Under the pieces are notes generated by a model that saw only the letters and a list, made by a program, of their open reading frames with translations, searched no databases and was not told where the DNA came from. A program made the translations under genes and the position numbers. A stretch of DNA of 64,000 nucleotides from assembly GCA_913062865.1 (NCBI GenBank), contig CAJXWO010000006.1, positions 1-64,000 on the forward strand, given 5' to 3'. The DNA is from an uncultured Paracoccaceae bacterium. GTDB taxonomy: Bacteria > Pseudomonadota > Alphaproteobacteria > Rhodobacterales > Rhodobacteraceae. Each line of letters begins with the position of its first letter. Position 1 is the first letter of the stretch. Positions 1 through 64,000 of the stretch are shown here, in pieces.

Positions 1-391
1 CTTGGGCATATGGATGCTCCTTGACGACGCACGACTCCTATGTGCGGATAACTCCTGCGAACGCTACGGGGCGACGGCAGCTCTAGAAATGGAACAAGGG
101 GCAATCCGAGTCCGGACCTTCGTCCATTCACTGAATTCCTGTGCAGCGACTTACGATGGGGTGCCTGCGCTTTTGCTTCCCAGTTGCAGCAAGACCGTTA
201 ACCTGGTTGCCACGTCATGACTTGCTGCAGGGCAGCTATCAAAACCTCATACAAGTAGCATTCTGTGAGATTTTCGTCTAAGTCATTGAAAAATATATAG
301 ATCCTGATTGGCGTGATTTCGGTCGACCAACCAAAACCTCAGACTTTACAGTCATTTATAGCAAATGATTAGGTTTCGAGGGGATTGCACC
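1..391. other. Gene-poor left edge
   Basis: No gene is supported here. A 72-codon open frame at 2-220 has no recognisable motif and no good ribosome binding site. The stretch at 240-390 is visibly more AT-rich than the rest of the window, with runs such as aaaatatatag, which fits the promoter region of the recombinase gene that follows or foreign DNA. The base composition and the neighbouring recombinase suggest the edge of a mobile or recently acquired segment. Confidence 0.4.
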
Positions 392-958
392 ATGCGCCAA
401 GCACAGACGTTGAACGAAGCTCAGCTGCGTAGGGTTTTACAGTACTGCCGCAGTCGTCGTCATCCAACACGTGACGAAACCATCATCCTGTTCAGCTTCT
501 ACGCAGGGCTACGGGCCAAGGAGATCGCCGCGCTGACAGTTGGCGACGTGTACGACGAGGCGGGTGCTGTGCGTGCACAGTTCATCCTATCCTCAGCGCA
601 GAGTAAAGGCGGGAAAACACGCACCGTTTATGTGAACCAACGACTGCGCCGTGCGCTTGCTGAGTACAGTGCTGGCATTCCCATCAACGATCCACAGCGT
701 GCCCTATTCGAGAGCCAAAAGGGCGGTCATTTCTCCGCCAATACCATGTGCCAGCTGTTCTTGGACATTTATAAGGCAGTAGGGTTGAAGGATGCGTCAA
801 GCCATTCGGGTCGGCGCACATATATCACCAGACTGGCGAACAAGGGCGTGAGCGTGCGCTTGCTAGCGGAACTGGCCGGGCATAGTCACATCTCAACCAC
901 GCAGCGTTACATCGACGTGAACGCCGAGCAGCTCACCGCCGCCGTCGAGCTACTGTAA
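392..958 (+). CDS. Short tyrosine recombinase (phage integrase family)
   Basis: Site-specific DNA recombinase of 188 residues that should cut and rejoin DNA through a covalent phosphotyrosine. The catalytic set is readable: Arg41 (GLRAKEI), Lys75 in a beta-hairpin (SKGGKTRTVYV), His138 and Arg141 (HSGRRTYIT), His164 (LAGHSHISTT) and the nucleophile Tyr173 (RYIDV). It consists almost only of the catalytic domain; the N-terminal core-binding domain of XerC/D-like enzymes is missing, so it is either a minimal integrase or a truncated one. The ATG at 392 is preferred over the in-frame ATG at 365 because a purine-rich gaggggatt lies just upstream. Catalytic residues are intact, so it is not obviously dead. 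Its target is unknown. Confidence 0.8.
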   Translation: MRQAQTLNEAQLRRVLQYCRSRRHPTRDETIILFSFYAGLRAKEIAALTVGDVYDEAGAVRAQFILSSAQSKGGKTRTVYVNQRLRRALAEYSAGIPINDPQRALFESQKGGHFSANTMCQLFLDIYKAVGLKDASSHSGRRTYITRLANKGVSVRLLAELAGHSHISTTQRYIDVNAEQLTAAVELL

Positions 959-1179
959 TGTGGGCGGATAGCGGAAATTCGCTGCAGCGATCACGAATGG
1001 CCGCTATAGGCTTGTCGCCGACAGTCTGCGCGCCACCGCGGATATGCCAAGCGTTGAAACGACGATAGATCAGATACGAACTTGCCAGCTTTGTAGATAC
1101 TTGAAGCACTGTTCGCGGAACCGCGCAGGCTTGCTGGATGCTGCAACCCTTGAGAAAATGTAGGACCGTTAGCAGCACC
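959..1179. other. Non-coding or decayed sequence after the recombinase
   Basis: Between the recombinase and the transposase remnant I see no convincing gene. The minus strand is open across 933-1238 and encodes a stretch reading VLLTVLHFLKGCSIQQAC, which could be a decayed coding fragment, but it has no start signal and no family I recognise. Together with the remnant that follows it looks like the residue of mobile-element turnover. Confidence 0.35.
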
Positions 1180-1257
1180 ATGAACAAGTCTTGCCCGGAA
1201 CTTCGCGATCGTGCCGTTCGGCTGGTCCTTGACGGCAAAGATCCCGGAAGCTTCTGA
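1180..1257 (+). pseudogene. N-terminal remnant of an IS3-type transposase OrfA
   Basis: Twenty-five codons from ATG to TGA read MNKSCPELRDRAVRLVLDG and then end after GKDPGSF. The pattern 'pELRDRAVRLVLD' is the hallmark opening of the helix-turn-helix OrfA of IS3-family insertion sequences, normally about 90-100 residues long. Nothing after the stop continues the family, so this is a truncated relic. No terminal inverted repeats were identified. The match is short, so the call is moderate. Confidence 0.5.
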
Positions 1258-1309
1258 CCTGTGCAATCTCAGAAGGCCCCACGCAAGTATTGCGGCGTCC
1301 CCATCTATG

Positions 1310-1933
1310 TCAGTGATTATGTCCGGCGTGGCTGTGCTGTCGTGCGGTTTCCGATTCTACTGCGACGATCAGGGGAATTTTTCCAGCCGAGGTCTGCAAC
1401 GTTATCTCGACCGTCTGGCCCTCGGTGAAGTCCCGGGTCAGCCCGGAGGCCAGGATGGCAAGCCCCTCGGGAGCGAGGTCGAGTGTTCGTCCGGGGCTGA
1501 CCGGCACGAAGGGCAGATCCCGGTAACGGCCCTCCCCGTTTTCCAGCGCGAAGCCCACCAGCGTTGCGGTCTCGGCAAAAGGCACCTCCGCCCCTTCGAG
1601 CGACACGGAGCCATTGCCGATGTTTTCGAGCTCAAGGAAGATCAGAGCTTCGCGCCCTGATGTTGCGTTCATCCAGGGATGCACAATCTTGACGCCCGCC
1701 GTTTCGAACGCATGGGCCGCGTCCTCTTCATGTCCATGATCCTCTTCATGCGCGTGGTCGTCGTCATGTGCATGATCTTCGTCATGCGCGTGGTCGTCGT
1801 CATGTGCATGATCTTCGTCATGCGCTGCGGCGCCGTGTGCGTGACCGTGATCCTCCGCGGCGGCGGTGGGCATGGTCAGGGCAAGGACGGCAATCAGGGC
1901 GAGAAGGCTGGATGTCTGTGCTTTTCCGATCAT
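1310..1933 (-). CDS. Exported His-rich protein with PCuAC-like domain
   Basis: Periplasmic protein of 207 residues, probably a metal carrier for the adjacent ABC system. Residues 1-26 form a signal peptide (MIGKAQTSS... ending PTAAA). Residues 28-74 are a string of DHAHDDDHAH-type repeats, and the C-terminus ends HSHAGHNH; both should bind zinc, copper or nickel. Residues about 85-195 resemble the PCu(A)C copper-chaperone fold (HPWMNATSG, a beta-rich core, LASGLTRDFTEGQTVEITL), but the His and Met ligands normally found near the 'LKPGGYHLMLMGL' loop are replaced (LAPEGLAILASGL). The start at 1933 is chosen because it begins the signal peptide; upstream in-frame codons encode a Cys/Pro-rich sequence unlike a leader. 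Last gene of a four-gene minus-strand operon. Zinc uptake is inferred from context; copper handling is the alternative. Confidence 0.7.
   Translation of the reverse strand: MIGKAQTSSLLALIAVLALTMPTAAAEDHGHAHGAAAHDEDHAHDDDHAHDEDHAHDDDHAHEEDHGHEEDAAHAFETAGVKIVHPWMNATSGREALIFLELENIGNGSVSLEGAEVPFAETATLVGFALENGEGRYRDLPFVPVSPGRTLDLAPEGLAILASGLTRDFTEGQTVEITLQTSAGKIPLIVAVESETARQHSHAGHNH
1747..1818. repeat. Perfect 36-bp tandem duplication in the His-rich gene
   Basis: The 36 bases at 1747-1782 recur exactly at 1783-1818, with a partial third unit beginning catgcgc at 1819. Each unit encodes 12 residues of the DHAH/DDDHAH/DED pattern on the minus strand. Identity at the DNA level shows recent duplication, and such repeats can change copy number by slippage, altering the number of metal-binding histidines. 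Confidence 0.85.
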
Positions 1934-1955
1934 GGCATGTTTCCAGTATGAAAGG

Positions 1956-3272
1956 TCACGCGCGCAGCCCTTCGACGACGGGCTGGCGCAAAGTGGCAAG
2001 GGCAGGCAGTACGGACAGAAGGCTGGTTGCGGCGAGGAAAGCGGCGGCAAGATGGATTTCTCCCCAACCCAGCGATGCATTTACAAGGATATCGGTGCGT
2101 TGTGTCACAACGGTGGAAATCGCCGCCGTGGCCCCGACGCCCACTGCAATGCCAGCGAGCGTGCCCGCCAGCAGAAGGCTGGCTGCATAGCTCCAGACCA
2201 CCGACAGAACGAAGCGGCGCGGCGCACCCAGCGCGCGCAGCATCGCCACCTGCCGCCGGAACAGGCGGGTCAGGATGAACAGGCCCAGCAGGACGGAGGC
2301 CGCCACAAGCACTTGCGTGACGACCGACATGATCGACATCACCTGCCGTACATCGCCCATGACGCGATAGAGGTTCGCAAGGACCGTGCCCGGGAAGAAC
2401 GCCATCATTTCGTTCTGTCGGGTGAATTCGGAGCGCAAGGCGTAGTTTGCCCACAGCGCCTCTGCTCGGACGATGATCGATGGGGTGCCCGGGAAATAGG
2501 CGGCATCGAAGGGCGGGCCAAGCTGGTCGCCGGCCTCCGGCGCATGGCCATTGGCAAGGCCGTGGACTTCCCAAACCGCCTCGACCGGGACGAGGATCGC
2601 ACGGTCCCAAGGGGTGCCCGTGCGGGGCATGGTGGCGACCACAGTGAACTCGACCAGTTCATGGGCGTTCTCCTCGGCCTCGTCCCCCATGCCGTGGGCG
2701 GGGGTGAAGGTCTGCCCAATCCCCACCGGCGCCGCAGCCCCGGCGATGGCCTCGAACGCGCTCTGCCACATGCGGCCCTCGATGCGGTCATCGGAGAGGT
2801 GGCGTGCGAAGTCCGCCGTGGTGCCAATCACGGGCGCGCCGTCATAACTGTCACCAAAGGCCAGCGGAGCGGCCACATCCACGTTGGGGTGATTGGCGAC
2901 GGTGTTGTAGGCCTGCCCGCCCAGCAACGGCACGTCCGAGGGTTGCAGGAAGACGGTCGCCAGCATCATCGTCATTTCGGATCCGGGCGCCGACACGACC
3001 AGGTCGAACTTGTCCGCGGCGGCGGCGGTCCCCTGACGCAGCCCGCGCTCCTGCGCGATCAGCCCGATCCCCATGCCAACGGAAATTGCGATGAGCGCCA
3101 CGAACATCCCGTTCGCCCAGCGGAACCGCCACAGCACCGCGCGCACCAGCGGCCACGGCGCAAAACCACGCAAAAGGAACCCACCGATCAGCAGCAAGGG
3201 CGCCAGCAGCGCCAGCAAGATGGCGACGTCCTGCGCCAGAACCGGCAGCCCGTCCCAGAGATCACGCAGCAT
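1956..3272 (-). CDS. FtsX/MacB-type ABC transporter permease
   Basis: Integral membrane partner of the ATPase encoded just upstream; 438 residues. It shows the FtsX-family layout: N-terminal membrane segments (about residues 15-85, ILLALLAPLLLIGGFLL and a second helix), a large periplasmic domain (about 90-320), then three C-terminal transmembrane segments including VLVAASVLLGLFILTRLFRRQ and YAASLLLAGTLAGIAVGVG. FtsX/MacB-type permeases usually act as mechanotransmitters on periplasmic proteins rather than as classical importers. The ATG at 3272 starts 11 bases inside the end of the ATPase gene, indicating translational coupling. In the related zrg operons of Vibrio an equivalent permease is part of a zinc-acquisition system; that role here is inference. 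Confidence 0.85.
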   Translation of the reverse strand: MLRDLWDGLPVLAQDVAILLALLAPLLLIGGFLLRGFAPWPLVRAVLWRFRWANGMFVALIAISVGMGIGLIAQERGLRQGTAAAADKFDLVVSAPGSEMTMMLATVFLQPSDVPLLGGQAYNTVANHPNVDVAAPLAFGDSYDGAPVIGTTADFARHLSDDRIEGRMWQSAFEAIAGAAAPVGIGQTFTPAHGMGDEAEENAHELVEFTVVATMPRTGTPWDRAILVPVEAVWEVHGLANGHAPEAGDQLGPPFDAAYFPGTPSIIVRAEALWANYALRSEFTRQNEMMAFFPGTVLANLYRVMGDVRQVMSIMSVVTQVLVAASVLLGLFILTRLFRRQVAMLRALGAPRRFVLSVVWSYAASLLLAGTLAGIAVGVGATAAISTVVTQRTDILVNASLGWGEIHLAAAFLAATSLLSVLPALATLRQPVVEGLRA

Positions 3273-3942
3273 CCGCCGCCTCCGTTCGCAGGACACCATC
3301 CTCAACCCACAGCACGCGGTCCATCCGCTCCAGCAGGTGCAGGTCATGACTGACGGCGATCAGGGTGCGCCCTTGGTCGCGGGTCAGCGCGACAAGGTCG
3401 TTGATCAGGGCGTCGGCGGCCTCCCGGTGGAGACTGGCCGTGGGCTCATCGGCCAGCATGACGGGCGCATTCGCAGCCAATGCGCGTGCCACGCCGACAC
3501 GCTGGCGCTCGCCGCCAGAAAAGCTCGCCACTGGGCGCTTGCCCGGCTCCAGCCCGAGGTGGCGCAGGTTGGCCACCGCCGCATCCCGCGTGGCGCTGCG
3601 CCGGTCGCGCGGCGCGAACATAGCCGCCAAGGCTGCATTGTCGGCGCTGCCCAACTCTTCAAAAAGCAGGAAATCCTGAAAGATCATGCCCACATTGGCG
3701 GCGCGAAACGCTGTGCGCGCCTCCTCGCCAAGCGCAAGGATATCCGTATCGCCCCAGCGCACAGCGCCGGTCGCGGGCAGCAGCCCGCCTAACGCATAGA
3801 GCAGCGTGGATTTGCCGGCCCCCGACGGCCCGCGTACGCCAACCAGACTGCCCTCGGGCAGGTCGAGCGCATCGACCGACAGCAGCACGCGCCCGGTTGG
3901 CCCGGTCACGCGCAGGTCGCGTATCGCAAGTGTCAGGCCCAT
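3262..3942 (-). CDS. ABC transporter ATP-binding protein (LolD/MacB type)
   Basis: Cytoplasmic ATPase of 226 residues that should power the adjacent FtsX-type permease. Walker A is GPSGAGKST (residues 38-46), the ABC signature is FSGGERQRV, Walker B is VMLADEPTASL, and the switch histidine lies in AVSHDLH. The length and the DEPTASL motif fit the LolD/MacB/FtsE subgroup, which pairs with FtsX-like permeases. Its start codon overlaps the stop of the DUF3299 gene by one base (TGATG on the coding strand), and its end overlaps the permease start, so the three proteins are probably made in fixed ratio. Confidence 0.9.
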   Translation of the reverse strand: MGLTLAIRDLRVTGPTGRVLLSVDALDLPEGSLVGVRGPSGAGKSTLLYALGGLLPATGAVRWGDTDILALGEEARTAFRAANVGMIFQDFLLFEELGSADNAALAAMFAPRDRRSATRDAAVANLRHLGLEPGKRPVASFSGGERQRVGVARALAANAPVMLADEPTASLHREAADALINDLVALTRDQGRTLIAVSHDLHLLERMDRVLWVEDGVLRTEAADAA

Positions 3943-4367
3943 CAGCCGTAGGTGGCGTCTTCGAGGCGCACGAGCGACAGGAAGCCGGTCTCGGGATCCC
4001 GGTAGGAGCCTGTCTCAAGCCGGCCGCGCACTTCGATCTTGCGGTTGAAAGGGATCACGTCAATCACGCGCTTGCCGTAGACGGCAACGATGTTCAGGGG
4101 CCATTCGGCCTCAGTTTCGCAAAACGGGCAAACGGACATGGGCAGCGCCGTCAGCACGAAGAACTTGGAATTCGCCTTGAGTGGCGGCGCCATATAGCCC
4201 TCGAAGGTGACGCGGCTGCCGACCTTCCCCTGCGCCCAGTCGCTCAGATTACGGCCCCCAGCGTAGAGATCTCGGATCTTGGCGGCGTCCTCTGCCAGGG
4301 CGCGGCCCGGCAGCAAGGGCGTGGCGGCTAAGGCAAGACCGCTCGAAAGCATGGTGCGGCGATTCAT
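3942..4367 (-). CDS. Exported DUF3299 family protein
   Basis: Small exported protein of 141 residues, first gene of the presumed metal-uptake operon. The N-terminus MNRRTMLSSGLALAATPLLP is a twin-arginine-like leader ending near ALA at residue 25. The mature part carries the DUF3299 features: a GSRVTFEGYMAP strand, a CPFC motif (Cys80, Cys83) and VIDVIPFNRKIEVRGRL, an OB-like beta fold. The family has no proven biochemical activity; it recurs with FtsX-type ABC genes in zinc-regulated operons. CPFC could bind metal or be redox-active. The intergenic region to phoA (4368-4493) should hold its promoter, but I cannot pick out clear -35/-10 boxes. Confidence 0.8.
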   Translation of the reverse strand: MNRRTMLSSGLALAATPLLPGRALAEDAAKIRDLYAGGRNLSDWAQGKVGSRVTFEGYMAPPLKANSKFFVLTALPMSVCPFCETEAEWPLNIVAVYGKRVIDVIPFNRKIEVRGRLETGSYRDPETGFLSLVRLEDATYG

Positions 4368-4444
4368 CCGTCATCTCCTCATGGTAACACTGGCCCGGTT
4401 GCGCCCGGGCTTACGTCTCGAATGTAACGCAAAAGAGACACGAA

Positions 4445-4466
4445 CCCGGGAGACTATCCTCCCGGG
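4445..4466 (-). terminator. Stem-loop after phoA
   Basis: Perfect inverted repeat: CCCGGGAG (4445-4452), six-base loop ACTATC, CTCCCGGG (4459-4466). On the minus strand, downstream of phoA, it is followed by ttcgtgtctctttt, a broken T-rich tract. This fits a modest intrinsic terminator for phoA; some read-through into the DUF3299-ABC operon on the same strand is conceivable. Confidence 0.65.
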
Positions 4467-4493
4467 CCCGCGATGGTATTCACGAAGCTGCGA

Positions 4494-5978
4494 TTACTCG
4501 ACCGTGGCGGCGTGGTGCATCACGTGGAAGATCACGTTCTGCTCGATCGTGCCGTCGAGCAGATGTGCCCAAGGGCCCTTGGCGTAGACGGCCACGTCCT
4601 CGCCCGAGTGGGTCTCGGAGGACTTGGGCACCAGCGCCTGCTGCGGGTAGTCGATGTCGGTGGCCTCTTCCTCGGTCACGTTCGGACGGGTGCCGAAGTA
4701 GGAGCCATCGGGCTGCTCGATCAGCACGGAGCCCGCGCCGTTCAGGTAGCCGGCCACGGTGAAGGGCTTGCCGTCGGAGGCCAGTTCCGGCTCGCCGGAG
4801 TGGCCAACGCCCCCACCGTCGATGCCCATGCACAGGCCAAGGATGTTGGAGCCGCGGCCGCAATAGCCGTTGAACGCGATGGCGTGCTCGTGGTCGGCGG
4901 TGACGATGATCAGCGTGTCGGCGTCATCGGTCATCTCGTCGGCCATGGCGACGGCGTCGGCGAAGGCCTTCTGGTCGCGCACAACGCGGGCGAGGTTGCC
5001 GGCGTGGTTGGCGTGGTCGACGCGGCCCGCTTCCACCTGCAGGAAGAAGCCGTTGTCACCGGCCTTCGTGGACAGCGCGCTGATCGCCGCTGCGGTCATC
5101 TCGGCCAGCGACGGCTCGTCGGCTCGGTCGGCCTCGTACATCATGTGGCTGTTTTCGAACAGGCCGAGGATCGGGGTGCCGTCCAGCGGAGCTGCTTCGA
5201 ACGTGGCCTGGTCCATGGCGAAATGTGCACCAAGGCCCTGGGCGCGCTCGATGAGGTTGACGCCGTCTTCGCGGCGGCCGCCCTCGTCGGCGTGGAAGTT
5301 GCGCATCCCGCCGCCCATGGCGACGTCGATGATGCCTGCTTCCATTGCGTCGATCAGCTGCGTGGCGATATCCTTCTGCGTGTCGCAGCCCTCGGGCACG
5401 GAGGCCTCGAAGTTACGGTCCACGGTCTTGGCATAGGCCGATGCGGGCGTGGCGTGGGTGATGCGCGCGGTCGACACGATGCCGGTTTCCTTGCCCATCT
5501 CCGTCATGATCTCGTTGATCGAGGCGACGGTATTCCCGGGCAGAGTGGAGCAATCGCCACGGTTCACGGCTTCGGTCACGCCGATGATACCTGCCTTGGT
5601 CTTGACACCCGCCATCATGGCGGTGCCAGTGCCGGCGCTGTCGGGGGTCTGGGCGTTGACGTTGTAGGTCTTGACCAGGGCAAGGCTCGGGAATGCTTCG
5701 TGCGGCTGCACGTATTCGTCGCCAAAGCCGCCTTCCTGCTGGCCGGCGAACACGCGCGACGCGTAGTTGGTGCCGACACCATTGCCGTCCGAGATCATCA
5801 GGATCACGTTCAAGGCGCGGTTGGTGTTGTCACGCTTTTCCAACTCGGCGGCGATACGCTCCTGAGCGGCGGTGAACCAGGCGTTTTCCGCCTGAGGCAG
5901 AGTGGCCTCGTGGCCCCCAGCGAAGCTGCTGGTGGCGGTGGTCAGAGCGAGCACGGATGCTGCAATGGTCGTCTTCAT
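4494..5978 (-). CDS. phoA: Alkaline phosphatase
   Basis: Periplasmic phosphomonoesterase of 494 residues that releases inorganic phosphate from organic esters using two zinc ions and one magnesium. A signal peptide covers residues 1-20 (MKTTIAASVLALTTATSSFA). Metal and catalytic motifs of the family are present: Asp64 (MISDGNG), nucleophile Ser114 (TPDSAGTGTA), HATPAS, the Glu and zinc ligands in VEAGRVDHANH, TADHEHA, and the last zinc histidine in SETHSGEDVAVYA. Four or more cysteines could form disulfides. A strong ribosome site (ggaggga) lies nine bases before the ATG, and a Pho box sits 73 bases upstream, so induction by phosphate starvation through PhoB is expected. Confidence 0.95.
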   Translation of the reverse strand: MKTTIAASVLALTTATSSFAGGHEATLPQAENAWFTAAQERIAAELEKRDNTNRALNVILMISDGNGVGTNYASRVFAGQQEGGFGDEYVQPHEAFPSLALVKTYNVNAQTPDSAGTGTAMMAGVKTKAGIIGVTEAVNRGDCSTLPGNTVASINEIMTEMGKETGIVSTARITHATPASAYAKTVDRNFEASVPEGCDTQKDIATQLIDAMEAGIIDVAMGGGMRNFHADEGGRREDGVNLIERAQGLGAHFAMDQATFEAAPLDGTPILGLFENSHMMYEADRADEPSLAEMTAAAISALSTKAGDNGFFLQVEAGRVDHANHAGNLARVVRDQKAFADAVAMADEMTDDADTLIIVTADHEHAIAFNGYCGRGSNILGLCMGIDGGGVGHSGEPELASDGKPFTVAGYLNGAGSVLIEQPDGSYFGTRPNVTEEEATDIDYPQQALVPKSSETHSGEDVAVYAKGPWAHLLDGTIEQNVIFHVMHHAATVE

Positions 5979-6050
5979 TTAATATCCCTCCGTTCATACG
6001 CGGATCTCCGCGTGGACGGGCCGCACGTATTTTTTGCGTATGACCCATGG

Positions 6051-6079
6051 GTGTCAGAGAGGTTACAGTTTGATGAAAA
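6051..6079 (-). promoter_or_regulatory. Pho box upstream of phoA
   Basis: Read on the minus strand, three seven-base units spaced exactly 11 bases apart resemble the PhoB consensus CTGTCAT: TTTTCAT (6079-6073), CTGTAAC (6068-6062) and CTGACAC (6057-6051); each matches five of seven positions. The box ends 73 bases before the phoA start, with a possible -10 (CATACG) eight bases downstream, consistent with PhoB replacing the -35 element. A short inverted repeat (ACGCGGA/TCCGCGT, 5998-6013) lies in the leader. Confidence 0.7.
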
Positions 6080-6102
6080 GCGAGGAAGGGCGGCCAAGTA
6101 AA

Positions 6103-6120
6103 GATATGTTATAACATACC
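6103..6120. promoter_or_regulatory. Zur/Fur-like palindrome upstream of phoA
   Basis: The core TATGTTATAACATA (6105-6118) is a perfect 14-base palindrome, extended to GATATGTTATAACATACC. The pattern TGTTATAACA resembles the zinc-uptake regulator (Zur) boxes reported in alphaproteobacteria. It lies 125 bases upstream of phoA, a zinc enzyme, and the next operon on the same strand looks like zinc uptake. Which promoter it controls is not certain; a MarR- or Fur-type regulator is the alternative. Confidence 0.5.
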
Positions 6121-6282
6121 TTTTTCGGGTCTGATTGAATTTGGATTCAGTTCCGGATGCCCATCGGGATGCGACTCTGAGCGCATGCGAAACAAGAAAT
6201 GCTGCGAGTGTAGTCGAATGTCGGCTTTGGGCTGGCTGCAGAAAATCTATGCAGACTACCGGAAAGACTGCTTAGGGCCGAT
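6121..6282. other. Intergenic region between phoA promoter and integrase
   Basis: No gene is visible. An 8-base match to the 3' half of tRNA-Cys (TACCGGAA, 6258-6265) lies 18 bases past the integrase stop, too short to call an attachment site. Confidence 0.3.
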
Positions 6283-7791
6283 TCACCCCAAAACCTTGAT
6301 CAGGGCCTCTTCGCTGAGCCGTCCTTGTTCCAGCAGTGTGAGTGCTCGAATGCGCAGATCGTCTTCAAGCGCATATCCGTCCCGAGACACGCCCAAGGCA
6401 ACGAGCAACGCGGCCTCGCCCAACTTGCCCGCATCAAACAGATCAAACGCCTTGTGGGCTGCTGACAAAGCCGGGGCAGGGGGCTCAACCTTTGTTTCAG
6501 CAGCGGGCGTTTCCACACCGTCCGGTGCTTGGACATCTGGCCCAGCGGTCAGCGTTGCGCCCCCAGCCAGAGCCGCTTTCAACGCCAGCTTTTCCTCACG
6601 CGGATTGCGTCCCGAATGCAGGCCGGGGTTCATGAAGGGCGACAGCTTTGAGTAGAACCGATCCAAAACGCCCGTGCTGTTGCCCATCTGACGACTGAGC
6701 GCGTGCGTGCTGACGCCGCGCTGCAGATCCAGTGTGGCGTAGAAGTGACGCCAGCTGTACAGGGTGCGCTTCTTGCCATCGGCCCCGGTTAACAGACCCA
6801 GCCGGTCCAACAGCGTCTCAAAGTTGCGGGCAAGATTGGCACGAGCAGCGCGCTGACCCAGACGCGTGACGAACACGTACTCGTCCAGCTTGGCGTCGAT
6901 CACAGTGTTCAGTGTCATACCTGCAAGCGCCGGGTTCAGCTCCACCTGCCGCTCAAAGGGGCGTACAGCACGATCCCGCGCCACCAAGGGCCTCTGACCC
7001 GTCTTGCCGCTTACAAACAGACCCAGATAGGTCTCGTCACGCTCGGTGATCCACAGCTGGTTCTTCCATTTGAGGTCCAGGGCCTCAGTGCCGTGCCGCA
7101 TGCCCGTATTGGCGAGGACTAAGATGTAGTTGCGCAGCACTTCGCGTGTGGCAGCTGTGATGGGCTTGTCGGTGCTTTTGTGAAACCTCCTCAGCTCGGT
7201 GTAGATCATCTTGTACTCGTCACGCGTGAAGCTGCCCCGGCTCTCAGTTTTGACACCGTCATTGATGGGCTTGGGGCGAATGGCATGTGTGATCCATCCA
7301 CGCTGCTCGGCTTCGTCCAACACACGGTTCAGCGCAGTGTTGTGCGTGTTGATGGTACTGTGATGCGCCTTGCGTCCCAGCTTCTCAGTGCGCCACTTGC
7401 CAAACTCAACCAAGGTCTTGGCATCGATGCTGGCCACGTCATGGCCGCGAAAGAATGGAATCAGATATTTGTCCAGCGCGGTGATATAGTCTTTGAACAC
7501 AGTATGCCCGCCACCCGCGTCCAGTTCTTCTTGCATGCGGTCCCGTGCGAACTCAGCCACACGCTTAAACTTGCGCGTGCTTTGGGGCAGGTTGTTCTTT
7601 GGGCGATCCTCAGCGGTGTAGAAAAACTTCATCGCCAAATCTGTGGCACGTTCAAGATCTTCGGTCTTGGTGGAAAAACGTTGCCAGCTGCCATCTGCGA
7701 GCTTTACGCGGGCTTGCCATTTGGCGCTGCGTTGTCGCTTGTCCAAGCGCACATATTCGCTGATGCGGATGGTTTGGACATCCTGTGACAT
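6283..7791 (-). CDS. Tyrosine-type integrase of a tRNA-Cys-associated element
   Basis: Phage/island integrase of about 502 residues. Three parts are readable: an N-terminal DNA-binding region (residues 1-75), a core-binding helical domain (75-185), and the catalytic domain with Arg232 (NTGMRHGTEAL), Lys263 (VSGKTGQRP), Arg348-His349 (LYSWRHFYAT) and nucleophile Tyr380 (DRFYSKLSP). The usual first His of HxxR is Tyr and the next His is Asn (MGNSTG), substitutions seen in some integrases. A C-terminal extension (about 400-502, Ala/Pro-rich then helical) is unusual. ATG at 7791 was preferred to GTG at 7797; neither has a clear ribosome site. The gene points away from a tRNA-Cys gene 250 bases upstream, the classic arrangement of an integrative element inserted in the tRNA 3' end. 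Codon use is less GC-biased than in the neighbours, consistent with transfer. Confidence 0.88.
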   Translation of the reverse strand: MSQDVQTIRISEYVRLDKRQRSAKWQARVKLADGSWQRFSTKTEDLERATDLAMKFFYTAEDRPKNNLPQSTRKFKRVAEFARDRMQEELDAGGGHTVFKDYITALDKYLIPFFRGHDVASIDAKTLVEFGKWRTEKLGRKAHHSTINTHNTALNRVLDEAEQRGWITHAIRPKPINDGVKTESRGSFTRDEYKMIYTELRRFHKSTDKPITAATREVLRNYILVLANTGMRHGTEALDLKWKNQLWITERDETYLGLFVSGKTGQRPLVARDRAVRPFERQVELNPALAGMTLNTVIDAKLDEYVFVTRLGQRAARANLARNFETLLDRLGLLTGADGKKRTLYSWRHFYATLDLQRGVSTHALSRQMGNSTGVLDRFYSKLSPFMNPGLHSGRNPREEKLALKAALAGGATLTAGPDVQAPDGVETPAAETKVEPPAPALSAAHKAFDLFDAGKLGEAALLVALGVSRDGYALEDDLRIRALTLLEQGRLSEEALIKVLG

Positions 7792-7966
7792 AGCCACAGC
7801 TTAAAGCCAGCGACATCACAGGAAAACTGCGGAGATTGCGCAACAAGACAGGGCTGCACGAATCGGCCGTCACCACAGCGCAGCACGGGCAAGAATGCCG
7901 AAAAACAAGCCTTCACAGACGCCAGCAAAAAAGCCTGTTCAACACAGCGATTCAGCAGCGCGCCCG

Positions 7967-7993
7967 GTGTGTACAGTGTGTATCAGGTGTGTA
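7967..7993. repeat. Three direct GTGTGTA repeats between integrase and tRNA-Cys
   Basis: GTGTGTA occurs at 7967-7973, 7976-7982 and 7987-7993, spaced 9 and 11 bases. Direct repeats in the space between an integrase gene and its tRNA target are often arm-type binding sites for the integrase or an excisionase. This function is inferred from position only. Confidence 0.45.
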
Positions 7994-8010
7994 AGGCTAT
8001 TCTGCGAAGG

Positions 8011-8035
8011 AAAAATCAGCTAAGTGCTTGATTTT
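8011..8035 (-). terminator. Intrinsic terminator of tRNA-Cys
   Basis: On the minus strand directly after the CCA end of the tRNA: AAAATCAAGC, loop ACTTA, GCTGATTTTT. The stem has one bulged A, and the descending arm ends in a T-run, the form of a rho-independent terminator. Confidence 0.7.
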
Positions 8036-8037
8036 GT

Positions 8038-8111
8038 TGGAGGCGAGTACCGGAATCGAACCGGTGTACACGGATTTGCAATCCGCTGCGTCACCACTCC
8101 GCCAACTCGCC
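8038..8111 (-). tRNA. tRNA-Cys (GCA)
   Basis: Full cloverleaf on the minus strand. The acceptor arm GGCGAGT (8105-8111) pairs with ACTCGCC (8042-8048), followed by discriminator T and an encoded CCA (8038-8040). The T-arm holds GGTTCGATTCC. The anticodon is GCA (8077-8079 on the plus strand reads TGC) in the loop flanked by GGATT and AATCC, which specifies cysteine. It probably served as attachment site for the integrase element on its 3' side. Confidence 0.95.
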
Positions 8112-8231
8112 CCGGGGTGGTCGGCCTCGTCTAGCCCATGGCGCGGAAGCGCGCAAGTGGGCCTGTGGCGTTGCCCCCATTTGGCAAGTGTGGCAAGACG
8201 ACGGCGAGGAATCTAGGGGAAGTTCACAGGC

Positions 8232-8885
8232 ATGTCCGATTACCCAGCGCGCCGCGAGATCATGGTCGACACACAGGTCCGGCCCGCGGATGTCACCAAG
8301 TTCCCGATCATCGACGCGATGCTGAGCGTGCCGCGAGAGGATTTCGTGCCCTCCGAACAGCGCGAGGCCGCCTATGTGGGCGAAAACCTCGCCCTCGACC
8401 AAGACCGCGTGATGCTCGAGCCGCGGACAGTGGCCAAGATGCTCGACGCGCTGAACGTCACCGGGACGGAGCTGGTGCTCGTGATCGGGGCGGGGCTGGG
8501 CTATACCACCGCGCTTCTCGCGCGGATCGCCGAGGCGGTGGTCGCGGTCGAGGATGACGCGGCCCGCGCGTCCGAGGCGCAAACCAACCTGTCGGATGTC
8601 GGGGCCGACAACGCCATCGTCCATGCCGGCCCCCTTGCCGACGGAGCCGCGCAGCATGGGCCCTATGACGCGATCCTGATCGAGGGCGGGGTCGAGCAGG
8701 TGCCCGACACCCTGCTGGACCAGCTCAAGGAGGGCGGGCGGATCGCCGCGCTTTTCGTCGACGGGCAGCTGGGCATCGCCCGTATCGGATACAAGATCGA
8801 CGGCGCCATCAGCTGGCGCTACGCCTTCAACGCGGCGGCGCCGCTACTGCCGGGATTCGTCCGGGAACAGGCGTTCCAGCTGTGA
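8232..8885 (+). CDS. Protein-L-isoaspartate O-methyltransferase-like protein
   Basis: SAM-dependent methyltransferase of the PCMT family, 217 residues. PCMTs methylate isoaspartyl residues in damaged proteins. Recognisable segments are FVPSEQREAAYVGENLALDQDRVMLEPRTVAKML, the SAM-binding loop VLVIGAGLGYTTALLA (about residues 81-96), an acidic strand end VVAVEDD, and YDAILIEGGVEQVP. The usual glycine-rich GSGSGY loop is altered to GAGLGY, and the catalytic Ser of the SQP motif is not obvious, so this belongs to the divergent alphaproteobacterial branch that precedes tolC; its substrate is uncertain. tolC follows 78 bases downstream on the same strand. Confidence 0.85.
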   Translation: MSDYPARREIMVDTQVRPADVTKFPIIDAMLSVPREDFVPSEQREAAYVGENLALDQDRVMLEPRTVAKMLDALNVTGTELVLVIGAGLGYTTALLARIAEAVVAVEDDAARASEAQTNLSDVGADNAIVHAGPLADGAAQHGPYDAILIEGGVEQVPDTLLDQLKEGGRIAALFVDGQLGIARIGYKIDGAISWRYAFNAAAPLLPGFVREQAFQL

Positions 8886-8963
8886 CCGGGGGCGCCCGGT
8901 GACGACCGGAATTTTCACCTTGGCCGCCCGGGGGGCGGGCCGCGCATCAGAGGCAAGAGCAGC

Positions 8964-10373
8964 ATGATCGGAACGGGCAGACTTTCGGCGGGTATACTGG
9001 CGCTGGTGCTGGCGGGGCTGTCCCCCGTGACGGGCGCGGCGCAAAGCCTGGGCGACACGCTTTCCACCGCCTATCGCAATTCTGGCGTGATCGAGCAGAA
9101 CCGCGCTCTGTTGCGCGCCGCGGACGAGGATGTAGCCGTGGCCGTGGCCGCCGTGCGTCCTGTTCTGAACTGGTCGGCCTCGGTGACGCGCGATTTCTCC
9201 AGCGCGGTCACGGGAGGATCGTTCGGACGCGAGGTCGATACCGTGCGCACCGCGGCAGGCATCGCGCTGACCTCGGAGCTGACGCTCTATGATTTCGGCC
9301 GCAACCGCCTGGCGATCGACGCGGCCAAGGAAACCGTGCTGAGCGCGCGCGAGTCGCTCGTGTCGGTCGAGCAGGACGTGCTGCTGCGTGCCGTGGCCGC
9401 CCATATGAACGTGCGTCGCGAGATGGAGAACGTGGCCCTGCGCGAGAACAACCTGCGCCTGATCCGCGAGGAGTTGCGTGCGGCCCGCGACCGGTTCGAG
9501 GTGGGCGAGGTGACGCGCACCGACGTGGCACTGGCCGAGGCGCGCCTGGCCTCGTCCCGTAGTGCGCTTGCCGCGGCGCGCGGCAACCTGCGCCAGGCCC
9601 AGGCGGAATACCTGAATGCCGTGGGCGCGGAGCCCGGCCCGCTTGTGCCGCCGGCGCGCGTGCCGAACACGGCTGCCAGCCTTGAGGCGGCCAAGCGCAT
9701 CGCCCTGCGCGAGCATCCCCAGATCCGGGCCGCGCAACGCGAGGCCGCGGTGGCCGACATCAACGTGGCCCGCGCCGAGGCGGCCCAAAAACCAACGGTC
9801 AGCCTGACCGGCCGATTGCAGACCTCGGGCACCTTCGCCAGCGACAACTATTCCAAGGGCGGCCAGATCGGGCTCGAGGCGTCCGGGCCCATCTACCAGG
9901 GTGGCCGGCTGACAGCGCTGGTCCGGCAGGCGATCGCGCGCCGCGATGCCGCGCGGTCCAACCTGCACGTGGTCCGCCTGCAAGTGGAACAGCGCGTGAC
10001 AGATGCGTTCGTCAGTCTTCAGGTGGCGCAGGCCGCGCTGGCCTCGTCCGACGAACAGATCCGCGCGGCGCGGGTGGCCTTCAACGGGATTCGCGAGGAG
10101 GCGTCGCTCGGGGCGCGGACGACGCTCGACGTGCTCAATGCCGAGCAGGAGCTGCTCGACGCGCGGGCGGTGCGAATCTCGGCGGTGGCGGATCAGTATA
10201 TCGCCGCCTACTCGCTTCTGAGTGCGATGGGGCTGATGACGGCGAACTATCTGAACCTGAACGTGCCAATCTATGACCCGTCCGAGTATTACAACCTCGT
10301 GAAGGATGCGCCTTTGCCAAGCCAGCAAGGCGAACAGCTCGACCGCGTGCTGCGCGCGTTAGGAAAAGAGTAA
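8964..10373 (+). CDS. tolC: TolC family outer membrane channel
   Basis: Outer-membrane exit duct of type I secretion and RND/ABC efflux systems, 469 residues. A signal peptide covers about residues 1-27 (ILALVLAGLSPVTGAAQS). The mature protein shows the internal duplication typical of TolC: two long helical hairpins (about 70-230 and 270-450) separated by beta strands (ITSELTLYDFGRNRL and IGLEASGPIYQGGRL; the YDFGR and YQGGR turns are family hallmarks). No membrane-fusion partner is encoded nearby, so it is probably shared by several pumps. The downstream gene is 71 bases away on the same strand. Confidence 0.93.
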   Translation: MIGTGRLSAGILALVLAGLSPVTGAAQSLGDTLSTAYRNSGVIEQNRALLRAADEDVAVAVAAVRPVLNWSASVTRDFSSAVTGGSFGREVDTVRTAAGIALTSELTLYDFGRNRLAIDAAKETVLSARESLVSVEQDVLLRAVAAHMNVRREMENVALRENNLRLIREELRAARDRFEVGEVTRTDVALAEARLASSRSALAAARGNLRQAQAEYLNAVGAEPGPLVPPARVPNTAASLEAAKRIALREHPQIRAAQREAAVADINVARAEAAQKPTVSLTGRLQTSGTFASDNYSKGGQIGLEASGPIYQGGRLTALVRQAIARRDAARSNLHVVRLQVEQRVTDAFVSLQVAQAALASSDEQIRAARVAFNGIREEASLGARTTLDVLNAEQELLDARAVRISAVADQYIAAYSLLSAMGLMTANYLNLNVPIYDPSEYYNLVKDAPLPSQQGEQLDRVLRALGKE

Positions 10374-10444
10374 GCTTCTTCCTATCTGTTGTACGAAATC
10401 GTTGCTGCGGCTACACTTGGGCCGAGCAGTAAAGGTCATGCCAG

Positions 10445-11755
10445 ATGTCCGATCCTCAGACCAATCCCGATATCGAGGACGTTCTGTCGTCGATCCGGCG
10501 GCTTGTCAGCGAGCATGCCAAGCCCGCGCAGACGCGGCGGGTGGAGCCTGCGGATGACGATCCGGGGCGGCTTGTCCTGACGCCCGCGCTGCGCGTGGCC
10601 GAGGATGATGCGCCCGGGGCGGACGGTGCGGACGAGATCGATACGTCAGGGCCCGACGCGGACGTGGATGCCGCGCGGGACGCGCCCCAGCCGGGGCCAC
10701 ACCAGGCCGATCCCGACGCCGCCGTGGCGGCAGAGATGACCGAGGGTGAGTCGGTCGCGGAGATGTTCGCCGCGGATCTGGACGCGGATACCGCCCCGGC
10801 GGACGGGGCCAGCGATATGGACGGTCAAAAGGCTGCGGAGCCGGAGCACGACGCGGACGCGCCGGGCAACGGTCCTCTTCACCTGTCGGATCCGGTGCCA
10901 CCTGCTGCGGATGCGGAACCCGACGCCGAAGACGATGCAACGCCGTGGCAAGGCCACGAGGCGGCGAGCGACACCTCGTCTGCGCCGGAATCCGGCGACG
11001 ATGAAACGCGGGAAATCCCGTCGCTCGAGGCCACCATCGCCGAGCTCGAGGCGGTTATAAATCGCTCTGGGGAAACATGGGACCCCGAGGCGGACGAGGC
11101 CTCGATCGCCCGGGGGGAGGCCATGCCGTGGGAGGATTGGACCGGATCGGAGGGCGACGCGCCGTTCGAGGCGCCGGGCAGTCATGCCGCGGACACACAT
11201 AGGGCTTCGACGGATACGGGCTCCATGGACACGGATGCGGCCGTGGCGCCCGAGCCATCGGCTGCTGCAGTCCGGCACGACGGGGCCACGGAAGGAGATG
11301 CCGCATCGCGGACCGAACCGGGCGAGACACCGGAAAAGACACCGGAAATGACACTGGCCGAAACAGCGGCCGGGACCGGAGATGCTGCCACCCAGGATGA
11401 TTCAACGTCCCGGGAGGATGCGGCGCCGGACGGCCACGACTATGATGATGGTCCGCCCGAAACTCTGTTTCCCGAAGATGCGGCGGTGCTCGCATCCGTC
11501 CATGCCCTTCGGGAAACACAGGACACCGATGGGTTCACCGAGCGTCTCGGGGCCCGGTCGGCGGCGGACGAAGACCGGTTCGATTTCTTCGGTGAAGACG
11601 AGAGCATTCTGGACGAAGAGGCCCTGCGTGACCTCGTGGCCGAGATCGTGCGAAAGGAATTGCAGGGCGCTTTGGGCGAGCGGATCACGCGCAACGTGCG
11701 CAAACTGGTCCGCCGGGAAATTCACCGCGCGCTTGCCAGCCAGGAATTGGACTAG
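10445..11755 (+). CDS. PopZ-like (DUF2497-type) acidic disordered protein
   Basis: Protein of 436 residues with short conserved ends and a long, very acidic, low-complexity middle. The N-terminus contains IEDVLSSIRRLVSE (residues about 10-23), matching the 'xxExILxSIRRIISE' signature of DUF2497/PopZ. The C-terminus (about 380-436) is helical: EEALRDLVAEIVRKELQGAL followed by ITRNVRKLVRREIHRAL, like the PopZ oligomerisation helices. The centre is rich in Asp, Glu, Ala and Pro. PopZ forms polar condensates that anchor the chromosome origin and recruit cell-cycle proteins in Caulobacter; its linker there is far shorter. The functional assignment is inference from the end motifs and overall layout. 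Confidence 0.6.
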   Translation: MSDPQTNPDIEDVLSSIRRLVSEHAKPAQTRRVEPADDDPGRLVLTPALRVAEDDAPGADGADEIDTSGPDADVDAARDAPQPGPHQADPDAAVAAEMTEGESVAEMFAADLDADTAPADGASDMDGQKAAEPEHDADAPGNGPLHLSDPVPPAADAEPDAEDDATPWQGHEAASDTSSAPESGDDETREIPSLEATIAELEAVINRSGETWDPEADEASIARGEAMPWEDWTGSEGDAPFEAPGSHAADTHRASTDTGSMDTDAAVAPEPSAAAVRHDGATEGDAASRTEPGETPEKTPEMTLAETAAGTGDAATQDDSTSREDAAPDGHDYDDGPPETLFPEDAAVLASVHALRETQDTDGFTERLGARSAADEDRFDFFGEDESILDEEALRDLVAEIVRKELQGALGERITRNVRKLVRREIHRALASQELD

Positions 11756-11812
11756 CCCGGCTCCGGGCAAGGGACTGCGCCTGTCACGAAATCCGTCATG
11801 TCCCGGAAACGG

Positions 11813-11844
11813 AAAAACCGCACCGTGTGACGGGTGCGGTTTTT
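11813..11844. terminator. Bidirectional intrinsic terminator
   Basis: AAAAACCGCACC (11813-11824), an eight-base loop, GGTGCGGTTTTT (11833-11844): a perfect 12-bp stem with an A-run before and a T-run after. It lies between convergent genes (the PopZ-like gene on plus, a 106-residue protein gene on minus) and can terminate both transcripts. Confidence 0.9.
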
Positions 11845-11897
11845 CCTCGTGAGCCGATAACCGGACGCGGTACCGGGCCGCTGTGCGGGTCCTACGA

Positions 11898-12218
11898 TCA
11901 GGCGGCTTCGGCCTGTTGTGCCGCGTTGCGACGCTCGCTTTCCTCGCGCGACAGCGCGACGGAGGTCCGCACGCCCTTGGAGACAAAGTCCATCAGACCC
12001 GCGACGACACGTTCGTTCGGGTCGATGCCGGCACAGGACAGCACTTCGCGCCCGTCGCGCGACCGCGCCCAGCGGGCGATCTGCTCGGGACCGTTGCCGT
12101 ATTTCTTGTCATCGGCAATCGCATCGTCGAGCGCCGCCAGAACAACGGCGGCAAAAAGTTTGCGGGCACGGTTGCCTTGTTCGGCATTGAAAGCCGTGCC
12201 GTCAACGAAATCTTTCAT
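11898..12218 (-). CDS. Conserved hypothetical protein (DUF6280-like)
   Basis: Protein of 106 residues, mostly helical, with no signal peptide or membrane segment. Striking segments are NAEQGNRARKLFAAVVLAALDDAIADDKKYGNG and SRDGREVLSCAGIDPNERVVAGLMDFVSKGVRTS, which I associate with a family restricted to Rhodobacteraceae (DUF6280, from memory). The SRDGREVLSCAGIDPNERV part looks like a DNA- or protein-binding helical motif, but no function is known. It is divergent from efp; the 217-base gap (12219-12435) should carry both promoters. Confidence 0.75.
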   Translation of the reverse strand: MKDFVDGTAFNAEQGNRARKLFAAVVLAALDDAIADDKKYGNGPEQIARWARSRDGREVLSCAGIDPNERVVAGLMDFVSKGVRTSVALSREESERRNAAQQAEAA

Positions 12219-12435
12219 CTCGTCGTCCTTGTATTCTTGGTCTTGTGTTTTGAGGCGTGGCGAGGGTTATGGCCTATTCAGCGCGATTCGGATACCTCTG
12301 AAATGCATGTCACGTATGCGTCTGGCGCATGGCTTCTGCACCTGCAGTACGAGATTTCGTTACCTTGCCATGGCGGCGTCTCCCAGATATAGGGACCAGC
12401 AACAAATCATCAAGATTTCGCCATAGGTTTGACTG

Positions 12436-12999
12436 ATGCCAAAGATCAACGGCAATGAGATCCGCCCCGGCAACGTGCTGGAGCACAATGGCGGCCTGTG
12501 GGCAGCGGTGAAAGTGGACCACGTGAAGCCTGGCAAGGGCGGTGCTTTCGCTCAGGTCGAGCTCCGCAACTTGCGCAACGGCTCGAAGCTGAACGAACGC
12601 TTCCGCAGCGCCGACAAGGTCGAGCGTGTGCGCCTCGAACAGAAGGATCAGCAGTTCTTGTACGAAAGCGACGGGATGCTGGTGTTCATGGATGCCGAGA
12701 CCTACGAGCAGATCGAGCTGCCCGCGGACATCCTGGGCGAACGGCGCCCGTTCCTGCAGGACGGCATGACGATCGTCGTGGAATTCTACGAGAACGAGGC
12801 GCTGAACGCGACGCTGCCCCAGAAAGTGACCTGCAAGGTCGTCGAGACCGAGCCCGTGGTGAAGGGTCAGACGGCCGCCAACAGCTTCAAGCCCGCGATC
12901 CTTGACAATGGGGTCAAGGTCATGGTGCCGCCTTTCGTGGGCCAGGACGAGGATATCGTCGTGAACACCGAGACCATGGAGTATTCCGAGCGGGCCTGA
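12436..12999 (+). CDS. efp: Translation elongation factor P
   Basis: Ribosome-binding factor of 187 residues that relieves stalling at polyproline stretches. It has the three EF-P beta-barrel domains: KOW-like domain I (1-65), OB domain II (66-127) and domain III (128-187, ending ETMEYSERA). The modification site is Lys34 in the loop VKPGKGGAF; a lysine there is the substrate for EpmA-type beta-lysylation. Length and motifs are standard. Convergent with ygfZ, with only 16 bases between the stop codons. Confidence 0.96.
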
Positions 13000-13015
13000 T
13001 GCTGCAGCGCGCGCC

Positions 13016-13768
13016 CTAGCCGGTCGCCGCCCCGTCCCAGGTCACCGTGGCATCCCCCGCCTGCATCGGGCCATTGGCTCTGTCGAACCGCAGATAGGCG
13101 ATGGCCCGTCCGCCCGACTGGGTAAAAAGCGTGCCCGCCGGTTTGCCCGTGTCGGTCACGATCTCGGTGCCTACGGGGGCGGTGCCGTCGACCCGCACCG
13201 TGGCGAGCCCCTTGCGCAGCTCGGTCTTGTGCTTCATCCGCGCCGTGACCTCTTGGCCGACATAGCAGCCTTTCTTGAAATCGACGCCGTTCAGCCGTTC
13301 GAACCCGGCCTCGAGCAGGAAGGTGTCGGGCGTCAGCTCGACCCCCGTCTCGGGGATGCCATGGGCCACGCGGAGCGCGGCCCAGTCGGTGCCGTCCTCC
13401 TGCGCCGGGCCGTCGACATAGCGTCGCCAGCCCATCTCAGGGTGGCGGGGGTCGGGCAGGGCACCGCCGGGCGCGGGCCCGGTGCCGCGTTCGACCGACA
13501 GGTCGGTCGGCGCGATCTCGACCGCCGCGCGCAGCTTGTACATGCTCAGTCGTTTCATCAGGCCCTCGGCCAGGCTGTCATCGACATCGAGCAGCACGCC
13601 GTTTCCGTCCGGCGCATGGCTGAGAAAGAAATCTGCCAGGTATTTGCCCTGGGGCGTCAGCATGGCCGCATAGACCAGACCCTGGTCCATCTTTTTCAGA
13701 TCGTTGCTGACCAGCCCCTGGAGGAAATCCTCGGACTCGGGGCCGGAGATGCGGATCACCTGTCGCAT
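13016..13768 (-). CDS. ygfZ: YgfZ-type folate-binding protein (Fe-S cluster assembly/repair)
   Basis: Member of the GcvT/YgfZ family, 250 residues. These proteins bind tetrahydrofolate and support assembly or repair of certain Fe-S enzymes, for example the tRNA methylthiotransferase MiaB. The signature KGCYVGQEVTARMKH is present at about residues 166-180, including the conserved cysteine. The N-terminus (ISGPESEDFLQGLVSNDL) is the typical GcvT-like opening. The phosphatase gene lies 10 bases upstream on the same strand, so the two are probably cotranscribed. Confidence 0.9.
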   Translation of the reverse strand: MRQVIRISGPESEDFLQGLVSNDLKKMDQGLVYAAMLTPQGKYLADFFLSHAPDGNGVLLDVDDSLAEGLMKRLSMYKLRAAVEIAPTDLSVERGTGPAPGGALPDPRHPEMGWRRYVDGPAQEDGTDWAALRVAHGIPETGVELTPDTFLLEAGFERLNGVDFKKGCYVGQEVTARMKHKTELRKGLATVRVDGTAPVGTEIVTDTGKPAGTLFTQSGGRAIAYLRFDRANGPMQAGDATVTWDGAATG

Positions 13769-13778
13769 ATCCTCTCCT

Positions 13779-14489
13779 TTATTTACGTGCCCTCAATATA
13801 GTACAGGACCGGGTGTGCCGACAGGGTCGGCGCAACAGCGGCAGCGGGCGGCGGTCGAACTCGGCCTGGATCGTCTTGGCGTCGTATTCGGTGCGCACCC
13901 AGTCCTCGAAGCTGATGGGGGTATGGGTCGCGAAGGCCCCGTAGCGTTCGAGAATATAGTCGAGTACGCCCGTCTTGGTCGATTTCAGGTGGTAATAGCG
14001 CCAGTTCAGCTGCTTCTGCGCCTCTTCAAGCGGCAGGCCTTCGATTTCCATCAGGTAGATGGCACTGGCAAAGCCCGCCCGGTCGGCGCCGGATTTGCAG
14101 TGAAAGAGGAACGGCTTTTCGACCGTGCGAAACAGGTCGATCAGGCGAAGGATGCGTTCGCGCGTGGCGGCGGCGCGGGCCCAGAGCTTGGCGTCGATCA
14201 GCTCGATCCCCAGCGCGGCACAGCTTTCGCGCTCGAACAGGTAGTGGGCGTATTTGTCCGGGCCGCGCAGGTTGATGATCGTCTTGATCCCCATCTGCGC
14301 GTAGCGTTCCAGCCGGGCATGGGTCGGCTGGTTCGAGCGGTAGACGCCCGGTGCGATCTCGTAGAAATTGGTCCAGACCCGGCGCAGGATGGCGTGATCG
14401 AACAGCTCGTAATGCAGCGCGGACCAGCGGCGCGCCCAAGGCGTGTCGATACGGGTCCCGAAGGCCCGCCGCAGCTTGTTGTCGATCAT
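13779..14489 (-). CDS. Dual-specificity/tyrosine phosphatase-like protein
   Basis: Cysteine-dependent phosphatase of 236 residues. The P-loop HCKSGADRAG (Cys131, Arg137) matches the CX5R signature; a conserved upstream segment reads PGVYRSNQPTHARLERYAQMGIKTIINLRG, as in Siw14/DSP-like bacterial enzymes, where Asn-Leu-Arg lies in the general-acid region. The C-terminal tail (about 205-236) is very Arg-rich. Substrate unknown: tyrosine-phosphorylated proteins, inositol phosphates or lipid phosphates are all possible. First gene of a two-gene unit with ygfZ. Confidence 0.82.
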   Translation of the reverse strand: MIDNKLRRAFGTRIDTPWARRWSALHYELFDHAILRRVWTNFYEIAPGVYRSNQPTHARLERYAQMGIKTIINLRGPDKYAHYLFERESCAALGIELIDAKLWARAAATRERILRLIDLFRTVEKPFLFHCKSGADRAGFASAIYLMEIEGLPLEEAQKQLNWRYYHLKSTKTGVLDYILERYGAFATHTPISFEDWVRTEYDAKTIQAEFDRRPLPLLRRPCRHTRSCTILRARK

Positions 14490-14651
14490 CCGATGCCCAT
14501 CTTCGTGTCTGCCCGGCTGCAGCGCCGCACCGGCGGGGATGTAGACGCTCGGACGCGGGCGTGCAAGCGAGCCGCAGACGAACCGCGCGATTGACGGTGC
14601 GTCTGATCGGCGTAAGGTCCAACCGGTCTTCTACAAGAAAGGTCTTGGCCC

Positions 14652-15881
14652 ATGTCGCTTGCCCACGGTCGTTCCTACCTGGCCATTCCCGGACCGTCGG
14701 TCATGCCCGACCGCGTGTTGCAGGCGATGCACAGGGCCGCGCCAAATATCTACGAAGGCGCATTGCCCGACATGGTCGATGCCATGATCCCCGATCTGGC
14801 GCGCGTGGCGCGCACCGCCCACAACACGGCGATCTATATCGGCAATGGCCACGCCGCGTGGGAGGCCGCGCTGGCCAATGTCGTCCAGCCCGGTGACACG
14901 GTGCTGGTGCCTGCCACGGGCCGTTTCGGCCATGGCTGGGCCGAGATGGCCCATGGGCTGGGGCTGACCGTCGAGACGCTCGATTTCGGGCTGCGCGCGC
15001 CCTGGAACCTCGATCAGATCGAAGAGGCCCTGCGCGCCGACACCCGCCACCGGATCAAGGCGGTGCTGGCGGTGCATGTGGACACCTCGACCTCGATCCG
15101 GAACGACGTGCCGGGGCTGCGCGCGGCGATGGACGCGGCGGGGCATCCTGCGCTTTTGATGGCCGATTGCATCGCGTCTCTGGGCTGCGACCGGTTCGAG
15201 ATGGACGCCTGGGGCGTCGATGTGATGGTGGCGGGCAGCCAGAAGGGACTGATGACCCCGCCAGGCCTGGGCTTTGTCTTTTTCAACGACAAGGCGGCCG
15301 AGGCGCGCGCCGGGCTCGACCGTGTGAGCCGCTACTGGGACTGGACCCAGCGCGCCAACCCGGACTGGTTCTACCAGTATTTCTGTGGCACCGCGCCCAC
15401 CCATCATCTGCTGGGTCTGCGCGCCGCGCTCGACATGATCCACGAGGAAGGCATCGAAGCCGTCTGGGACCGGCACGAGGTTCTGGCCCGCGCGATCTGG
15501 GCCGCGTGCGAGCATTGGGGGCAGGCGGGTCCGCTCGAGCTGAACGTAGGCGATCCGGGCTATCGGTCCTGCGCGGTCACGTCGCTGCGCATCGGGGCCC
15601 CCCATGGCCAGCGCCTGCGCGAATGGTGCGAGCACGAGGCCGGCGTGACGCTTGGCATCGGTCTGGGCATGGCGCCGCCCGACGATCCCGCGCGGCACGG
15701 GTTTTTCCGGCTGGGCCATATGGGCCATATCAACGCGCACATGATCCTGGGGCTTCTGTCGACGATCGAGGCGGGGTTGGTAGCGCTGGACATCCCCCAC
15801 GCACCGGGCGGCGCGCAAGCGGCAGCCCAGGTCGTGGCACAGGCGCGGCCGCGCCCCGTTCAGGCCGCCGCGGCCTCCTGA
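14652..15881 (+). CDS. Class V aminotransferase (alanine/serine-glyoxylate type)
   Basis: PLP-dependent aminotransferase of 409 residues. The N-terminus HGRSYLAIPGPSVMPDRVLQAM and the PLP-lysine segment MVAGSQKGLMTPPGLGFVF (Lys198) are diagnostic of the alanine-glyoxylate/serine-glyoxylate group, which makes glycine from glyoxylate or feeds the serine cycle. HVDTSTS and DCIASLGCDRFEMD supply PLP contacts (Asp173). The last 30 or so residues are Ala/Gln-rich and probably disordered. Whether alanine or serine is the donor cannot be told from sequence. ATG at 14652 follows a gaaaggt ribosome site. Confidence 0.87.
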   Translation: MSLAHGRSYLAIPGPSVMPDRVLQAMHRAAPNIYEGALPDMVDAMIPDLARVARTAHNTAIYIGNGHAAWEAALANVVQPGDTVLVPATGRFGHGWAEMAHGLGLTVETLDFGLRAPWNLDQIEEALRADTRHRIKAVLAVHVDTSTSIRNDVPGLRAAMDAAGHPALLMADCIASLGCDRFEMDAWGVDVMVAGSQKGLMTPPGLGFVFFNDKAAEARAGLDRVSRYWDWTQRANPDWFYQYFCGTAPTHHLLGLRAALDMIHEEGIEAVWDRHEVLARAIWAACEHWGQAGPLELNVGDPGYRSCAVTSLRIGAPHGQRLREWCEHEAGVTLGIGLGMAPPDDPARHGFFRLGHMGHINAHMILGLLSTIEAGLVALDIPHAPGGAQAAAQVVAQARPRPVQAAAAS

Positions 15882-15888
15882 CCCAGGG

Positions 15889-16068
15889 TCAGCCGCGTGT
15901 GCGGCCCAGCCTCTGGATCAGGTGGTTGAGCAGCAGGGCCACGAGGATGACCCAGGCAAAGCCGAACACGGCCCAGATGACCATGAAGACCCAAAGCAGG
16001 TTCACGAACCCCATGACGAGGGCCGCATTGGTGTAATCCGGCGCGCGTCCGATGTTGCGGTTTTGCAT
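15889..16068 (-). CDS. Small membrane protein (59 residues)
   Basis: ATG at 16068 to TGA at 15889 encodes 59 residues: MQNRNIGRAPDYTNAALVMG, a long hydrophobic stretch (VNLLWVFMVIWAVFGFAWVI and VALLLNHLI), and a basic tail QRLGRTRG. It predicts one long or two short transmembrane helices with the C-terminus probably cytoplasmic. It lies directly downstream of the histidinol-phosphate-type aminotransferase gene on the same strand (57-base gap) and converges with the class V aminotransferase gene. I know no function for it. The clear start, the positive-inside tail and the lack of any frame break support it being real. Confidence 0.7.
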   Translation of the reverse strand: MQNRNIGRAPDYTNAALVMGFVNLLWVFMVIWAVFGFAWVILVALLLNHLIQRLGRTRG

Positions 16069-16125
16069 GGCACGCTCCCTTGCCGTTGCGGCACAAAGGA
16101 TAGCGGCGGTCCGGGAAAAGTCGAT

Positions 16126-17238
16126 TTACGATTTCGTGGCAGCGCGTTCGAGCGCCTGTGGCAGCGCCCGGGCCAGGGCATCCAGCTCGGCGGGCGTGCC
16201 GGCGCTGATGCGGATGCAGCGATCCTGCGGCGCGACAAAGGGCATGCGCACGAAGATGCCAAGCGCGCCCAATTCCGCCAGCACCGCCTTGGCAAAGGTC
16301 CCGTCGCGTCCGCAATCGACGGCCACGAAATTGGTGGCCGAGGGCAGGGCGGTCAGGCCGTTCTGGGCGGCGATGTCGGCGATGCGGGTGCGGGCGGTTT
16401 CGACCTGGGCCACCACATGGGCCAGCCAGTCCTGATCCTCAAGCGCGGCCAGCGCGCCCGCCTGGGCGGCACGGTTCATGCCGAAATGGTTGCGGATCTT
16501 GTCGAAGGCCTGGATCAGATCGGGCGCGCCGATGGCATAGCCCACGCGCGCGCCGGCCATGCCGTAAGCCTTGGAAAAGGTGCGCATGCGGATCACGCGC
16601 GGGTCGTTGGCGTCCACCGGTGCCGCGACGCCGCCGGGTGCGAGGTCGATATAGGCCTCGTCCAGCACCAGAAGCGTGCCCTCGGGCAGCGTGTCGAGCC
16701 GTGCCACAATATCGGCGCCCTTGTGACAGCTGCCCATCGGGTTGTCGGGATTGGCGAGGTAGACCAGTTTCGCCTGCACCTCGGCCGCCTTGGCCCAGAG
16801 CGCATCGGGGTCTTCGTGATCGCCGCGATAGGGCACCTTGTGCAGGGCACCGCCAAAACCTGCCACATGGTAGTTGAAGGTAGGGTAGGCCCCGTCCGAG
16901 GTCACGACGGCATCGCCGGGCGCGACCAGAAGTCGGACGAGATAGCCCAGCAGCCCGTCGATGCCTTCGCCAACGATGATGTTCTCGGGCTTCACACCAT
17001 GGTGGTGGGCCAGCGCCGCGCGCAGATCATGGCTTTTGGAATCGCCGTATTTCCAGATCTCGGACGCTTCCTCGATCATCGCCGCGATGGCCTTGGGCGA
17101 GGGGCCGAAAACGCTTTCGTTCGCGCCAAGGCGCGCGATGAAGGGCGCGCCGCGCTCGCGCTCTTGCTGTTCGGGACCCACGAAGGGCACAAGCGACGGA
17201 AGCGAGGCGGCAAGCGGGGTGTATATGGGTCCGGTCAT
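16126..17238 (-). CDS. Histidinol-phosphate aminotransferase-like enzyme
   Basis: Fold-type I PLP aminotransferase of 370 residues, class I/II HisC branch. Recognisable: ARLGANESVFGPSPKAIAAM (substrate-side N-terminus), ANPDNPMGS, LDEAYIDL, the PLP-lysine segment TFSKAYGMAGARVGYAIG (Lys223), and FVRMPFVAPQDRCIRISAG with the carboxylate-binding arginine. HisC converts imidazole-acetol phosphate to histidinol phosphate; in this family several paralogues act on aromatic amino acids instead, and no other his gene is nearby, so the substrate is open. The start at 17238 gives the standard length; 46 upstream in-frame codons look non-coding and run into the divergent gene's promoter. Confidence 0.85.
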   Translation of the reverse strand: MTGPIYTPLAASLPSLVPFVGPEQQERERGAPFIARLGANESVFGPSPKAIAAMIEEASEIWKYGDSKSHDLRAALAHHHGVKPENIIVGEGIDGLLGYLVRLLVAPGDAVVTSDGAYPTFNYHVAGFGGALHKVPYRGDHEDPDALWAKAAEVQAKLVYLANPDNPMGSCHKGADIVARLDTLPEGTLLVLDEAYIDLAPGGVAAPVDANDPRVIRMRTFSKAYGMAGARVGYAIGAPDLIQAFDKIRNHFGMNRAAQAGALAALEDQDWLAHVVAQVETARTRIADIAAQNGLTALPSATNFVAVDCGRDGTFAKAVLAELGALGIFVRMPFVAPQDRCIRISAGTPAELDALARALPQALERAATKS

Positions 17239-17350
17239 GGGGCCGGGATACAGCCTGTGCAGCCCCATGGGCAAGCGGCTTGCCGTCGCGTTTCGCTGGC
17301 CAAGCGCGTGGCGCAAGCGCAGTCTGGTCCCGCACATACAGGAGGATGCC

Positions 17351-18139
17351 ATGCCCCGCGTCACGACCGAGGTCACAGATCACATCGCCCATGTCACCCT
17401 GACCCGCCCTGACAAGCGCAACGCGGTCGACCCCGAGATGGCCCAGGCCATCGTTGCGGCAGGCGAGGCGCTGATCGACCGGGACGACATCCGCGCAGTG
17501 GTGCTGTCAGGGGCGGGTGAAAGCTTTTGCGCGGGGCTTGATGTTGCGTCCTTCGGCAAGCTTGCGGTCGCGGACACGGAGGCCAAATTCATGCCGCGCA
17601 CCCATGGCGAGGCCAACCTGATGCAACGCGTGGCCACTGTCTGGCGCGACGTGCCGGTGCCGGTGATCGCGGCCCTGCACGGCGTGGCCTTTGGCGCGGG
17701 GTTTCAGCTGGTCCTGGGTGCGGATATCCGCATCGCCCATCCCGACACGAAGCTGGCGATCATGGAGATGAAATGGGGGCTCGTGCCGGATATGGGCGGC
17801 ATGGTCTATCTGCCCAGGCTGGTGCGGTCTGACGTGATCCGGCGCATGACCTATACGGCAACGCCGGTGCCGGCATCGCAAGGGGTGGATTGGGGTCTTG
17901 TGACTGAGCTTGCGAACGACCCGCTGACCGCGGCGCAAAGCTTGGCGGCCGAGATCGCGGGGAAGTCCCCCTCGGCCATTCGGGCGGCCAAGCGGCTGAT
18001 CGGTTTTGCCGAAAGCGGCGCCGATGCGGGTGAGGTGCTGCTGGCGGAAAGCCGCGAACAGGCTGGGCTGGTGGGCAGAGCAGACCAGATCGAAGTGATC
18101 GCCGCGAACCTTCAGGGCCGGGCGGCCAAGTTCGGGTAG
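17351..18139 (+). CDS. Enoyl-CoA hydratase/isomerase family protein
   Basis: Crotonase-fold enzyme of 262 residues acting on acyl-CoA thioesters. The oxyanion-hole segments are visible: GESFCAGLDVASFG and AALHGVAFGAGFQLVLGADIRIAHPDTKLAIMEMKWGLVPDMGGMVYLPRL. The two catalytic glutamates of classical hydratases sit in MEMKWG (Glu present) and VPDMGG (Asp in place of Glu), so the precise reaction (hydratase, isomerase or other) is uncertain. A strong aggagga lies four bases before the ATG at 17351. Divergent from the HisC-like gene. Confidence 0.88.
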   Translation: MPRVTTEVTDHIAHVTLTRPDKRNAVDPEMAQAIVAAGEALIDRDDIRAVVLSGAGESFCAGLDVASFGKLAVADTEAKFMPRTHGEANLMQRVATVWRDVPVPVIAALHGVAFGAGFQLVLGADIRIAHPDTKLAIMEMKWGLVPDMGGMVYLPRLVRSDVIRRMTYTATPVPASQGVDWGLVTELANDPLTAAQSLAAEIAGKSPSAIRAAKRLIGFAESGADAGEVLLAESREQAGLVGRADQIEVIAANLQGRAAKFG

Positions 18140-18221
18140 GCGGGGCCGGGGCGATCAGCGGGGCGCCGCCGCCCCGGCGCCTGCGGCACTATCCGGGACC
18201 GGGTGCCTCGCCCGTGACAGA

Positions 18222-21200
18222 TCACGCCAGTTCCGACAGCCGGGCAAGCGCCTCGCGCAGCTTGGTCTCTTCCTCTTCGCGCGCGGCGAGGTTGGCACGG
18301 GTTTCCGCGACCACGTCCTCGGGCGCGCTTTCGACGAATTTCGGGTTCCTAAGCCGTCCGCGCAGGCCGCCCAGCTCTTTCTCGAGCTTGGCGATGGTTT
18401 TTTCCAGACGCGCCTTTTCTTCGCTCACGTCGATGATGTCGGCCAGCGGCAGGCCGAACACCGCGCCTTCGGCGGCGACGGTGATGCAGCCCTTGGGAAA
18501 GCTGTCGACCCAGGTCAGGCTGTCGATCCGGGCGAGGCGCTTGATCAGCGTCTCGTTGCGCTCGAACGCGGTCTTGGCCGCGGGGTCGAACTGGGTCACC
18601 AGCATCGGCACATGCAGGCCCGCGGGCACATGCATCTGCGCGCGGGCCGAGCGGACATCCTCGATCAGGCCGATCACCCAGTTCATCTCGCGGTCTGCGT
18701 CTGAATCGATCAGCTCGTTGCCGTAGGTCGGCCAGTCGGCATGCACGAGCATCTTGTTGCGCAGGCCCAGCGTGCCCCAGAGCTCTTCGGTGATGAAGGG
18801 CATGATCGGGTGCAGCATGACCAGGCACTGGTCGATCACCCAGGCCATGGTCGCCTGCGTCTCGGCCTTCAGCGCCGCATCCTCGCCTTGCAGAAGCGGC
18901 TTGGCGAATTCCACGTACCAATCGCAGACCTTGTGCCAGACAAAGGCATAAAGCCCGTTGGCCGCGTCGTTGAAGCGGTAGGCCTCCAGCGCGGCATCCA
19001 CGGTTTCACGGATGCGGCCCGTTTCGCCCAGGATCCAGCAGTTCACGGTGGCGGTGGGCTGCGGCACGGTGCCGTCGCTGCCGGTAGCGCCGTTCATCTC
19101 GGCAAAGCGGGCGGCGTTCCAAAGCTTGGTGCCGAAATTGCGATAGCCCGCGATGCGGTCCTCGGACAGCTTCAGCACCCCGTCGATCGAGGCCATGGCG
19201 GTGTTGGCCATGCGCAGGGCATCCGCGCCGAACTGGTCGATGATCGACAAGGGGTCGATCACATTGCCCGCGGTCTTGGACATCTTCTTGCCCTTCTCGT
19301 CGCGGACGAGCTGGTGCAGGTAGACGGTGTGGAACGGGATCTCGTCCACCACGGCAAGCTGCATCATCATCATCCGCGCGACCCAGAAGAACAGGATGTC
19401 CGAGCCAGTGATCAGCACGCTGGAGGGGAAGTACTTGGCCATCTCCGGCGTGTTGTCGGGCCAGCCCATGGTGCCGATGGGCCAGAGCCCCGAGGAGAAC
19501 CAGGTGTCGAGCACGTCCGGGTCCTGCCAGATCGGGTATACCAGCTTGGTTGGGTCCTGCGTGACCTCGTATTCCGCAAGGCTTTCGGCCAGCATGTGGC
19601 GGGCGGCGGCACGGTCGGCCACCTCGACCACGCGGGCGTGGTTGAGCGGCGTGGGCAGGCCCGCCAGCACATCGTCGAACTGCGCCTTGACCGCGTCCAG
19701 ATCGGCCGCGGCGTGGTGGCGTTCATCGCCCCGCAACAGCGACTGGTTGATCAGAAGGCGCCCCATCTCGACCGGGTCGAGGCTGCCATCGCCCTCGTCA
19801 TCGGTGAACCCTTCGGCCGAGAGGTCGAACCCGTACCAGACCGGGATCTGGTGGCCCCACCACAGCTGGCGCGAGATGCACCAGGGTTCGATGTTTTCGA
19901 GCCAGTGGAAATAGACCTTTTCGCCGCTCTCGGGGATGATCTTGGTCCGTCCGTCGCGCACGGCGTCGAGCGCGGGGCCAACTATCTTTTCGGCATCGAC
20001 GAACCACTGGTCGGTCAGCATCGGCTCGATCACGACCTTGGAGCGGTCACCGAAGGGCTGCATGATGGGCTTGGCCTCGACGAGGGGGACTTGGGCCTCC
20101 GGATCGTCGTCTTCCTTGAGCTTGCGGCCCAGCACCGGGTTGTCGGCGCGGGTCATTACGGCAAGGTCCTCGGCTGTGATCTCCTCGACGACCTTGGCGC
20201 GGGCCTCGAACCGGTCGAGTCCGCGCAGGTGGTCGGGGACGAGGTTCAGGCTGTCCACTTCGGTCGCGGTGAACTCGGCCCCATTCGCGATCTCCTGCGC
20301 CCGCGCGGCGGCCTCGGCGTAGGGCGCGCCGTCGTCGCGCATATGCCCCTTGGTGTCCATCAGGCGATACATCGGGATGCCATTCCGGCTGGCGACGCCG
20401 TAATCGTTGAAATCATGCGCGCCGGTGATCTTGACCGCGCCCGAGCCGAAATCGGGATCGGGGTAGTCGTCGGTGATGATCGGGATCAGGCGGCGGTGTT
20501 CCTTGGGACCCACCGGGATTTCGCAGAGCTGTCCCACGATGGGGGCATAGCGTTCGTCATCTGGGTGCACGGCCACGGCGCCGTCGCCCAGCATCGTTTC
20601 GGGGCGCGTGGTGGCGATGGAGATGTAATCGCGCGTCTCGCGCAGGGTGACGTTCCCGTCTTCGTCCTTTTCCACGTATTCATAGGTGGCCCCGCCCGCG
20701 AGCGGGTATTTGAAATGCCACATATGGCCCGGGGTCTCGATATTCTCGACCTCGAGATCCGAGATCGCGGTTTCGAAATGCGGGTCCCAGTTCACCAGCC
20801 GCTTGCCGCGGTAGATGAAGCCCTTTTCGTACATGTCGACGAAGACCCGGATGACCGCGTCGTGGAAATTGGGGCCCGTGGGGTTGGGCTCTCCGGGCGC
20901 GCCGGTCATGGTGAAGGCAAGGCGCGACCAGTCCATCGAGGCGCCCAGGCGCTTGTCCTGTTCGACGATCATGCCGCCGGAATGGGCCTTCCACTCCCAG
21001 ACCTTTTCAAGGAATTTCTCGCGCCCCAGATCGCGGCGGCCGGGCTCGCCATTCTTGGCCAGCTCACGTTCGACCACCAGCTGGGTTGCGATGCCCGCAT
21101 GGTCGAGCCCCGGCTGCCAGAGCGTGTCGACCCCGCGCATCCGGTGCCAGCGGGTCAGGATGTCCATCAGCGTGTGGTTGAAGGCGTGGCCCGCGTGCAG

Positions 21201-21350
21201 GAAGCCGGTCACGTTAGGGGGTGGCAGCAGGATGCAGAAGGTCTCGTCCCGGCTGGCATTGGCGCCGGCCTTGAAGGCGTCGTTCTTTTCCCATTCCGCG
21301 TAGATCCGCGGCTCTGCCGTGGCGGCGTCGAAGGTCTTTTCCATGGCCAT
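18222..21350 (-). CDS. valS: Valine--tRNA ligase
   Basis: Class Ia aminoacyl-tRNA synthetase of 1042 residues that charges tRNA-Val. The HIGH motif appears as LHAGHAF in [19 protein letters not shown] (residues about 43-61), KMSKS as KMSKT ([15 protein letters not shown]). The editing CP1 domain lies between ([32 protein letters not shown]). The C-terminus (about 970-1042) is a coiled coil ([20 protein letters not shown]), as in bacterial-type ValRS. The start codon is placed at MAMEKTFD because upstream codons are not conserved-looking. Length is above the E. coli enzyme (951), mostly from inserts in CP1. Confidence 0.97.
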
Positions 21351-21470
21351 GGGCTGTGCTTTCCGTCCTGATCCCGAGGTTCCGCGTTGATCTAACGAAT
21401 GCGCGCGGTGAGGGAAAGGGCCGGTGGCGCGCTGACCCGGGCTTGGCACATGGGGCAGGCGTCGTTTTCA

Positions 21471-21565
21471 GGTATTTTTTCCAAGAAGAAGGGACGGGTC
21501 GCGCCCCACGCGAACGGCCTGTCTGTTGCGCGCGGCGCTGCTGTCTTCTTCTTGGCCCAAATACC
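21471..21565. repeat. Inverted pair of a dispersed GTATTT...AAGAAGAAG repeat
   Basis: The 22 bases at 21471-21492 (GGTATTTTTTCC then AAGAAGAAGG) have a near-perfect inverted copy at 21545-21565 (CTTCTTCTTGG then CCCAAATACC). The 11-base arms CCAAGAAGAAG and CTTCTTCTTGG are exact complements, so the 95-base unit could fold into a long hairpin. Variants of the same motif occur at 31806-31827 and 45146-45168. It fills much of the 250-base gap upstream of valS. Confidence 0.6.
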
Positions 21566-21601
21566 TACGGCGCCGCGGGTCCGCCTGCGCCACGCCGGGG
21601 C

Positions 21602-22729
21602 CTACTGGTTCATCGCGTAGAGGTAGCCCACCCCGGCCGCCACGATTGCGCCTAGGATCATCGCGATCGCGATCTTCCAAGCGGACCAGGGGCGTTCGCC
21701 CTGCACCCGGCCCGTGCGGCCGTTGACGACGAAGCGGTAGGTTTCGCCGCGATACTTGTAGGCGGCCATCCAGACGGGCAGCAGGATATGCTTGAACGTC
21801 ACGTCCGAGACCTGTGTGTCGACCCGGTGGATACGTTGCCGGTCGCCGCCGATGTCGAATTTCACGTCGCGCTCGATCACCCGGTCCATCTGCTGCCGGG
21901 CATCGACGAAGCCCTCGTCTAGGTTGACGGTATAGGCCTCGGCCCGGAACCCGGCGAGGTACTGCGGCTGGTAGGGTTCCAGCGCGGCGAGGTCCCAAGG
22001 CTCCAGCGCCTCGGTGTAGCTGCGCGGCAGCGAGCGGGAGGCCAGCACGAGCACGTCGTCGAAGAACCGCGTCACCCGGCCCGAGGCCGACCGCCAGCGG
22101 ACCTTCTGAACGCGGATCGTCTGGCGCTTGCCGTTGCGGGTGACGGTGCGGCTTTCGTAGTAGACGGTGCCGCGTTCGCCCCGGTAGCTCGATTTCGTGT
22201 CGGCATCGAAGGTCCAGTAGGGGACGTAGATGCCCTCCATCTTTCGGCCCTTGCGGGCGTAGTCCTGCAGGCCGTTGGGTGCGAACCAGAGCCGCCCCAG
22301 CCAGTCGATCATCGCCTTGTGTGCGGCGCGTTCATCCAGTGCGAAGGGCAGCACGCCCTTGGGCTTGATATGCCGGTGGGTGCCGGTGTCCGTGACCACC
22401 GGGGTGGCGCAGAACGGGCACTCGGCGGCGTGGGTGGCCGGGTCGAATTCGACCTGTGCCGCGCAATTGGGGCAGGTGGTGACCCGGGTCTCTTCCATCT
22501 CGGCCTGGGGCAGGAGGCCGTCGAGGGCCGATTTGAAATCGAGCTCGTTGATGCCGCCGGTCCAGGGGCCGGTCTGGCCGATCTCTTCGGAATGGCCGCA
22601 ATGGTCGCAGACAAGCTGCCCCGCCTGCGGGTCGAAGCGGTAATCGGCCCCGCATTGGTCGCAGGGAAAGCGGTGTTCTTCGACGGGGGTGGCTGTGTCG
22701 GGGTCCAGCACGGACAGTGCCTCCGGCAA
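21602..22729 (-). CDS. Zinc-ribbon membrane protein (TFIIB-type fingers, YdjG-like)
   Basis: Protein of 375 residues with two zinc ribbons and one C-terminal transmembrane helix. Ribbon 1 is CDQCGADYRFDPQAGQLVCDHCG (Cys pairs near residues 23-26 and 41-44), ribbon 2 is CPNCAAQVEFDPATHAAECPFC (about 85-106). The middle (130-330) is a beta-rich domain with YVPYWTFDADTKSSYRGERGT and LPVWMAAYKYRGETYRFVVNGRTG. The C-terminus (about 350-372, IAIAMILGAIVAAGVGYLYAM) is the membrane anchor. Similar proteins are sometimes mislabelled as primosomal protein N'; no helicase motif is present. The architecture resembles B. subtilis YdjG, which partners an SPFH protein in membrane stress; here the SPFH gene is two genes upstream in the same operon. 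Last gene of the operon. Confidence 0.8.
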   Translation of the reverse strand: MPEALSVLDPDTATPVEEHRFPCDQCGADYRFDPQAGQLVCDHCGHSEEIGQTGPWTGGINELDFKSALDGLLPQAEMEETRVTTCPNCAAQVEFDPATHAAECPFCATPVVTDTGTHRHIKPKGVLPFALDERAAHKAMIDWLGRLWFAPNGLQDYARKGRKMEGIYVPYWTFDADTKSSYRGERGTVYYESRTVTRNGKRQTIRVQKVRWRSASGRVTRFFDDVLVLASRSLPRSYTEALEPWDLAALEPYQPQYLAGFRAEAYTVNLDEGFVDARQQMDRVIERDVKFDIGGDRQRIHRVDTQVSDVTFKHILLPVWMAAYKYRGETYRFVVNGRTGRVQGERPWSAWKIAIAMILGAIVAAGVGYLYAMNQ

Positions 22730-22739
22730 TTGGGCGCGG

Positions 22740-23333
22740 TCAGAGATAGCGGTGCAAAGCCCTTGGCACCATGATCCTGAGCGCGTTGTCCTTCAAGCGG
22801 AAATGTCGCCATATGTGAAAGCCCGCATGCACCAGTGCGATTGCGGCCAGAAGGTAGAACTCTATCGTGTGGACAAGGCCCGCAATCTCGTTGGCCTTCG
22901 GCAGGTTAAGCGCGGGCGCGATGGGCAGAACGCCGCCTGCCTTGAGCACGGTGGCCGAGGTCAGGCCCAGCAGAAAGCCCGTGAGCGCCACGCCGAAGAG
23001 CCCCCAGATCAGCGTCACATGCAGCGCCCGGTGCAGGCGGCGGCCCCATGGCGGCAGTTTCGGACCGGGGCGCCCGGCGAGCCCACGGCGCAGGTAGTCG
23101 GCGGTCCAGAGAAGCGCGAGGGTGACGAAGATCAGCCCCAGGACGGAATGGACCTGAAACAAGGTCTGACCGCCAAGGCGCAAGACGATCTCGGGCGTCA
23201 TGAATGTGAACCAGACCATCAGCGGGACCAAGGACCAGTGCAGCCATTTGAGCGCGGTGCGCCGGTGGGGCAGGCGCGCGGTCAGGGCATCGCGAACGGT
23301 CGGTTGCTTGCTGTGGTCCATGGTCTCAGACAC
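22740..23333 (-). CDS. Cytochrome b561 family protein
   Basis: Membrane di-haem cytochrome of about 197 residues with four predicted transmembrane helices: WLHWSLVPLMVWFTFM, FQVHSVLGLIFVTLALLW, LHVTLIWGLFGVALTGFLLG and EFYLLAAIALVHAGFHIW. Candidate haem ligands are in LHW, VHS, LHRALH, VHT and HAGFH, matching the b561/Ni-hydrogenase cytochrome b pattern. It should pass electrons between quinones and a periplasmic partner. The first codon is either GTG at 23333 or ATG at 23321; no strong ribosome site decides. It sits between the SPFH and zinc-ribbon genes, 10 bases from the latter, so a role in the same membrane process is inferred. Confidence 0.85.
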   Translation of the reverse strand: MSETMDHSKQPTVRDALTARLPHRRTALKWLHWSLVPLMVWFTFMTPEIVLRLGGQTLFQVHSVLGLIFVTLALLWTADYLRRGLAGRPGPKLPPWGRRLHRALHVTLIWGLFGVALTGFLLGLTSATVLKAGGVLPIAPALNLPKANEIAGLVHTIEFYLLAAIALVHAGFHIWRHFRLKDNALRIMVPRALHRYL

Positions 23334-23341
23334 GCCGTGTC

Positions 23342-23366
23342 CCGGGGCAGAGTTTCACTGCCCCGG
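23342..23366. other. Stem-loop between SPFH and cytochrome b561 genes
   Basis: CCGGGGCAG (23342-23350), loop AGTTTCA, CTGCCCCGG (23358-23366): a perfect 9-bp stem without a T-run. It lies in the only gap above 20 bases within this operon (82 bases) and may attenuate or stabilise mRNA segments, setting the downstream pair apart from the four upstream genes. Confidence 0.5.
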
Positions 23367-23415
23367 AGATAGCGCGCAGGGAGGCCGGGCAAGCGCCCGG
23401 AGGTGGCACGCGGTC

Positions 23416-24540
23416 TCAACTGCCCGGCGGGGGCGGCGGCAGGATTGTGAAAAGCTGCGCCAGTTCCGCCACGTCCTCGGCTCGAAGCCAGCCATCCTGC
23501 CCGGCGGTCCAGACAAAGGTGTCGCGGGTGATCTCACCGCCCTGGGCCATGCGGCCCATATCGGCCTTGGAAAAGGGGCCCTTGGTCTCGCCGTTCTCGG
23601 CGATGTGCCAGACATGCTCCACGGGCGGCGGGGGCGGTGTGGGCGACGCTGCACGCGCCGGCGTTTGCGCCGCGCCGCCCCAGGGGCCCTGGCCCGCCAT
23701 CTGGTTCGCCATCGCCATCCCCATTCCCATGCCGAGACCCGCGCCCATGCCGCCGCCGCCATTGGGGTTCTTGGCCGCCGCGGTCATCGCCTCGGCCGCG
23801 GAATACTGGGTGTACTTGCCCAGATCGCCCGCGATGCCCATCGACGTGCGCTTGTCCAGCGCCTCTTCGACCGCGGGCGGCAGCGAGATGTTCTCGATAT
23901 AAAGCTCGGGCATGGTCAGCCCGTATTCGGCCAGCGTGCCCGAGATCTCGGCCGCGACGAGCTTGCCCAGATCGGCGGTGTTCGCTGCCATGTCGAGCAC
24001 CGGAATGCCCGAGCCCGCCAGCACGCGGCTGAATTCCTGCACGATGATGTTGCGGATCTGGAAGCTGATCTCGTCCATCGTGAATTCGCCGTCGGTGCCG
24101 ACGATTTCCGACAGGAAGCGCGCAGGGTCGGTCACGCGGATCGTATAGGTGCCGAAGGCGCGAATGCGGGTCGGCCCGAATTCCGGGTCGCGCAGCATCA
24201 CCGGGTTCTTGGTGCCCCATTTCAGATCGCTGAAACGGGTGGTGTTGACGAAATAGATCTCGGACTTGAAGGGCGATTTGAAGCCGTGATCCCAATGCTG
24301 AAGCGAGGTCATCACCGGCATGTTGTTGGTCTCGAGCATGTAGAGGCCCGGGGTGAACACATCGGCCAGCTGGCCTTCGTGGACGAAAACAGCCGCCTGG
24401 CCCTCGCGCACGGTCAGCTTGGCGCCGTACTTGATCTCGTGGCCCTCGCGCTCGAACCGCCAGACCATGGTGTCACGGGTGTCGTCCACCCAGTGGATCA
24501 CGTCGATGAACTGGCCGCTCAGGAAATCGAAAATGCCCAT
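23416..24540 (-). CDS. SPFH domain protein with C-terminal GYF-like domain (YdjI/virion-core type)
   Basis: Protein of 374 residues of the SPFH (band 7) superfamily, the branch annotated as 'virion core protein'. Residues 1-250 hold the SPFH core (DTMVWRFEREGHEIKYGAKLTVREGQAAVFVHEGQ, FGTYTIRVTDPARFLSEIVG, ISLPPAVEEALDKRTSMG). A Gly/Met-rich linker follows (about 262-285), then a proline stretch, then a GYF_2-like domain (about 312-365: VWHIAENGETKGPFSKADMGRMAQGG). No transmembrane helix is seen, so membrane contact probably needs a partner such as the zinc-ribbon membrane protein encoded downstream, as YdjI needs YdjG in B. subtilis. Predicted role: membrane-stress scaffold. Confidence 0.85.
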   Translation of the reverse strand: MGIFDFLSGQFIDVIHWVDDTRDTMVWRFEREGHEIKYGAKLTVREGQAAVFVHEGQLADVFTPGLYMLETNNMPVMTSLQHWDHGFKSPFKSEIYFVNTTRFSDLKWGTKNPVMLRDPEFGPTRIRAFGTYTIRVTDPARFLSEIVGTDGEFTMDEISFQIRNIIVQEFSRVLAGSGIPVLDMAANTADLGKLVAAEISGTLAEYGLTMPELYIENISLPPAVEEALDKRTSMGIAGDLGKYTQYSAAEAMTAAAKNPNGGGGMGAGLGMGMGMAMANQMAGQGPWGGAAQTPARAASPTPPPPPVEHVWHIAENGETKGPFSKADMGRMAQGGEITRDTFVWTAGQDGWLRAEDVAELAQLFTILPPPPPGS

Positions 24541-24557
24541 GGTCGGGTCTCCTTGGT

Positions 24558-25532
24558 CTAGCTTTCTCCGCCCGTCAGCTCGCGCGCGATCTGGCGCAGG
24601 ATGGGGCGGGCTTCGTCGGCGCTCATGCCCGCGCGCAGGCGCGGGTCGTAGAGCATGGTCAACAGCATCTCGTCATGGGTGGTCAAGAGCGCGAATTCGT
24701 CGTCGTCGTTGAAGATCGACGGGCGTGCAAAGGGGCTGTCATTGGCCAGCCCCAGGCCCTGGGCCAGTTCCTCGTGATAGCAGGACTGACGGGTGAGGTC
24801 GGGATGCTCTGCCCGCACGAGCGCGATGGCGCGGGTGTAGCTCGACCCGCCCGCCTCGTCGGTCAGCGCGACCACCAGGCAATGGATCGACCGGGGCAGC
24901 GTGCGGAAGATGTCGAGCGCCCGGTCGCTGATGCGCGGGGCGATCTGGCGGATGCGGCCGGGCAGCGCGGGGCGGTCATCTTCGCCCATGACGAAGACAT
25001 GGAAATTCGCGGGCCCGCTTCCCACGCTGATCGGGTGCCCGGTCAGACGGGCAAGGCGCCGGGCGTAGAGGATCACCTCGTTGCGATCGGTGGTGCGGAT
25101 CGCCGGGTCGACCGACGCGCCGAATTCCACGCTCATGCGCACGGGCGTCTCCCAACGCTTGAGACGCCCCTGGCGGCCGTCCGACGGCGTCAGCGTGCCG
25201 TCGCGCTGGTACTCGTCGTAGAACGCGATCCGCTCGAAATTGCGCAGGAGATCGGTATCGGTGAAGGGCGTGTCCGGCCCGCCGCCATCGGTTCGCAAGA
25301 GTCCCCGCGCCAGAAGATCGGCCTGCACCTGCCGATAGTAGCGCGCCAGATCCGCGCTTTCCTCGGTCACGACGGGGGCGGCGGCGGGACGTTCGGCGGG
25401 ACGGGCGTTGGGCGCCGTGCCGACTGTGGGCGCCGAGCCCGTGTCGTCGGGGGGCGGCATGTCGCACGCCGCAAGGGCGGCGGCACAGACCACCGCCCCG
25501 AGCCAGGACACTCTGCGCCCGCGCGACGGCAC
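24558..25532 (-). CDS. DUF2927 lipoprotein (putative metallopeptidase-like)
   Basis: Exported lipoprotein of 324 residues. Lipobox LAAC with Cys23 follows a short basic leader and a hydrophobic core. A Pro/Ala-rich linker (25-60) leads to the DUF2927 domain. The region SCYHEELAQGLGLANDSP (about 245-262) with THDEMLLTMLYDPRLRAGM contains an HEExxQ pattern like a degenerate zinc-peptidase helix; whether it is catalytic is unknown. The first codon is GTG at 25532, five bases after the telA stop, suggesting coupling. It would sit in the periplasm, facing the envelope side of the TelA/SPFH system. Confidence 0.82.
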   Translation of the reverse strand: MPSRGRRVSWLGAVVCAAALAACDMPPPDDTGSAPTVGTAPNARPAERPAAAPVVTEESADLARYYRQVQADLLARGLLRTDGGGPDTPFTDTDLLRNFERIAFYDEYQRDGTLTPSDGRQGRLKRWETPVRMSVEFGASVDPAIRTTDRNEVILYARRLARLTGHPISVGSGPANFHVFVMGEDDRPALPGRIRQIAPRISDRALDIFRTLPRSIHCLVVALTDEAGGSSYTRAIALVRAEHPDLTRQSCYHEELAQGLGLANDSPFARPSIFNDDDEFALLTTHDEMLLTMLYDPRLRAGMSADEARPILRQIARELTGGES

Positions 25533-25537
25533 CGCGG

Positions 25538-26731
25538 TCAGGCCTGCGGGACCGACTGGCCCATATTCTCGCCCGAGCCGGTCTTGCGTGCCTTGGCCGA
25601 GGCCAGCGTGTCGCGCAGCTCGGTCTCCATCTTCTTGAGTTCCTCCTCGGCGGCGGCACGGCGGGCCTTGCCCTCGTCCGCGATCTGGAGGCTTTCCTCG
25701 ATGGTGCCGATCAGGTCGGCATTGGCCTGCTTTACCGCTTCGATGTCGAAGACGCCGCGTTCCATCTCTTCGCGGATCATCTTGTTGCTGTCGCGCAGGT
25801 TCTTGGCGTTCGCGGTCAGCAGCTCGTTGGTCAGGTCATTGGCGTCGCGCACGGCGGCGGCGGCCTGGGCCGAGCGCTGGATGGTCACGGCCTGGGCCAG
25901 CTGGGTTTCCCAAAGCGGCACGGTGTTCACCAGCGTCGAGTTGATCTTGGTGACCAGGCTCTTGTCGTTTTCCTGCACCAGCCGGATCGAGGGCAGCGAC
26001 TGCATGGTGACCTGGCGGGTGAGCTTGAGGTCATGGACCCGGCGTTCCAAGTCGTCGCGCGCGGCGCGCAGATCGCGCAGTTCCTGCGCCTTCATCACCT
26101 GTTCACCCTCGGGCGCTGCCTGCACCTCGGCCTCCTTGGCGGGGATGTCCTTGCTGTCGAGCTCTTCGAGCTTTTCCTCGCCCGCCGCGATGTAGAGCGC
26201 CAGCTCGTCATAGAACTGCAGCGTCTTTTCGTAGAGCATGTCGAGCGACTTGATGTCCTTGAGCAGCGTGTGCTCGTGCTTGAGCAGGTCGTCGGTGATC
26301 CGGTCGATCTGGCCCTGCACCTCTTCGAAGCGGGCGGTGAACTTGGCGAAGGGCGCGGCGCGGCCCAGAAGCTTTTCCCACCAGGTGCGTTCGCGGCGCA
26401 CGTCGAGCTCGGAGACGGAAAAGCCGCGGATCGTGGTGACGATGCCGCGCAGGCTGTCGCCCGCCGGGCCCACATCCTTGTTGCGCACGCCCTGAAGCAT
26501 GGACTGGCTGATTTCCTGCAATTCGGCCTGTGCGCCCGAGCCAAAGGCGACGATCGAATTTGTGTCGCCCATGTCGATCTCGTTCATGCGCGAGCGGATT
26601 TCCGAGCTCACCGCCGGGTTGGCCTGTTTCATCGGCACGATCTCGGCCTTGGGTTCGGGCAACAGCACGGCGTTGACCTCTTCGACCATGGCCAAGGTTT
26701 CCTCGGCCTTCTTGCGGACATTCTCAGACAT
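25538..26731 (-). CDS. telA: TelA family toxic-anion resistance protein
   Basis: Cytoplasmic helical protein of 397 residues, family TelA/KlaA (PF05816). It is almost entirely coiled coil; recognisable stretches are WWEKLLGRAAPFAKFTARFEEVQGQIDRI, LDMLYEKTLQFYDELALYIAAGEEKLEEL, and QSLPSIRLVQENDKSLVTKINSTLVNTVPLWETQLAQAV, the conserved core. Plasmid TelA contributes to tellurite resistance, and chromosomal homologues belong to stress systems with Ter or XpaC proteins; the biochemical action is unknown. xpaC lies nine bases upstream. The name reflects family membership; tellurite resistance in this organism is not implied. Confidence 0.92.
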   Translation of the reverse strand: MSENVRKKAEETLAMVEEVNAVLLPEPKAEIVPMKQANPAVSSEIRSRMNEIDMGDTNSIVAFGSGAQAELQEISQSMLQGVRNKDVGPAGDSLRGIVTTIRGFSVSELDVRRERTWWEKLLGRAAPFAKFTARFEEVQGQIDRITDDLLKHEHTLLKDIKSLDMLYEKTLQFYDELALYIAAGEEKLEELDSKDIPAKEAEVQAAPEGEQVMKAQELRDLRAARDDLERRVHDLKLTRQVTMQSLPSIRLVQENDKSLVTKINSTLVNTVPLWETQLAQAVTIQRSAQAAAAVRDANDLTNELLTANAKNLRDSNKMIREEMERGVFDIEAVKQANADLIGTIEESLQIADEGKARRAAAEEELKKMETELRDTLASAKARKTGSGENMGQSVPQA

Positions 26732-26740
26732 TGACTTCCC

Positions 26741-27640
26741 TCACTCCAGGTTTTCCGGGCGGACGCCCTCGCGCTGCAGCCTGTCGCGCAGCACCTCTAT
26801 TTCGACATTCAGGTCGCCGCGATCCTCGATCATCAGCTGTCGGGTCTTGGCGTTGAAATTCTCTTCCAGGTCGGTCAGCAGCATCATGAAATCCGACCGC
26901 GCCTGCCGGTCGCAGGACCGGGCGTAGATGTCGGCGAACTTGATCGCGGCGTCCTTGGCACCCATGAGGTACACGCCCAGGTATTTGCGCGCGCCGGTCA
27001 GGTCGCGCGGATCGTTTTCCACCGTGCGCAGCATTTCGCGCACCTCGGCCTGGAAGCGTTCGACGCGGCCCTCGACCTGGCGGTCGCCAGCGCGGCGCAC
27101 GGCCTCCATCATGCCGCGCATATGCTCTTCGGCCTGGTCCACCACCCGTGCCACGCGGTCGGACTGGAATTGGTCGACGCCCTCCATGCCCTTGTTCTTG
27201 AGCGGGTCGATGCCGAAGGCGGTCACATGCAGCGCCATCGCCGCACCGCCCAGAAGGATCGGGGCCAGAAGGCCGGGTTCGTTCTTGTAGGCGGCCACGC
27301 CGACGCCCGCGCCGGTCAGGACGGTCGCCAGCATCTTGCGCGGCAGGGCCGGGCGGCGAGCGATCTTGCGCGCGTGAAAGGCGGCCTCGGCCCGCAGCCC
27401 ATCGCGCAGAAGCCAGGCGGCCAGCGTCAGAAGCGCCGCGGCCACCAGACCCAGCGTGAGCCCGATGGCGCCGTCCCCCAGCGACAAAAACACAAGAAGC
27501 GCGCCAGGGATGAACAGCACATTGCTGCGCGGTCCCACCGGGTCGACATTGGCATTGCGATAGCTGGATCTGGGCGCATCGCCCTGCGGATCGGGTCCGT
27601 TCCCGTCGGGGCTGTATTTCCCGCCAAAACGCTGGGCCAT
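26741..27640 (-). CDS. xpaC: XpaC-like membrane protein (5-bromo-4-chloroindolyl phosphate hydrolysis family)
   Basis: Membrane protein of 299 residues. Hydrophobic segments lie at about 41-78 (VLFIPGALLVFLSLGDGAIGLTLGLVAAALLTLAAWLL) and 103-143, followed by a helical cytoplasmic domain (150-299) with DPLKNKGMEGVDQFQSDRVARVVDQAEEHM. The family name comes from a Bacillus gene affecting X-phos hydrolysis and does not describe a proven enzyme. XpaC-TelA pairs are widespread, and the order here (xpaC then telA, 9-base gap) is the usual one, so the proteins probably act together at the inner membrane. Confidence 0.82.
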   Translation of the reverse strand: MAQRFGGKYSPDGNGPDPQGDAPRSSYRNANVDPVGPRSNVLFIPGALLVFLSLGDGAIGLTLGLVAAALLTLAAWLLRDGLRAEAAFHARKIARRPALPRKMLATVLTGAGVGVAAYKNEPGLLAPILLGGAAMALHVTAFGIDPLKNKGMEGVDQFQSDRVARVVDQAEEHMRGMMEAVRRAGDRQVEGRVERFQAEVREMLRTVENDPRDLTGARKYLGVYLMGAKDAAIKFADIYARSCDRQARSDFMMLLTDLEENFNAKTRQLMIEDRGDLNVEIEVLRDRLQREGVRPENLE

Positions 27641-27643
27641 GTC

Positions 27644-27733
27644 TCAGAGCCCCCCAAGCCAGCCCGTGGCGACGCCGAACAACAGGATGATCAGCGCCAC
27701 ATAGGCAATCTTGGAAATCGAACTCTGCGTCAT
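27644..27733 (-). CDS. Tiny transmembrane peptide (29 residues) at the head of the xpaC operon
   Basis: ATG at 27733 to TGA at 27644 encodes MTQSSISKIAYVALIILLFG then VATGWLGGL: a short polar/basic start followed by one hydrophobic helix. Its stop lies three bases before the xpaC start. A GGGGG tract precedes the ATG, a weak ribosome site. It could be a real single-pass microprotein of the envelope module or a leader peptide coupling translation to xpaC. No family is recognised. Confidence 0.5.
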   Translation of the reverse strand: MTQSSISKIAYVALIILLFGVATGWLGGL

Positions 27734-27887
27734 GACGCCCCCGCTGCAAGAAAGCTTCAACTCAGGCGATCGCCCCCGCCCTTGCTAGGGCCAAGCGGAG
27801 CCGCTACGGCCCGCGAAGCGGCAAACGCCACTGAAACCCGCATAGCGCAGAAAGACATGACAATGAAATGACGCCCTGCGGGGAAAA

Positions 27888-28718
27888 TCAGCGGCGGCGA
27901 CGCCTTACGGGGCGCGGTTTTCCCGGCTTGCCCGGTTTGCCTGGGCGCTTCGGACTGTCCGGTTCGGGCTCGGGGGCGGACAGGCCCAGCTGGTCGCGCA
28001 GCACACGCGGGCGCACCTCTTCCACCGCGCCGGGTTTCAGCTGGCCCAGCTGAAAGGGGCCATAGCTGAGCCGGATCAGGCGGTTGACGCTCAGGCCCAC
28101 CGCCTCCATCGCGCGGCGGATCTCGCGGTTCTTGCCTTCGCGCAGGCCCACGGTGGCCCAGGCATTGGCGCCCTGCTGGCGGTCAAGCGTGATCTGCATG
28201 GGCTGGAACGCCTCGCGGTCGATCACGATCCCCTCGCGCAGGGGGGCGAAGGTGTCGTCGCTGGGCGTGCCCTTGATCCGCACGCGGTATTTGCGCAGCC
28301 AGCCGGTCGAGGGCAGTTCGAGCTTGCGCTTGATCTCACCATCATTGGTCAGAAGCAGCAGGCCCTCGGAATTGAGGTCGAGCCGCCCGACGGTCATCAC
28401 GCGCGGCAGCCCCTCGGGCAGGTCGTCAAAGATGGTGGGCCGCCCTTGTTCGTCGCGCGTTGTGGTCACGAGGCCCCGGGGCTTGTGATACAGCCAGAGC
28501 CGCGGCGGTTCGGGCGCATTGAGCGGCTTGCCGTCTACGGTGATCTTGTCCGTGCCGGTGATGTTCAGTGCGGGGCTGTCGATCTTGCGGCCGTTTACGG
28601 TGACGCGGCCGGCTTCGATCATGCGTTCGGCCTCGCGGCGGCTGGCGACGCCCGCGCGGGCCAGCAACTTGGCGATGCGGTCACCCTTTGGGGTGTCCTT
28701 TGGGGTATCCTGTGTCAT
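27888..28718 (-). CDS. rluB: 23S rRNA pseudouridine synthase (RluB type)
   Basis: RsuA/RluB-family enzyme of 276 residues that isomerises a uridine in 23S rRNA. An S4 RNA-binding domain (residues about 14-60: RIAKLLARAGVASRREAERMIEAGRVTVNG) precedes the catalytic domain with the nucleophilic aspartate in VGRLDLNSEGLLLLTNDG. REGKNREIRRAMEAVGL is the conserved C-terminal motif. A basic Pro/Lys/Arg tail (GKPGKPRPVRRRRR) probably helps RNA binding. RluB is preferred over RluE/F by the overall sequence pattern; exact target uridine is inferred. Divergent from tadA, with 62 bases between the starts. Confidence 0.88.
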   Translation of the reverse strand: MTQDTPKDTPKGDRIAKLLARAGVASRREAERMIEAGRVTVNGRKIDSPALNITGTDKITVDGKPLNAPEPPRLWLYHKPRGLVTTTRDEQGRPTIFDDLPEGLPRVMTVGRLDLNSEGLLLLTNDGEIKRKLELPSTGWLRKYRVRIKGTPSDDTFAPLREGIVIDREAFQPMQITLDRQQGANAWATVGLREGKNREIRRAMEAVGLSVNRLIRLSYGPFQLGQLKPGAVEEVRPRVLRDQLGLSAPEPEPDSPKRPGKPGKPGKPRPVRRRRR

Positions 28719-28780
28719 GGGCCCGCCCTTAGCCTGATTTGCGCCGTTGCGGAAGCGCCGCGCGCACGGCAAGAGAGGGC

Positions 28781-29230
28781 ATGGTCTTCCGCAGCTACAT
28801 GGACATCGCGCTGATTGAGGCGCGCGCGGCCCGTGACCGGGGCGAGGTGCCGGTCGGCGCGGTGCTGGTCGACCCCCAGGGCCGGGTGGTGGCGCGCGAC
28901 GGCAACCGCACGCGTGAACGCAGCGATCCCACGGCGCATGCCGAGGTGCTGGTGATCCGCGCGGCCTGCGCCGCCGCCGGGTCCGAGCGGCTGCCGGGGC
29001 ATGACCTTTACGTGACGCTGGAGCCGTGCGCGTTCTGTGCGGGCGTGATCGCGGCGGCGCGGATCGCGCGGTTGTACTACGGCGCGTCGGACCCGAAATC
29101 CGGCGGCGTGGCCCATGGCGCGCGAGTGTTCAGCCACCCGCAGGCGCATCATGTGCCCGAGGTCTATGACGGCATCGGCGCGGCAGAGGCGCAAGAGCTG
29201 CTCGAGAGGTTCTTTCGGGAGCGTCGGTGA
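28781..29230 (+). CDS. tadA: tRNA-specific adenosine deaminase
   Basis: Zinc enzyme that converts A34 to inosine in the tRNA-Arg(ACG) wobble position; 149 residues. The active site is readable: THAEV with His53 and Glu55, and PCAFC with Cys83 and Cys86. The substrate loop and C-terminal helix (VYDGIGAAEAQELLERFFRERR) fit TadA rather than guanine deaminase. ATG at 28781 is preceded by agagagg; an internal Met at 28799 is another possible start. A 14-codon upstream extension runs into the rluB promoter and is unlikely. Confidence 0.93.
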   Translation: MVFRSYMDIALIEARAARDRGEVPVGAVLVDPQGRVVARDGNRTRERSDPTAHAEVLVIRAACAAAGSERLPGHDLYVTLEPCAFCAGVIAAARIARLYYGASDPKSGGVAHGARVFSHPQAHHVPEVYDGIGAAEAQELLERFFRERR

Positions 29231-29270
29231 AACGCCCACCGCGCCCCGGGCTTCTTGGGCGAAACCGGAG

Positions 29271-29314
29271 GCCCCGGGTCAAGCCCGGGGCAGGCTCCCG
29301 GGTCGAGCCCGGGG
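29271..29314. repeat. Two tandem REP-like palindromes
   Basis: GCCCCGGG-TCAAG-CCCGGGGC (29271-29291) and CTCCCGGG-TCGAG-CCCGGGG (29295-29314): two similar 8-bp stems with five-base loops, in the gap between tadA and uvrD. A related unit is at 35228-35248. They resemble the short extragenic palindromes common between genes in this family and could act as transcription or mRNA-end signals. Confidence 0.6.
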
Positions 29315-29409
29315 TGAGGTCGCCTTAGGCGTGTCTGCCAAGCAAAAGACGGCAGAACAATTCCAGAACGCTTCTTTAACTCGGCCCCGGGCCGCGCTAT
29401 TGTCCCGGC

Positions 29410-31764
29410 ATGAGCCAGTTTGACGATCATGACGCGTTCGAAGGCGCCTCGCTCTCGGCCCGGGCCATGGCGGCGCGGCCCGCGCCCTATCTGGACGAGC
29501 TGAACCCCGAGCAGCGCAAGGCGGTCGAGACGCTGGACGGCCCGGTGCTGATGCTCGCCGGCGCGGGCACCGGCAAGACCAAGGCGCTGACCACCCGGAT
29601 TGCGCATCTGCTGTATACGGGCACCGCGCAGCCCAACGAGATCCTGGCCGTGACCTTTACCAACAAGGCCGCGCGCGAGATGAAAGAGCGCGTGGCGCGG
29701 CTCTTGGGCCAGACGGTGGAGGGGATGCCCTGGCTGGGCACCTTTCACGCGATCTGCGTCAAGCTTCTGCGCCGTCACGCGGAGCTGGTGGGGCTCAAGT
29801 CGAACTTCACCATCTTGGACACGGACGACCAGCTGCGCCTGCTCAAGCAGTTGGTGCAGGCCGCCAATATCGACGAAAAGCGCTGGCCGCCCCGGCAACT
29901 GGCCAGCCTGATCGACCATTGGAAGAACCGCGCCTGGACGCCGCAGCAGGTCCCCGCCTCCGAGGCTTCGGCCTACAATCACCGCGGCACGGAGCTGTAT
30001 GATGCCTACCAGGGGCGCCTGAAAGAGCTGAACGCGGTCGATTTCGGCGATCTTCTTTTGCACATGGTCACGATCTTCCAGACCCATGAAGACGTGCTGA
30101 AACAATATCAGCGCTGGTTCCGCTATATCCTCGTGGACGAATACCAGGATACGAACGTGGCGCAGTACCTGTGGCTGCGGCTATTGGCGGGCGGGCACAA
30201 GAATATCTGCTGCGTGGGCGACGACGACCAGTCGATCTATGGCTGGCGGGGCGCCGAGGTGGGCAATATCCTGCGCTTCGAAAAGGATTTTCCTGGCGCC
30301 CATGTGGTGCGGCTGGAGCAGAACTACCGCTCGACCCCCCATATCCTCGCCGCCGCCTCGGGCGTCATTCGCGGCAACGAGGGGCGGCTGGGCAAGGAGC
30401 TGTGGACCGAGGCCGAGGAGGGCGAGAAGATCCGCCTGATCGGCCATTGGGACGGTGAGGAAGAGGCGCGCTGGATCGGCGAAGAGATCGAGGCGATGCA
30501 GAGTGGCACGCGGGGCATGCGGCCGATGTCGCTCGACGACATGGCCATATTGGTGCGCGCCTCGCACCAGATGCGCGCCTTCGAGGACCGGTTCCTGACC
30601 ATCGGGCTGCCATATCGCGTCATCGGCGGTCCGCGGTTCTACGAGCGGATGGAGATCCGCGATGCCATGGCGTATTTCCGGCTTGTGGTGAGCCCCGAGG
30701 ACGATCTGGCCTTCGAGCGGATCGTGAACACACCCAAGCGGGGCCTCGGCGACAAGGCGCAGCAGACGATCCAGACCGTGGCGCGGGCCAATGGCACCTC
30801 GCTTCTGGATGGCGCGCGGATCGCGGTGCAGGACGGGCTGATCAAGGGCAAGGGCGGCGCGGCCCTGCGCGCGCTTTGCGACGGGCTGGGCCGTTGGGGC
30901 CGCATGACCGGCGACACAGAGATGACCCATATGGAGCTGGCCGAGATCGTTCTGGACGAATCCGGCTACACCGCCATGTGGCAGAACGACAAGACGCCCG
31001 AGGCGCCGGGGCGGCTGGAGAACCTCAAGGAACTGGTCAAGGCCCTGGAAGAATTCGAGAACCTTCAAGGCTTCCTGGAGCATGTCAGCCTGATCATGGA
31101 CAACGACAAGGGTTCCGAGGGCGAGAAAGTGTCGATCATGACACTGCACGCGGCCAAGGGGCTGGAGTTTCCTGCCGTGTTCCTGCCGGGCTGGGAGGAT
31201 GGGCTTTTTCCGTCCCAACGTTCCATGGACGAGAGCGGCTTGAAGGGGCTCGAAGAGGAGAGACGGCTGGCCTATGTGGGCATCACCCGGGCCGAGGAGC
31301 TGTGCACGATTTCCTTTGCCGCCAATCGCCGGGTATTCGGCCAGTGGCAATCGGCGCTGCCATCGCGATTCATCGACGAATTGCCCGAGGCCCATGTGGA
31401 TGTGCTGACCCCGCCGGGCCTGTATGGGGGCGGCTTCGGCGCGGTGGGCATGGGTGGCGGTATGTCCTCGGGCATCGAGGCGAAGGCGGCCGAGGCCAAT
31501 GTCTACAACTCGCCGGGCTGGCGGCGGCTGCAGTCGCGCGCCGCCGAACGGCCCGTGTCCCAGCCGCGCGAGAGCCGCAACACCGTCATCGACCTGGAGG
31601 CGGTGTCGGCTTACACGCTGGGCGATCGGGTGTTTCATCAGAAATTCGGCTATGGCGCGATCACGGGGATCGAGGGCGACAAGCTCGAGGTCGATTTCGA
31701 GAAGGCCGGGGTGAAGAAGGTCGTCGCGCGCTTTGTCACCGGCGCGGATGACGTGCCGTTCTGA
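29410..31764 (+). CDS. uvrD: ATP-dependent DNA helicase UvrD/PcrA
   Basis: 3'-5' superfamily 1A helicase of 784 residues used in nucleotide-excision and mismatch repair and in removing stalled complexes. Motifs in order: ELNPEQRKAVETLDGPVLMLAGAGTGKTKAL (Q motif and Walker A, Lys56), TFTNKAAREM (Ia), DEYQDTN (II), GDDDQSIYGWRGA (III), QNYRS (IV), MTLHAAKGLEF (V) and EERRLAYVGITRA (VI). The C-terminal 120 residues are variable and end in a Tudor-like domain (YTLGDRVFHQKFGYGAITGIEGDKLEVDFEKAG) that binds RNA polymerase in relatives. Complete and typical in length. Confidence 0.96.
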   Translation: MSQFDDHDAFEGASLSARAMAARPAPYLDELNPEQRKAVETLDGPVLMLAGAGTGKTKALTTRIAHLLYTGTAQPNEILAVTFTNKAAREMKERVARLLGQTVEGMPWLGTFHAICVKLLRRHAELVGLKSNFTILDTDDQLRLLKQLVQAANIDEKRWPPRQLASLIDHWKNRAWTPQQVPASEASAYNHRGTELYDAYQGRLKELNAVDFGDLLLHMVTIFQTHEDVLKQYQRWFRYILVDEYQDTNVAQYLWLRLLAGGHKNICCVGDDDQSIYGWRGAEVGNILRFEKDFPGAHVVRLEQNYRSTPHILAAASGVIRGNEGRLGKELWTEAEEGEKIRLIGHWDGEEEARWIGEEIEAMQSGTRGMRPMSLDDMAILVRASHQMRAFEDRFLTIGLPYRVIGGPRFYERMEIRDAMAYFRLVVSPEDDLAFERIVNTPKRGLGDKAQQTIQTVARANGTSLLDGARIAVQDGLIKGKGGAALRALCDGLGRWGRMTGDTEMTHMELAEIVLDESGYTAMWQNDKTPEAPGRLENLKELVKALEEFENLQGFLEHVSLIMDNDKGSEGEKVSIMTLHAAKGLEFPAVFLPGWEDGLFPSQRSMDESGLKGLEEERRLAYVGITRAEELCTISFAANRRVFGQWQSALPSRFIDELPEAHVDVLTPPGLYGGGFGAVGMGGGMSSGIEAKAAEANVYNSPGWRRLQSRAAERPVSQPRESRNTVIDLEAVSAYTLGDRVFHQKFGYGAITGIEGDKLEVDFEKAGVKKVVARFVTGADDVPF

Positions 31765-31805
31765 GAGCGGTGCGGCGCCGTGCGTGATCGTTGCCGTGGC
31801 ACCGT

Positions 31806-31827
31806 GAGTATTTCTGGAAAGATGAAG
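31806..31827. repeat. Dispersed GTATTT/GAAG repeat copy
   Basis: GAGTATTTCTGGAAAGATGA then AG, 42 bases after the uvrD stop. It is a further copy of the motif seen upstream of valS (21471) and after murD (45146, reverse orientation). The recurrence near gene ends suggests a mobile or regulatory extragenic element. Confidence 0.5.
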
Positions 31828-32121
31828 CGGGGGACCGGTGCAAAGCCCGCCCGTCGTGTCCCTGTTATTTGTTCATGCCGGACAGAGCATGGCCGGAATG
31901 CGCATGCGGATTGAACCGGAGACAGGTTCGAAGGGGGCGTGGGACCGGGTATCTGCGTGCGTGCTCGGTCTGGCGGCGGTGTCGCGGTCGGGAGCAAGGA
32001 CGGCTCGGGCAGGGTAGTGACGCGTGGTGGCGCGGGGCGTCCGTGAGGTCGATGGATCTCCCGCCCGTTTGGCGCGCGTTAAGGTTAATCGGTGTCAAGG
32101 TTAACGCCGGGATCGGTGGGA

Positions 32122-32412
32122 GGGGCGTGCCGGGACCGCGTGTGCGCGGGGCGTCGGGACCAGGGTGGCGCGGTGTGTCGGGATTAGGTCGGCGCGGTGT
32201 GTCGGGACCAAGTCGGCATGGGGGTGTGGGGATCGCCTTCGCGCCGGGTATTGGCCTAGTGTGCGCGCGGGGTGTCTGGATTGCGCGCGCCGGTTATTGG
32301 GGCAGCATGCGCGCCGGGTGATGCAACAGGCTGCGCGCGGGTGTCCGGACCGGCGGGTGCGCGGCTGTCGAGACCGGTTTGGTGCCGGTGTCTCAGTGTG
32401 ATGCGCGCGGGT
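32122..32412. repeat. Degenerate tandem array, unit about 24 bp
   Basis: About eleven imperfect units follow one another, each starting with a GCGCGNGGTGTCGGGA-like core (for example gcgcggtgtgtcgggatta at 32169 and gcgcggtgtgtcgggacca at 32193). Units at the left are most similar; later ones diverge (gcgcgccgggtgatgcaac). The unit is a multiple of three, but reading frames through it give Arg/Gly/Cys-rich sequence with no start signal, so I treat it as non-coding. The 680-base gap between uvrD and rlmJ (31765-32444) otherwise shows nothing. Confidence 0.6.
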
Positions 32413-32444
32413 GGATGGGTTGGATGCATCTGGTCAGTGGCGCA

Positions 32445-33233
32445 TCAGCGCGACAGACCGTCGAAGATTCGGCTCAACTCAGCCGCCGGGCGCTCCGTGC
32501 CCCAGGGCGCGTTGAGGATGACCATGCCGCTGCCGACCATGCCGTGGCCCGGGCGCGCGGGGGGAAACCGCACCTCGTGCACAAGCGCTTTCGGGTGCGC
32601 CTGGCGCAGGGCCGCGACCATGGGGCCCTGCGCGCCATGGGTCAGGATGGGGTACCACAGCGCGATTACGCCCACGTTCCATTTCCGGTGCAGCGTGTCG
32701 ATGGTACGGGGCAGCGTGGCGTAGTCCGTCTTGATCTCGTAGCTGGGGTCGATCAGAAGAAGACCCCGTCGCGGGTTCGGTGGGCAAAGCGATTGCGCCA
32801 TCTCAATCCCGTCCCGGCGGTGCACATGGGCCGGGTAGGGCCGCATCGCGTCGCGCAGGGCCGAGGCTTCCTGCGGGTGCAACTCGGCCAAATGCATCGC
32901 ATCGTCCGGGCGCAACAGATGTGCTGCGATCAGCGGGGAACCCGGATAGGCATCGGGACCGTGATCCGCGCGGACGGCGGTGAGCACGCGCATCAGCGGA
33001 TGATCGTCCGCCAGCCATTGCGCGGCCCGCGCGCGCAGGATGCCCGCGGCCGCCTCGCCTGTCTTGACCGCCTCGGGCGCGCGCAGATCGTAGAGCCCCC
33101 GGCCCGCATGGGTTTCGAGGTAGCTGAGCGGTTTGTCCTTCTGCACGAGGTAATCGAGCATCGACGCCAGAAGCGCGTGCTTGTGCAGGTCGGCCAGGTT
33201 CCCGGCGTGGTAGATGTGTTGGTAGCTGAGCAT
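32445..33233 (-). CDS. rlmJ: 23S rRNA (adenine-N6)-methyltransferase RlmJ
   Basis: Methylates A2030 of 23S rRNA in E. coli; 262 residues here. The start MLSYQHIYHAGNLADLHKH is the diagnostic RlmJ N-terminus. THAGRGLYDL (SAM-binding) and the catalytic LLLIDPSYEIK (DPPY variant DPSY) follow. C-terminal GSGMVILNAPWG matches the family. The ATG at 33233 is chosen because it gives the conserved N-terminus; longer in-frame sequence reads into the RNA hairpin array. It is the next gene after that array on the same strand, with the array's terminator 38 bases before its start. Confidence 0.93.
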   Translation of the reverse strand: MLSYQHIYHAGNLADLHKHALLASMLDYLVQKDKPLSYLETHAGRGLYDLRAPEAVKTGEAAAGILRARAAQWLADDHPLMRVLTAVRADHGPDAYPGSPLIAAHLLRPDDAMHLAELHPQEASALRDAMRPYPAHVHRRDGIEMAQSLCPPNPRRGLLLIDPSYEIKTDYATLPRTIDTLHRKWNVGVIALWYPILTHGAQGPMVAALRQAHPKALVHEVRFPPARPGHGMVGSGMVILNAPWGTERPAAELSRIFDGLSR

Positions 33234-33270
33234 GGCGTTGCTGTGCCCGGACACTGATCTTCGGACAAGA

Positions 33271-33315
33271 CAAAAAGAAACGGCGGCACCCGGGAGGAGG
33301 ATAGGTGCCGCCGTT
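33271..33315 (-). terminator. Terminator closing the CCTCCTCCC hairpin array
   Basis: On the minus strand AACGGCGGCACC (33315-33304), a 13-base loop containing CCTCCTCCC, GGTGCCGCCGTT (33290-33279), then TTTCTTTTTG. The 12-bp stem is perfect and is followed by a T-run, so the last hairpin of the array doubles as an intrinsic terminator. Confidence 0.85.
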
Positions 33316-33595
33316 CTATTTCGGACCAGCCTCCGGGAGGAGGAGTAGAGGTCTGGCCACTTCCCGGCAGACATAAGCCTGCGGTGTTGCGCTGCAACCG
33401 TGCCAGGGAGGAGGAGAGGCACGTTTGCGCGGGTTTTACGCGACGTCAGGGAGGAGGAGAGACACCGCGTAACCGGTTGGATCGAGCCGCATATAGGCGA
33501 CAGGATCCGGAATAAAAGGGGCGGCGGTACAAGGGAGGAGGAGATGCACCGCCGCCAATTTACAGAAGACCCAGGGAGGAGGAGAGGGCCGTCTG
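33279..33595 (-). ncRNA. Array of six CCUCCUCCC-loop hairpins (CcsR/cuckoo-type small RNAs)
   Basis: Downstream of the DUF1127 gene the minus strand carries CCTCCTCCC six times (plus-strand GGGAGGAGG at 33574-33582, 33533-33541, 33449-33457, 33406-33414, 33335-33343, 33292-33300). Each copy lies in the loop of an inverted repeat whose arms differ in sequence: for example GGCGGCGGT/ACCGCCGCC (33520-33528, 33548-33556), CGTGCC/GGCACG (33399-33404, 33418-33423), and the terminator stem at 33279-33315. Stems at 33326-33356, 33436-33472 and 33567-33594 contain bulges. Conserved loops with changing but complementary arms are the signature of functional RNA. In R. sphaeroides four such RNAs (CcsR1-4) are cotranscribed with a DUF1127 gene and act in oxidative-stress responses; the loop can pair with Shine-Dalgarno-like GGAGG. 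Six here is more than that set. Function in this organism is inferred. Confidence 0.85.
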
Positions 33596-33603
33596 ATCTC
33601 GGT

Positions 33604-33840
33604 TCAAGACACGGCTTCCTTAGCTGCGCGAAGCGCTACGCCGCGCAATTCGCTGCGTACGAGGCCCAGATCGGCCAGTTCGCGGTCGCTCAGGACAGCC
33701 ATTTCGTTGAATGTGGTCTTGAAGACGCGACGCTGTGCGCGATACTTCGCCAGCGCCGCCAGCGCCGCCAGGGCGGCGTTCAGGCGCTCGGTCAGGCCGG
33801 ATTTCGCGGTCGCGTTCAGAATTTCGTTTGCGTATGCCAT
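33604..33840 (-). CDS. DUF1127 small protein (CcaF1-like)
   Basis: Basic protein of 78 residues. The C-terminal half FNEMAVLSDRELADLGLVRSELRGVA is the DUF1127 (YjiS-like) motif; the N-terminus (MAYANEILNATAKSGLTERL) and an Ala-rich helix precede it. DUF1127 proteins are short Arg-rich RNA-associated proteins; the R. sphaeroides CcaF1 binds RNA and influences maturation of the cotranscribed CcsR RNAs. Here the RNA hairpin array begins within ten bases of the stop codon, on the same strand, matching that arrangement. The start at 33840 begins a family-typical N-terminus; 26 further in-frame upstream codons lie in the promoter region. Confidence 0.9.
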   Translation of the reverse strand: MAYANEILNATAKSGLTERLNAALAALAALAKYRAQRRVFKTTFNEMAVLSDRELADLGLVRSELRGVALRAAKEAVS

Positions 33841-33890
33841 GTTGCGTCTCGGTCGGTTGATATGTGCAGCCCGTTCGCTGCGTTGATCCA

Positions 33891-33918
33891 AAGATAGGAC
33901 AATGCTGCGCCTGCACAA
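33891..33918 (-). promoter_or_regulatory. Candidate promoter of the DUF1127-RNA array operon
   Basis: On the minus strand TTGTGC (33918-33913), a 16-base spacer, TATCTT (33896-33891), about 50 bases before the DUF1127 start. A second TTGACC lies further upstream (complement near 33930). In R. sphaeroides this operon is under RpoHI/RpoHII stress sigma factors; the boxes here do not clearly discriminate between sigma classes. Confidence 0.35.
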
Positions 33919-34084
33919 TAGTTTTCGGGGTCAATGCTGCCATGCAGAAAATGCATATGCTTTGCTGACCTTAGTTTCGGCAGCGGGGACACAGACTGCC
34001 CATTTCCCGGGCACTTCCGTGATCGGGCTTGCGCCGTGGGCCGGCGACGCCACATGAAACGGCAGACATGAACGGAGGACAGGC

Positions 34085-35167
34085 ATGACGGTAACGGCAG
34101 AGGCGGTCCGCGCGACTTTGTACAAGGTGGCGCTCCCGGACGGCGGGACGCTGATCAGCCGCGATTTGATTCGCGCGCTGCAGGTCGAAGGCGGACAGGT
34201 CCGCTTTGTCATCGAGGCGCCGGATGCCGACACGGCGCGGCGGATGGAGCCGGTGCGCGCCGCGGCCGAACAGGCCGTTGCCGCCATGCCCGGGGTCGAC
34301 AAGGCATCGGTGGCCCTGACCGCCCACGGGCCTGCCCCCGCCCCGGGCCCCCGCAAGGACGCGCCGAGCCTCAAGATCGGTGGACACCCGACGCCCCAGG
34401 CTGGGCCCACCAAGCCTGCAGGGGTCGACCGCATCCTCGCGGTGGGCTCGGGCAAGGGCGGCGTCGGCAAATCGACCGTGTCGTCGAACCTCGCTGTGGC
34501 ACTGGCGCGGCAGGGGCGGCGCGTCGGGCTGCTCGATGCCGATATCTACGGGCCCTCGCAGCCGCGGATGATGGGGGTGACCAAGCGCCCCGCATCGCCC
34601 GACGGCAAGACGATCATACCCCTGCACGCCCATGGTGTGACGCTGATGTCCATCGGCTTGATGATGGAAGAGGGCAAGGCGGTGGTCTGGCGAGGTCCGA
34701 TGCTGATGGGGGCGCTTCAGCAGATGCTGGGGCAGGTGCAATGGGGCGATCTGGACGTGCTGATCGTCGACCTGCCGCCGGGGACCGGCGACGTGCAGCT
34801 GACCCTGTGCCAGCGTACGCAACTGACCGGGGCCATTGTCGTCTCCACGCCGCAGGACGTGGCGCTTCTGGATGCGCGCAAGGCCATCGACATGTTCGGC
34901 ACGCTCAAGACGCCCGTTTTGGGCCTGATCGAGAACATGTCGACATATATATGTCCCAACTGTGGGCACGAGGCGCATCTCTTCGGCCATGGCGGTGTGG
35001 CCGCCGAGGCGCAGAAACTGGATGTGCCCTTCCTGGGCGCACTGCCCATCGACCTCGACACCCGGCTTTCGGGCGACAGCGGCACGCCCATTGCGGCCCA
35101 GGACGGCCCGATGGCCGAGGCCTATGCCCAGATCGCCGACCGCCTGGTCAAGGGCGGCATGGCCTGA
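34085..35167 (+). CDS. apbC: Mrp/ApbC-type Fe-S cluster carrier ATPase
   Basis: P-loop NTPase of 360 residues that carries Fe-S clusters to target proteins. An N-terminal DUF59 (MIP18-like) domain spans residues 1-85, a Pro-rich linker 86-115, then the MinD/Mrp domain: deviant Walker A GSGKGGVGKST (Lys129), LLDADIYGPSQPRMMG, VDLPPGTGDVQLTL, and the cluster-binding CPNC (Cys290, Cys293) in NMSTYICPNCGHEAHLFG. Typical length and order. The 244-base gap upstream separates it from the divergent DUF1127 gene. Confidence 0.94.
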   Translation: MTVTAEAVRATLYKVALPDGGTLISRDLIRALQVEGGQVRFVIEAPDADTARRMEPVRAAAEQAVAAMPGVDKASVALTAHGPAPAPGPRKDAPSLKIGGHPTPQAGPTKPAGVDRILAVGSGKGGVGKSTVSSNLAVALARQGRRVGLLDADIYGPSQPRMMGVTKRPASPDGKTIIPLHAHGVTLMSIGLMMEEGKAVVWRGPMLMGALQQMLGQVQWGDLDVLIVDLPPGTGDVQLTLCQRTQLTGAIVVSTPQDVALLDARKAIDMFGTLKTPVLGLIENMSTYICPNCGHEAHLFGHGGVAAEAQKLDVPFLGALPIDLDTRLSGDSGTPIAAQDGPMAEAYAQIADRLVKGGMA

Positions 35168-35227
35168 CGGGGCCGCCCTGCGCTGCCCTCTTCCCCCTCT
35201 TTGCGGTCGGGGAGGCGGGCGGCTCCC

Positions 35228-35248
35228 GCCCCGGACCTGATCCGGGGC
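35228..35248. repeat. REP-like palindrome after apbC
   Basis: GCCCCGGA (35228-35235), loop CCTGA, TCCGGGGC (35241-35248): a perfect 8-bp stem of the same style as the pair at 29271-29314, 60 bases after the apbC stop. It may mark the mRNA end. From here to about 35550 I see no gene. Confidence 0.5.
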
Positions 35249-35558
35249 CTCTCCTCAAACCGATGAAGCCCATGGGAAAGTATGGGACGGGCATGGCGCC
35301 AATGCTTGTTCCGCGGTGGCCTCATGCTCCGCGAGTCGCATGAGGCCCGATTGACCGCGTAAAACAGGTGTGATTCGAAGGGACACATCGGCGTTCACCC
35401 GGCGATCTGCGCCCCCAAGGCGTGTCCGGATGGCCTGTCCGCAAAAAATCTGGGAAATCATGGGTCATCTGATCGAGGTGTCTGATGGGCCCATATTTAG
35501 TATTTGTGCAATCTAGGCGCGCAATATAGGCGGCGTTCACGGCCTAAATTGGCACAGC

Positions 35559-35590
35559 ATGTTGTTTCAGAGTGGGCCCTAAAACAACAT
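35559..35590. promoter_or_regulatory. AT-rich dyad upstream of the dcw leader
   Basis: ATGTTGTTT (35559-35567) and AAACAACAT (35582-35590) are exact complements separated by 14 bases containing GGGCCC. It is either an operator for a dimeric regulator or the first hairpin of a long leader. No regulator can be named from the sequence. Confidence 0.4.
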
Positions 35591-35602
35591 CTCGACGCGA
35601 GC

Positions 35603-35637
35603 TCCCACAAAAATCTGTTGCTTCCCATCAAATCCCA
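35603..35637. promoter_or_regulatory. TCCCA repeats, candidate MraZ boxes
   Basis: TCCCA occurs at 35603-35607, 35623-35627 and 35633-35637, in steps of 20 and 10 bases, with a further CCCA at 35651. On the opposite strand this is TGGGA with 10-base phasing, the spacing of the TGGG repeats bound by MraZ (TGGG separated by about six bases) upstream of mraZ in other bacteria. Autoregulation of the dcw operon is therefore plausible. Orientation is opposite to mraZ and the third spacing is irregular, so confidence is limited. Confidence 0.4.
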
Positions 35638-35639
35638 TG

Positions 35640-35857
35640 GCATCCATAAACCCACGATGAGGTCGGGAAGGGGCACACAAAGAACCCCGACAAAAATCCC
35701 AAGAGCAAGGTTTCATACAGGCACCCGCTTTCATCGCACAAAGAGATCCGGCGCGCGGGCGAGCAGACATCCCCCCAGGTGGCGCGCGACGTCGGACACC
35801 CAGCAATGGGACGAGGGCGGCGGGTTGAGCAGTGGCAGCGGCTCAACCCGCCGTTTT
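35640..35857 (+). ncRNA. UpsM-like leader RNA of the dcw cluster
   Basis: The gap before mraZ (35168-35907) is 740 bases long, and its last part ends in a strong terminator 51 bases before the mraZ start. In R. sphaeroides the same position yields UpsM, a roughly 206-nt small RNA from the extended dcw leader, released by partial termination. Here a smaller stem GTCGGG/CCCGAC (35662-35667, 35686-35691) and the terminator stem would form. The 5' end given is a guess from the known size of UpsM; no convincing promoter was found. Read-through must supply dcw mRNA unless another promoter exists. Confidence 0.5.
35818..35857 (+). terminator. Intrinsic terminator just upstream of mraZ
   Basis: CGGCGGGTTGAGC (35818-35830), loop agtggcagcg, GCTCAACCCGCCG (35841-35853), then TTTT. 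A perfect 13-bp stem placed before, not after, the operon, which implies attenuation or release of a leader RNA. Confidence 0.88.
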
Positions 35858-35907
35858 CCATTCCGGGTGGCGCAACCGCCGCAAGGCTTTCGGGGGCGGA
35901 GAGGACA

Positions 35908-36414
35908 GTGGACCGCAAGCGCAGGTTCATAGGCGAAGACCTGTTCAAGGTCGACACGAAGGGTCGGGTGTCCATCCCGGCCTCGTTCCGCCGTGTGCTT
36001 GCCGCGGGCGACCCGGACTGGCAGGACGGGCAGAACCCGCAGGTCGTCATCGTCTATGGCGATGAAAAGCGGAACTACCTGGAATGCTTCACGATCGAGG
36101 CGATCGAAAAGATCTACGACAAGATCGAAAAGCTGCCCCGCGCCGACAAGCGCCGCCGCGCGCTGCAACGGCTTTATTCTACCCACGCCTTCACCACTTC
36201 GGTCGACGAGACCGGGCGCATGGTCCTGCCTGCGAAGCTGCGCAAGAAGATTGCGCTCGAGGGTGAGGCGTTTTTTGCCGGCACGGGCGAGGCGTTCGAG
36301 ATCTGGAAGCCTGAAACCTATGATGCCGAGATGGACAAGGATCTGACCGAGGACGACGGGTTCGACCCGGATGTCGATGCCGCGGTCTATCTCGACGGCG
36401 ACGAAGAGGGCTGA
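35908..36414 (+). CDS. mraZ: MraZ, transcriptional regulator of the dcw cluster
   Basis: AbrB-fold DNA-binding protein of 168 residues with the two SpoVT-AbrB repeats: [19 protein letters not shown] (about residues 12-30) and [19 protein letters not shown] (about 97-115). MraZ binds TGGG repeats and represses its own operon in E. coli. The start is a GTG at 35908 preceded by ggagaggaca; longer frames would begin inside the terminator. C-terminal acidic tail ([19 protein letters not shown]) is longer than in E. coli. First gene of the dcw operon; rsmH starts four bases after its stop. Confidence 0.93.
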
Positions 36415-36418
36415 CCCG

Positions 36419-37411
36419 ATGGCCGCTGCCGCCGCCGCTTCAGCCGACGACCCGCATATCCCCGTTCTGCTTGACCCGTTGCTGGATGCCGTTGCACCCG
36501 TCACGGGCACCTGGCTTGACGGAACCTTCGGCGCGGGCGGCTACACGCGTGGGCTGCTGGATGCGGGTGCGGACAAGGTGATCGCCGTGGATCGCGATCC
36601 GCTCGCCTTCGAGATGGCGCGGGGTTGGGCCGCGGACTACGGCGACCGGATCGAGATGGTGCAGGGCGTCTTTTCGCGGATGGACGACTACGGCGCTGAT
36701 CTTGACGGGATCGTGCTGGACCTGGGCGTGAGTTCCATGCAACTCGACCAGGCCGAGCGCGGCTTTTCCTTTTTGCGCGACGGCCCGCTCGACATGCGGA
36801 TGAGCCAGGAGGGGCCGTCGGCCGCGGATCTGGTGAACACCGCCGAGGCGGATGAACTGGCCGATATCCTGTTTCATTACGGCGAGGAACGGGCTTCGCG
36901 CCGGATCGCGCGGGCAATCGTGGCAGCGCGGGACGCCGCGCCGATCACCACGACCCTGCAGCTTGCCGAGATCGTCGAGGGCTGCCTGCCGCGCGCCAAG
37001 CCCGGCCAGTCCCACCCCGCAACCCGTAGTTTCCAGGCCCTGCGCATCGCGGTGAACGACGAGTATGGCGAGCTGGCCGAGGGCCTGGCCGCGGCGGAGC
37101 GGGCGCTCCGGCCCGGTGGCCGCCTGGCGGTCGTCACCTTCCATTCCATCGAGGACCGGATGGTGAAACGCTTTTTCCAGGTCGCCTCGGGCGGGGCGGG
37201 GCGGGCGAACCGCTATGCCCCCCAGGTCGAAGAGGCTGCGCCGCCCTTTCGCCTGCTCAAACGCAAGGCGATCACGGCGGACGCGGCCGAACTTGCCGCC
37301 AACCCGCGCGCGCGCTCGGCCAAGCTGCGGGTGGCCGAACGCACCGAGGCACCCGCCCGCGCGGTCGATCCGCGCAGGCTGGGCATGCCGGTTTTGAAGA
37401 GGAAACGTTAG
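36419..37411 (+). CDS. rsmH: 16S rRNA (cytosine-N4)-methyltransferase RsmH
   Basis: Methylates N4 of C1402 in 16S rRNA; 330 residues. [35 protein letters not shown] is the conserved N-terminus with the SAM loop. [30 protein letters not shown] and [24 protein letters not shown] are hallmark motifs. Formerly mraW. Stop is three bases before ftsL. Confidence 0.96.
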
Positions 37412-37414
37412 AAA

Positions 37415-37807
37415 ATGCGGAGCCTGTTCTATATCACGACGGCCCTTGCGGTCATTGGTCTGGCCTTCTGGGCCTACCGAGAGAACTATGAAACCCAGGA
37501 AGCGCTGGCCGAGGTCGAGGCGCTGCAACGGGATATCGGGGCGGCGCGCGACCGCCTGGGCGTGCTGCGCGCCGAATGGGCCTATCTGAACCGTCCCGAC
37601 CGGCTGCGTGACCTTGCGGATCTGAACTTCGACCGCCTGGGCCTGTTGCCGTTCCGGCCCGACCAGTTCGGCCGCGCCGACCAGGTGGCCTTTCCGTTGC
37701 CCGAATTGCCCGGTCTGCCGGGGCTGACCCTGGATCAGCTGGACTTCGACAGCGCGGTCGACGTGTCGAACAGCGACTCGCAGACCGAAGGGGAGGACAT
37801 TCCATGA
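37415..37807 (+). CDS. ftsL: Cell division protein FtsL
   Basis: Bitopic septal protein of 130 residues: a transmembrane helix at about 5-21 (FYITTALAVIGLAFWAY), then a periplasmic coiled coil (ETQEALAEVEALQRDIGAARDRLGVLRAEWAYLNRP), then a short acidic tail. FtsL forms the FtsQLB complex that activates FtsWI. The call relies on layout and position between rsmH and ftsI, since FtsL sequences diverge. Its stop overlaps the ftsI start by four bases (ATGA). Confidence 0.88.
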   Translation: MRSLFYITTALAVIGLAFWAYRENYETQEALAEVEALQRDIGAARDRLGVLRAEWAYLNRPDRLRDLADLNFDRLGLLPFRPDQFGRADQVAFPLPELPGLPGLTLDQLDFDSAVDVSNSDSQTEGEDIP

Positions 37808-39594
37808 TCCGCACGCCCCTGCGCCCGCTGGCGCGCATCCTCGAGGCGCGCTCCAAGGGCGAAAACCCGGACGCCATCGAACGCGAAAACATCCGTATCC
37901 GCCACGAGCAGATGCGTGACCGCGCCCGCCAGCGCGCCGAGGGGCGGCTCTTGATCCTAGGGATATTCTTCCTTGTGGGCTTCATGGCGGTGGGGGTGCG
38001 CATGGGCACCTTGGCCACCTCGGACCCGGCCGAGCCGCGCGCCCAGGCGCCGGGCGCGCGGATTACCGCGCAGCGGGCCGACATCGTGGACCGTCGCGGC
38101 CGGATCCTGGCCACGAACATGGACACCCATGCGCTGTACGCCCAGCCGCCGCAGATGATCGAACCCGAGCGCGCGGCGCGCGAGCTGGTCAAGATCTTTC
38201 CCGATCTCGAGGCCGAGGACCTGATCGAGGATTTCACCGGCAAGCGGAAATTCCTGTGGATCAAGAAAAAGATCAGCCCCGAGCAAAAGCAGGCGGTGCA
38301 TGATATCGGCGAGCCGGGCCTGTTGTTCGGCCCGCGCGAGATGCGGCTTTATCCCAACGGCCGGATCGCATCGCATATCCTGGGCGGGGCGAGCTTTGGG
38401 CGCGAAGGCGTCCATTCCGCCGAGGTGATCGGCGTCGCAGGCGTGGAAAAGGCGCAGGACGATGACCTGCGCGACCCGTCGCGCACGGGGCCGTTGCAGC
38501 TGTCTATCGACCTGACCGTTCAGGCCGCGGCCGAGCAGGTTCTGTATGGCGGCATGAAGCTTATGAACGCCAAGGGGGCGTCCGTGGTGCTGATGGATGT
38601 GCACACGGGCGAGATCGTGGCCATGGCGTCGCTGCCCGATTTCGACCCCAACGACCGCCCCGTGCCGCTGACCACGGGCGATCAGGGCGACAGCCCGCTG
38701 TTCAACCGCGCGGTGCAGGGCGTCTACGAGCTGGGTTCGGTCTTCAAGATCTTCACCGCCGCGCAGGCGATCGAACTGGGGCTCGTGAACGAGAACACGG
38801 TGATCAACACCTCGACCCCGCTCAAGATTTCCGGCTTCACGATCAGCGAATTCCAGAACAAGAACTACGGCGATCTGAGCGTCGCCGACGTGATCGTCAA
38901 AAGCTCCAACCGGGGAACGGGGCGGCTGGCGCTGATGATCGGGGGTGAGCGGCAGCGGGCGTTTCTCGATTCCCTTGGGTTGCTTGAGCCCACGCCGCTG
39001 GAAATGGTCGAGGCCCCCACCGGCACACCGCTTCTGCCGAAGCGCTGGAGCGATCTGTCCACGACGACGATCAGTTATGGCCACGGGCTCAGCTCGTCGC
39101 CGGTGCACCTGGCAGCGGCCTATGCGACGATCGTGAATGGCGGCACCCGGGTGCGCCCGACCCTGATGAAACGCGACACGCCCCAGAACGGGCCGCGGGT
39201 CATTTCCGAGCGGACAAGTGCCGCGGCGCGCAAGATGCTGCGCGATGTCGTGGGCAGCGATCACGGCACCGCCAGCTTCGGCGAGGTGGCGGGATACCAT
39301 GTGGGGGGCAAGACCGGCACTGCGGACAAGCCCAAGACACGAGGCGGGGGTTATTACGAGGACAAGGTCATCGCGACCTTCGCCAGCGTCTTTCCCGCCC
39401 ACGATCCGAAATACGTCCTGATCCTCACGCTGGACGAACCGGTCGAGACCTCGGGGCCCAAGCCGCGCCGGACGGCGGGCTGGACGGCTGTGCCGGTGGC
39501 AGGGGAAATGATCACTCGGATCGCGCCGCTTCTCGGTCTCAGACCCGAGATTGAACCCGGTCAACAGGCTGGTGTAGTGCTGACCGCGAACTGA
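37804..39594 (+). CDS. ftsI: Septal peptidoglycan transpeptidase FtsI (PBP3)
   Basis: Class B penicillin-binding protein of 596 residues that crosslinks septal peptidoglycan. A cytoplasmic N-tail (1-42) is followed by one transmembrane helix (about 43-62, LLILGIFFLVGFMAVGVRMG). The pedestal domain contains RGRILATNMDTHALYAQP. Catalytic motifs: SVFK with nucleophile Ser312 and Lys315, SSN (Ser367-Asn369) and KTGT (Lys503). Intact and of normal length. Works with FtsW encoded nine kilobases downstream. A 37-base gap precedes murE. Confidence 0.96.
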   Translation: MIRTPLRPLARILEARSKGENPDAIERENIRIRHEQMRDRARQRAEGRLLILGIFFLVGFMAVGVRMGTLATSDPAEPRAQAPGARITAQRADIVDRRGRILATNMDTHALYAQPPQMIEPERAARELVKIFPDLEAEDLIEDFTGKRKFLWIKKKISPEQKQAVHDIGEPGLLFGPREMRLYPNGRIASHILGGASFGREGVHSAEVIGVAGVEKAQDDDLRDPSRTGPLQLSIDLTVQAAAEQVLYGGMKLMNAKGASVVLMDVHTGEIVAMASLPDFDPNDRPVPLTTGDQGDSPLFNRAVQGVYELGSVFKIFTAAQAIELGLVNENTVINTSTPLKISGFTISEFQNKNYGDLSVADVIVKSSNRGTGRLALMIGGERQRAFLDSLGLLEPTPLEMVEAPTGTPLLPKRWSDLSTTTISYGHGLSSSPVHLAAAYATIVNGGTRVRPTLMKRDTPQNGPRVISERTSAAARKMLRDVVGSDHGTASFGEVAGYHVGGKTGTADKPKTRGGGYYEDKVIATFASVFPAHDPKYVLILTLDEPVETSGPKPRRTAGWTAVPVAGEMITRIAPLLGLRPEIEPGQQAGVVLTAN

Positions 39595-39631
39595 TGCGCA
39601 AGGCGCGCGCAAGCCGGCGGGGGTGGGCAGA

Positions 39632-41116
39632 ATGACCGGGGATCCGAGAAAACTGAGCGATCTGGGGCTGACCGCCGCGCGCGGGCGCAATCCCGTCATC
39701 ACTGGCGTGGCGCTCGACAGCCGCGAGGTGAAGGACGGGTTTCTCTTCGCGGGCATTCCCGGCAGCCGCGTGCATGGCGGCGAGTTCATCCAGTACGCCC
39801 TGCGCATGGGGGCTGCGGCCATCCTGACCGATGCCGAGGGCGCGCAGATCGCCGCGGCGGATCTCGCGGCGTCGGACGCGGCGCTGATCGTGGCCGAGGA
39901 TCCGCGCCAGACGCTCAGCTATACCTGCGCGCTGTGGTTCGGGGCCCAGCCACAGACGATCGTTGCGGTCACCGGCACCAACGGCAAGACCTCGGTGGCC
40001 AGCTTCACCCGCCAGATCTGGGCCCATCTGGGCTACGAGGCGATCAATATCGGCACCACCGGCGTCGAAGGGGCGTGGACATCGCCGCTCCATCACACCA
40101 CGCCCGATCCGATCACGCTGCACCGCGCCCTGGCCGAGGCCGCGCGCGCAGGCGTCACCCATGCGGCGATGGAGGCGTCGAGCCACGGGCTTGACCAGCG
40201 GCGGCTCGACGGGGTGGCGCTCGAGGCGGCCGGGTTCAGCAATTTCAGCCAGGACCACCTGGACTATCACAAGACGTTCGAGGCCTATTTTGCCGCCAAG
40301 GCGGGGCTTTTCGACCGCGTCCTGTCACCGGATGGCGTGGCGGTCATCAATATCGACGACGCCAAGGGGGCCGACATGGCCCATATCGCCGCCGACCGGG
40401 GCCAGGATCTGATCACCGTGGGCCGCAACGCGGGCGCGGATTTGCGCCTGCATGCCCAACGCTTTGAGAGCACGGGCCAGGAGGCCCGGCTTAGCTGGGA
40501 GGGGCGGCCCTTCATGGTGCGGCTCGACCTGATCGGCGGCTTCCAGGCCGAGAACGTGGCGCTTGCCGCGGGGCTCGTGATCGCCTGTGGTGCCGATGCG
40601 GCGCAGGTCATGCAATGCCTGCCGGAACTGACCAATGTGCGCGGGCGGATGGAATTGGCCGCAACGCGCGCCAACGGGGCGGCGGTGTTCGTCGATTACG
40701 CCCATACGCCCGATGCGGTCGCGACCGCGCTTCAGGCGCTCAGGCCCCATGTGATGGGCCGGCTCGTGGCCATCGTGGGCGCGGGCGGCGACCGCGACAC
40801 GGCCAAGCGCCCGTTGATGGGGCAGGCGGCAGCCGCGCATGCCGACCATGTGATAGTGACCGACGACAACCCGCGCAGCGAAGATCCCGCCGCGATCCGC
40901 GCCGCGGTGATGGAGGGCGCGCCTGGCGCCACCGAGGTGGGCGACCGGGCCGAGGCGATCCTGCGCGGCGTCGATGCACTGGGCCCGGGCGATGCGCTCT
41001 TGATCTGCGGCAAGGGGCACGAGACCGGCCAGGTCGTGGGCGATGACGTGCTGCCCTTCGACGATTGCGAACAGGCCAGTGTGGCGGTGGCCGCGCTGGA
41101 CGGGAGCTTCACATGA
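39632..41116 (+). CDS. murE: UDP-MurNAc-tripeptide synthetase MurE (meso-DAP adding)
   Basis: Cytoplasmic ATP-dependent ligase of 494 residues adding meso-diaminopimelate to UDP-MurNAc-L-Ala-D-Glu. P-loop GTNGKT at residues 115-120; MEASSHGLDQRRLDG; and the specificity motif DNPR (412-415), which selects meso-DAP rather than lysine. ATG at 39632 is chosen over an in-frame GTG nine bases upstream because the ggcgggggtgggcag ribosome-site region fits it. The stop overlaps murF by ATGA. Confidence 0.96.
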   Translation: MTGDPRKLSDLGLTAARGRNPVITGVALDSREVKDGFLFAGIPGSRVHGGEFIQYALRMGAAAILTDAEGAQIAAADLAASDAALIVAEDPRQTLSYTCALWFGAQPQTIVAVTGTNGKTSVASFTRQIWAHLGYEAINIGTTGVEGAWTSPLHHTTPDPITLHRALAEAARAGVTHAAMEASSHGLDQRRLDGVALEAAGFSNFSQDHLDYHKTFEAYFAAKAGLFDRVLSPDGVAVINIDDAKGADMAHIAADRGQDLITVGRNAGADLRLHAQRFESTGQEARLSWEGRPFMVRLDLIGGFQAENVALAAGLVIACGADAAQVMQCLPELTNVRGRMELAATRANGAAVFVDYAHTPDAVATALQALRPHVMGRLVAIVGAGGDRDTAKRPLMGQAAAAHADHVIVTDDNPRSEDPAAIRAAVMEGAPGATEVGDRAEAILRGVDALGPGDALLICGKGHETGQVVGDDVLPFDDCEQASVAVAALDGSFT

Positions 41117-42558
41117 GCCTCTGGACCGCCGAAGAGGCGGCCATTGCCACCGGTGGACGTACCCCGCCGGGCTGGGTGGCCTCGGGCGTGTCCATCGATA
41201 CCCGCACATTGCAACCGGGCGATCTTTTCGTGGCCCTGACCGCGGCGCGCGACGGGCATGATTTCGTCGCTGCCGCGCTTGAGAAAGGCGCGGCCGCCGC
41301 ACTCGTCTCTCGCGTGCCCGAGGGCGTGTCACCCGATGCGCCGCTTCTGATCGTCGAGGACGTGCAGGCCGCGCTCGAGGCGCTGGGCGTGGCCGCGCGC
41401 GCCAGGACCCGCGCGCGCGTCGTCGCCATCACCGGATCGGCCGGCAAGACCTCGACCAAGGAGATGCTGCGCGCGGTCCTGTCCGGGCAGGGCAAGACCC
41501 ATGCCAGTGTCGCCAGCTACAACAACCACTGGGGCGTGCCGCTGACGCTTGCCCGCATGCCCGCCGACACCCGTTTCGCGGTGATCGAGATCGGCATGAA
41601 CCATCCCGGCGAAATCGCGCCGCTGGCGCGCATGGCCCGCCCCCATGTGGCGGTCGTGACCACCGTGGCCGCCGCGCATCTGGAGGCGTTCGAGAATATC
41701 GAGGGCATCGCGCGGGAAAAGGCGTCGATCTTCGAGGGGCTCGAACCCCGTGGCACGGCCATATTTAATGCCGATGTGGCAACTGCGCCCATCCTCAAGG
41801 AAGCCGCGCAGCGCCATGCGGCGCGCGCGATTTCTTTCGGCACGGCCCGCGGAGCCCATCACCGGCTGATGTCGGTGACGCTGGGCGATGACACCACCGT
41901 GGCCGAGGCGCGCGCCTGGCGCACACCGCTGCTGTTCAAGGTCGGCTGCGTCGGCCGTCATTTCGCGATGAACGCGCTGGCGGTGCTGGCCGTCGCCTGG
42001 ATGTTACGTTGCGACAGGGCCATCGCGATCGGCGATCTGGGCGCCTGGCGCCCCGTGAAAGGGCGCGGCGCACGCCAGCGCATCGGCTTCGACATGACAG
42101 ACCCCGCGATGTCGTTCGACCTGATCGACGAAAGCTACAATGCCAATCCCGCCTCGGCCGCCGCCGCGCTCGAGGTGCTGGCGGCCGCCACGCCCCGCCA
42201 CGGGGTGGGGCGCGTGTCCAAGGGACGCCGCATCGTCGTGCTGGGCGATATGAAGGAACTGGGCCCCGAGGGACCGGACCTGCATGCGGGCCTTGCCGCG
42301 CATCCCGCCATGGAAGGCATCGACCGGGTGCATTGCGTGGGACCCCTGATGCGTCACCTGTGGGAGGCTCTACCCGAGACCAAACGCGGCCAATGGACCG
42401 AGACCAGCGCGAAAATGGCCCAGCATGTGCGCGGTGCGGTCGATGCGGGCGACGTGGTGATGGTCAAGGGATCGCTCTCCATGGGGCTGGCCCGCGTGGT
42501 TGACGCGCTTCGGAAACTGGGGCATCCCGCCCCGCAACCGGGACAAGAGGACACCTGA
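41113..42558 (+). CDS. murF: UDP-MurNAc-pentapeptide synthetase MurF
   Basis: Adds D-Ala-D-Ala to UDP-MurNAc-tripeptide; 481 residues. Motifs: VSIDTRTLQPGDLFVAL (N-domain), P-loop GSAGKT (108-113) with SAGKTSTKEML, NNHWGVPLTLARMP, IEIGMNHPGEI and DESYNANPASAAAAL. Starts inside the murE stop (ATGA) and ends directly before the mraY start codon, so translation of the three is probably coupled. Confidence 0.96.
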   Translation: MSLWTAEEAAIATGGRTPPGWVASGVSIDTRTLQPGDLFVALTAARDGHDFVAAALEKGAAAALVSRVPEGVSPDAPLLIVEDVQAALEALGVAARARTRARVVAITGSAGKTSTKEMLRAVLSGQGKTHASVASYNNHWGVPLTLARMPADTRFAVIEIGMNHPGEIAPLARMARPHVAVVTTVAAAHLEAFENIEGIAREKASIFEGLEPRGTAIFNADVATAPILKEAAQRHAARAISFGTARGAHHRLMSVTLGDDTTVAEARAWRTPLLFKVGCVGRHFAMNALAVLAVAWMLRCDRAIAIGDLGAWRPVKGRGARQRIGFDMTDPAMSFDLIDESYNANPASAAAALEVLAAATPRHGVGRVSKGRRIVVLGDMKELGPEGPDLHAGLAAHPAMEGIDRVHCVGPLMRHLWEALPETKRGQWTETSAKMAQHVRGAVDAGDVVMVKGSLSMGLARVVDALRKLGHPAPQPGQEDT

Positions 42559-43641
42559 ATGCTCTATTGGCTGACCGCGCTGTCGGACGGGGGCGACCTG
42601 TTCAACCTGTTCCGCTACATCACCTTCCGCGCGGGCGGCGCATTCATGACAGCGCTTCTTTTCGGCTTTCTCTTCGGGCGGCCCCTGATCAACGTGTTGC
42701 GCCGCCGCCAGGGCAAGGGTCAGCCGATCCGCTCCGACGGGCCAGAGGGGCATATCTCCAAGGCGGGCACGCCCACGATGGGCGGGCTTCTGATCGTGGG
42801 CGCGCTCTTGACCTCGACGCTCCTATGGGCGCGGCTCGACAACCCCTATGTCTGGTTGGTGCTTTTCGTGACCATGGCTTTTGGCGCCATCGGGTTCGCC
42901 GACGATTACGCCAAGGTGTCCAAGCAGACCGTGGCCGGTGTGCCGGGCAAGGTTCGGCTGCTGCTGGGCTTCCTGATCGCAGGGGTCGCGGGCTACTGGG
43001 CCACGATGTACCACCCCGTGGAGTTGCAGAACCAGCTGGCCTTTCCGGTGTTCAAGGATGCACTTCTGAACCTCGGGATCCTGTTCATCCCCTTCGCGAT
43101 GTTCGTCATCGTGGGTGCCGCCAACGCGGTGAACCTGACCGACGGGCTGGATGGTCTGGCGATCATGCCCGTGATGATCGCGGCCGGGACGTTGGGCATC
43201 ATCGCCTATGCGGTGGGGCGGGTGGACTTCACCGAGTATCTCGACGTGCATTACGTGCCCGGTACGGGCGAGATCCTGATCTTCACCGCCGGTCTCTTTG
43301 GCGGTGGGCTCGGGTTCCTGTGGTACAACGCGCCGCCCGCCGCCGTTTTCATGGGCGACACGGGGTCGCTGGCGCTTGGCGGGGCGCTTGGGGCCATTGC
43401 CGTGGCCACCAAGCACGAGATCGTGCTGGGCATCGTCGGCGGCCTGTTCGTGCTCGAGGCGCTGTCGGTGATCATCCAGGTGCTTTATTTCAAGCGCACC
43501 GGCAAGCGCGTGTTCCTGATGGCGCCGATCCACCACCATTACGAGAAAAAGGGCTGGGCGGAGCCGCAGATCGTGATCCGGTTCTGGATCATCTCGCTCA
43601 TCCTGGCGCTGATCGGCTTGGCGACCCTGAAGGTGCGCTGA
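42559..43641 (+). CDS. mraY: Phospho-MurNAc-pentapeptide translocase MraY
   Basis: Integral membrane enzyme of 360 residues with about ten transmembrane helices that transfers phospho-MurNAc-pentapeptide to undecaprenyl phosphate, giving lipid I. Conserved cytoplasmic loops: [22 protein letters not shown] (the catalytic Asp-Asp), [28 protein letters not shown] and [18 protein letters not shown]. Its ATG follows the murF stop with no gap. Confidence 0.97.
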
Positions 43642-43645
43642 CGAA

Positions 43646-43669
43646 GGTGGGTTGAAAACCCACCCTACG
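43646..43669. repeat. GGTGGGTT hairpin repeat, copy 1
   Basis: GGTGGGTT-GAA-AACCCACC then CTACG: an 8-bp stem with a three-base loop, four bases after the mraY stop. The same 24 bases recur exactly at 60919-60942. It is the only sizeable interruption between mraY and murD and may be an extragenic palindrome with a role in mRNA processing. Confidence 0.7.
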
Positions 43670-43734
43670 CCCGGCTTGCAGGGGCGCGCCCGTCGCGGCA
43701 GTCTCGTCGCCAGTCACGCCAGAGGGGGCAGCGC

Positions 43735-45138
43735 ATGATTCCGGTACCAGGCTTCGAAGGGGAAGAGGTGGCCGTGCTGGGCCTGGGCCGCACGGGCCTG
43801 TCGGCGGCACGCGCCTTGCGCGCGGGCGGCGCCACGCCTGTCTGCTGGGATGACAACCCCGCCGCGCGGGACGTGGCCGAGGCCGAGGGCTTTGCCTGCC
43901 GCGCGCTGAAGACGCCAGCCGATTTCGACACCATCACCCGGCTGATCACCAGCCCGGGCATTCCCCATCTCTACCCGCAGCCGAATCCGGTGATCGCGGC
44001 GGCCTATGCCGCCGGGGTGCCGGTCGACAACGATATCGGGCTCTTTTTCCGTGCGCTTGCGACCGGCGCGTGGGAGTCGCTGGACCAGCCGCCCCGGGTC
44101 ATCGCCGTGACAGGGTCCAACGGGAAATCCACCACCGCGGAGCTCATCGCCCACATCCTCGATCATGCGGGCAAGCCCGTGCAACTGGCCGGGAACATCG
44201 GGCGGGGCGTGCTGGACCTTGATCCGCCCGGCGACGGCGCTGTGATCGTGCTCGAGCTGTCGAGCTACCAGACCGAGCTGGCCCGCGCGCTTACCCCCGA
44301 TGTGGCGGTTTTCACCAATCTCTCACCCGATCACCTGGATCGCCATGGCGGCATGGGCGGCTATTTCGCGGCCAAGCGGCGGCTCTTCGCCGAGGGCGGC
44401 CCGGACCGCGCGGTGATCGGCGTCGATGAGGCCGAGGGGCAGTTTCTCGCAGGGCAACTCTCCGAAGCACCCAACGACGACCGGGTGATCCGCATCTCGG
44501 GCGGCCAAAAACTCTCTGGCCCCGGCTGGTCGGTCTTCGCCCGAAAGGGTTTTTTGTCGGAATGGCGCAAGGGGCGGCAGGCGGGCAGCATCGACCTGCG
44601 TCCCGTGAAAGGCCTGCCCGGCAGCCACAACCATCAGAACGCCTGCGCCGCCTATGCCGCCTGCCGGACCCTGGGCCTTGCGCCGCGGGTGATCGAGCAG
44701 GCCTTCCACAGTTTCCAGGGCCTGCCGCATCGCAGCCAGATCGTAGCCGAGGCGGGCGGGGTCACTTATGTCAACGACAGCAAGGCCACCAATGTGGATA
44801 GCGCGGCCAAGGCGCTTGCGGCCTTCGACAATATCCGCTGGATCTGCGGCGGGCTTCAGAAAGAGGGCGGGCTCGACGCCCTGAAAGACGCCACCACTGG
44901 CGTTCGCAAGGCCTATGTCATCGGGCGCGAGGCGGCCGAGTTCGCCTTGGGCCTCACCTGCGAGGCCGAGATCTGCACCGACATGGCCACCGCCGTCGCC
45001 CGGGCGAGCGCCGATGCCGAGCCGGGCGATACGGTGCTCCTCGCCCCGGCTGCTGCGAGCTTCGATCAATACGACAATTTCGAGAAACGCGGCGAGGATT
45101 TTATCGCCCAGGTGCATGCGGACCTAAACAAGCCCTGA
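43735..45138 (+). CDS. murD: UDP-MurNAc-L-alanine--D-glutamate ligase MurD
   Basis: Cytoplasmic Mur ligase of 467 residues adding D-glutamate to UDP-MurNAc-L-Ala. An N-terminal Rossmann-like fold ([17 protein letters not shown]) precedes the P-loop GSNGKS (127-132). [34 protein letters not shown] and [16 protein letters not shown] are family motifs. ATG follows cagaggggg. Standard length. Confidence 0.96.
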
Positions 45139-45145
45139 CCCCCAC

Positions 45146-45193
45146 CTTCATTTTTCCGGAAATACTCCGGGGGTTTGGGGGCAGCGCCCCCAA
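45146..45193. repeat. Composite extragenic repeat after murD
   Basis: First part (45146-45168) is the dispersed CTTCATTTTTCC/GGAAATACTCC motif in reverse orientation relative to 31806. Second part (about 45175-45193) is TTGGGGGC-AGC-GCCCCCAA, an 8-bp stem with a three-base loop. Together they fill the gap between the convergent murD and flavoprotein genes and may terminate both. Confidence 0.55.
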
Positions 45194-45234
45194 GATCGCG
45201 CGTCAGCGCTCATCCAGCGCCCCCGCACGGGGGC

Positions 45235-46416
45235 TCATTGTGATTGCGCGATCGCCCGGCCCGCCGCCACGGCCGAGGACCAGGCCCATTGGAAATTGTA
45301 GCCCCCCAGCCAGCCGGTCACGTCCACGGCTTCGCCGATGACGTATAGCCCCGGCACATGGGCCGACATCATCGTGCGCGACGACAGCCCGTCGGTCGCC
45401 ACGCCGCCCAGCGTGACCTCGGCGGTGCGGTAGCCCTCGGTGCTTGCGGGCGTCAGCGCCCAGTTGTGCAGCCGGTCGGCCAGGTCGCGCAGCACCGTGT
45501 CGCTCTGATCCGCCAGCCGGCCCGAAACGTGCCATTCGGCGCACAGATGCTCGGCCAGGCGCGCGGGCAGCATTTCGGCCAGATGGGTGGCCACTTGCCG
45601 CCGCCCAGCAACCTGCCGCCGGTCGCGCAGAAGGTCAAAGCCCGACTGCCCCGGCAAGAGATCGACATGCACAGTCTCGCCCTCGCGCCAGTAGGACGAG
45701 ACTTGCAAAACCGCTGGGCCAGACAGGCCGCGATGGGTGAACAGCATCGCCTCGTCGAAACTGGTGCCGCCCGCCTCGGCCCGCACGGGCACCGCCACAC
45801 CCGATAGACCCGCGAACCGTTCGGGCGCAAAGGTGAACGGTACGAGCGCCGGGCGCGTGTCGGTCACCCGGTGCCCGAAGCGCGCGGCGATCTCATAGGC
45901 CAGCCCAGTGGCCCCCATCTTGGGGATCGACTTGCCGCCCGTGGCCAGAACAAGGTTCCGGGCGCGCACCTCCTGCCGCGCGCCCTCGCGGTCGAGGGTC
46001 AGGGTGAACCCCTCGGGTCCATGGTCGAGCGCGGTCAGGTCCGTGCGCAGCCACAGCTCCGCCCCGGCGCGCTCCATCTCGGTGCGCAGCATCGCGATGA
46101 TGTCCTTGGCCGAGCTGTCGCAAAACAGCTGGCCCAGCGTCTTTTCGTGCCAGGCGATTCCGTGCCCGTCGACGAGATCGATGAAATCCCACTGGGTGTA
46201 GCGCGCCAGCGCAGATTTGCAGAAATGGGGGTTTTCCGAGAGGAAACAGCCGGGTTCGGCATGCATGTTGGTGAAATTGCACCGTCCGCCGCCCGAGATT
46301 CGGATCTTCTCGCCCGGCGCCTTGGCATGGTCGATGACCAGCACGCCTGGTCCCGCATGGGCCGCGCACATCATGCCGGCGGCGCCAGCGCCCAGGATCA
46401 CGGTCTGATATTGCAT
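45235..46416 (-). CDS. HI0933-type FAD-dependent oxidoreductase
   Basis: Flavoprotein of 393 residues, family of YhiN/HI0933 (sometimes named aminoacetone oxidase-like). The N-terminal dinucleotide fold is VILGAGAAGMMCAAHAG; the family signature KIRISGGGRCNFTN follows at about residue 37; VLATGGKSIPKMGATG and GLYVIGEAVDVTGWLGGYNFQWAWSSA close the FAD site. The true substrate is unknown. It lies antisense inside the dcw cluster, between murD and ftsW, and starts 134 bases from ftsW in divergent orientation. It implies that ftsW and downstream genes may have their own promoter. Confidence 0.9.
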   Translation of the reverse strand: MQYQTVILGAGAAGMMCAAHAGPGVLVIDHAKAPGEKIRISGGGRCNFTNMHAEPGCFLSENPHFCKSALARYTQWDFIDLVDGHGIAWHEKTLGQLFCDSSAKDIIAMLRTEMERAGAELWLRTDLTALDHGPEGFTLTLDREGARQEVRARNLVLATGGKSIPKMGATGLAYEIAARFGHRVTDTRPALVPFTFAPERFAGLSGVAVPVRAEAGGTSFDEAMLFTHRGLSGPAVLQVSSYWREGETVHVDLLPGQSGFDLLRDRRQVAGRRQVATHLAEMLPARLAEHLCAEWHVSGRLADQSDTVLRDLADRLHNWALTPASTEGYRTAEVTLGGVATDGLSSRTMMSAHVPGLYVIGEAVDVTGWLGGYNFQWAWSSAVAAGRAIAQSQ

Positions 46417-46550
46417 GGGCGACCAGTTGCCCGGCCTGGGCACGCTTGGCAAGACCCGGTTTTTCAAGTGGCACGGCGCGACCCAATTCGGTACACTTGG
46501 AATTAGACCCCGAAAAGGGGCAGGGCAGAGGCAGTAGGTGGCAGGTTCCC

Positions 46551-47717
46551 ATGACCGAAATGGTGTATGGCGCGCGTCCGGTGACGGATGGCGAGCCGAT
46601 CCTTCCCAAATGGTGGCGCACGATCGACAAATGGTCGATATCCTGCATCCTGATCCTGTTCGGGATCGGTCTTCTGTTGGGCCTTGCGGCCTCGCCGCCG
46701 CTGGCCGCCCGGAACGGGTTCGACGCCTTCCACTATGTCCAGCGGCAGTCGGCCTTCGGGCTCATGGCGCTCAGCGCGATGGCCATCGTGTCCATGATGA
46801 GCCCGGTCGCGGTGCGGCGTCTTGCGGTGCTGGGCTTTCTGGGTGCCTTCGCCGCCCTGGCCCTGCTGCCCATCTTCGGCACCGATTTCGGCAAGGGCGC
46901 TGTGCGCTGGTACTCGCTGGGCTTCGCCTCGGTGCAGCCGTCGGAGTTCCTGAAACCGGCCTTCATCGTGGTGTCGGCCTGGATGCTGGCGGCCAGCCAG
47001 GACATCAACGGGCCGCCGGGACGGGCGCTGTCCTTTGCGATGACCGTGGTCATCGTTTCTTTCCTGGCGTTGCAGCCCGATTTCGGGCAGGCGGCGCTGG
47101 TGCTCTTCGGCTGGGGCGTAATGTATTTCGTCGCCGGTGCGCCGATGCTGCTTCTGATTGGCATGGCGGGCGCGGTCGTGGCCGTGGGCATGTTTGCCTA
47201 TAACAATTCCGAGCATTTCGCCCGCCGCATCGACGGCTTCCTGTCCGCCGAGGTCGATCCGACCACCCAGCTGGGCTATGCCACCAACGCGATCCGCGAG
47301 GGCGGGCTGTTCGGCGTGGGCGTGGGGGAGGGGCAGGTGAAATGGTCGCTTCCCGATGCCCATACGGATTTCATCATCGCGGTCGCGGCCGAGGAATACG
47401 GGCTTGTCCTCGTCCTGATCATCATCGCGCTGTATGCCACCGTGGTGATCCGGTCGCTTCTGCGGCTGATGCGCGAGCGTGATCCGTTCATCCGTCTGGC
47501 GGGCTGCGGGCTGGCGGCGATGTTCGGCGTGCAGGCAATGATCAACATGGGCGTGGCTGTGCGGCTGTTGCCCGCCAAGGGCATGACGCTGCCCTTTGTC
47601 AGCTACGGCGGCTCGTCGCTGATTGCAGGCGGCATCGCCGTGGGCATGCTTCTGGCCTTCACCCGAACCCGGCCCCAGGGCGAGATCGGCGATATCCTGC
47701 GCGGGCGGGTGCGATGA
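46551..47717 (+). CDS. ftsW: Septal peptidoglycan glycosyltransferase FtsW
   Basis: SEDS-family polytopic protein of 388 residues with about ten transmembrane helices; polymerises lipid II at the septum with FtsI. Signatures: [65 protein letters not shown], and [15 protein letters not shown]. The first ATG giving a family-like N-terminus is at 46551. Stop overlaps murG start (ATGA). Confidence 0.95.
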
Positions 47718-48811
47718 ACGAGAACGCCCCCCTTCTGGTCATCGCCGCGGGAGGCACCGGCGGGCACATGTTCCCGGCCCAGGCCCTGGCCGAGACGCTG
47801 CTGGCGCGCGGCTGGCGGGTCAAGCTGTCCACGGATGCGCGCGGCGCGCGCTACACGGGCGGCTTTCCGCCCGAGGTCGAGATCGAGACCATCGCCTCGG
47901 CCACGTTCGCGCGGGGCGGGCTCCTGGCCAAGGCGCTGGTGCCGTTCCGCATTCTGGCCGGTACGCTCAGCGCGACGGTTCGGATGATGCGCGACCGGCC
48001 TGCGGTGGTGGTGGGCTTTGGCGGCTACCCGTCGATCCCGGCGTTGGGGGCGGCGGTGCTGTTGCGCCGCCCGCGTATGCTGCACGAACAGAACGGCGTT
48101 CTGGGGCGGGTGAACCAGCTTTTCGCGTCGCGTGTGGACCGATTGGCCTGCGGCACATGGCCCACCGAGATGCCCAAGGGGGTCGAGGGCACCCATGTGG
48201 GCAACCCGGTGCGTGCCGCGATCCATGAACGCGCGGCCGCGGGCTATATCCCGCCGGGCGACCACCCGATGTCGATCCTCGTGATCGGCGGCAGCCAGGG
48301 CGCGCGCATCCTGTCCGACACCGTGCCTCAGTCGATCACGTCGCTGCCGCCCGAGATGCTGCGCCATATCCGCGTCAGCCACCAGGCCCGGGCCGAGGAC
48401 CAGGCTCGCGTGGCCGAGCACTACGCCGCCCACGGCGTGGACGCGGATGTGGAGCCGTTTTTCCATGACGTACCCCGCCGCATGACCGAGGCGCAGCTGG
48501 TCATCAGCCGCGCGGGCGCCTCCTCCATCGCTGATCTGACGGTGATCGGCCGGCCCGCGATCCTGATCCCGCTGGCGGCCGCGATCCGCAATGAACAGGC
48601 GGCCAATGCCCGCGGCATGGCCGAGGCCGGAGGCGCCATCGTGATCCCTGAATCGCAGCTTTCCCCCCAAACCCTGAGCGAAAATATCCAGCGCGTACTG
48701 GACAATCCGCAAGCGGCAGAGCAGATGGCCCAAGCCGCGCTGAGCGTCGGCAAACCGGACGCCGCCGACACGCTGGCCGCGCTGGTCGAGGACCTGGCCC
48801 AGAAAGGATAA
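47714..48811 (+). CDS. murG: UDP-GlcNAc:lipid I N-acetylglucosaminyltransferase MurG
   Basis: Peripheral inner-membrane GT28 enzyme of 365 residues converting lipid I to lipid II. Family motifs: [58 protein letters not shown] and [12 protein letters not shown]. Coupled to ftsW by ATGA and three bases from murC. Confidence 0.96.
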
Positions 48812-48814
48812 CCG

Positions 48815-50215
48815 ATGTCACCTGCAACGAAGCTCCCGGGCGATGTGGGCCCCATTCATTTCGTGGGCATCGGCGGGATCGGCATGTCGGGCATCGCCGA
48901 GGTGCTGTTGAACCACGGCTACGTGGTCCAGGGCTCGGACCTGAAACGCTCGAAGATCACCGAACGGCTGGAAAGCCTTGGGGCGCTAGTTTTCGAAGGC
49001 CAGCGGGCCGAGAACCTCGACGGTGCGGAGGTCGTCGTGATCTCCTCGGCGATCAAGCCGGGCAATCCTGAGCTCGACGAGGCCCGCGCGCGGGGTCTTC
49101 CGGTGGTGCGCCGCGCAGAGATGCTGGCGGAGCTCATGCGTCTGAAGTCGAACATCGCCGTGGCGGGCACCCATGGCAAGACGACCACGACCACCATGAT
49201 GGCAGAGCTGATGGTCGCCGGCGGCTTCGATCCCACGGTGATCAATGGTGGGATCATTCACGCCTACGGCTCGAACGCGCGGATGGGGCAGGGCGAATGG
49301 ATGGTGGTCGAGGCCGATGAAAGCGACGGCACCTTCAACCGCCTGCCCGCGACCATCGCCATCGTCACCAATATCGACCCCGAGCATATGGAGCATTGGG
49401 GCGATTTCGACCGGCTGCGGCAGGGCTTTTACGAATTCGTGTCGAACATTCCGTTCTACGGCCTCGCGGTCTGTTGCACCGATCACCCCGAGGTGCAGGC
49501 GCTGGTGGGCCGGATCACCGACCGGCGGGTGGTGACCTACGGCTTCAACGCCCAGGCCGATGTGCGGGCCACGGGGCTGCATTACGAAAAAGGTGTGGCG
49601 CATTTCGACATTCAGCTGCAGGCCGAGGATGCGGTGATCGAGGGCTGCACGCTGCCGATGCCGGGCGATCACAACGTCTCGAACGCGCTGTCGGCGGTGG
49701 CCGTCTGCCGTCACCTGGGCATGACGCGGGACGAGATCCGCGTGGCCCTGGCCAAGTTCGGCGGGGTCAATCGCCGCTTCACCAAGGTGGGCGAGGCGAA
49801 CGGGGTGACCGTCATCGACGATTACGGCCATCACCCGGTCGAAATCGCTGCGGTGCTCAAGGCGGCGCGCCAGGCCTGCGAGGGCCGCGTCATCGCGGTG
49901 CATCAACCCCATCGCTACAGCCGCCTGTCGTCGCTGTTCGAAGACTTCTGCGGCTGTTTCCACGAGGCCGACGTGGTCGCCATCGCCGAGGTCTTCGCCG
50001 CGGGCGAGGATCCGATCGAGGGGGCGAGCCGCGACGATCTTGTCGCGGGTCTGATCCGGCATGGGCACCGCCACGCCCGCGCGATCCGCGACGAGGACGA
50101 CCTGGAACGCCTGGTGCGCGAGCAGGCCGGGCCGGGCGACATGGTCGTGTGCCTGGGCGCCGGCACGATTTCGGCCTGGGCCAACGGCTTGCCGGATCGA
50201 CTGAAAACGCCGTGA
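48815..50215 (+). CDS. murC: UDP-N-acetylmuramate--L-alanine ligase MurC
   Basis: First Mur ligase, adding L-alanine to UDP-MurNAc; 466 residues. Motifs: [19 protein letters not shown]-loop GTHGKT (118-123), [49 protein letters not shown] and [18 protein letters not shown] ribosome site (gaaaggata) precedes the ATG. Followed by a cluster of hairpins, the first real break in this half of the operon. Confidence 0.96.
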
Positions 50216-50219
50216 CGCG

Positions 50220-50317
50220 GGCCAGGATCTTCTGCGAAGATCCTGGCCGCCCGGACCTTTGGCGAAAGTCTTCGTAGAAGACTTTCGTGGCCCGGTCCGG
50301 TTTTCTGCGAAAACCGG
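50220..50317. repeat. Cluster of three perfect hairpins between murC and the permease gene
   Basis: Hairpin 1: GGCCAGGATCTTC-TGC-GAAGATCCTGGCC (50220-50248, 13-bp stem). Hairpin 2: CGAAAGTCTTC-GTA-GAAGACTTTCG (50263-50287, 11 bp). Hairpin 3: CCGGTTTTC-TGC-GAAAACCGG (50297-50317, 9 bp). All share the core TTC-NNN-GAA with a three-base loop; hairpin 2 is the same core read on the other strand. CCGGACC (50251-50257) and GGTCCGG (50294-50300) could pair around hairpin 2 and compete with hairpin 3. The arms differ but stay complementary. A REP-type cluster, a protein-binding RNA or a processing site are all possible. Confidence 0.8.
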
Positions 50318-50330
50318 CGGAGAGGGAGCG

Positions 50331-51518
50331 ATGAGTGAGCATCTGAAGCGCCGTATCGGCCTGCCTTTGCTGACCGCCTACGGCGTGGGGGTCATGGTCG
50401 GAGCGGGCATTTATGTCCTTGTCGGGGCGGTTGCCAGCGCGGCGGGGCCCTGGGCGCTACTCAGTTTCTTCCTTGCGGGCCTGATCGCGGCACCCACCGC
50501 GCTCAGCTACGCGGAGTTTTCGACGCGCCTGCCCGAGGCGGCGGGGGAGGCGGCCTATATACGCGACGGGCTGGCGCGCCCGGCGCTGGGGACACTGGTG
50601 GGCCTCGCGATCGTGGCGGCGGGCACGGTTTCGGCGGCGGCCGTCCTGCGCGGCGGGGCCGGGTATCTCACGGCTATCCTGCCCTTCGATCCATTGTGGA
50701 CCAGCCTGGCCATGGGCCTGTTCCTGGTGGGTGTCGCGGTGATTGGTGTGCTCGAGAGCCTTGCGCTGGCGGCGGTGTTCACGGCGGTCGAGCTGGCGGG
50801 GCTTGGTCTGGTGATCTGGGCCGGGGCCACTGCGCCGCCCGTCGTCACGCCCGACACGCTGCCGCCGCTGGCTTTTGCCGGCCTCGGCGCGGGGGCTGTT
50901 CTGGCGTTCTTCGCCTTCATCGGGTTCGAGGACATCGTCAACATGGCCGAAGAGACCGCCGCGCCCGAGCGCACCCTGCCAAGGGCGATCCTGCTGTCGC
51001 TGGGCCTGACCACGGTCATTTACATCGCGGTCGCCTGGGCCGCGCTGCGGTCGGTTCCGGCCCCGGTCCTGTCGGGCAGCGAGCAACCCCTGGCGTTGGT
51101 CTGGCAAGAAACGCGGGGCGGGTCGGCGGCGTTCCTGTCGACCATCGCGGTCTTTGCCGCGCTCAATGGCGTACTCGCGCAGGTCGTCATGGCGGCGCGG
51201 GTGCTGTACGGCCTGGGGCGGACGGGGGGACCGCTGCGGGTGTTTCACAAGGCCCATCCCCGGTTCGGCACACCGGTCCTGGCCTCGCTTGTCGTCGGGG
51301 GTGCGGTGATCGCCGGGGCGGTCGCCCTGCCCATCGCCACACTGGCCGAGACGACCTCGGCCATCCTGCTGTCGGTCTTCGTCTTGGTGAACGCGGCCCT
51401 GATCGCGGTCAAGCGGCGTGGCACGCCCGCGCGCTTTACCGTGCCGATGGCCGTGCCCGTCACGGGCCTCGTCTTGGCTCTTGCCGCGCTTGGTGTCACG
51501 GTGGCCGGGCGTCTCTGA
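50331..51518 (+). CDS. APC family amino acid permease
   Basis: Inner-membrane transporter of 395 residues with about 11-12 transmembrane helices. GLPLLTAYGVGVMVGAGIYVLVG is the helix 1 motif of the amino acid/polyamine/organocation superfamily; FFAFIGFEDIVNMAEETAAPERTLPRAI is the conserved helix 6-7 region. Substrate unknown. A good gagagggagc ribosome site precedes the ATG at 50331. It sits inside the dcw cluster without an evident link to wall synthesis; transport of amino acids used in the peptide stem is a guess only. Confidence 0.87.
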   Translation: MSEHLKRRIGLPLLTAYGVGVMVGAGIYVLVGAVASAAGPWALLSFFLAGLIAAPTALSYAEFSTRLPEAAGEAAYIRDGLARPALGTLVGLAIVAAGTVSAAAVLRGGAGYLTAILPFDPLWTSLAMGLFLVGVAVIGVLESLALAAVFTAVELAGLGLVIWAGATAPPVVTPDTLPPLAFAGLGAGAVLAFFAFIGFEDIVNMAEETAAPERTLPRAILLSLGLTTVIYIAVAWAALRSVPAPVLSGSEQPLALVWQETRGGSAAFLSTIAVFAALNGVLAQVVMAARVLYGLGRTGGPLRVFHKAHPRFGTPVLASLVVGGAVIAGAVALPIATLAETTSAILLSVFVLVNAALIAVKRRGTPARFTVPMAVPVTGLVLALAALGVTVAGRL

Positions 51519-51538
51519 GACCAGAAAAGGAGCCAGCC

Positions 51539-51802
51539 TTGCCCCTCTCCCTTATCCTTGCCTGTATTTGGCTGGTTGCCGCCAACATCCTGGCCATGCT
51601 GCCGTCGCGGGACAATCACTGGACCCGGGCCTACGCCCTGATCGCGCTGGGCCTGCCCATCCTGGGCTACGTGATCTGGGAGACCGGGATCTGGATCGGT
51701 CTGGCGGTTCTCGTGGCGGGGATGAGCGTGCTGCGCTGGCCCGTGATCTACCTGGGCAAGTGGGTCCGGCGGCGGCTGTTCGGCCCCGGCCGGGACGCCT
51801 GA
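51539..51802 (+). CDS. DUF2484 small membrane protein
   Basis: Protein of 87 residues with two or three hydrophobic helices: LILACIWLVAANILAMLPSR, RAYALIALGLPILGYVIW and GIWIGLAVLVAGMSVL, ending in a basic tail (YLGKWVRRRLFGPGRDA). It starts with TTG at 51539, six bases after AAGGAG; no ATG or GTG is available at the right place. DUF2484 genes occur between murC and murB in Rhodobacteraceae dcw clusters, so a role in envelope synthesis is inferred; no function is known. Confidence 0.78.
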   Translation: MPLSLILACIWLVAANILAMLPSRDNHWTRAYALIALGLPILGYVIWETGIWIGLAVLVAGMSVLRWPVIYLGKWVRRRLFGPGRDA

Positions 51803-51805
51803 TGC

Positions 51806-52723
51806 TCAGTCAGCCGGGATCTCGATGAGGTCGTCGGACGGCACGCCCAGCATGCGGGCGACGGCCTTGGTGAAGAAGGGGACGTTCACCTCGCTTGCCA
51901 CCGGTTCGGGATGGACGAAATTCGGGATCGCGTTGATCTCGATCACCTGCATCCTGCCGTCCGAGCGCGTGATAAGGTCGAGGCCCAGCAGGATGTAATC
52001 GGACCGCGACGAGGCTGCGCGCAGCCGGGCGAGGCAGGGCGCGATGCCGCGGATCGTGTGGTCGACGGCGGCAAAACGATCGGCCATCCCGGGATCACCG
52101 GAAAACGGCAACAGGTAGGGCCCGCCCCCCTTTTTCTGGTAGCCTTCGTGTTCGATCTGCACCTTGTAGTCGGTGGAGCCGGGCACATAGGGCACGCCAT
52201 GCACGACGTGAAACCCGTCGCGGTAAAGCCAAACCCGGTCGTCCCAGACCAGCAGGTAGATGCGGCTGACGAACTTGCGACCGTCGATCAGGCGGATGTC
52301 GTCGATCCCCTCCTGCAGGATGTCATAGGGACCAAGGTCCAGCCCGGCCAGGTCTTCGGCCCCGGCGCAGCGCATGTCCCTTCCCGAGGTGCCGTGGCGG
52401 TTCTTGACGAACCAAAGGCCGACATCGGGATGCGCGCGGGCCTCGGCCACGGTCTTGCAGGTGCGGGGGAAATGCGCGTCGAGCCCGTATTCCGCCACCA
52501 GATCGCCCAACCTGCCCTTGTCGGCATACTCGTTGTAGACCTGTTTGCGGATCAGGCGGAACAGACGATCATCCGGTCCGAGCGTGATCTCGAGCGGGGC
52601 GTCGCAGACATAGGTCACATGCACCGTGCCGCGCCCGGGCAGGGGCGTGGCGGCCTCGACCGCGTCGATTGCGCGGCGCCAGAGCGCGCTTGCCCGGTTC
52701 GCCTGCAGCATGACCCGCCCCAT
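51806..52723 (-). CDS. TTL/YheCD-like ATP-grasp protein
   Basis: Predicted ATP-dependent carboxylate-amine ligase of 305 residues. ATP-grasp features: KQVYNEYADKGRLGDLVAEYG, WFVKNRHGTSGRDMRC (phosphate-binding loop), DILQEGIDDIRLIDGRKFVSRIYLLVWDD, and LLGLDLITRSDGRMQVIEINAIPN with the metal-binding Glu and Asn. The pattern is that of tubulin-tyrosine-ligase-like enzymes. Substrates unknown. The ATG at 52723 has a GGGGGA ribosome site. It lies antisense between the DUF2484 and murB genes, in a region rich in other peptide ligases, which hints at a wall or peptide modification role. Confidence 0.8.
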   Translation of the reverse strand: MGRVMLQANRASALWRRAIDAVEAATPLPGRGTVHVTYVCDAPLEITLGPDDRLFRLIRKQVYNEYADKGRLGDLVAEYGLDAHFPRTCKTVAEARAHPDVGLWFVKNRHGTSGRDMRCAGAEDLAGLDLGPYDILQEGIDDIRLIDGRKFVSRIYLLVWDDRVWLYRDGFHVVHGVPYVPGSTDYKVQIEHEGYQKKGGGPYLLPFSGDPGMADRFAAVDHTIRGIAPCLARLRAASSRSDYILLGLDLITRSDGRMQVIEINAIPNFVHPEPVASEVNVPFFTKAVARMLGVPSDDLIEIPAD

Positions 52724-52866
52724 GATCCATCCCCCGTACCCTGATCGTCCGGGCCCGGCGGCCCCGAACGTCACGATTGCCGATCCCGGCCGCGGATACA
52801 ATCGGCCATCCTGCGCAGGCAAACTTCGGGTTCCAAATGAACGGACTGGGCGCTAGGACAGGCTCC

Positions 52867-53802
52867 ATGACCGAAGACCCAGATCTGCCCGTCCCGCGCG
52901 GGCGCCTCACCCAGGATCGGCCGCTGTCCGATCTCACCTGGCTGCGCGTCGGTGGCCCGGCGGATTGGCTGTTTCAGCCTGCCGATGCCAAGGACCTTGC
53001 GGCGTTTCTCGCCGGGCTCGACCCGGCGGTGCCTGTCTTCCCCATGGGCGTGGGGTCGAACCTGATCGTCCGGGACGGAGGTCTGCGAGCGGTTGTGATC
53101 CGGCTGGGTCGGGGGTTCAACGCGATCACGGTCGAGGGCAACCGCGTGACCGCGGGCGCGGCGGCGCTCGATGCCCATGTTGCCCGGAAAGCGGCGGAGG
53201 CCGGGGTCGACCTGACGTTTCTGCGCACGATCCCCGGTGCCATCGGCGGGGCGGTCCGGATGAACGCGGGCTGTTACGGCGCCTATGTGTCCGATCATCT
53301 GGTCGAGGCCACGGCGGTGACACGTGCCGGCGAGACCGTAACCCTGACCCCCGACGCGCTGAATTTTGCCTATCGCCAATCCGACCTGCCCGAGGGCTGG
53401 GTGCTGACCGAAGCGGTGTTCGAAGGCCCTTCGGGCGCGCCGGATGAGTTGGCCGCGCGCATGGAGGCGCAGCTTGCCAAGCGCGATGCGACCCAGCCCA
53501 CCAAGGACCGCACCGCGGGCTCGACCTTTCGCAATCCTGCGGGCTTTTCCTCGACGGGACGGGCGGATGATGTGCATGACCTGAAGGCGTGGAAGCTGAT
53601 CGACGATGCGGGCATGCGCGGCGCACGGCGCGGCGGGGCGCAGATTAGCGAGAAGCATTCCAACTTTCTGATCAACACGGGCGATGCCACCGCCGCCGAC
53701 CTCGAAGGGCTGGGCGAGGAGGTTCGAAAAAGGGTTTTCCAACACAGTGGAATAGAGTTACATTGGGAAACCATGAGGGTTGGCGAACCAACCCCATCCT
53801 GA
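52867..53802 (+). CDS. murB: UDP-N-acetylenolpyruvoylglucosamine reductase MurB
   Basis: FAD/NADPH enzyme of 311 residues that makes UDP-MurNAc. Motifs: [27 protein letters not shown] (FAD binding), [17 protein letters not shown], catalytic Ser in [12 protein letters not shown], and [26 protein letters not shown]. It is the short type II-like form lacking the extra Tyr loop of the E. coli enzyme. ATG at 52867 follows aggacagg. Confidence 0.96.
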
Positions 53803-53895
53803 GGCGGACACAGCGGCAGCATCCCGGACAATCTAACGGTACCTGCCGCCGATAACGCGGGCCGAACCATGGCCCGGACAGAGGCAGAAACGGGC

Positions 53896-54810
53896 ATGTC
53901 GAGCAGGGCAGCCCCGAAAGTCGCAGTATTGATGGGCGGCCCCTCGTCGGAACGCGAGGTGTCGCTGTCGAGCGGACGCGAATGCGCGGCGGCTTTGCGG
54001 GACGAAGGCTATGAAGTGATAGAGGTCGATGCCGGGCCTGACCTTGCCGCGCGCCTGGACGATCTGAAGCCCGATGTCGCGTTCAACGCCCTTCACGGCC
54101 GGTGGGGTGAAGATGGTTGCGTGCAGGGGCTCCTGGAATGGATGGGCGTGCCCTATACCCATTCCGGCGTGCTGTCCTCGGCCCTGGCGATGGACAAGGA
54201 ACGCACCAAGGACGCCTATCGCGCGTCGGGATTGCCAGTGGTCGACAGCCGCCTGGCCTGCAAGGACGAGGTGATGGCGCGCCATGTCCTGACCCCGCCT
54301 TATGTGGTCAAACCCAACAACGAAGGCTCGTCGGTCGGGGTCTACCTCGTGCAGGGCGCCGCGAACGGGCCGCCGCAGCTGGCTGCGTCCATGCCCGATG
54401 TGGTGATGGTCGAGGCCTTTGCGCCGGGGCGTGAGCTGACCACGACGGTGGTGGGCGACCGGGCGCTGACCGTCACCGATATCGTGACCGACGGCTGGTA
54501 CGATTACGACGCCAAGTACAAACCCGGCGGGTCGCGCCATGTGGTGCCCGCCGAGATCCCGCCAAAGATTTTCGACGCCTGTCTCGACTACGCGGTGCGC
54601 GCCCATCGCTGCCTTGGTTGCCGGGGCGTGACCCGCACCGATTTCCGCTGGGACGAGACGCGCGGGCTGGACGGCCTGATCCTGCTCGAGACGAACACCC
54701 AGCCGGGCATGACGCCCACATCCCTCACGCCCGAGCAGGCGCAAGTGACGGGGATGGGCTTTGGCGCGCTCTGCCGCTGGATCGTGGAGGATGCCTCGTG
54801 CAATCGCTGA
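53896..54810 (+). CDS. ddl: D-alanine--D-alanine ligase
   Basis: ATP-grasp ligase of 304 residues producing D-Ala-D-Ala. Motifs: KVAVLMGGPSSEREVSLSSGR, NALHGRWGEDGCVQGLLEWMG, YTHSGVLSSALAMDKERTK, VVKPNNEGSSVGVYLV, and LILLETNTQPGMTPTSLTPEQA. The start at 53896 is preferred (gaggcagaaacgggc upstream) over an in-frame ATG 27 bases earlier. Its 3' end overlaps ftsQ by 13 bases. Confidence 0.96.
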   Translation: MSSRAAPKVAVLMGGPSSEREVSLSSGRECAAALRDEGYEVIEVDAGPDLAARLDDLKPDVAFNALHGRWGEDGCVQGLLEWMGVPYTHSGVLSSALAMDKERTKDAYRASGLPVVDSRLACKDEVMARHVLTPPYVVKPNNEGSSVGVYLVQGAANGPPQLAASMPDVVMVEAFAPGRELTTTVVGDRALTVTDIVTDGWYDYDAKYKPGGSRHVVPAEIPPKIFDACLDYAVRAHRCLGCRGVTRTDFRWDETRGLDGLILLETNTQPGMTPTSLTPEQAQVTGMGFGALCRWIVEDASCNR

Positions 54811-55661
54811 AGCGTCCCGATCCCGCGCCCTCGCGCTGGGCCTACCGGTTCCAGCGGCTGATGCTGACGCCGCTCTTTCGCCGGGCGCTGCGCACGGGCC
54901 TGCCCCTGGCGGTGACGGGCGCGATGGTGGCCACCTATTTCGCGGACGAGGCGCGCCGCGAACAGGTGACGCTGGCCGTGGCCGATCTGCGCGCGAGCAT
55001 CGAGGCGCGGCCCGAGTTTCGCGTCGACATGCTGGCCATCGAGGGTGCGAGCGACGAGGTCGAGGCCGAGATCCGCGAGATCCTGCCGCTGACGTTTCCG
55101 ATCAGCTCTTTCGATCTGGATCTGGATGCCATGCGCGACACGATCGCCGGCCTCGATGCGGTCGAAAGCGCGAGCCTGCGGTTGCGCCCCGGTGGCGTGC
55201 TGATGGCCAGCGTGACCGAGCGTGTGCCCGTCGCCATATGGCGGACGCGGGCCGGGCTTGCCCTGATCGACGCCGAAGGTGTCGTGGTCGGCCCCATCGC
55301 CAGCCGCGCCGAACGCTTCGATCTGCCGGTCATCGCCGGGCAGGGTGCGAATGACGCGGTGGCCGAGGCGCGGGCGCTGGTTGCGGCGTCGTTGCCCCTG
55401 GGCGAGCGGTTCCGCGGCATCGTGCGTGTGGGCGAGCGCCGCTGGGACGTGGTTCTGGATCGAGATCAGCGCATCCTGCTGCCCGAAACCGGTGCCGTGC
55501 GGGCGCTGGAACGGGTGATCGTACTTAACGAGGCGCAGGATCTTCTGGCCCGGGATCTGGCGGCGGTGGACATGCGCCTGGCCGAGCGGCCCACGATCCG
55601 CCTGAACCCGCACGCGGTCGAGGAATTGTGGCGGATCCGCCAGGTATCAGTTGGAGAGTGA
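54798..55661 (+). CDS. ftsQ: Cell division protein FtsQ
   Basis: Bitopic division protein of 287 residues linking FtsA/FtsK to FtsL/FtsB. A basic cytoplasmic tail (1-33) is followed by a transmembrane helix (about 34-48, GLPLAVTGAMVATYF), a POTRA domain (about 60-135, FRVDMLAIEGASDEVEAEIREILPL) and the beta domain (ERVPVAIWRTRAGLALIDAEGVVV). GTG start at 54798 lies seven bases after GGAGG, within the end of ddl. Confidence 0.93.
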   Translation: MQSLKRPDPAPSRWAYRFQRLMLTPLFRRALRTGLPLAVTGAMVATYFADEARREQVTLAVADLRASIEARPEFRVDMLAIEGASDEVEAEIREILPLTFPISSFDLDLDAMRDTIAGLDAVESASLRLRPGGVLMASVTERVPVAIWRTRAGLALIDAEGVVVGPIASRAERFDLPVIAGQGANDAVAEARALVAASLPLGERFRGIVRVGERRWDVVLDRDQRILLPETGAVRALERVIVLNEAQDLLARDLAAVDMRLAERPTIRLNPHAVEELWRIRQVSVGE

Positions 55662-55667
55662 TGTCGC

Positions 55668-56999
55668 ATGATCGAGCTCTATGAAACCCAACGCGCGATG
55701 CGCAACATGCGCAAGGTGGCGATGCAACGCGGGGTCATCGCCATCCTTGACGTGGGCAGTTCCAAAATCGCCTGCCTTGTCCTGCGCTTCGACGGGACCG
55801 ACCGGCTGGGCGATGACGGGATCGGGCCCATGGCCGGGCAGGCGGGGTTCCGCGTGATCGGCGCGGCCACGACCCGGTCGCGCGGGGTGCGGTTCGGTGA
55901 GATCGACACGATGCCCGAGACCGAACGCGCGATCCGAACCGCCGTTCAGGCCGCACAGAAGATGGCCAATGTGCGTGTCGATCACGTCATCGCCTGCCTC
56001 GCGGGGGCCGAGCCGCGATCCTACGGGCTGGCGGGCGCGGTCGAACTCGAGGGGCTGCCGGTCAGCGAAAAGGATATTGCCCGGGTTCTGTCGGCCTGCG
56101 ACGTGCCGGATTACGGCGAGGGGCGCGAGGTGTTGCATGCCCAGCCGGTGAACTTTGCGCTCGACCACCGCACCGGCCTGTCGGACCCGCGCGGTCAGTT
56201 GGGTCAGGTACTGGCGACCGACATGCATATGCTCACGATCGAGGCGGCGGCGGTGCAGAACCTTGCCCACGCAGTCAAGCGCTGCGATCTGGAACTCGCG
56301 GGTATCGCCTCTTCGGCCTATGTCTCGGGCATCTCGGCGCTGGTCGAGGACGAGCAGGAACTGGGCGCGGCCTGCATCGACATGGGCGGCGGGGCCACGG
56401 GCCTGTCGATCTTCATCAAGAAGCACATGATCTACGCCGACAGCGTGCGCATGGGCGGCGACCATGTCACCGGCGACATTTCCATGGGGCTCCAGGTGCC
56501 GCTTGCCACGGCGGAACGGATCAAAACCTTCTACGGCGGGGTCGTCGCCACGGGGCGCGACGATTCCGAGATGATCGAGATCGGCGGGGACACGGGCGAT
56601 TGGGAACATGACCGCCGCACCGTCAGCCGGGCCGAGCTGATCGGCATCATGCGCCCACGGGTCGAAGAGATCCTAGAAGAGGTGCGCGCGCGGCTCGATG
56701 CCGCGGGGTTTGATCATCTGCCCAGCCAGCAGATCGTGCTGACGGGCGGCGCAAGCCAGATCCCCGGGCTGGACGGGCTGGCCTCCAAGATCCTCGGTCA
56801 GCAGGTGCGGCTGGGCCGCCCGCTGCGCGTCCACGGCCTGCCGCAGGCCGCGACAGGGCCGGGATTCGCCTCGGCCGTGGGGCTGTGCCTGTTCGCGGCA
56901 CACCCACAGGACGAATGGTGGGATTTCGAGATTCCGGTCGAACGCTACCCGGCGCGATCCCTCAGACGGGCGGTGAAATGGTTTAAGGATAACTGGTAA
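55668..56999 (+). CDS. ftsA: Cell division protein FtsA
   Basis: Actin-like ATPase of 443 residues that tethers FtsZ to the membrane. Motifs: VIAILDVGSSKIACLVLR (phosphate 1), CIDMGGGATGLSIF (phosphate 2), IVLTGGASQIPGLDGLASKIL (adenosine), and a C-terminal amphipathic helix (RSLRRAVKWFKDNW) as membrane anchor. The 1C domain characteristic of FtsA lies at about 95-175. Starts six bases after ftsQ. Confidence 0.96.
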   Translation: MIELYETQRAMRNMRKVAMQRGVIAILDVGSSKIACLVLRFDGTDRLGDDGIGPMAGQAGFRVIGAATTRSRGVRFGEIDTMPETERAIRTAVQAAQKMANVRVDHVIACLAGAEPRSYGLAGAVELEGLPVSEKDIARVLSACDVPDYGEGREVLHAQPVNFALDHRTGLSDPRGQLGQVLATDMHMLTIEAAAVQNLAHAVKRCDLELAGIASSAYVSGISALVEDEQELGAACIDMGGGATGLSIFIKKHMIYADSVRMGGDHVTGDISMGLQVPLATAERIKTFYGGVVATGRDDSEMIEIGGDTGDWEHDRRTVSRAELIGIMRPRVEEILEEVRARLDAAGFDHLPSQQIVLTGGASQIPGLDGLASKILGQQVRLGRPLRVHGLPQAATGPGFASAVGLCLFAAHPQDEWWDFEIPVERYPARSLRRAVKWFKDNW

Positions 57000-57087
57000 C
57001 CCCAAGATATGCCGTGATTTGCGAAATCCCGCGCATTGGCACGGCGTTTGTCACAGATTTTGTGGCATTTTTTCGTTTTTTGGGTGA

Positions 57088-57105
57088 CGTTTAAGGGCGT
57101 AAACG
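57088..57105. promoter_or_regulatory. CGTTTA-N6-TAAACG dyad upstream of ftsZ
   Basis: An 18-base imperfect palindrome with exact six-base arms, 72 bases before the ftsZ start, in the 177-base ftsA-ftsZ gap. AT-rich tracts (attttttcgttttttgg) lie just upstream. It is a plausible operator or promoter element giving ftsZ independent control; no matching regulator is known to me. Confidence 0.4.
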
Positions 57106-57176
57106 ATAGGATCAGCCCCAGACAGGCAGAAAAAGTCCCAGCAGCACGGTGGGCCAGATATCAGGCGGACAGAGCG

Positions 57177-58820
57177 ATGACATTGAACCTTTCAGTGCCC
57201 GGACAGGACGAGTTGAAGCCGCGCATCACCGTGTTCGGTGTGGGCGGGGCCGGCGGCAACGCGGTCAACAACATGATCGCCAAAGAGCTGGAGGGCGTGG
57301 ATTTCGTCGTTGCCAACACCGACGCGCAGGCGTTGCAACAAAGCCAGTCGACCTCGCGCATCCAGCTAGGGGTCAAGGTGACCGAAGGGCTGGGCGCAGG
57401 GGCCAAGGCCTCGATCGGTGCCGCGGCGGCCGAAGAGTCGATCGAACAGATCGTCGATCACCTTGCGGGCGCCCATATGTGCTTCATCACCGCCGGCATG
57501 GGTGGCGGCACCGGGACCGGTGCAGCGCCGATCATCGCGCAGGCCGCGCGCGAGCTGGGCGTTCTGACCGTGGGCGTCGTGACCAAGCCCTTCCAGTTCG
57601 AAGGCGCCAAGCGCATGCGCCAGGCCGAGGAAGGGGTCGAGAGCCTGCAGAAGGTGGTCGATACCCTCATCATCATTCCCAACCAGAACCTGTTCCGTCT
57701 GGCCAATGAAAAGACGACCTTCACCGAGGCGTTCTCGATGGCCGACGACGTGCTCTACCAGGGCGTGAAGGGCGTGACCGACCTGATGGTGCGCCCGGGT
57801 TTGATCAACCTCGATTTCGCCGATGTTCGCGCCGTGATGGACGAAATGGGCAAGGCGATGATGGGCACCGGCGAGGCAGAGGGCGAGGATCGCGCGATCC
57901 AGGCCGCCGAAAAGGCGATTGCCAACCCGCTTCTGGACGAGATCAGCCTGCGTGGCGCACGCGGCGTTCTCATCAACATCACCGGCGGGCACGACCTCAC
58001 GCTGTTCGAGCTGGACGAGGCCGCCAACCGGATCCGCGAAGAGGTTGACGCCGATGCCAACATCATCGTCGGCTCCACGCTTGATACCGCGATGGAAGGG
58101 GCGATGCGCGTGAGCGTCGTGGCCACCGGCATCGACGCGGCCGAGGTGCAGAGCGACATCCCCGTGCCGCGCCGGCGCCTGGCCGAGCCGCTGACCACCC
58201 AGGTCGCGGCCGAAGCCGAAGCCACGGTCGAGCCCGCGCCGCAGCAGGCCGCGACCCCGGCCGTCGCGCAGCACAGCGCGGAACCCACGCTGTTCGAAGA
58301 GCTGGACACCCAGTCGGCCGCGGCCGAGGATCAGATGGAAACGATCTTCGACGATGAGCCCGCCCGGGCCCAAGATGACCTGCCGCCGCCGGCCTATCAG
58401 CCCCAGGTGGCGGAGTTCGAGCCGCAGCCCGATGCGCTTGATGCGGATCCCGAACAGTTCGTGGCCCCGCGTGCGCCCGCGCCGGGCACGCCCACGCCCG
58501 AGGCAATGGCGCGCCTGCAGGCTCTTGCCGCCAAGCGCTCAAACGCGGCGCCGTCCGCCGGGGCCCCGGCCGAACCCGAGCCCGCAGAGGTCGAACGGCC
58601 CCGCTTCGGCATCAACTCGCTGATCAACCGGATGACCGGTCATGGGGCGGAAGAGGCCCCCGCGCAGGGGGGCAATGCGCCTGCCGTGCGCCGCAGCCAA
58701 GTCCCGCCGCAACCGTCCCCGCAACCCGCACCGCGCCCCCAGACGCGTGCCGAGCAGGACCCGGGCGAGGACCAGGATCGCATCGAGATTCCAGCGTTCC
58801 TGCGCCGCCAGGCCAACTGA
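57177..58820 (+). CDS. ftsZ: Cell division protein FtsZ
   Basis: Tubulin-like GTPase of 547 residues that forms the Z ring. GTP-binding signature [10 protein letters not shown] (about 109-118), [18 protein letters not shown] at the N-terminus, and T7-loop region [15 protein letters not shown]. After the globular part (about 1-320) comes a linker of about 200 residues rich in Ala, Pro, Glu and Gln, then the C-terminal peptide [14 protein letters not shown] for FtsA and partner binding. E. coli FtsZ has 383 residues; long linkers are common in alphaproteobacteria. ATG at 57177 is chosen because the conserved N-terminus begins there. Confidence 0.97.
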
Positions 58821-58841
58821 TCCGATCACCAACCACCGCAA

Positions 58842-58869
58842 GGGGCCGTCCGACAGTGCGGCCCTTTTT
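58842..58869 (+). terminator. Intrinsic terminator after ftsZ
   Basis: GGGCCG (58843-58848), a ten-base loop, CGGCCC (58859-58864), then TTTTT. It closes the dcw transcript 22 bases after the ftsZ stop; lpxC therefore probably has its own promoter in 58870-59036. Confidence 0.8.
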
Positions 58870-59036
58870 GCTTTTATGACAGGGGGTTGAGGTTGTGGGA
58901 GGCGGCATGCGGCGGGCATTCGCCGATACCTGCCGCCGATGTTTCAGGGCGTTACAAAGATTGAGTTGAGCGTTCCCGGCCGGCACGGTACGCCCCGGGC
59001 AGACGGCGGCACAGCCGCGTCAACCTGGGGAAAATT

Positions 59037-59957
59037 TTGCCGACCACGATCAAAACCGCGTTGCGCTTTGAAGGCGTCGGGCTCCATTCGGGCGAACCGG
59101 CCCGCATGGTCATCCACCCGGCCGCGGCGGCACACGGGATCTGGTTTCGCCGGGCTGACATTGCCCTCGGCGACCGGATGGTGCCCGCGCGCTATGACGC
59201 GGTGCGCCAGTCGCCGCTGTGTACGCGGCTGGAGAACGCCGCCGGCGTTGCCGTGTCCACCGTCGAGCATGTGATGGCCGCGCTTGCGGGATGCGGGGTG
59301 CACAACGCCCTGATCGAAATCGATGGCCCCGAGGTTCCGATTCTCGACGGCAGTGCCGTGCCCTTCGTGACAGAGATCCTGAACGCGGGCGTGCGACGCC
59401 TTGCCGTGCCGGTCCGCGCAATCGAGGTTCTGCGGCCCGTGCGCGTGGGCCGTGGCGATGCATGGGCGCATCTTGGCCCATCGGACACGCCGGGCATCGA
59501 ATTCACCATCGATTTTGCCGATGCCGCGATCGGTCGTCAGACCAAGGCACTGAGCCTGTCGAACGGGTCGTTCGTGCGCGAACTGTGCGACAGCCGCACC
59601 TTCTGCCGCCAGGCCGATGTGGACGCGATGCGCGCGCAGGGCCTTGCATTGGGCGGGACCTACCACAACGCGGTCGTGGTCGACGGCGACCGGGTTCTGA
59701 GCCCGGGTGGGCTTCGCCACGCCGACGAAGCCGTGCGCCACAAGATGCTTGATGCTCTGGGGGACCTGGCGCTGGCCGGTGCCCCGATCCTGGGTCATTA
59801 TACCGGCTACAAGGCGGGCCATGCGGTGACCAACAGCCTGTTGCACGCTCTTTTCGCCACGGAAGGTGCCATGCGCGTCGTCTTGTGCGATACACAGACA
59901 GCCGCACGTCTGCCGGGCGTCGGTGCCGCGATCAGCGAGATCCCGGCCGTCGCCTGA
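59037..59957 (+). CDS. lpxC: UDP-3-O-acyl-N-acetylglucosamine deacetylase LpxC
   Basis: Zinc deacetylase of 306 residues catalysing the committed step of lipid A synthesis. Zinc ligands His78 (STVEHVMAALAG), His235 and Asp239 (HKMLDALGD), and catalytic His262 (KAGHAVTNSLLHAL) are all present; GVGLHSGEPA and LDGSAVPF are family motifs. It begins with TTG at 59037 after ctgggg; no ATG is in a suitable place. Position after ftsZ is common in proteobacteria. Confidence 0.95.
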   Translation: MPTTIKTALRFEGVGLHSGEPARMVIHPAAAAHGIWFRRADIALGDRMVPARYDAVRQSPLCTRLENAAGVAVSTVEHVMAALAGCGVHNALIEIDGPEVPILDGSAVPFVTEILNAGVRRLAVPVRAIEVLRPVRVGRGDAWAHLGPSDTPGIEFTIDFADAAIGRQTKALSLSNGSFVRELCDSRTFCRQADVDAMRAQGLALGGTYHNAVVVDGDRVLSPGGLRHADEAVRHKMLDALGDLALAGAPILGHYTGYKAGHAVTNSLLHALFATEGAMRVVLCDTQTAARLPGVGAAISEIPAVA

Positions 59958-60057
59958 CCGGTGCGGGTCTCAGGCGTTATTCGCGTTTTGCCTCTCGGAT
60001 TTCTATGCTAGGACCACAGGAAATGGCGTGATCCGAACCGACAGAGGATGAGCATTG

Positions 60058-60912
60058 ATGACAGGCGGCGCAGTGCGGGCATGGCTGATCGCGGGGGCTC
60101 TGACCAGCGGGGTGGTTCTGGCCGGTTGCGGAGACCGGGACCGGGGACCGGGCGGACGCGGTGTGCCGATCGAAGCCTATTCCGCCGAACAGATCTTCGA
60201 ACGCGGCGAGTTCGAGCTGGCACGCAGCCGCCCCGAAGATGCGGCCTTGTATTTCTCCGAGATCGAACGGCTGTATCCCTATTCGGAATGGGCAAAGCGC
60301 GCGCTGATCATGCAGGCCTTTGCCTATCACCAGGACACCGATTACGAGAACAGCCGCGCCGCCGCGCAGCGGTTCATCGACTTCTACCCTACGGATGATG
60401 ACGCGGCCTATGCCCAGTACCTTCTGGCGCTCAGCTATTATGACCAGATCGAGGATGTGGGCCGCGATCAGGGCCTGACCTTCCAGGCGCTGCAATCCCT
60501 GCGCACGGTGATCGAGCGCTATCCCGAAAGCGATTATGCCCGCTCGTCGATCCTGAAATTCGAACTGGCCTTCAACCATCTGGCGGCCAAGGAGATGGAG
60601 ATCGGCCGCTACTATCTCAAGCGCGAGCATTACGCGGCGGCGATCAACCGGTTCCGCGTGGTGGTCGAGGATTTCCAGACCACCACCCACACGCCCGAAG
60701 CGCTGCACCGCCTCGTCGAATCCTACCTGTCTCTGGGCCTCACGGACGAGGCACAGACCGCAGGCGCGATCCTGGGCTACAACTACCAGGGCACCGAGTG
60801 GTACGAGGACAGCTTCAAACTGCTTACCGGGCGTGGGCTGGAGCTTGAGTCGCGGGGCGACAACTGGCTGTCGACCATCTACCGCCAGATGATCAAGGGT
60901 GAGTGGCTGTAA
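60058..60912 (+). CDS. bamD: Outer membrane assembly lipoprotein BamD
   Basis: TPR lipoprotein of the beta-barrel assembly machine, 284 residues. Lipobox LAGC with Cys24 after a short leader. TPR units cover about residues 40-250 (AEQIFERGEFELARSRPEDAALYFSEIERLYPYSEWAKRAL, AQRFIDFYPTDDDAAYAQYLLALSYYDQI, RYYLKREHYAAAINRFRVVVEDFQTT). Essential in most Gram-negatives. ATG at 60058 follows gaggatg; a TTG lies one codon upstream. Confidence 0.94.
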   Translation: MTGGAVRAWLIAGALTSGVVLAGCGDRDRGPGGRGVPIEAYSAEQIFERGEFELARSRPEDAALYFSEIERLYPYSEWAKRALIMQAFAYHQDTDYENSRAAAQRFIDFYPTDDDAAYAQYLLALSYYDQIEDVGRDQGLTFQALQSLRTVIERYPESDYARSSILKFELAFNHLAAKEMEIGRYYLKREHYAAAINRFRVVVEDFQTTTHTPEALHRLVESYLSLGLTDEAQTAGAILGYNYQGTEWYEDSFKLLTGRGLELESRGDNWLSTIYRQMIKGEWL

Positions 60913-60918
60913 AGGTGC

Positions 60919-60942
60919 GGTGGGTTGAAAACCCACCCTACG
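60919..60942. repeat. GGTGGGTT hairpin repeat, copy 2
   Basis: Exact 24-base copy of the element at 43646-43669, six bases after the bamD stop and ten bases before the recN start. Same orientation, again right after a stop codon. Confidence 0.7.
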
Positions 60943-60951
60943 GGCTGATCC

Positions 60952-62601
60952 ATGCTGCGCGCGCTTGAAATCAGGGACATGCTGATCATCGACCGGCTGG
61001 AGCTTGCGTTTCAGCCGGGTCTGAATGTGTTGACCGGCGAGACAGGCGCGGGCAAATCCATCCTGCTGGACAGTCTGGGCTTCGTGCTGGGATGGCGCGG
61101 CCGGGCCGAGCTGGTGCGCAAGGGCGCCGACAAGGGCGAGGTCGTGGCCGAGTTCGCCCTGCCGCCGGGGCATGCGGCCCGGGCCGTTCTGGAAGAGGCT
61201 GGATTGGATGCAGGGGCAGAGCTGATCCTGCGCCGCGTGAACACCGCCGACGGGCGCAAGACCGCCTGGGTCAACGACCGCCGCGTGTCGGGCGATGTGC
61301 TGCGCCAACTGTCCGAGACGCTGGTCGAATTGCACGGCCAGCACGATGACCGGGGCCTTCTGAACCCGCGCGGCCACCGGCTGTTGCTGGATCAGTTCGG
61401 TGATCTGGGCGACCGCGTGGCCGAGACCCGTGCCGCCTGGCGGGCGGTCAGCGCCGCCCAGGCCGCGCTCGACGATGCGCAGGATGCGCTGGAAACCGTG
61501 CGCGCCGAAGAGGAGTTCCTGCGCCATTCCGTGGCTGAGCTCGAGGGGCTGGACCCCGAACTGGGCGAGGAAAACACGCTCGACGCCGCCCGCCGCGCCA
61601 TGCAGGCCGCGGAACGCTCGCGCGAGGATGTGGCCCGCGCGGCCCACGCGCTCGGGCTCGACGGGGCCGAGGGCGCGATGGGCGACGCGCTGCGCTGGCT
61701 CGAAGGCGTGGCCGATCAGCTTGACGGCGCGCTGGACGAGCCGCTGGCCGCGCTGTCGCGCGCCGTGACCGAATTGGGCGAGGCCGCGCAGGGGGTCGAG
61801 CGGGTGCTGGACGCGATGAGCTTTGACCCGCACGAGCTGGAGCGCACCGAAGAGCGGCTTTTCGCCCTGCGGGGGCTGGCCCGAAAGCACCAGGTGATGC
61901 CCGACGATCTTGCCGATCTCACGCAGGAGTTGCGGGGCCGTCTTGATCGGCTGGAGGCAGGTGATGCCGATCTGGTCCGGCTCGAGTCCGAACTCGCCAC
62001 AGCGCGCGAGGCCTATGACGCGGCCGCCGGGGGGCTCAGCGCCGCGCGGGCCGAGGCCGCGGGGCGGCTCGATGCCGCTGTCGCCGCCGAGCTTGCCCCG
62101 CTCAAGATGGAGCGGGCGGTGTTCACCACCGCCATCACGGCAGCCGAGGATGGCCCCGATGGCCGCGATGCCGTGGCCTTTACCGTGGCGACGAACCCGG
62201 GTGCGCCCGCCGGTCCCCTGAACAAGATCGCCTCGGGCGGGGAGCTCAGCCGGTTTCTTCTGGCGCTCAAGGTCTGCCTGACCGCGCCCGATGCGGGAGT
62301 CACGATGATCTTCGACGAGATCGACCGCGGCGTGGGCGGGGCCACTGCTGCCGCCGTGGGGCGCAGGCTGGCCGATCTGGCCGGGGAAGGGCAAGTGCTC
62401 GTGGTGACCCATTCGCCCCAGGTCGCGGCCCTGGGGCAGCATCACTGGCGCGTGGAAAAGCGCGTCGAGGCGGATCAGACCCTGTCCACCGTCACACCCC
62501 TGACCACTCCGGACCGTGTGGACGAGATAGCCCGGATGCTGTCGGGCGACCGGATCACCGATGAAGCGCGCGCGGCGGCGCGGGCGCTTCTGGACGGGTA
62601 G
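60952..62601 (+). CDS. recN: DNA repair protein RecN
   Basis: SMC-like ATPase of 549 residues for double-strand break repair. Walker A GETGAGKSILL (Lys35), a long coiled-coil middle (about 150-390, split by a hinge-like segment), ABC signature ASGGELSRFLLALK, Walker B MIFDEIDRGVGG, and VVTHSPQVAALG with the switch His. Complete. Convergent with the FAD oxidase gene, ten bases apart. Confidence 0.95.
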   Translation: MLRALEIRDMLIIDRLELAFQPGLNVLTGETGAGKSILLDSLGFVLGWRGRAELVRKGADKGEVVAEFALPPGHAARAVLEEAGLDAGAELILRRVNTADGRKTAWVNDRRVSGDVLRQLSETLVELHGQHDDRGLLNPRGHRLLLDQFGDLGDRVAETRAAWRAVSAAQAALDDAQDALETVRAEEEFLRHSVAELEGLDPELGEENTLDAARRAMQAAERSREDVARAAHALGLDGAEGAMGDALRWLEGVADQLDGALDEPLAALSRAVTELGEAAQGVERVLDAMSFDPHELERTEERLFALRGLARKHQVMPDDLADLTQELRGRLDRLEAGDADLVRLESELATAREAYDAAAGGLSAARAEAAGRLDAAVAAELAPLKMERAVFTTAITAAEDGPDGRDAVAFTVATNPGAPAGPLNKIASGGELSRFLLALKVCLTAPDAGVTMIFDEIDRGVGGATAAAVGRRLADLAGEGQVLVVTHSPQVAALGQHHWRVEKRVEADQTLSTVTPLTTPDRVDEIARMLSGDRITDEARAAARALLDG

Positions 62602-62611
62602 GCTCGCAGGC

Positions 62612-63988
62612 TCAGTTGCGATCCGGGACCAGCTTGCCAGGATTCAACAGGTTGTGGGGGTCCAGCGCCTGTTTGATCTGGCCCATCACGTCCCAGCCGT
62701 CCCCGTGTTCGGCTGCCATATAGCCGCGCTTGCCCAGCCCCACGCCATGTTCGCCGGTGGCGGTCCCGCCCAGGGCCAGCGCCCGTTCGACCATGCGATG
62801 GGCAAGCGCCTCTGCCTCGGCCCGTTCGGACGGATCCTCGGGGTCGATCATCAGCACGACATGATAGTTGCCGTCGCCCACATGGCCTAGGATCGGGCCG
62901 GGCACGTCGGAGCGGGCGAGGTCCGCCTGGGTGGCCTCGACCGCCTCGGCCAGGCGCGAGATGGGCACGCAGACATCCGTGACCCACATCCTGCGCCCGG
63001 GATGGGCGGCGACGATGGACCAGGCCGCGTTGTGCCGCATGGTCCAGAGGCGGGTGCGGTCCTCGGGCCGGTCGGACCAGCGGAAATCGCTGCCGCCATG
63101 GTCTGCCGCGATGGCGCCGAACCGCTCGGCCGTTTCGGCCACGCCGGTCTCTGAGCCGTGAAACTCGACCAGAAGATGCGGCGTTTCCGGGAAATCTCCG
63201 CCCGACTGTCGGTTGAAGATCGCGCAGGTCAGGGCATCGACGAATTCGATCCGCGCCACCGGCAGGCCCATCTGGATCGTCTCGATCACCGTGTCGACCG
63301 CCGCGCCGATCCCGGGAAAGCCGCAGATCGCGGCCGAGATCGCCTCGGGCTGACCGTGAAGCCGGAGCGTGAGTTCCGTCACCAGGCCCAGCGTGCCCTC
63401 GGAGCCTACGAAGAGCCCGGTCAGATCATAGCCCGCCGCCGATTTGCGCGCCCGCCCGCCGGTGCGGATGACCCGCCCATCGGCCAGCACCGCCTCGAGC
63501 CCCAGAACGTTGTCGCGCATCGTGCCGTAGCGCACGGTGGTCGTCCCGCTGGCCCGTGTCATGGCCATCCCGCCGAGAGAGGCATTGGCCCCCGGATCGA
63601 CCGGAAAGAAAAGACCGGTCGTGCGCAATTCGGTATTCAGCCCCTCGCGCGTGAGGCCTGGCTGCACGGTACAGTCCATATCCTCTGGCCGCACCTCCAG
63701 AAGCCGGTCCATGCGGGCGAAATCCACCATCACGCCGCCTTGCGTGGCCAGCGCGTGCCCTTCGAGCGACGTGCCCGCGCCCCAGCCCACGACCGGACAG
63801 CCATGCTGGGCGCAGATCCGCATCAGCGCCTGCACCTCTTCGGTCGTCTCGGGATAGGCGACCGCGTCGGGCGGGGTCGGTGGATGATAGGCCTCTGATC
63901 GGCCATGGGCCTCCAGATCGGGCTTGGAGAGCGACAGCCGTTGGCCTAGTAAAGATGAAAGCGCGGACACGGCCTCTGGTATCGGCAT
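62612..63988 (-). CDS. FAD-linked oxidase (D-lactate dehydrogenase/GlcD family)
   Basis: Flavoprotein of 458 residues oxidising a 2-hydroxy acid, most likely D-lactate or glycolate. The PCMH-type FAD domain includes PVVGWGAGTSLEGHALATQGGVMVD, VDPGANASLGGMAMTRASGTTTVRYGTMRDNVLGLEAVLADG and GYDLTGLFVGSEGTLGLVTELTLRL. The C-terminal oxidase domain holds HVGDGNYHVVLMI, GGTATGEHGVGLGKRGYM and the terminal LDPHNLLNPGKL. No GlcE or GlcF genes lie beside it in this window, favouring a single-chain D-lactate dehydrogenase. The ATG is 13 bases from the window edge, so the gene is complete but its promoter is not visible. Confidence 0.88.
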   Translation of the reverse strand: MPIPEAVSALSSLLGQRLSLSKPDLEAHGRSEAYHPPTPPDAVAYPETTEEVQALMRICAQHGCPVVGWGAGTSLEGHALATQGGVMVDFARMDRLLEVRPEDMDCTVQPGLTREGLNTELRTTGLFFPVDPGANASLGGMAMTRASGTTTVRYGTMRDNVLGLEAVLADGRVIRTGGRARKSAAGYDLTGLFVGSEGTLGLVTELTLRLHGQPEAISAAICGFPGIGAAVDTVIETIQMGLPVARIEFVDALTCAIFNRQSGGDFPETPHLLVEFHGSETGVAETAERFGAIAADHGGSDFRWSDRPEDRTRLWTMRHNAAWSIVAAHPGRRMWVTDVCVPISRLAEAVEATQADLARSDVPGPILGHVGDGNYHVVLMIDPEDPSERAEAEALAHRMVERALALGGTATGEHGVGLGKRGYMAAEHGDGWDVMGQIKQALDPHNLLNPGKLVPDRN

Positions 63989-64000
63989 CTGTACCTCGTC

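Follow-up and report, generated by a model that had tools for sequence, protein, structure and literature searches.

A conserved XpaC-TelA-SPFH-zinc-ribbon gene cluster of Rhodobacterales as a candidate membrane-maintenance module, with an embedded DUF2927 lipoprotein of predicted matrixin fold

The Psp response is a much-studied envelope defence, and many Rhodobacterales apparently lack PspA. The closest described system to the locus analysed here is the pspA-ydjGHI operon of Bacillus subtilis, in which YdjI is the SPFH protein, YdjG the zinc-ribbon transmembrane (TM) protein and YdjH the TPM protein. According to PMC8581546, YdjI reaches the membrane only with YdjG/H and recruits PspA. In Listeria, lmo1966 and lmo1967 are adjacent genes of the same two families as XpaC and TelA here, and disruption of lmo1967 (TelA) increases susceptibility to nisin (4-fold) and tellurite (2-fold); the passage of PMC12791056 on this pair names no SPFH or zinc-ribbon partner, whereas the pair studied here is embedded with both. 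The telA gene of R. sphaeroides appears as a tellurite-resistance element in the list of a review (PMC6955997), and an excerpt of PMC7824862 from the Aravind group, on Ter systems (TerC, TerD, TerB, TelA), places TelA in sub-membrane structures. In the open-licence literature, we found no paper joining TelA, XpaC and SPFH, and none on DUF2927.

The window, that is, the whole 64,000-nucleotide stretch of an uncultured Paracoccaceae bacterium that was analysed, carries the six tightly spaced minus-strand genes exactly where a sequence-only reading had placed them (Table 1). Along the transcript, the intergenic gaps are 9 nt (XpaC-TelA), 5 nt (TelA-DUF2927), 17 nt (DUF2927-SPFH), 82 nt (SPFH-b561) and 10 nt (b561-ZnR, the double zinc-ribbon protein). 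No sigma-70-like promoter was detected in 21300-28000, in a scan that did not cover alphaproteobacterial ECF or heat-shock promoters. TerD and TerB were not found among the six genes (Pfam).

Table 1. Features of the cluster in the window, in order of transcription.
Feature	Coordinates	Strand	Evidence or remark
29-aa single-TM small protein (MTQSSISKIAYVALIILLFGVATGWLGGL)	27644..27733	-	3 nt before xpaC
XpaC family membrane protein, 299 aa	26741..27640	-	PF10112 (Halogen_Hydrol/XpaC) 4.6e-21
TelA, 397 aa	25538..26731	-	PF05816 1.1e-108
DUF2927 lipoprotein, 324 aa	24558..25532	-	PF11150 1.2e-62
E254-E255-x-x-Q258-x-x-G261-x-x-N264-D265 (in DUF2927)	24738..24773	-	stands where HExxHxxGxxH/D would
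SPFH protein, C-terminal GYF_2	23416..24540	-	Band_7_1 (PF13421) 1.5e-101, GYF_2 1.3e-21
Cytochrome b561-like membrane protein, optional member	22740..23333	-	PF01292 1.8e-10
Double zinc-ribbon (ZnR) protein, C-terminal TM, YdjG-like	21602..22729	-	Zn ribbon 5.9e-9

Across the order of the sampled genomes, which we read as the large, marine Rhodobacterales, TelA was matched in 194 of 196 genomes and SPFH in 191. The gene order XpaC-TelA-DUF2927-SPFH-ZnR is kept in 57/64 TelA-anchored and 68/80 DUF2927-anchored loci (the two sets overlap), and because the 57 nearly all come from different genera, the arrangement is conserved far beyond chance. A neighbourhood survey had been proposed from the sequence alone; its outcome is a cluster kept far beyond close strains. 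Upstream, rluB and tadA are retained in 53 and 51 of the 64 TelA-anchored loci, and in 65 each of the 80 DUF2927-anchored ones, which shows that the gene order is partly plain inheritance. The same synteny favours the view that an old neighbourhood was simply inherited next to rluB/tadA and that the functions of its genes are unrelated, but XpaC, TelA, SPFH and ZnR occur in other orders without a match to rluB or tadA, are lost as a set and are mobile as pairs, which makes this view very unlikely.

The unit is this quartet of XpaC, TelA, SPFH-GYF and ZnR, not all six genes, because it occurs without DUF2927 in other orders, moves in pairs and has been lost jointly around a retained DUF2927. 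Elsewhere in the class, 4 of the 17 fetched loci carry the quartet without DUF2927, and rluB and tadA had no match at these four. In three genomes (loci L132, L246 and L096, the last in genome G011; L132 was examined at locus level only), all four genes are missing and DUF2927 is kept at the same site; the losses at L132 and L246 are situated inside contigs, and TelA, SPFH and ZnR are all without a match in G011. Both TelA-less genomes of the order belong to the 5/196 without SPFH (p = 5e-4, kinship ignored); including G085, which has only a weak TelA match, this co-absence gives p = 8e-6, again with kinship ignored. The SPFH-ZnR pair lies on a separate contig in G124 and also on plasmids of Vibrio, Comamonas, Tsukamurella and Enterococcus, a ZnR relative directly following SPFH in four of five scored plasmid loci outside the order (six were fetched). 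Against a strict unit stand two genomes with TelA and no SPFH match (G081 and G185), and two loci that retain TelA and lack XpaC (L009 and L226, the latter from Paracoccus ferrooxidans).

A single trans-envelope machine across cytoplasm, membrane and periplasm, including DUF2927 and the b561 cytochrome, had been the sequence-only proposal, and we now consider it quite unlikely. Almost every locus of the order does have DUF2927 between TelA and SPFH, and b561, where present, sits between SPFH and ZnR and remains beside ZnR where ZnR has moved (L249). Nevertheless, DUF2927 outlives the quartet in the three genomes above and stands alone in lineages outside the order, and the SPFH-ZnR slot holds a b561-like protein, of partly unlike kinds, in only 18/64 and 18/80 loci. 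Cytochrome b561 is an optional member: the family match and the membrane-helix histidines of the window protein (H32, H62, H105 and H169; haem binding is predicted) uphold the cytochrome assignment; the histidines vary between members and are missing in some. The co-operonic position of DUF2927 suggests common regulation rather than a shared complex.

That DUF2927 is a HEExxQ lipoprotein was borne out, with HEELAQ at residues 253-258 and a lipobox-type Cys23 that is present in 62/62 order loci. Matrixins, and metzincins in general, are recognised by an HExxHxxGxxH zinc motif and a Met-turn. At the DUF2927 site, E254, E255, Q258, G261, N264 and D265 are each found in 62/62 order loci, and the site is retained outside the order, except that one listed sequence lacks N264. 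The AF2 model (pLDDT 86.3) had MMP-1 as its top Foldseek match (prob 1.00, E 3.7e-3), the VIA match gave Z 10.7 with an rmsd of 2.9 over 147 aligned residues, and the best 50 matches listed were all matrixins; residues 98-298 are thus predicted to adopt a matrixin (metzincin) fold. Profile comparison with 15 bacterial matrixin-type sequences (hhalign) yielded no significant similarity (probability 0.1%), and the non-significant alignment paired EELAQGLGL of DUF2927 with the EIGHSLGL region. Reading from the register and the helix ends, E254/E255/Q258/N264 would be equivalent to H/E/H/H. DUF2927 hence shares its predicted fold with matrixins (MMPs, karilysin) but lacks their zinc-binding histidine motif, and the Met-turn position is Ile273 in the window protein and Met in L098 and L099 (alignment). 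It may be either a pseudo-protease or an enzyme with another metal. A search of solved structures yielded nothing useful for DUF2927. Among 12 DUF2927 loci outside the order cluster (L098-L108 and the own-genome paralog L097), no shared partner was found; a solute-binding ABC operon is common to L102 and L103, a uroporphyrinogen decarboxylase to L101 and L108 (one locus of each pair was Pfam-scanned), and the other neighbours are mostly unrelated. If the prediction is true, this family would be metzincin-like throughout, minus the zinc-binding histidines and with a strictly conserved site.

The assignment of SPFH-GYF and ZnR to a YdjI/YdjG-type pair held, as ZnR matches (2e-28) an Enterococcus protein encoded between SPFH and TPM genes, a gene order that is therefore a YdjI-YdjG-YdjH arrangement. 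Through this homologue, the window has one feature in common with pspA-ydjGHI: after the SPFH protein comes a TM protein with a double zinc ribbon. Unlike that operon, it carries XpaC and TelA and has neither PspA nor TPM; no YdjH/TPM match was found among the six genes (Pfam), which counts against a Ydj-like model. GYF domains bind proline-rich segments, and the SPFH protein is built of Band_7_1, a proline-rich linker, GYF_2 and a proline-rich tail, with PPP before the GYF Trp in 142 of 153 SPFH proteins and within the last 15 residues in 149. This GYF ending differs from the C-terminal zinc ribbon of the B. subtilis protein described in a passage of PMC11237479, the main text of which makes no mention of TelA, XpaC or SPFH. 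In ZnR, the cysteines C23, C26, C41, C44, C86, C89, C104 and C107 are invariant (33/33) and hydropathy places the TM segment at 348-374. When solved structures were searched, SPFH matched only a gliding-motility protein, over the GYF region, and ZnR gave zinc-ribbon matches only.

XpaC and TelA are adjacent as first read, PF10112 lying next to PF05816. XpaC has hydrophobic stretches at 40-79 and 123-144 and a soluble C-terminal part (hydropathy). TelA is predicted to form a long alpha-helical hairpin with no TM segment (helices 127-205 and 208-294; AF2 mean pLDDT 74.5), and its listed Foldseek matches are axonemal proteins, BAR domains, ClyA/AhlC-type toxins and designed bundles. The modelled TelA thus looks, with modest confidence, like a generic coiled coil, which counts against TelA acting for PspA. 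A likeness to ESCRT-III/PspA was not supported, no such entry being among the best 50 Foldseek matches, and the solved-structure search yielded nothing useful for TelA.

The tellurite connection of TelA raises another reading, which we consider unlikely: TelA-XpaC, together with TerC where this is present, would handle metal or oxyanion stress on an SPFH-ZnR scaffold, and DUF2927 or other exported proteins would receive a metal, for example Mn, from TerC. TerC (PF03741, 3.2e-36) lies directly upstream of XpaC in 11/64 and 12/80 loci and directly precedes DUF2927 at L096 in G011; the review PMC6955997 counts R. sphaeroides telA among tellurite determinants, and the TerC proteins MeeF and MeeY metalate exported enzymes, as stated in an excerpt of PMC12096827. 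However, neither the window's cluster nor the majority of loci contains TerC, the near-universal retention of TelA in the order makes rare tellurite exposure unlikely as its sole reason, and the Listeria TelA disruption hits nisin harder than tellurite (4-fold and 2-fold, same passage of PMC12791056).

We rate as an even call that the quartet is an inner-membrane maintenance module, constitutive or stress-induced, that resembles pspA-ydjGHI with TelA in the place of PspA. PspA is absent from the six operon genes (Pfam), was not found in the window's own genome (86% complete) and is matched in only 38/101 order genomes; TelA with membrane-bound XpaC is therefore proposed as a substitute, though not a strict one, since some Rhodobacterales also have PspA. 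By homology, ZnR would act as a receptor anchored in the membrane and facing the cytoplasm, holding SPFH at the membrane as YdjG does YdjI. SPFH protomers would assemble, and GYF may clasp neighbouring protomers by their proline-rich linker or tail, or else bind the N-terminus of those ZnR proteins in which it is rich in proline. The SPFH platform could then recruit or chaperone coiled-coil TelA, which membrane-bound XpaC and the accompanying 29-aa protein would tether, and the resulting sub-membrane TelA scaffold would limit leakage and damage from tellurite, cationic peptides and similar insults, as the published phenotypes of TelA relatives suggest. DUF2927 would be a separate periplasmic-side lipoprotein whose E/Q/N/D site binds a substrate non-catalytically or uses an oxygen-liganded metal. 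If true, the near-universal SPFH/ZnR/TelA/XpaC module would be what Rhodobacterales lacking PspA use instead, and the long-puzzling tellurite gene telA would be tied to membrane maintenance. A bolder version, which we think unlikely, combines a PspA-independent repair machine, whose SPFH/ZnR receptor builds TelA-XpaC scaffolds under a 29-residue regulator, with DUF2927 as a new matrixin-fold class in which E, Q and N replace the zinc histidines, either a lineage-wide pseudo-protease or an enzyme with an oxygen-liganded metal such as Mn or Ca, this metal perhaps coming from TerC.

A small single-TM ORF precedes xpaC in 129 of the 139 XpaC-bearing order or named loci (129/145 with six class loci outside the order added, where it occurs in 0/6), and motif search did not find it at four XpaC-less loci. 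In the control, 43 of 2,580 random windows had such an ORF; when the motif was also required, 2 of the 2,580 did. Codon-position differences of 0.35/0.22/0.53, with median dN 0.36 and dS 1.13, show that it is under purifying selection. A 29-residue protein is easily overlooked by annotation. This seventh gene, the upstream neighbour of xpaC, had escaped the sequence-only reading, and its 5' start, 27733, is the very coordinate at which that reading ended its interval.

We found the six minus-strand genes at 21602-27733 (contig 6; genome completeness 86%) at the predicted positions and in the predicted families: XpaC, TelA, DUF2927, a GYF-ended SPFH protein, cytochrome b561 and ZnR, a double zinc-ribbon protein with a C-terminal transmembrane (TM) segment. 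In this observation the sequence-only reading was right though incomplete; its interpretation, one envelope-stress machine of all six across cytoplasm, membrane and periplasm, was half right. An rluB-type pseudouridine synthase gene and a divergent tadA-type deaminase gene precede the cluster, and for the valyl-tRNA synthetase gene that follows it in the window no relative was found when the other loci were compared. We read the order of the carriers as Rhodobacterales because the 80 nearest named DUF2927 loci come nearly all from Roseovarius, Shimia, Ruegeria, Salipiger and relatives, and a Paracoccus plasmid (a Rhodobacterales record) bears the same cluster.

TelA was present in 194/196 order genomes and in 25/212 from a sample of the class, which includes four of the order. 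Neighbourhoods were then scored by in-house profiles in a TelA-anchored order set (63 fetched loci with listed TelA coordinates, plus the window) and in a second set of 80 named loci anchored on DUF2927, at least four contigs being common to both by their lengths. The order set (n=64) held TelA 64 times by construction, XpaC 63, DUF2927 and SPFH 62 each, ZnR 59, rluB 53, tadA 51 and a b561-like gene 18. XpaC-TelA-DUF2927-SPFH-ZnR followed in this order on one strand in 57/64 loci, a neighbourhood conserved across loci drawn nearly all from different genera. The second set gave TelA 78, SPFH 77, XpaC 76, ZnR 70 and b561-like 18, with the five genes in order in 68/80 and a contig end cutting 9 of the other 12. 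A TerC family gene lies between rluB and xpaC in 11/64 and 12/80 loci, and the DUF2927-SPFH interval can hold lineage-specific genes (table). A Rhodobacterales-type cluster also stands in a record titled Enemella evansiae TN21-6 (L176), an actinobacterial name; the assembly is probably mislabelled or contaminated.

The same surveys speak against one machine of six genes. XpaC, TelA, SPFH and ZnR occur together in 4 of 17 fetched class loci (L048, L049, L051, L052), all four without DUF2927, b561 or rluB/tadA matches. Conversely, DUF2927 stays when this quartet is lost: the quartet usually flanks DUF2927 on both sides, yet in two loci (L132, and L246 of genome G106) rluB is followed directly by DUF2927 and all four are gone, and genome G011 has rluB-TerC-DUF2927 at a contig end and no TelA, SPFH or ZnR match in the whole genome. 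An SPFH match at 1e-30 is missing from 5/196 genomes (G011, G081, G085, G106, G185), and both genomes without a TelA match fall among these five (hypergeometric p 5.2e-4, kinship ignored); counting G085, whose TelA match is weak, makes three (p 8.1e-6, same test, kinship again ignored), with G081 and G185, which retain TelA without SPFH, as counterexamples. Among nine genomes picked for odd loci, ZnR was present in the six with SPFH and absent from the three without. Pairs also stay intact where the cluster is broken: SPFH-ZnR lies on another contig in G124 (L248) and, together with a pair of DUF2927 genes, some 11-14 kb from TelA in G110 (L247), and ZnR adjoins b561 in G029 (L249). From the DUF2927-less class loci, the joint losses and the intact pairs, we therefore conclude that the functional unit is the four cytoplasmic or inner-membrane proteins XpaC, TelA, SPFH and ZnR, and that DUF2927 is a neighbour that has been kept and has a role of its own. 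The window protein fits b561, but its slot is empty in most loci and the members are unlike (some of ~140 aa without the second histidine column, others of a different b561 branch), so we treat b561 as accessory.

New here are an order-wide system that combines YdjI/YdjG-type with XpaC-TelA modules (we found no literature on this combination among open-licence papers), the predicted small protein before xpaC, and a predicted histidine-less metzincin-like fold in DUF2927. A ZnR relative directly follows the SPFH gene on plasmids of Vibrio, Comamonas, Tsukamurella and Enterococcus, and in Bacteroides the second gene after SPFH encodes a zinc ribbon (unscored). The Enterococcus order, SPFH-ZnR-TPM, has the same three gene kinds as the YdjI, YdjG, YdjH set. 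According to PMC8581546, membrane targeting of B. subtilis YdjI requires YdjG and YdjH, and PspA foci depend on YdjI; ZnR fits the YdjG layout in an excerpt of PMC11237479 (two zinc ribbons, a further domain, a TM segment). PspA matched in 38/101 genomes of the order and had no match in the window's own incomplete genome. Because of the YdjI/YdjG likeness and this limited occurrence of PspA, we propose that TelA and XpaC would take its place. AF2 models TelA as a long hairpin of helices (26 sequences, pLDDT 74.5), which retrieved generic coiled coils in Foldseek, with no PspA or ESCRT-III among the matches listed. TelA has been assigned to sub-membrane structures (PMC7824862, in excerpt), and the expressed Paracoccus protein was detected in a plastic biofilm (PMC11962581, likewise).

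SPFH carries proline runs before GYF in 142/153 proteins and at the tail in 149/153, and PPP occurs in 38/133 ZnR N-termini. Since GYF domains bind proline-rich peptides, self-assembly of SPFH through GYF and its proline runs is plausible. On a Novosphingobium plasmid, SPFH is followed by DUF4178, DUF4178, DUF350 and polyamine aminopropyltransferase genes with no ZnR next, a different set of partners for SPFH proteins of this kind. The SPFH-ZnR pair of a Vibrio coralliilyticus plasmid adjoins, in divergent orientation, TIR-domain and TRAFs-binding genes that may point to a defence island.

Positions of the features discussed (window positions unless a compared locus, L, or genome, G, is given; G000 is the window's own genome)
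Feature	Position	Strand	Basis
29-codon ORF, one hydrophobic stretch	27733-27644	-	reading of sequence before xpaC
TerC family gene	L006:6943-7794 and 22 other loci
Lineage-specific genes, DUF2927-SPFH interval (DUF6338, DUF4241)	L041:7332-7970; L043:11054-11695
Novosphingobium plasmid SPFH set	L224:5001-9870
V. coralliilyticus plasmid SPFH-ZnR	L222:1-7154
Second XpaC-like gene	L018:6960-7790; L024:6960-7844; L028:6895-7779
DUF2927 paralog	G000:C15:47142-47741 (L003, L097)

The small ORF, a putative seventh gene of the cluster, stops 3 nt short of xpaC in the window. By a rule of hydrophobicity and an end within 60 nt of the XpaC start region, such an ORF was found in 129/145 loci with XpaC, none of them among the six class loci outside the order, hence in 129/139 of the order and named sets; of 2,580 windows drawn at random from these loci 43 passed, and 2 with the motif added, which 112/129 small ORFs contain. 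A motif search found it in none of four XpaC-less loci (L009, L226, L132, L096). Differences by codon position were 0.35, 0.22 and 0.53. Median dN was 0.36 and dS 1.13 (2,002/2,211 pairs of 67 sequences, the values of the remaining pairs being undefined); for a second length class the medians were 0.34 and 1.06 (647/741 pairs, 39 sequences). This count omits 18/124 distinct sequences of small length classes or without the anchor. This pattern is the one expected of an ORF that is translated and under selection; in some loci the ORF may extend further and include a second hydrophobic stretch. In loci of the Salipiger, Marivita and Roseivivax types (table; also L112, L114, L134, L135, L150, L160, L161 and others), xpaC is directly preceded by a diverged second XpaC-like gene; the one scanned, that of L018, had no Pfam match at 0.01.

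The AF2 model of DUF2927 (56 sequences, pLDDT 86.3) had matrixins as best Foldseek matches (prob 1.00, E 3.7e-3) and in all 50 rows listed by VIA-align, where it covered 147 of matrilysin's 166 residues (Z 10.7, rmsd 2.9). Since hhalign gave no significant similarity to 15 bacterial matrixin-type sequences, this likeness is one of predicted fold, with no claim of common descent. In the model, the helix read as the counterpart of the matrixin HExxH helix bears E254-E255-L-A-Q258, followed by G261 and N264-D265; these six residues (E254, E255, Q258, G261, N264, D265) are identical in 62/62 order loci and almost unchanged in DUF2927 from other groups, where the methionine-turn position is I, V, L or M. 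Such strict conservation indicates that the predicted site is not drifting, and from it we infer that the site binds something. DUF2927 matched in 51/299 genomes of a phylum sample, with no common partner found among its neighbours outside the order. The window's own genome encodes a DUF2927 paralog with a larger open frame (table), which is present in most order genomes listed.

Follow-up and report, generated by a model that had tools for sequence, protein, structure and literature searches.

In the window (the whole stretch of 64,000 nucleotides of DNA that was analyzed), the minus strand carries an array of three two-hairpin CcsR-like units directly behind a DUF1127 gene. By analogy with characterized homologues, we consider it very probable (ca. 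0.88) that the array forms part of a stress-induced ccaF1-CcsR-type precursor, giving about three sRNAs whose anti-SD loops would block ribosome sites. Stress sRNA systems of this type are widespread in Alphaproteobacteria, and the array is an ordinary example that introduces no new type of element. The one feature that was less expected is a conserved site upstream that resembles a regulator-binding sequence.

Structure of the hairpin array

The minus strand carries six copies of the nonamer CCTCCTCCC between positions 33292 and 33582, each of them exact (33292, 33335, 33406, 33449, 33533, and 33574), and the rest of the window holds none. Not one of 100 dinucleotide-preserving shuffles reached six matches. 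As the earlier note had described, every copy sits in the loop of a hairpin of its own, with 9 to 14 pairs and energies from -12.0 to -26.2 kcal/mol (motif held unpaired). The arms were said there to differ among units while remaining complementary, and this was borne out, since the assignment that joins the left and right arms of the same hairpin ranked first among the 720 possible across the six hairpins, with a summed energy of -113.5, whereas shuffled arms gave -39.7 ± 6.3. Stems 1, 3, 4, and 5 have mismatches, bulges, or G-U pairs. An unconstrained fold of the whole array (-151 kcal/mol; z = -12.3) recovered the same six hairpins together with linker hairpins.

Read along the minus strand, unit 1 consists of hairpin 1 (33563 to 33595) and hairpin 2 (33520 to 33556), the latter GC rich and followed by CCCCTTTTATT. 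A linker hairpin that lacks the motif (33480 to 33508) appears next in the minimum-energy fold, followed by unit 2, with hairpin 3 (33432 to 33474) and hairpin 4 (33390 to 33431), and by unit 3, with hairpin 5 (33323 to 33360) and hairpin 6. The limits of hairpins 1 to 5 rest on arm-pairing energies and the Rfam matches given below, and for hairpin 2 also on the sequence itself. Hairpin 6, delimited from the sequence, the arm-pairing energies, and the fold, forms an intrinsic terminator with its T-run (33264 to 33316); its stem includes a perfect 12-mer, AACGGCGGCACC/GGTGCCGCCGTT, followed by TTTCTTTTTG, in agreement with the terminator already proposed for this end of the array.

The DUF1127 gene (33604 to 33840, minus strand) encodes a small ccaF1-like protein of 78 amino acids. 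Its identification in the earlier note was confirmed by a match to PF06568 (E value of 7e-9). The stop codon lies 21 nt before the first motif, on the same strand as the array. An rlmJ-type gene is found 3' of the array, and mrp/apbC is divergent from the operon.

Assignment to the CcsR and cuckoo RNAs

The spacing between consecutive loops alternates between short and long (41, 84, 43, 71, and 43), which indicates hairpin pairs as units rather than six equal repeats. Along the same lines, the Rfam model CcsR1 (RF02791), which describes two adjacent hairpins per unit, matched three consecutive units of the array in register: unit 1 at 33600 to 33516 (54.8 bits; E value of 5.5e-12), unit 2 at 33474 to 33389 (26.0 bits; E value of 1.7e-3), and unit 3 at 33360 to 33275 (46.0 bits; E value of 2.1e-9). 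Together, the alternating spacing and the in-register matches define three two-hairpin units. The Rfam model ar14 (RF02344) also matched the array at a low E value. The Rfam search that had been proposed as a check on the class thus gave a mixed outcome, with both models matching at low E values, CcsR1 three times, and all of the matches falling under gathering. Given that none of the three units reached the CcsR1 gathering score (65.3 bits), the array does not, strictly speaking, qualify as RF02791; this score was exceeded in just 8 of the 149 genomes of the family.

The features that characterize these RNAs are nevertheless present. As in the cuckoo class, neighboring hairpins carry CCUCCUCCC loops on variable stems, whose complementarity is kept despite the sequence variation. 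As in the ccaF1-CcsR operon (CIN1 locus), a co-oriented DUF1127 gene immediately precedes the array, which runs as two-hairpin units in series up to a closing intrinsic terminator (12-bp stem and T-run). The layout of both systems, which the earlier note had recognized from the letters alone, is therefore supported by the CcsR1 and ar14 matches (under gathering), the DUF1127 gene, the terminator, and a conserved upstream region. The assembly (86% complete, 2.8 Mb, 104 contigs) was also inspected for a second array. The sole other CTCCTCCTCCC in the genome (C34:3472) follows a terminator-like repeat and has no Rfam match to a CCUCCUCCC family, and it was taken as chance.

Distribution and size of related arrays

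CcsR1-type matches were found in 121 of the 149 genomes of the family, and at least 120 loci, mostly in Rhodobacterales and Rhizobiales, emerged from a pattern scan in which named genomes were searched for three close motifs. In the pooled, de-duplicated set, the arrays listed included 116 with at least four motifs. Their median was 8 loops, 74% were larger than six, and even loop counts prevailed over odd ones (83 versus 33). The comparison of copy number among related genomes that had been suggested for this locus thus returned 3 to 16 loops among the arrays listed, the largest belonging to Limimaricola pyoseonensis (L103), and the six-loop size of the present array is ordinary. Loop number varies freely, usually in two-hairpin steps, which provides natural material on whether loop dose matters. 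In one 14-loop array (L007; G051:C4), the spacing is nearly identical in several units, which also share their bit score, and this likeness suggests recent tandem duplication. In one relative (G007:C6:21098-22610), three tandem DUF1127 genes accompany CcsR1-type matches, as if the whole operon had been multiplied.

Loss of arm complementarity in close relatives had been named beforehand as a reason to abandon the hairpin reading. Instead, true arms paired better than swapped arms in 153 of the 155 arrays listed, and the two exceptions were chance-like loci outside Alphaproteobacteria. A DUF1127 gene was directly upstream of 96 of the 109 listed arrays with five or more loops. Of the 45 listed arrays with three or four loops, a group that includes many rhizobial ones, 10 had such a gene adjacent.

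Proposed mechanism and alternatives

In the model that we favor, a stress-responsive promoter would produce a single transcript comprising the DUF1127 gene and, in its 3' untranslated region (3' UTR), three two-hairpin sRNAs. This precursor would be cut in the linkers between units, probably by RNase E with help from the DUF1127 protein. Each mature sRNA would display two CCUCCUCCC loops carrying CCUCCU, the core of the 16S anti-SD sequence, and would keep mRNAs whose ribosome sites resemble GGGAGGAGG from being translated.

For transcription, stress induction, processing, and target silencing, we infer the behavior of the array from that of its homologues. In Rhodobacter sphaeroides, the RS0680a (CcsR1) RNA has two stem-loops with the loop motif (PMC3927594), and according to PMC10253847, four CcsR RNAs are cotranscribed with ccaF1 from an RpoHI/RpoHII promoter, in an operon that has an end terminator and undergoes RNase E processing. 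Both singlet oxygen and superoxide act as inducers of CcsR RNA (PMC3320616). The flhR mRNA is a target of CcsR1 to CcsR4, which also influence the glutathione pool (PMC8307010). For NfeR1, an ar14 relative, reporter assays are reported to show redundant silencing of targets by the three loops, through base pairing with the region of the translation start (PMC10746234). The blocking of ribosome sites that the earlier note had offered as a function for the loops finds support in these published studies of homologues.

The perfect full complement, GGGAGGAGG, was found before ATG at three sites in the genome, one of which, inside a glgB-like reading frame, was dismissed as a target. The remaining two lie just ahead of the start codons of a paaI thioesterase gene (C4:10840; L187) and of a gene for a sulfide:quinone-reductase-like flavoprotein, which adjoins a cytochrome c gene (C12:30112; L188). 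Both genes are candidate loop targets, as predictions only, and since just two plausible genes have the perfect site, the target set is uncertain.

The main alternative is that the loops act as a protein sponge like CsrB/RsmZ, titrating, for example, the DUF1127 protein or Hfq; titration of a regulatory protein had also been raised in the earlier note. High-copy identical loops on divergent stems would suit a protein ligand; the presence of the anti-SD core in the loop argues against it, as does the low frequency of an adjacent DUF1127 gene among the smaller arrays listed (those with three or four loops). CcaF1 does bind RNA, and its gene sits in the CcsR operon (PMC10253847). Still, the published model for ar14 is loop base pairing with the ribosome sites of targets, which the triple-loop mutant was designed to abolish, and redundancy of the loops in silencing is reported (PMC10746234). 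A sponge role has less support than ribosome-site blocking, and we regard it as improbable. It is far more doubtful that the hairpins serve mainly as stability or termination elements in the 3' UTR of the DUF1127 mRNA, with no action in trans. Their location in the 3' UTR and the terminator at the end would fit such a role; the constancy of the loop nonamer in all six hairpins while the stems drift is something that stability alone does not need, and the homologues act in trans. Finally, simple CCT repeats do recur, and one locus (L045) has motifs every 15 to 16 bases without hairpins, yet a chance or low-complexity repeat is refuted here by the shuffles, the rank of the true arm pairing, the fold z-score, and the family-wide conservation, which leave it a negligible probability. 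Blocking of ribosome sites by the loops remains the preferred reading.

A conserved operator-like site upstream of the operon

The region upstream of the DUF1127 gene was compared among the 104 DUF1127-array loci listed, some of which were represented twice (83 sequences after removal of duplicates and short sequences). The elements, which are strongly conserved, appear in the order TGCTGCATrGCAGCATTG, then ATTGTGCAnnnGCAGCA 27 to 28 bp farther on (start to start), and then CCCATNTT. In the window, the first corresponds to a site resembling a LysR-type operator, ATGCATTTTCTGCATGGCAGCATTG (33932 to 33956, minus strand), which contains TGCATGGCAGCATTG and shows one mismatch when compared to the VtlR box of Brucella, CAATGCAGCCATGCA (as quoted in PMC12595884), in reverse-complement orientation. 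The second half-site block, ATTGTGCAnnnGCAGCA (33903 to 33919, minus strand), fits T-N11-A and was present in 97 of the 104 upstream regions. It overlaps a -35-like TTGTGC, which is separated by a 16-bp spacer from a -10-like TATCTT, CCCATNTT in relatives (33891 to 33896, minus strand; from sequence and consensus), within the conserved block.

The VtlR box was found with no more than two mismatches in 75 of the 104 upstream regions, and shuffled sequences never had fewer than four. Both operator blocks occur only once in the genome, at the array promoter. Among 61 genomes of the family, the second block was present in 36, compared to one chance match for the reversed pattern. A CcsR1 match was present in all 36 block-bearing genomes, and the block was absent from all 12 genomes negative for CcsR1 (Fisher P value of 3e-6, counting genomes as independent of kinship). 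Along similar lines, a DUF1127 gene or a loop array followed 27 of the 30 second-block sites inspected. Part of the conservation of the downstream block could reflect promoter constraint, given its overlap with the -35-like region and the RpoH promoter of the R. sphaeroides operon. The position of the upstream half-site (33932 to 33956), beyond the likely core promoter, favors an operator.

The VtlR protein of Brucella is an activator of AbcR2 and of three DUF1127 genes (PMC12595884), and rhizobial LsrB, which has been called unique to Rhizobiales (NAR 2025, PMC11975290), activates NfeR1. We used as a query the Ensifer LsrB, identified by its position adjoining trxB, and 58 of 61 family genomes each yielded a single strong match, among them the genome under study (G000:C17:19311-20171; L226:1318-2229). 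In the reverse search with this homologue, LsrB ranked first (1.8e-69), followed by the next protein at 2e-44, and the putative orthology is based on these reciprocal best hits. Identity was 72% over the first 64 residues, which belong to the DNA-binding domain, and 29% elsewhere. Beside trxB in the genome under study, there was an Lrp/AsnC-type gene and no LysR gene, the homologue being located elsewhere.

These sequence comparisons suggest LsrB-type control of the array operon in Rhodobacterales, and we infer that an LsrB-like protein of this order may bind the promoter operator. The broader proposal, that across Rhodobacterales an LsrB/VtlR-type LysR regulator controls the DUF1127-CcsR operon through a two-site operator overlapping the -35 element, stands at even odds in our judgment. 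If true, a circuit leading from a LysR protein to a DUF1127 gene and anti-SD sRNAs would predate the split between Rhodobacterales and Rhizobiales, and the published view of LsrB as confined to Rhizobiales would have to be revised.

Comparison with known systems

The closest counterpart is the ccaF1-CcsR1-4 operon of Rhodobacter (Cereibacter) sphaeroides, which also has the DUF1127 gene first, two-hairpin CCUCCUCCC units in the 3' UTR, a terminator, and all of these elements co-oriented. According to published descriptions, on which this comparison is based, the four two-loop CcsR RNAs there amount to four units and eight loops, against three units and six loops here; the six loops in series, which the earlier note had seen as going beyond R. 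sphaeroides, are therefore fewer and not an extension. The DUF1127 protein is also slightly longer here (78 versus 71 amino acids), the neighbors here are rlmJ and mrp/apbC, and all three units are under the cutoff of RF02791. The cuckoo/ar14 RNAs of Rhizobiales (NfeR1, SmelA075, and SmelA099; RF02344), among which anti-SD action has been reported for NfeR1, share the multiple hairpins, the same loop nonamer, and the variable stems. In contrast, they are usually single RNAs of two to four hairpins, each under a promoter of its own, and most lack a DUF1127 gene alongside. As for the LsrB/VtlR regulon of Rhizobiales (AbcR2, NfeR1, and DUF1127 genes), the likeness lies in a promoter box that is almost the same as that of VtlR and in a reciprocal-best-hit LysR protein with a similar DNA-binding part, whereas the effector domain has diverged (29% identity). 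In this respect, the conserved operator would tie the operon of Rhodobacterales to the circuit governed by LsrB/VtlR in rhizobia and Brucella.
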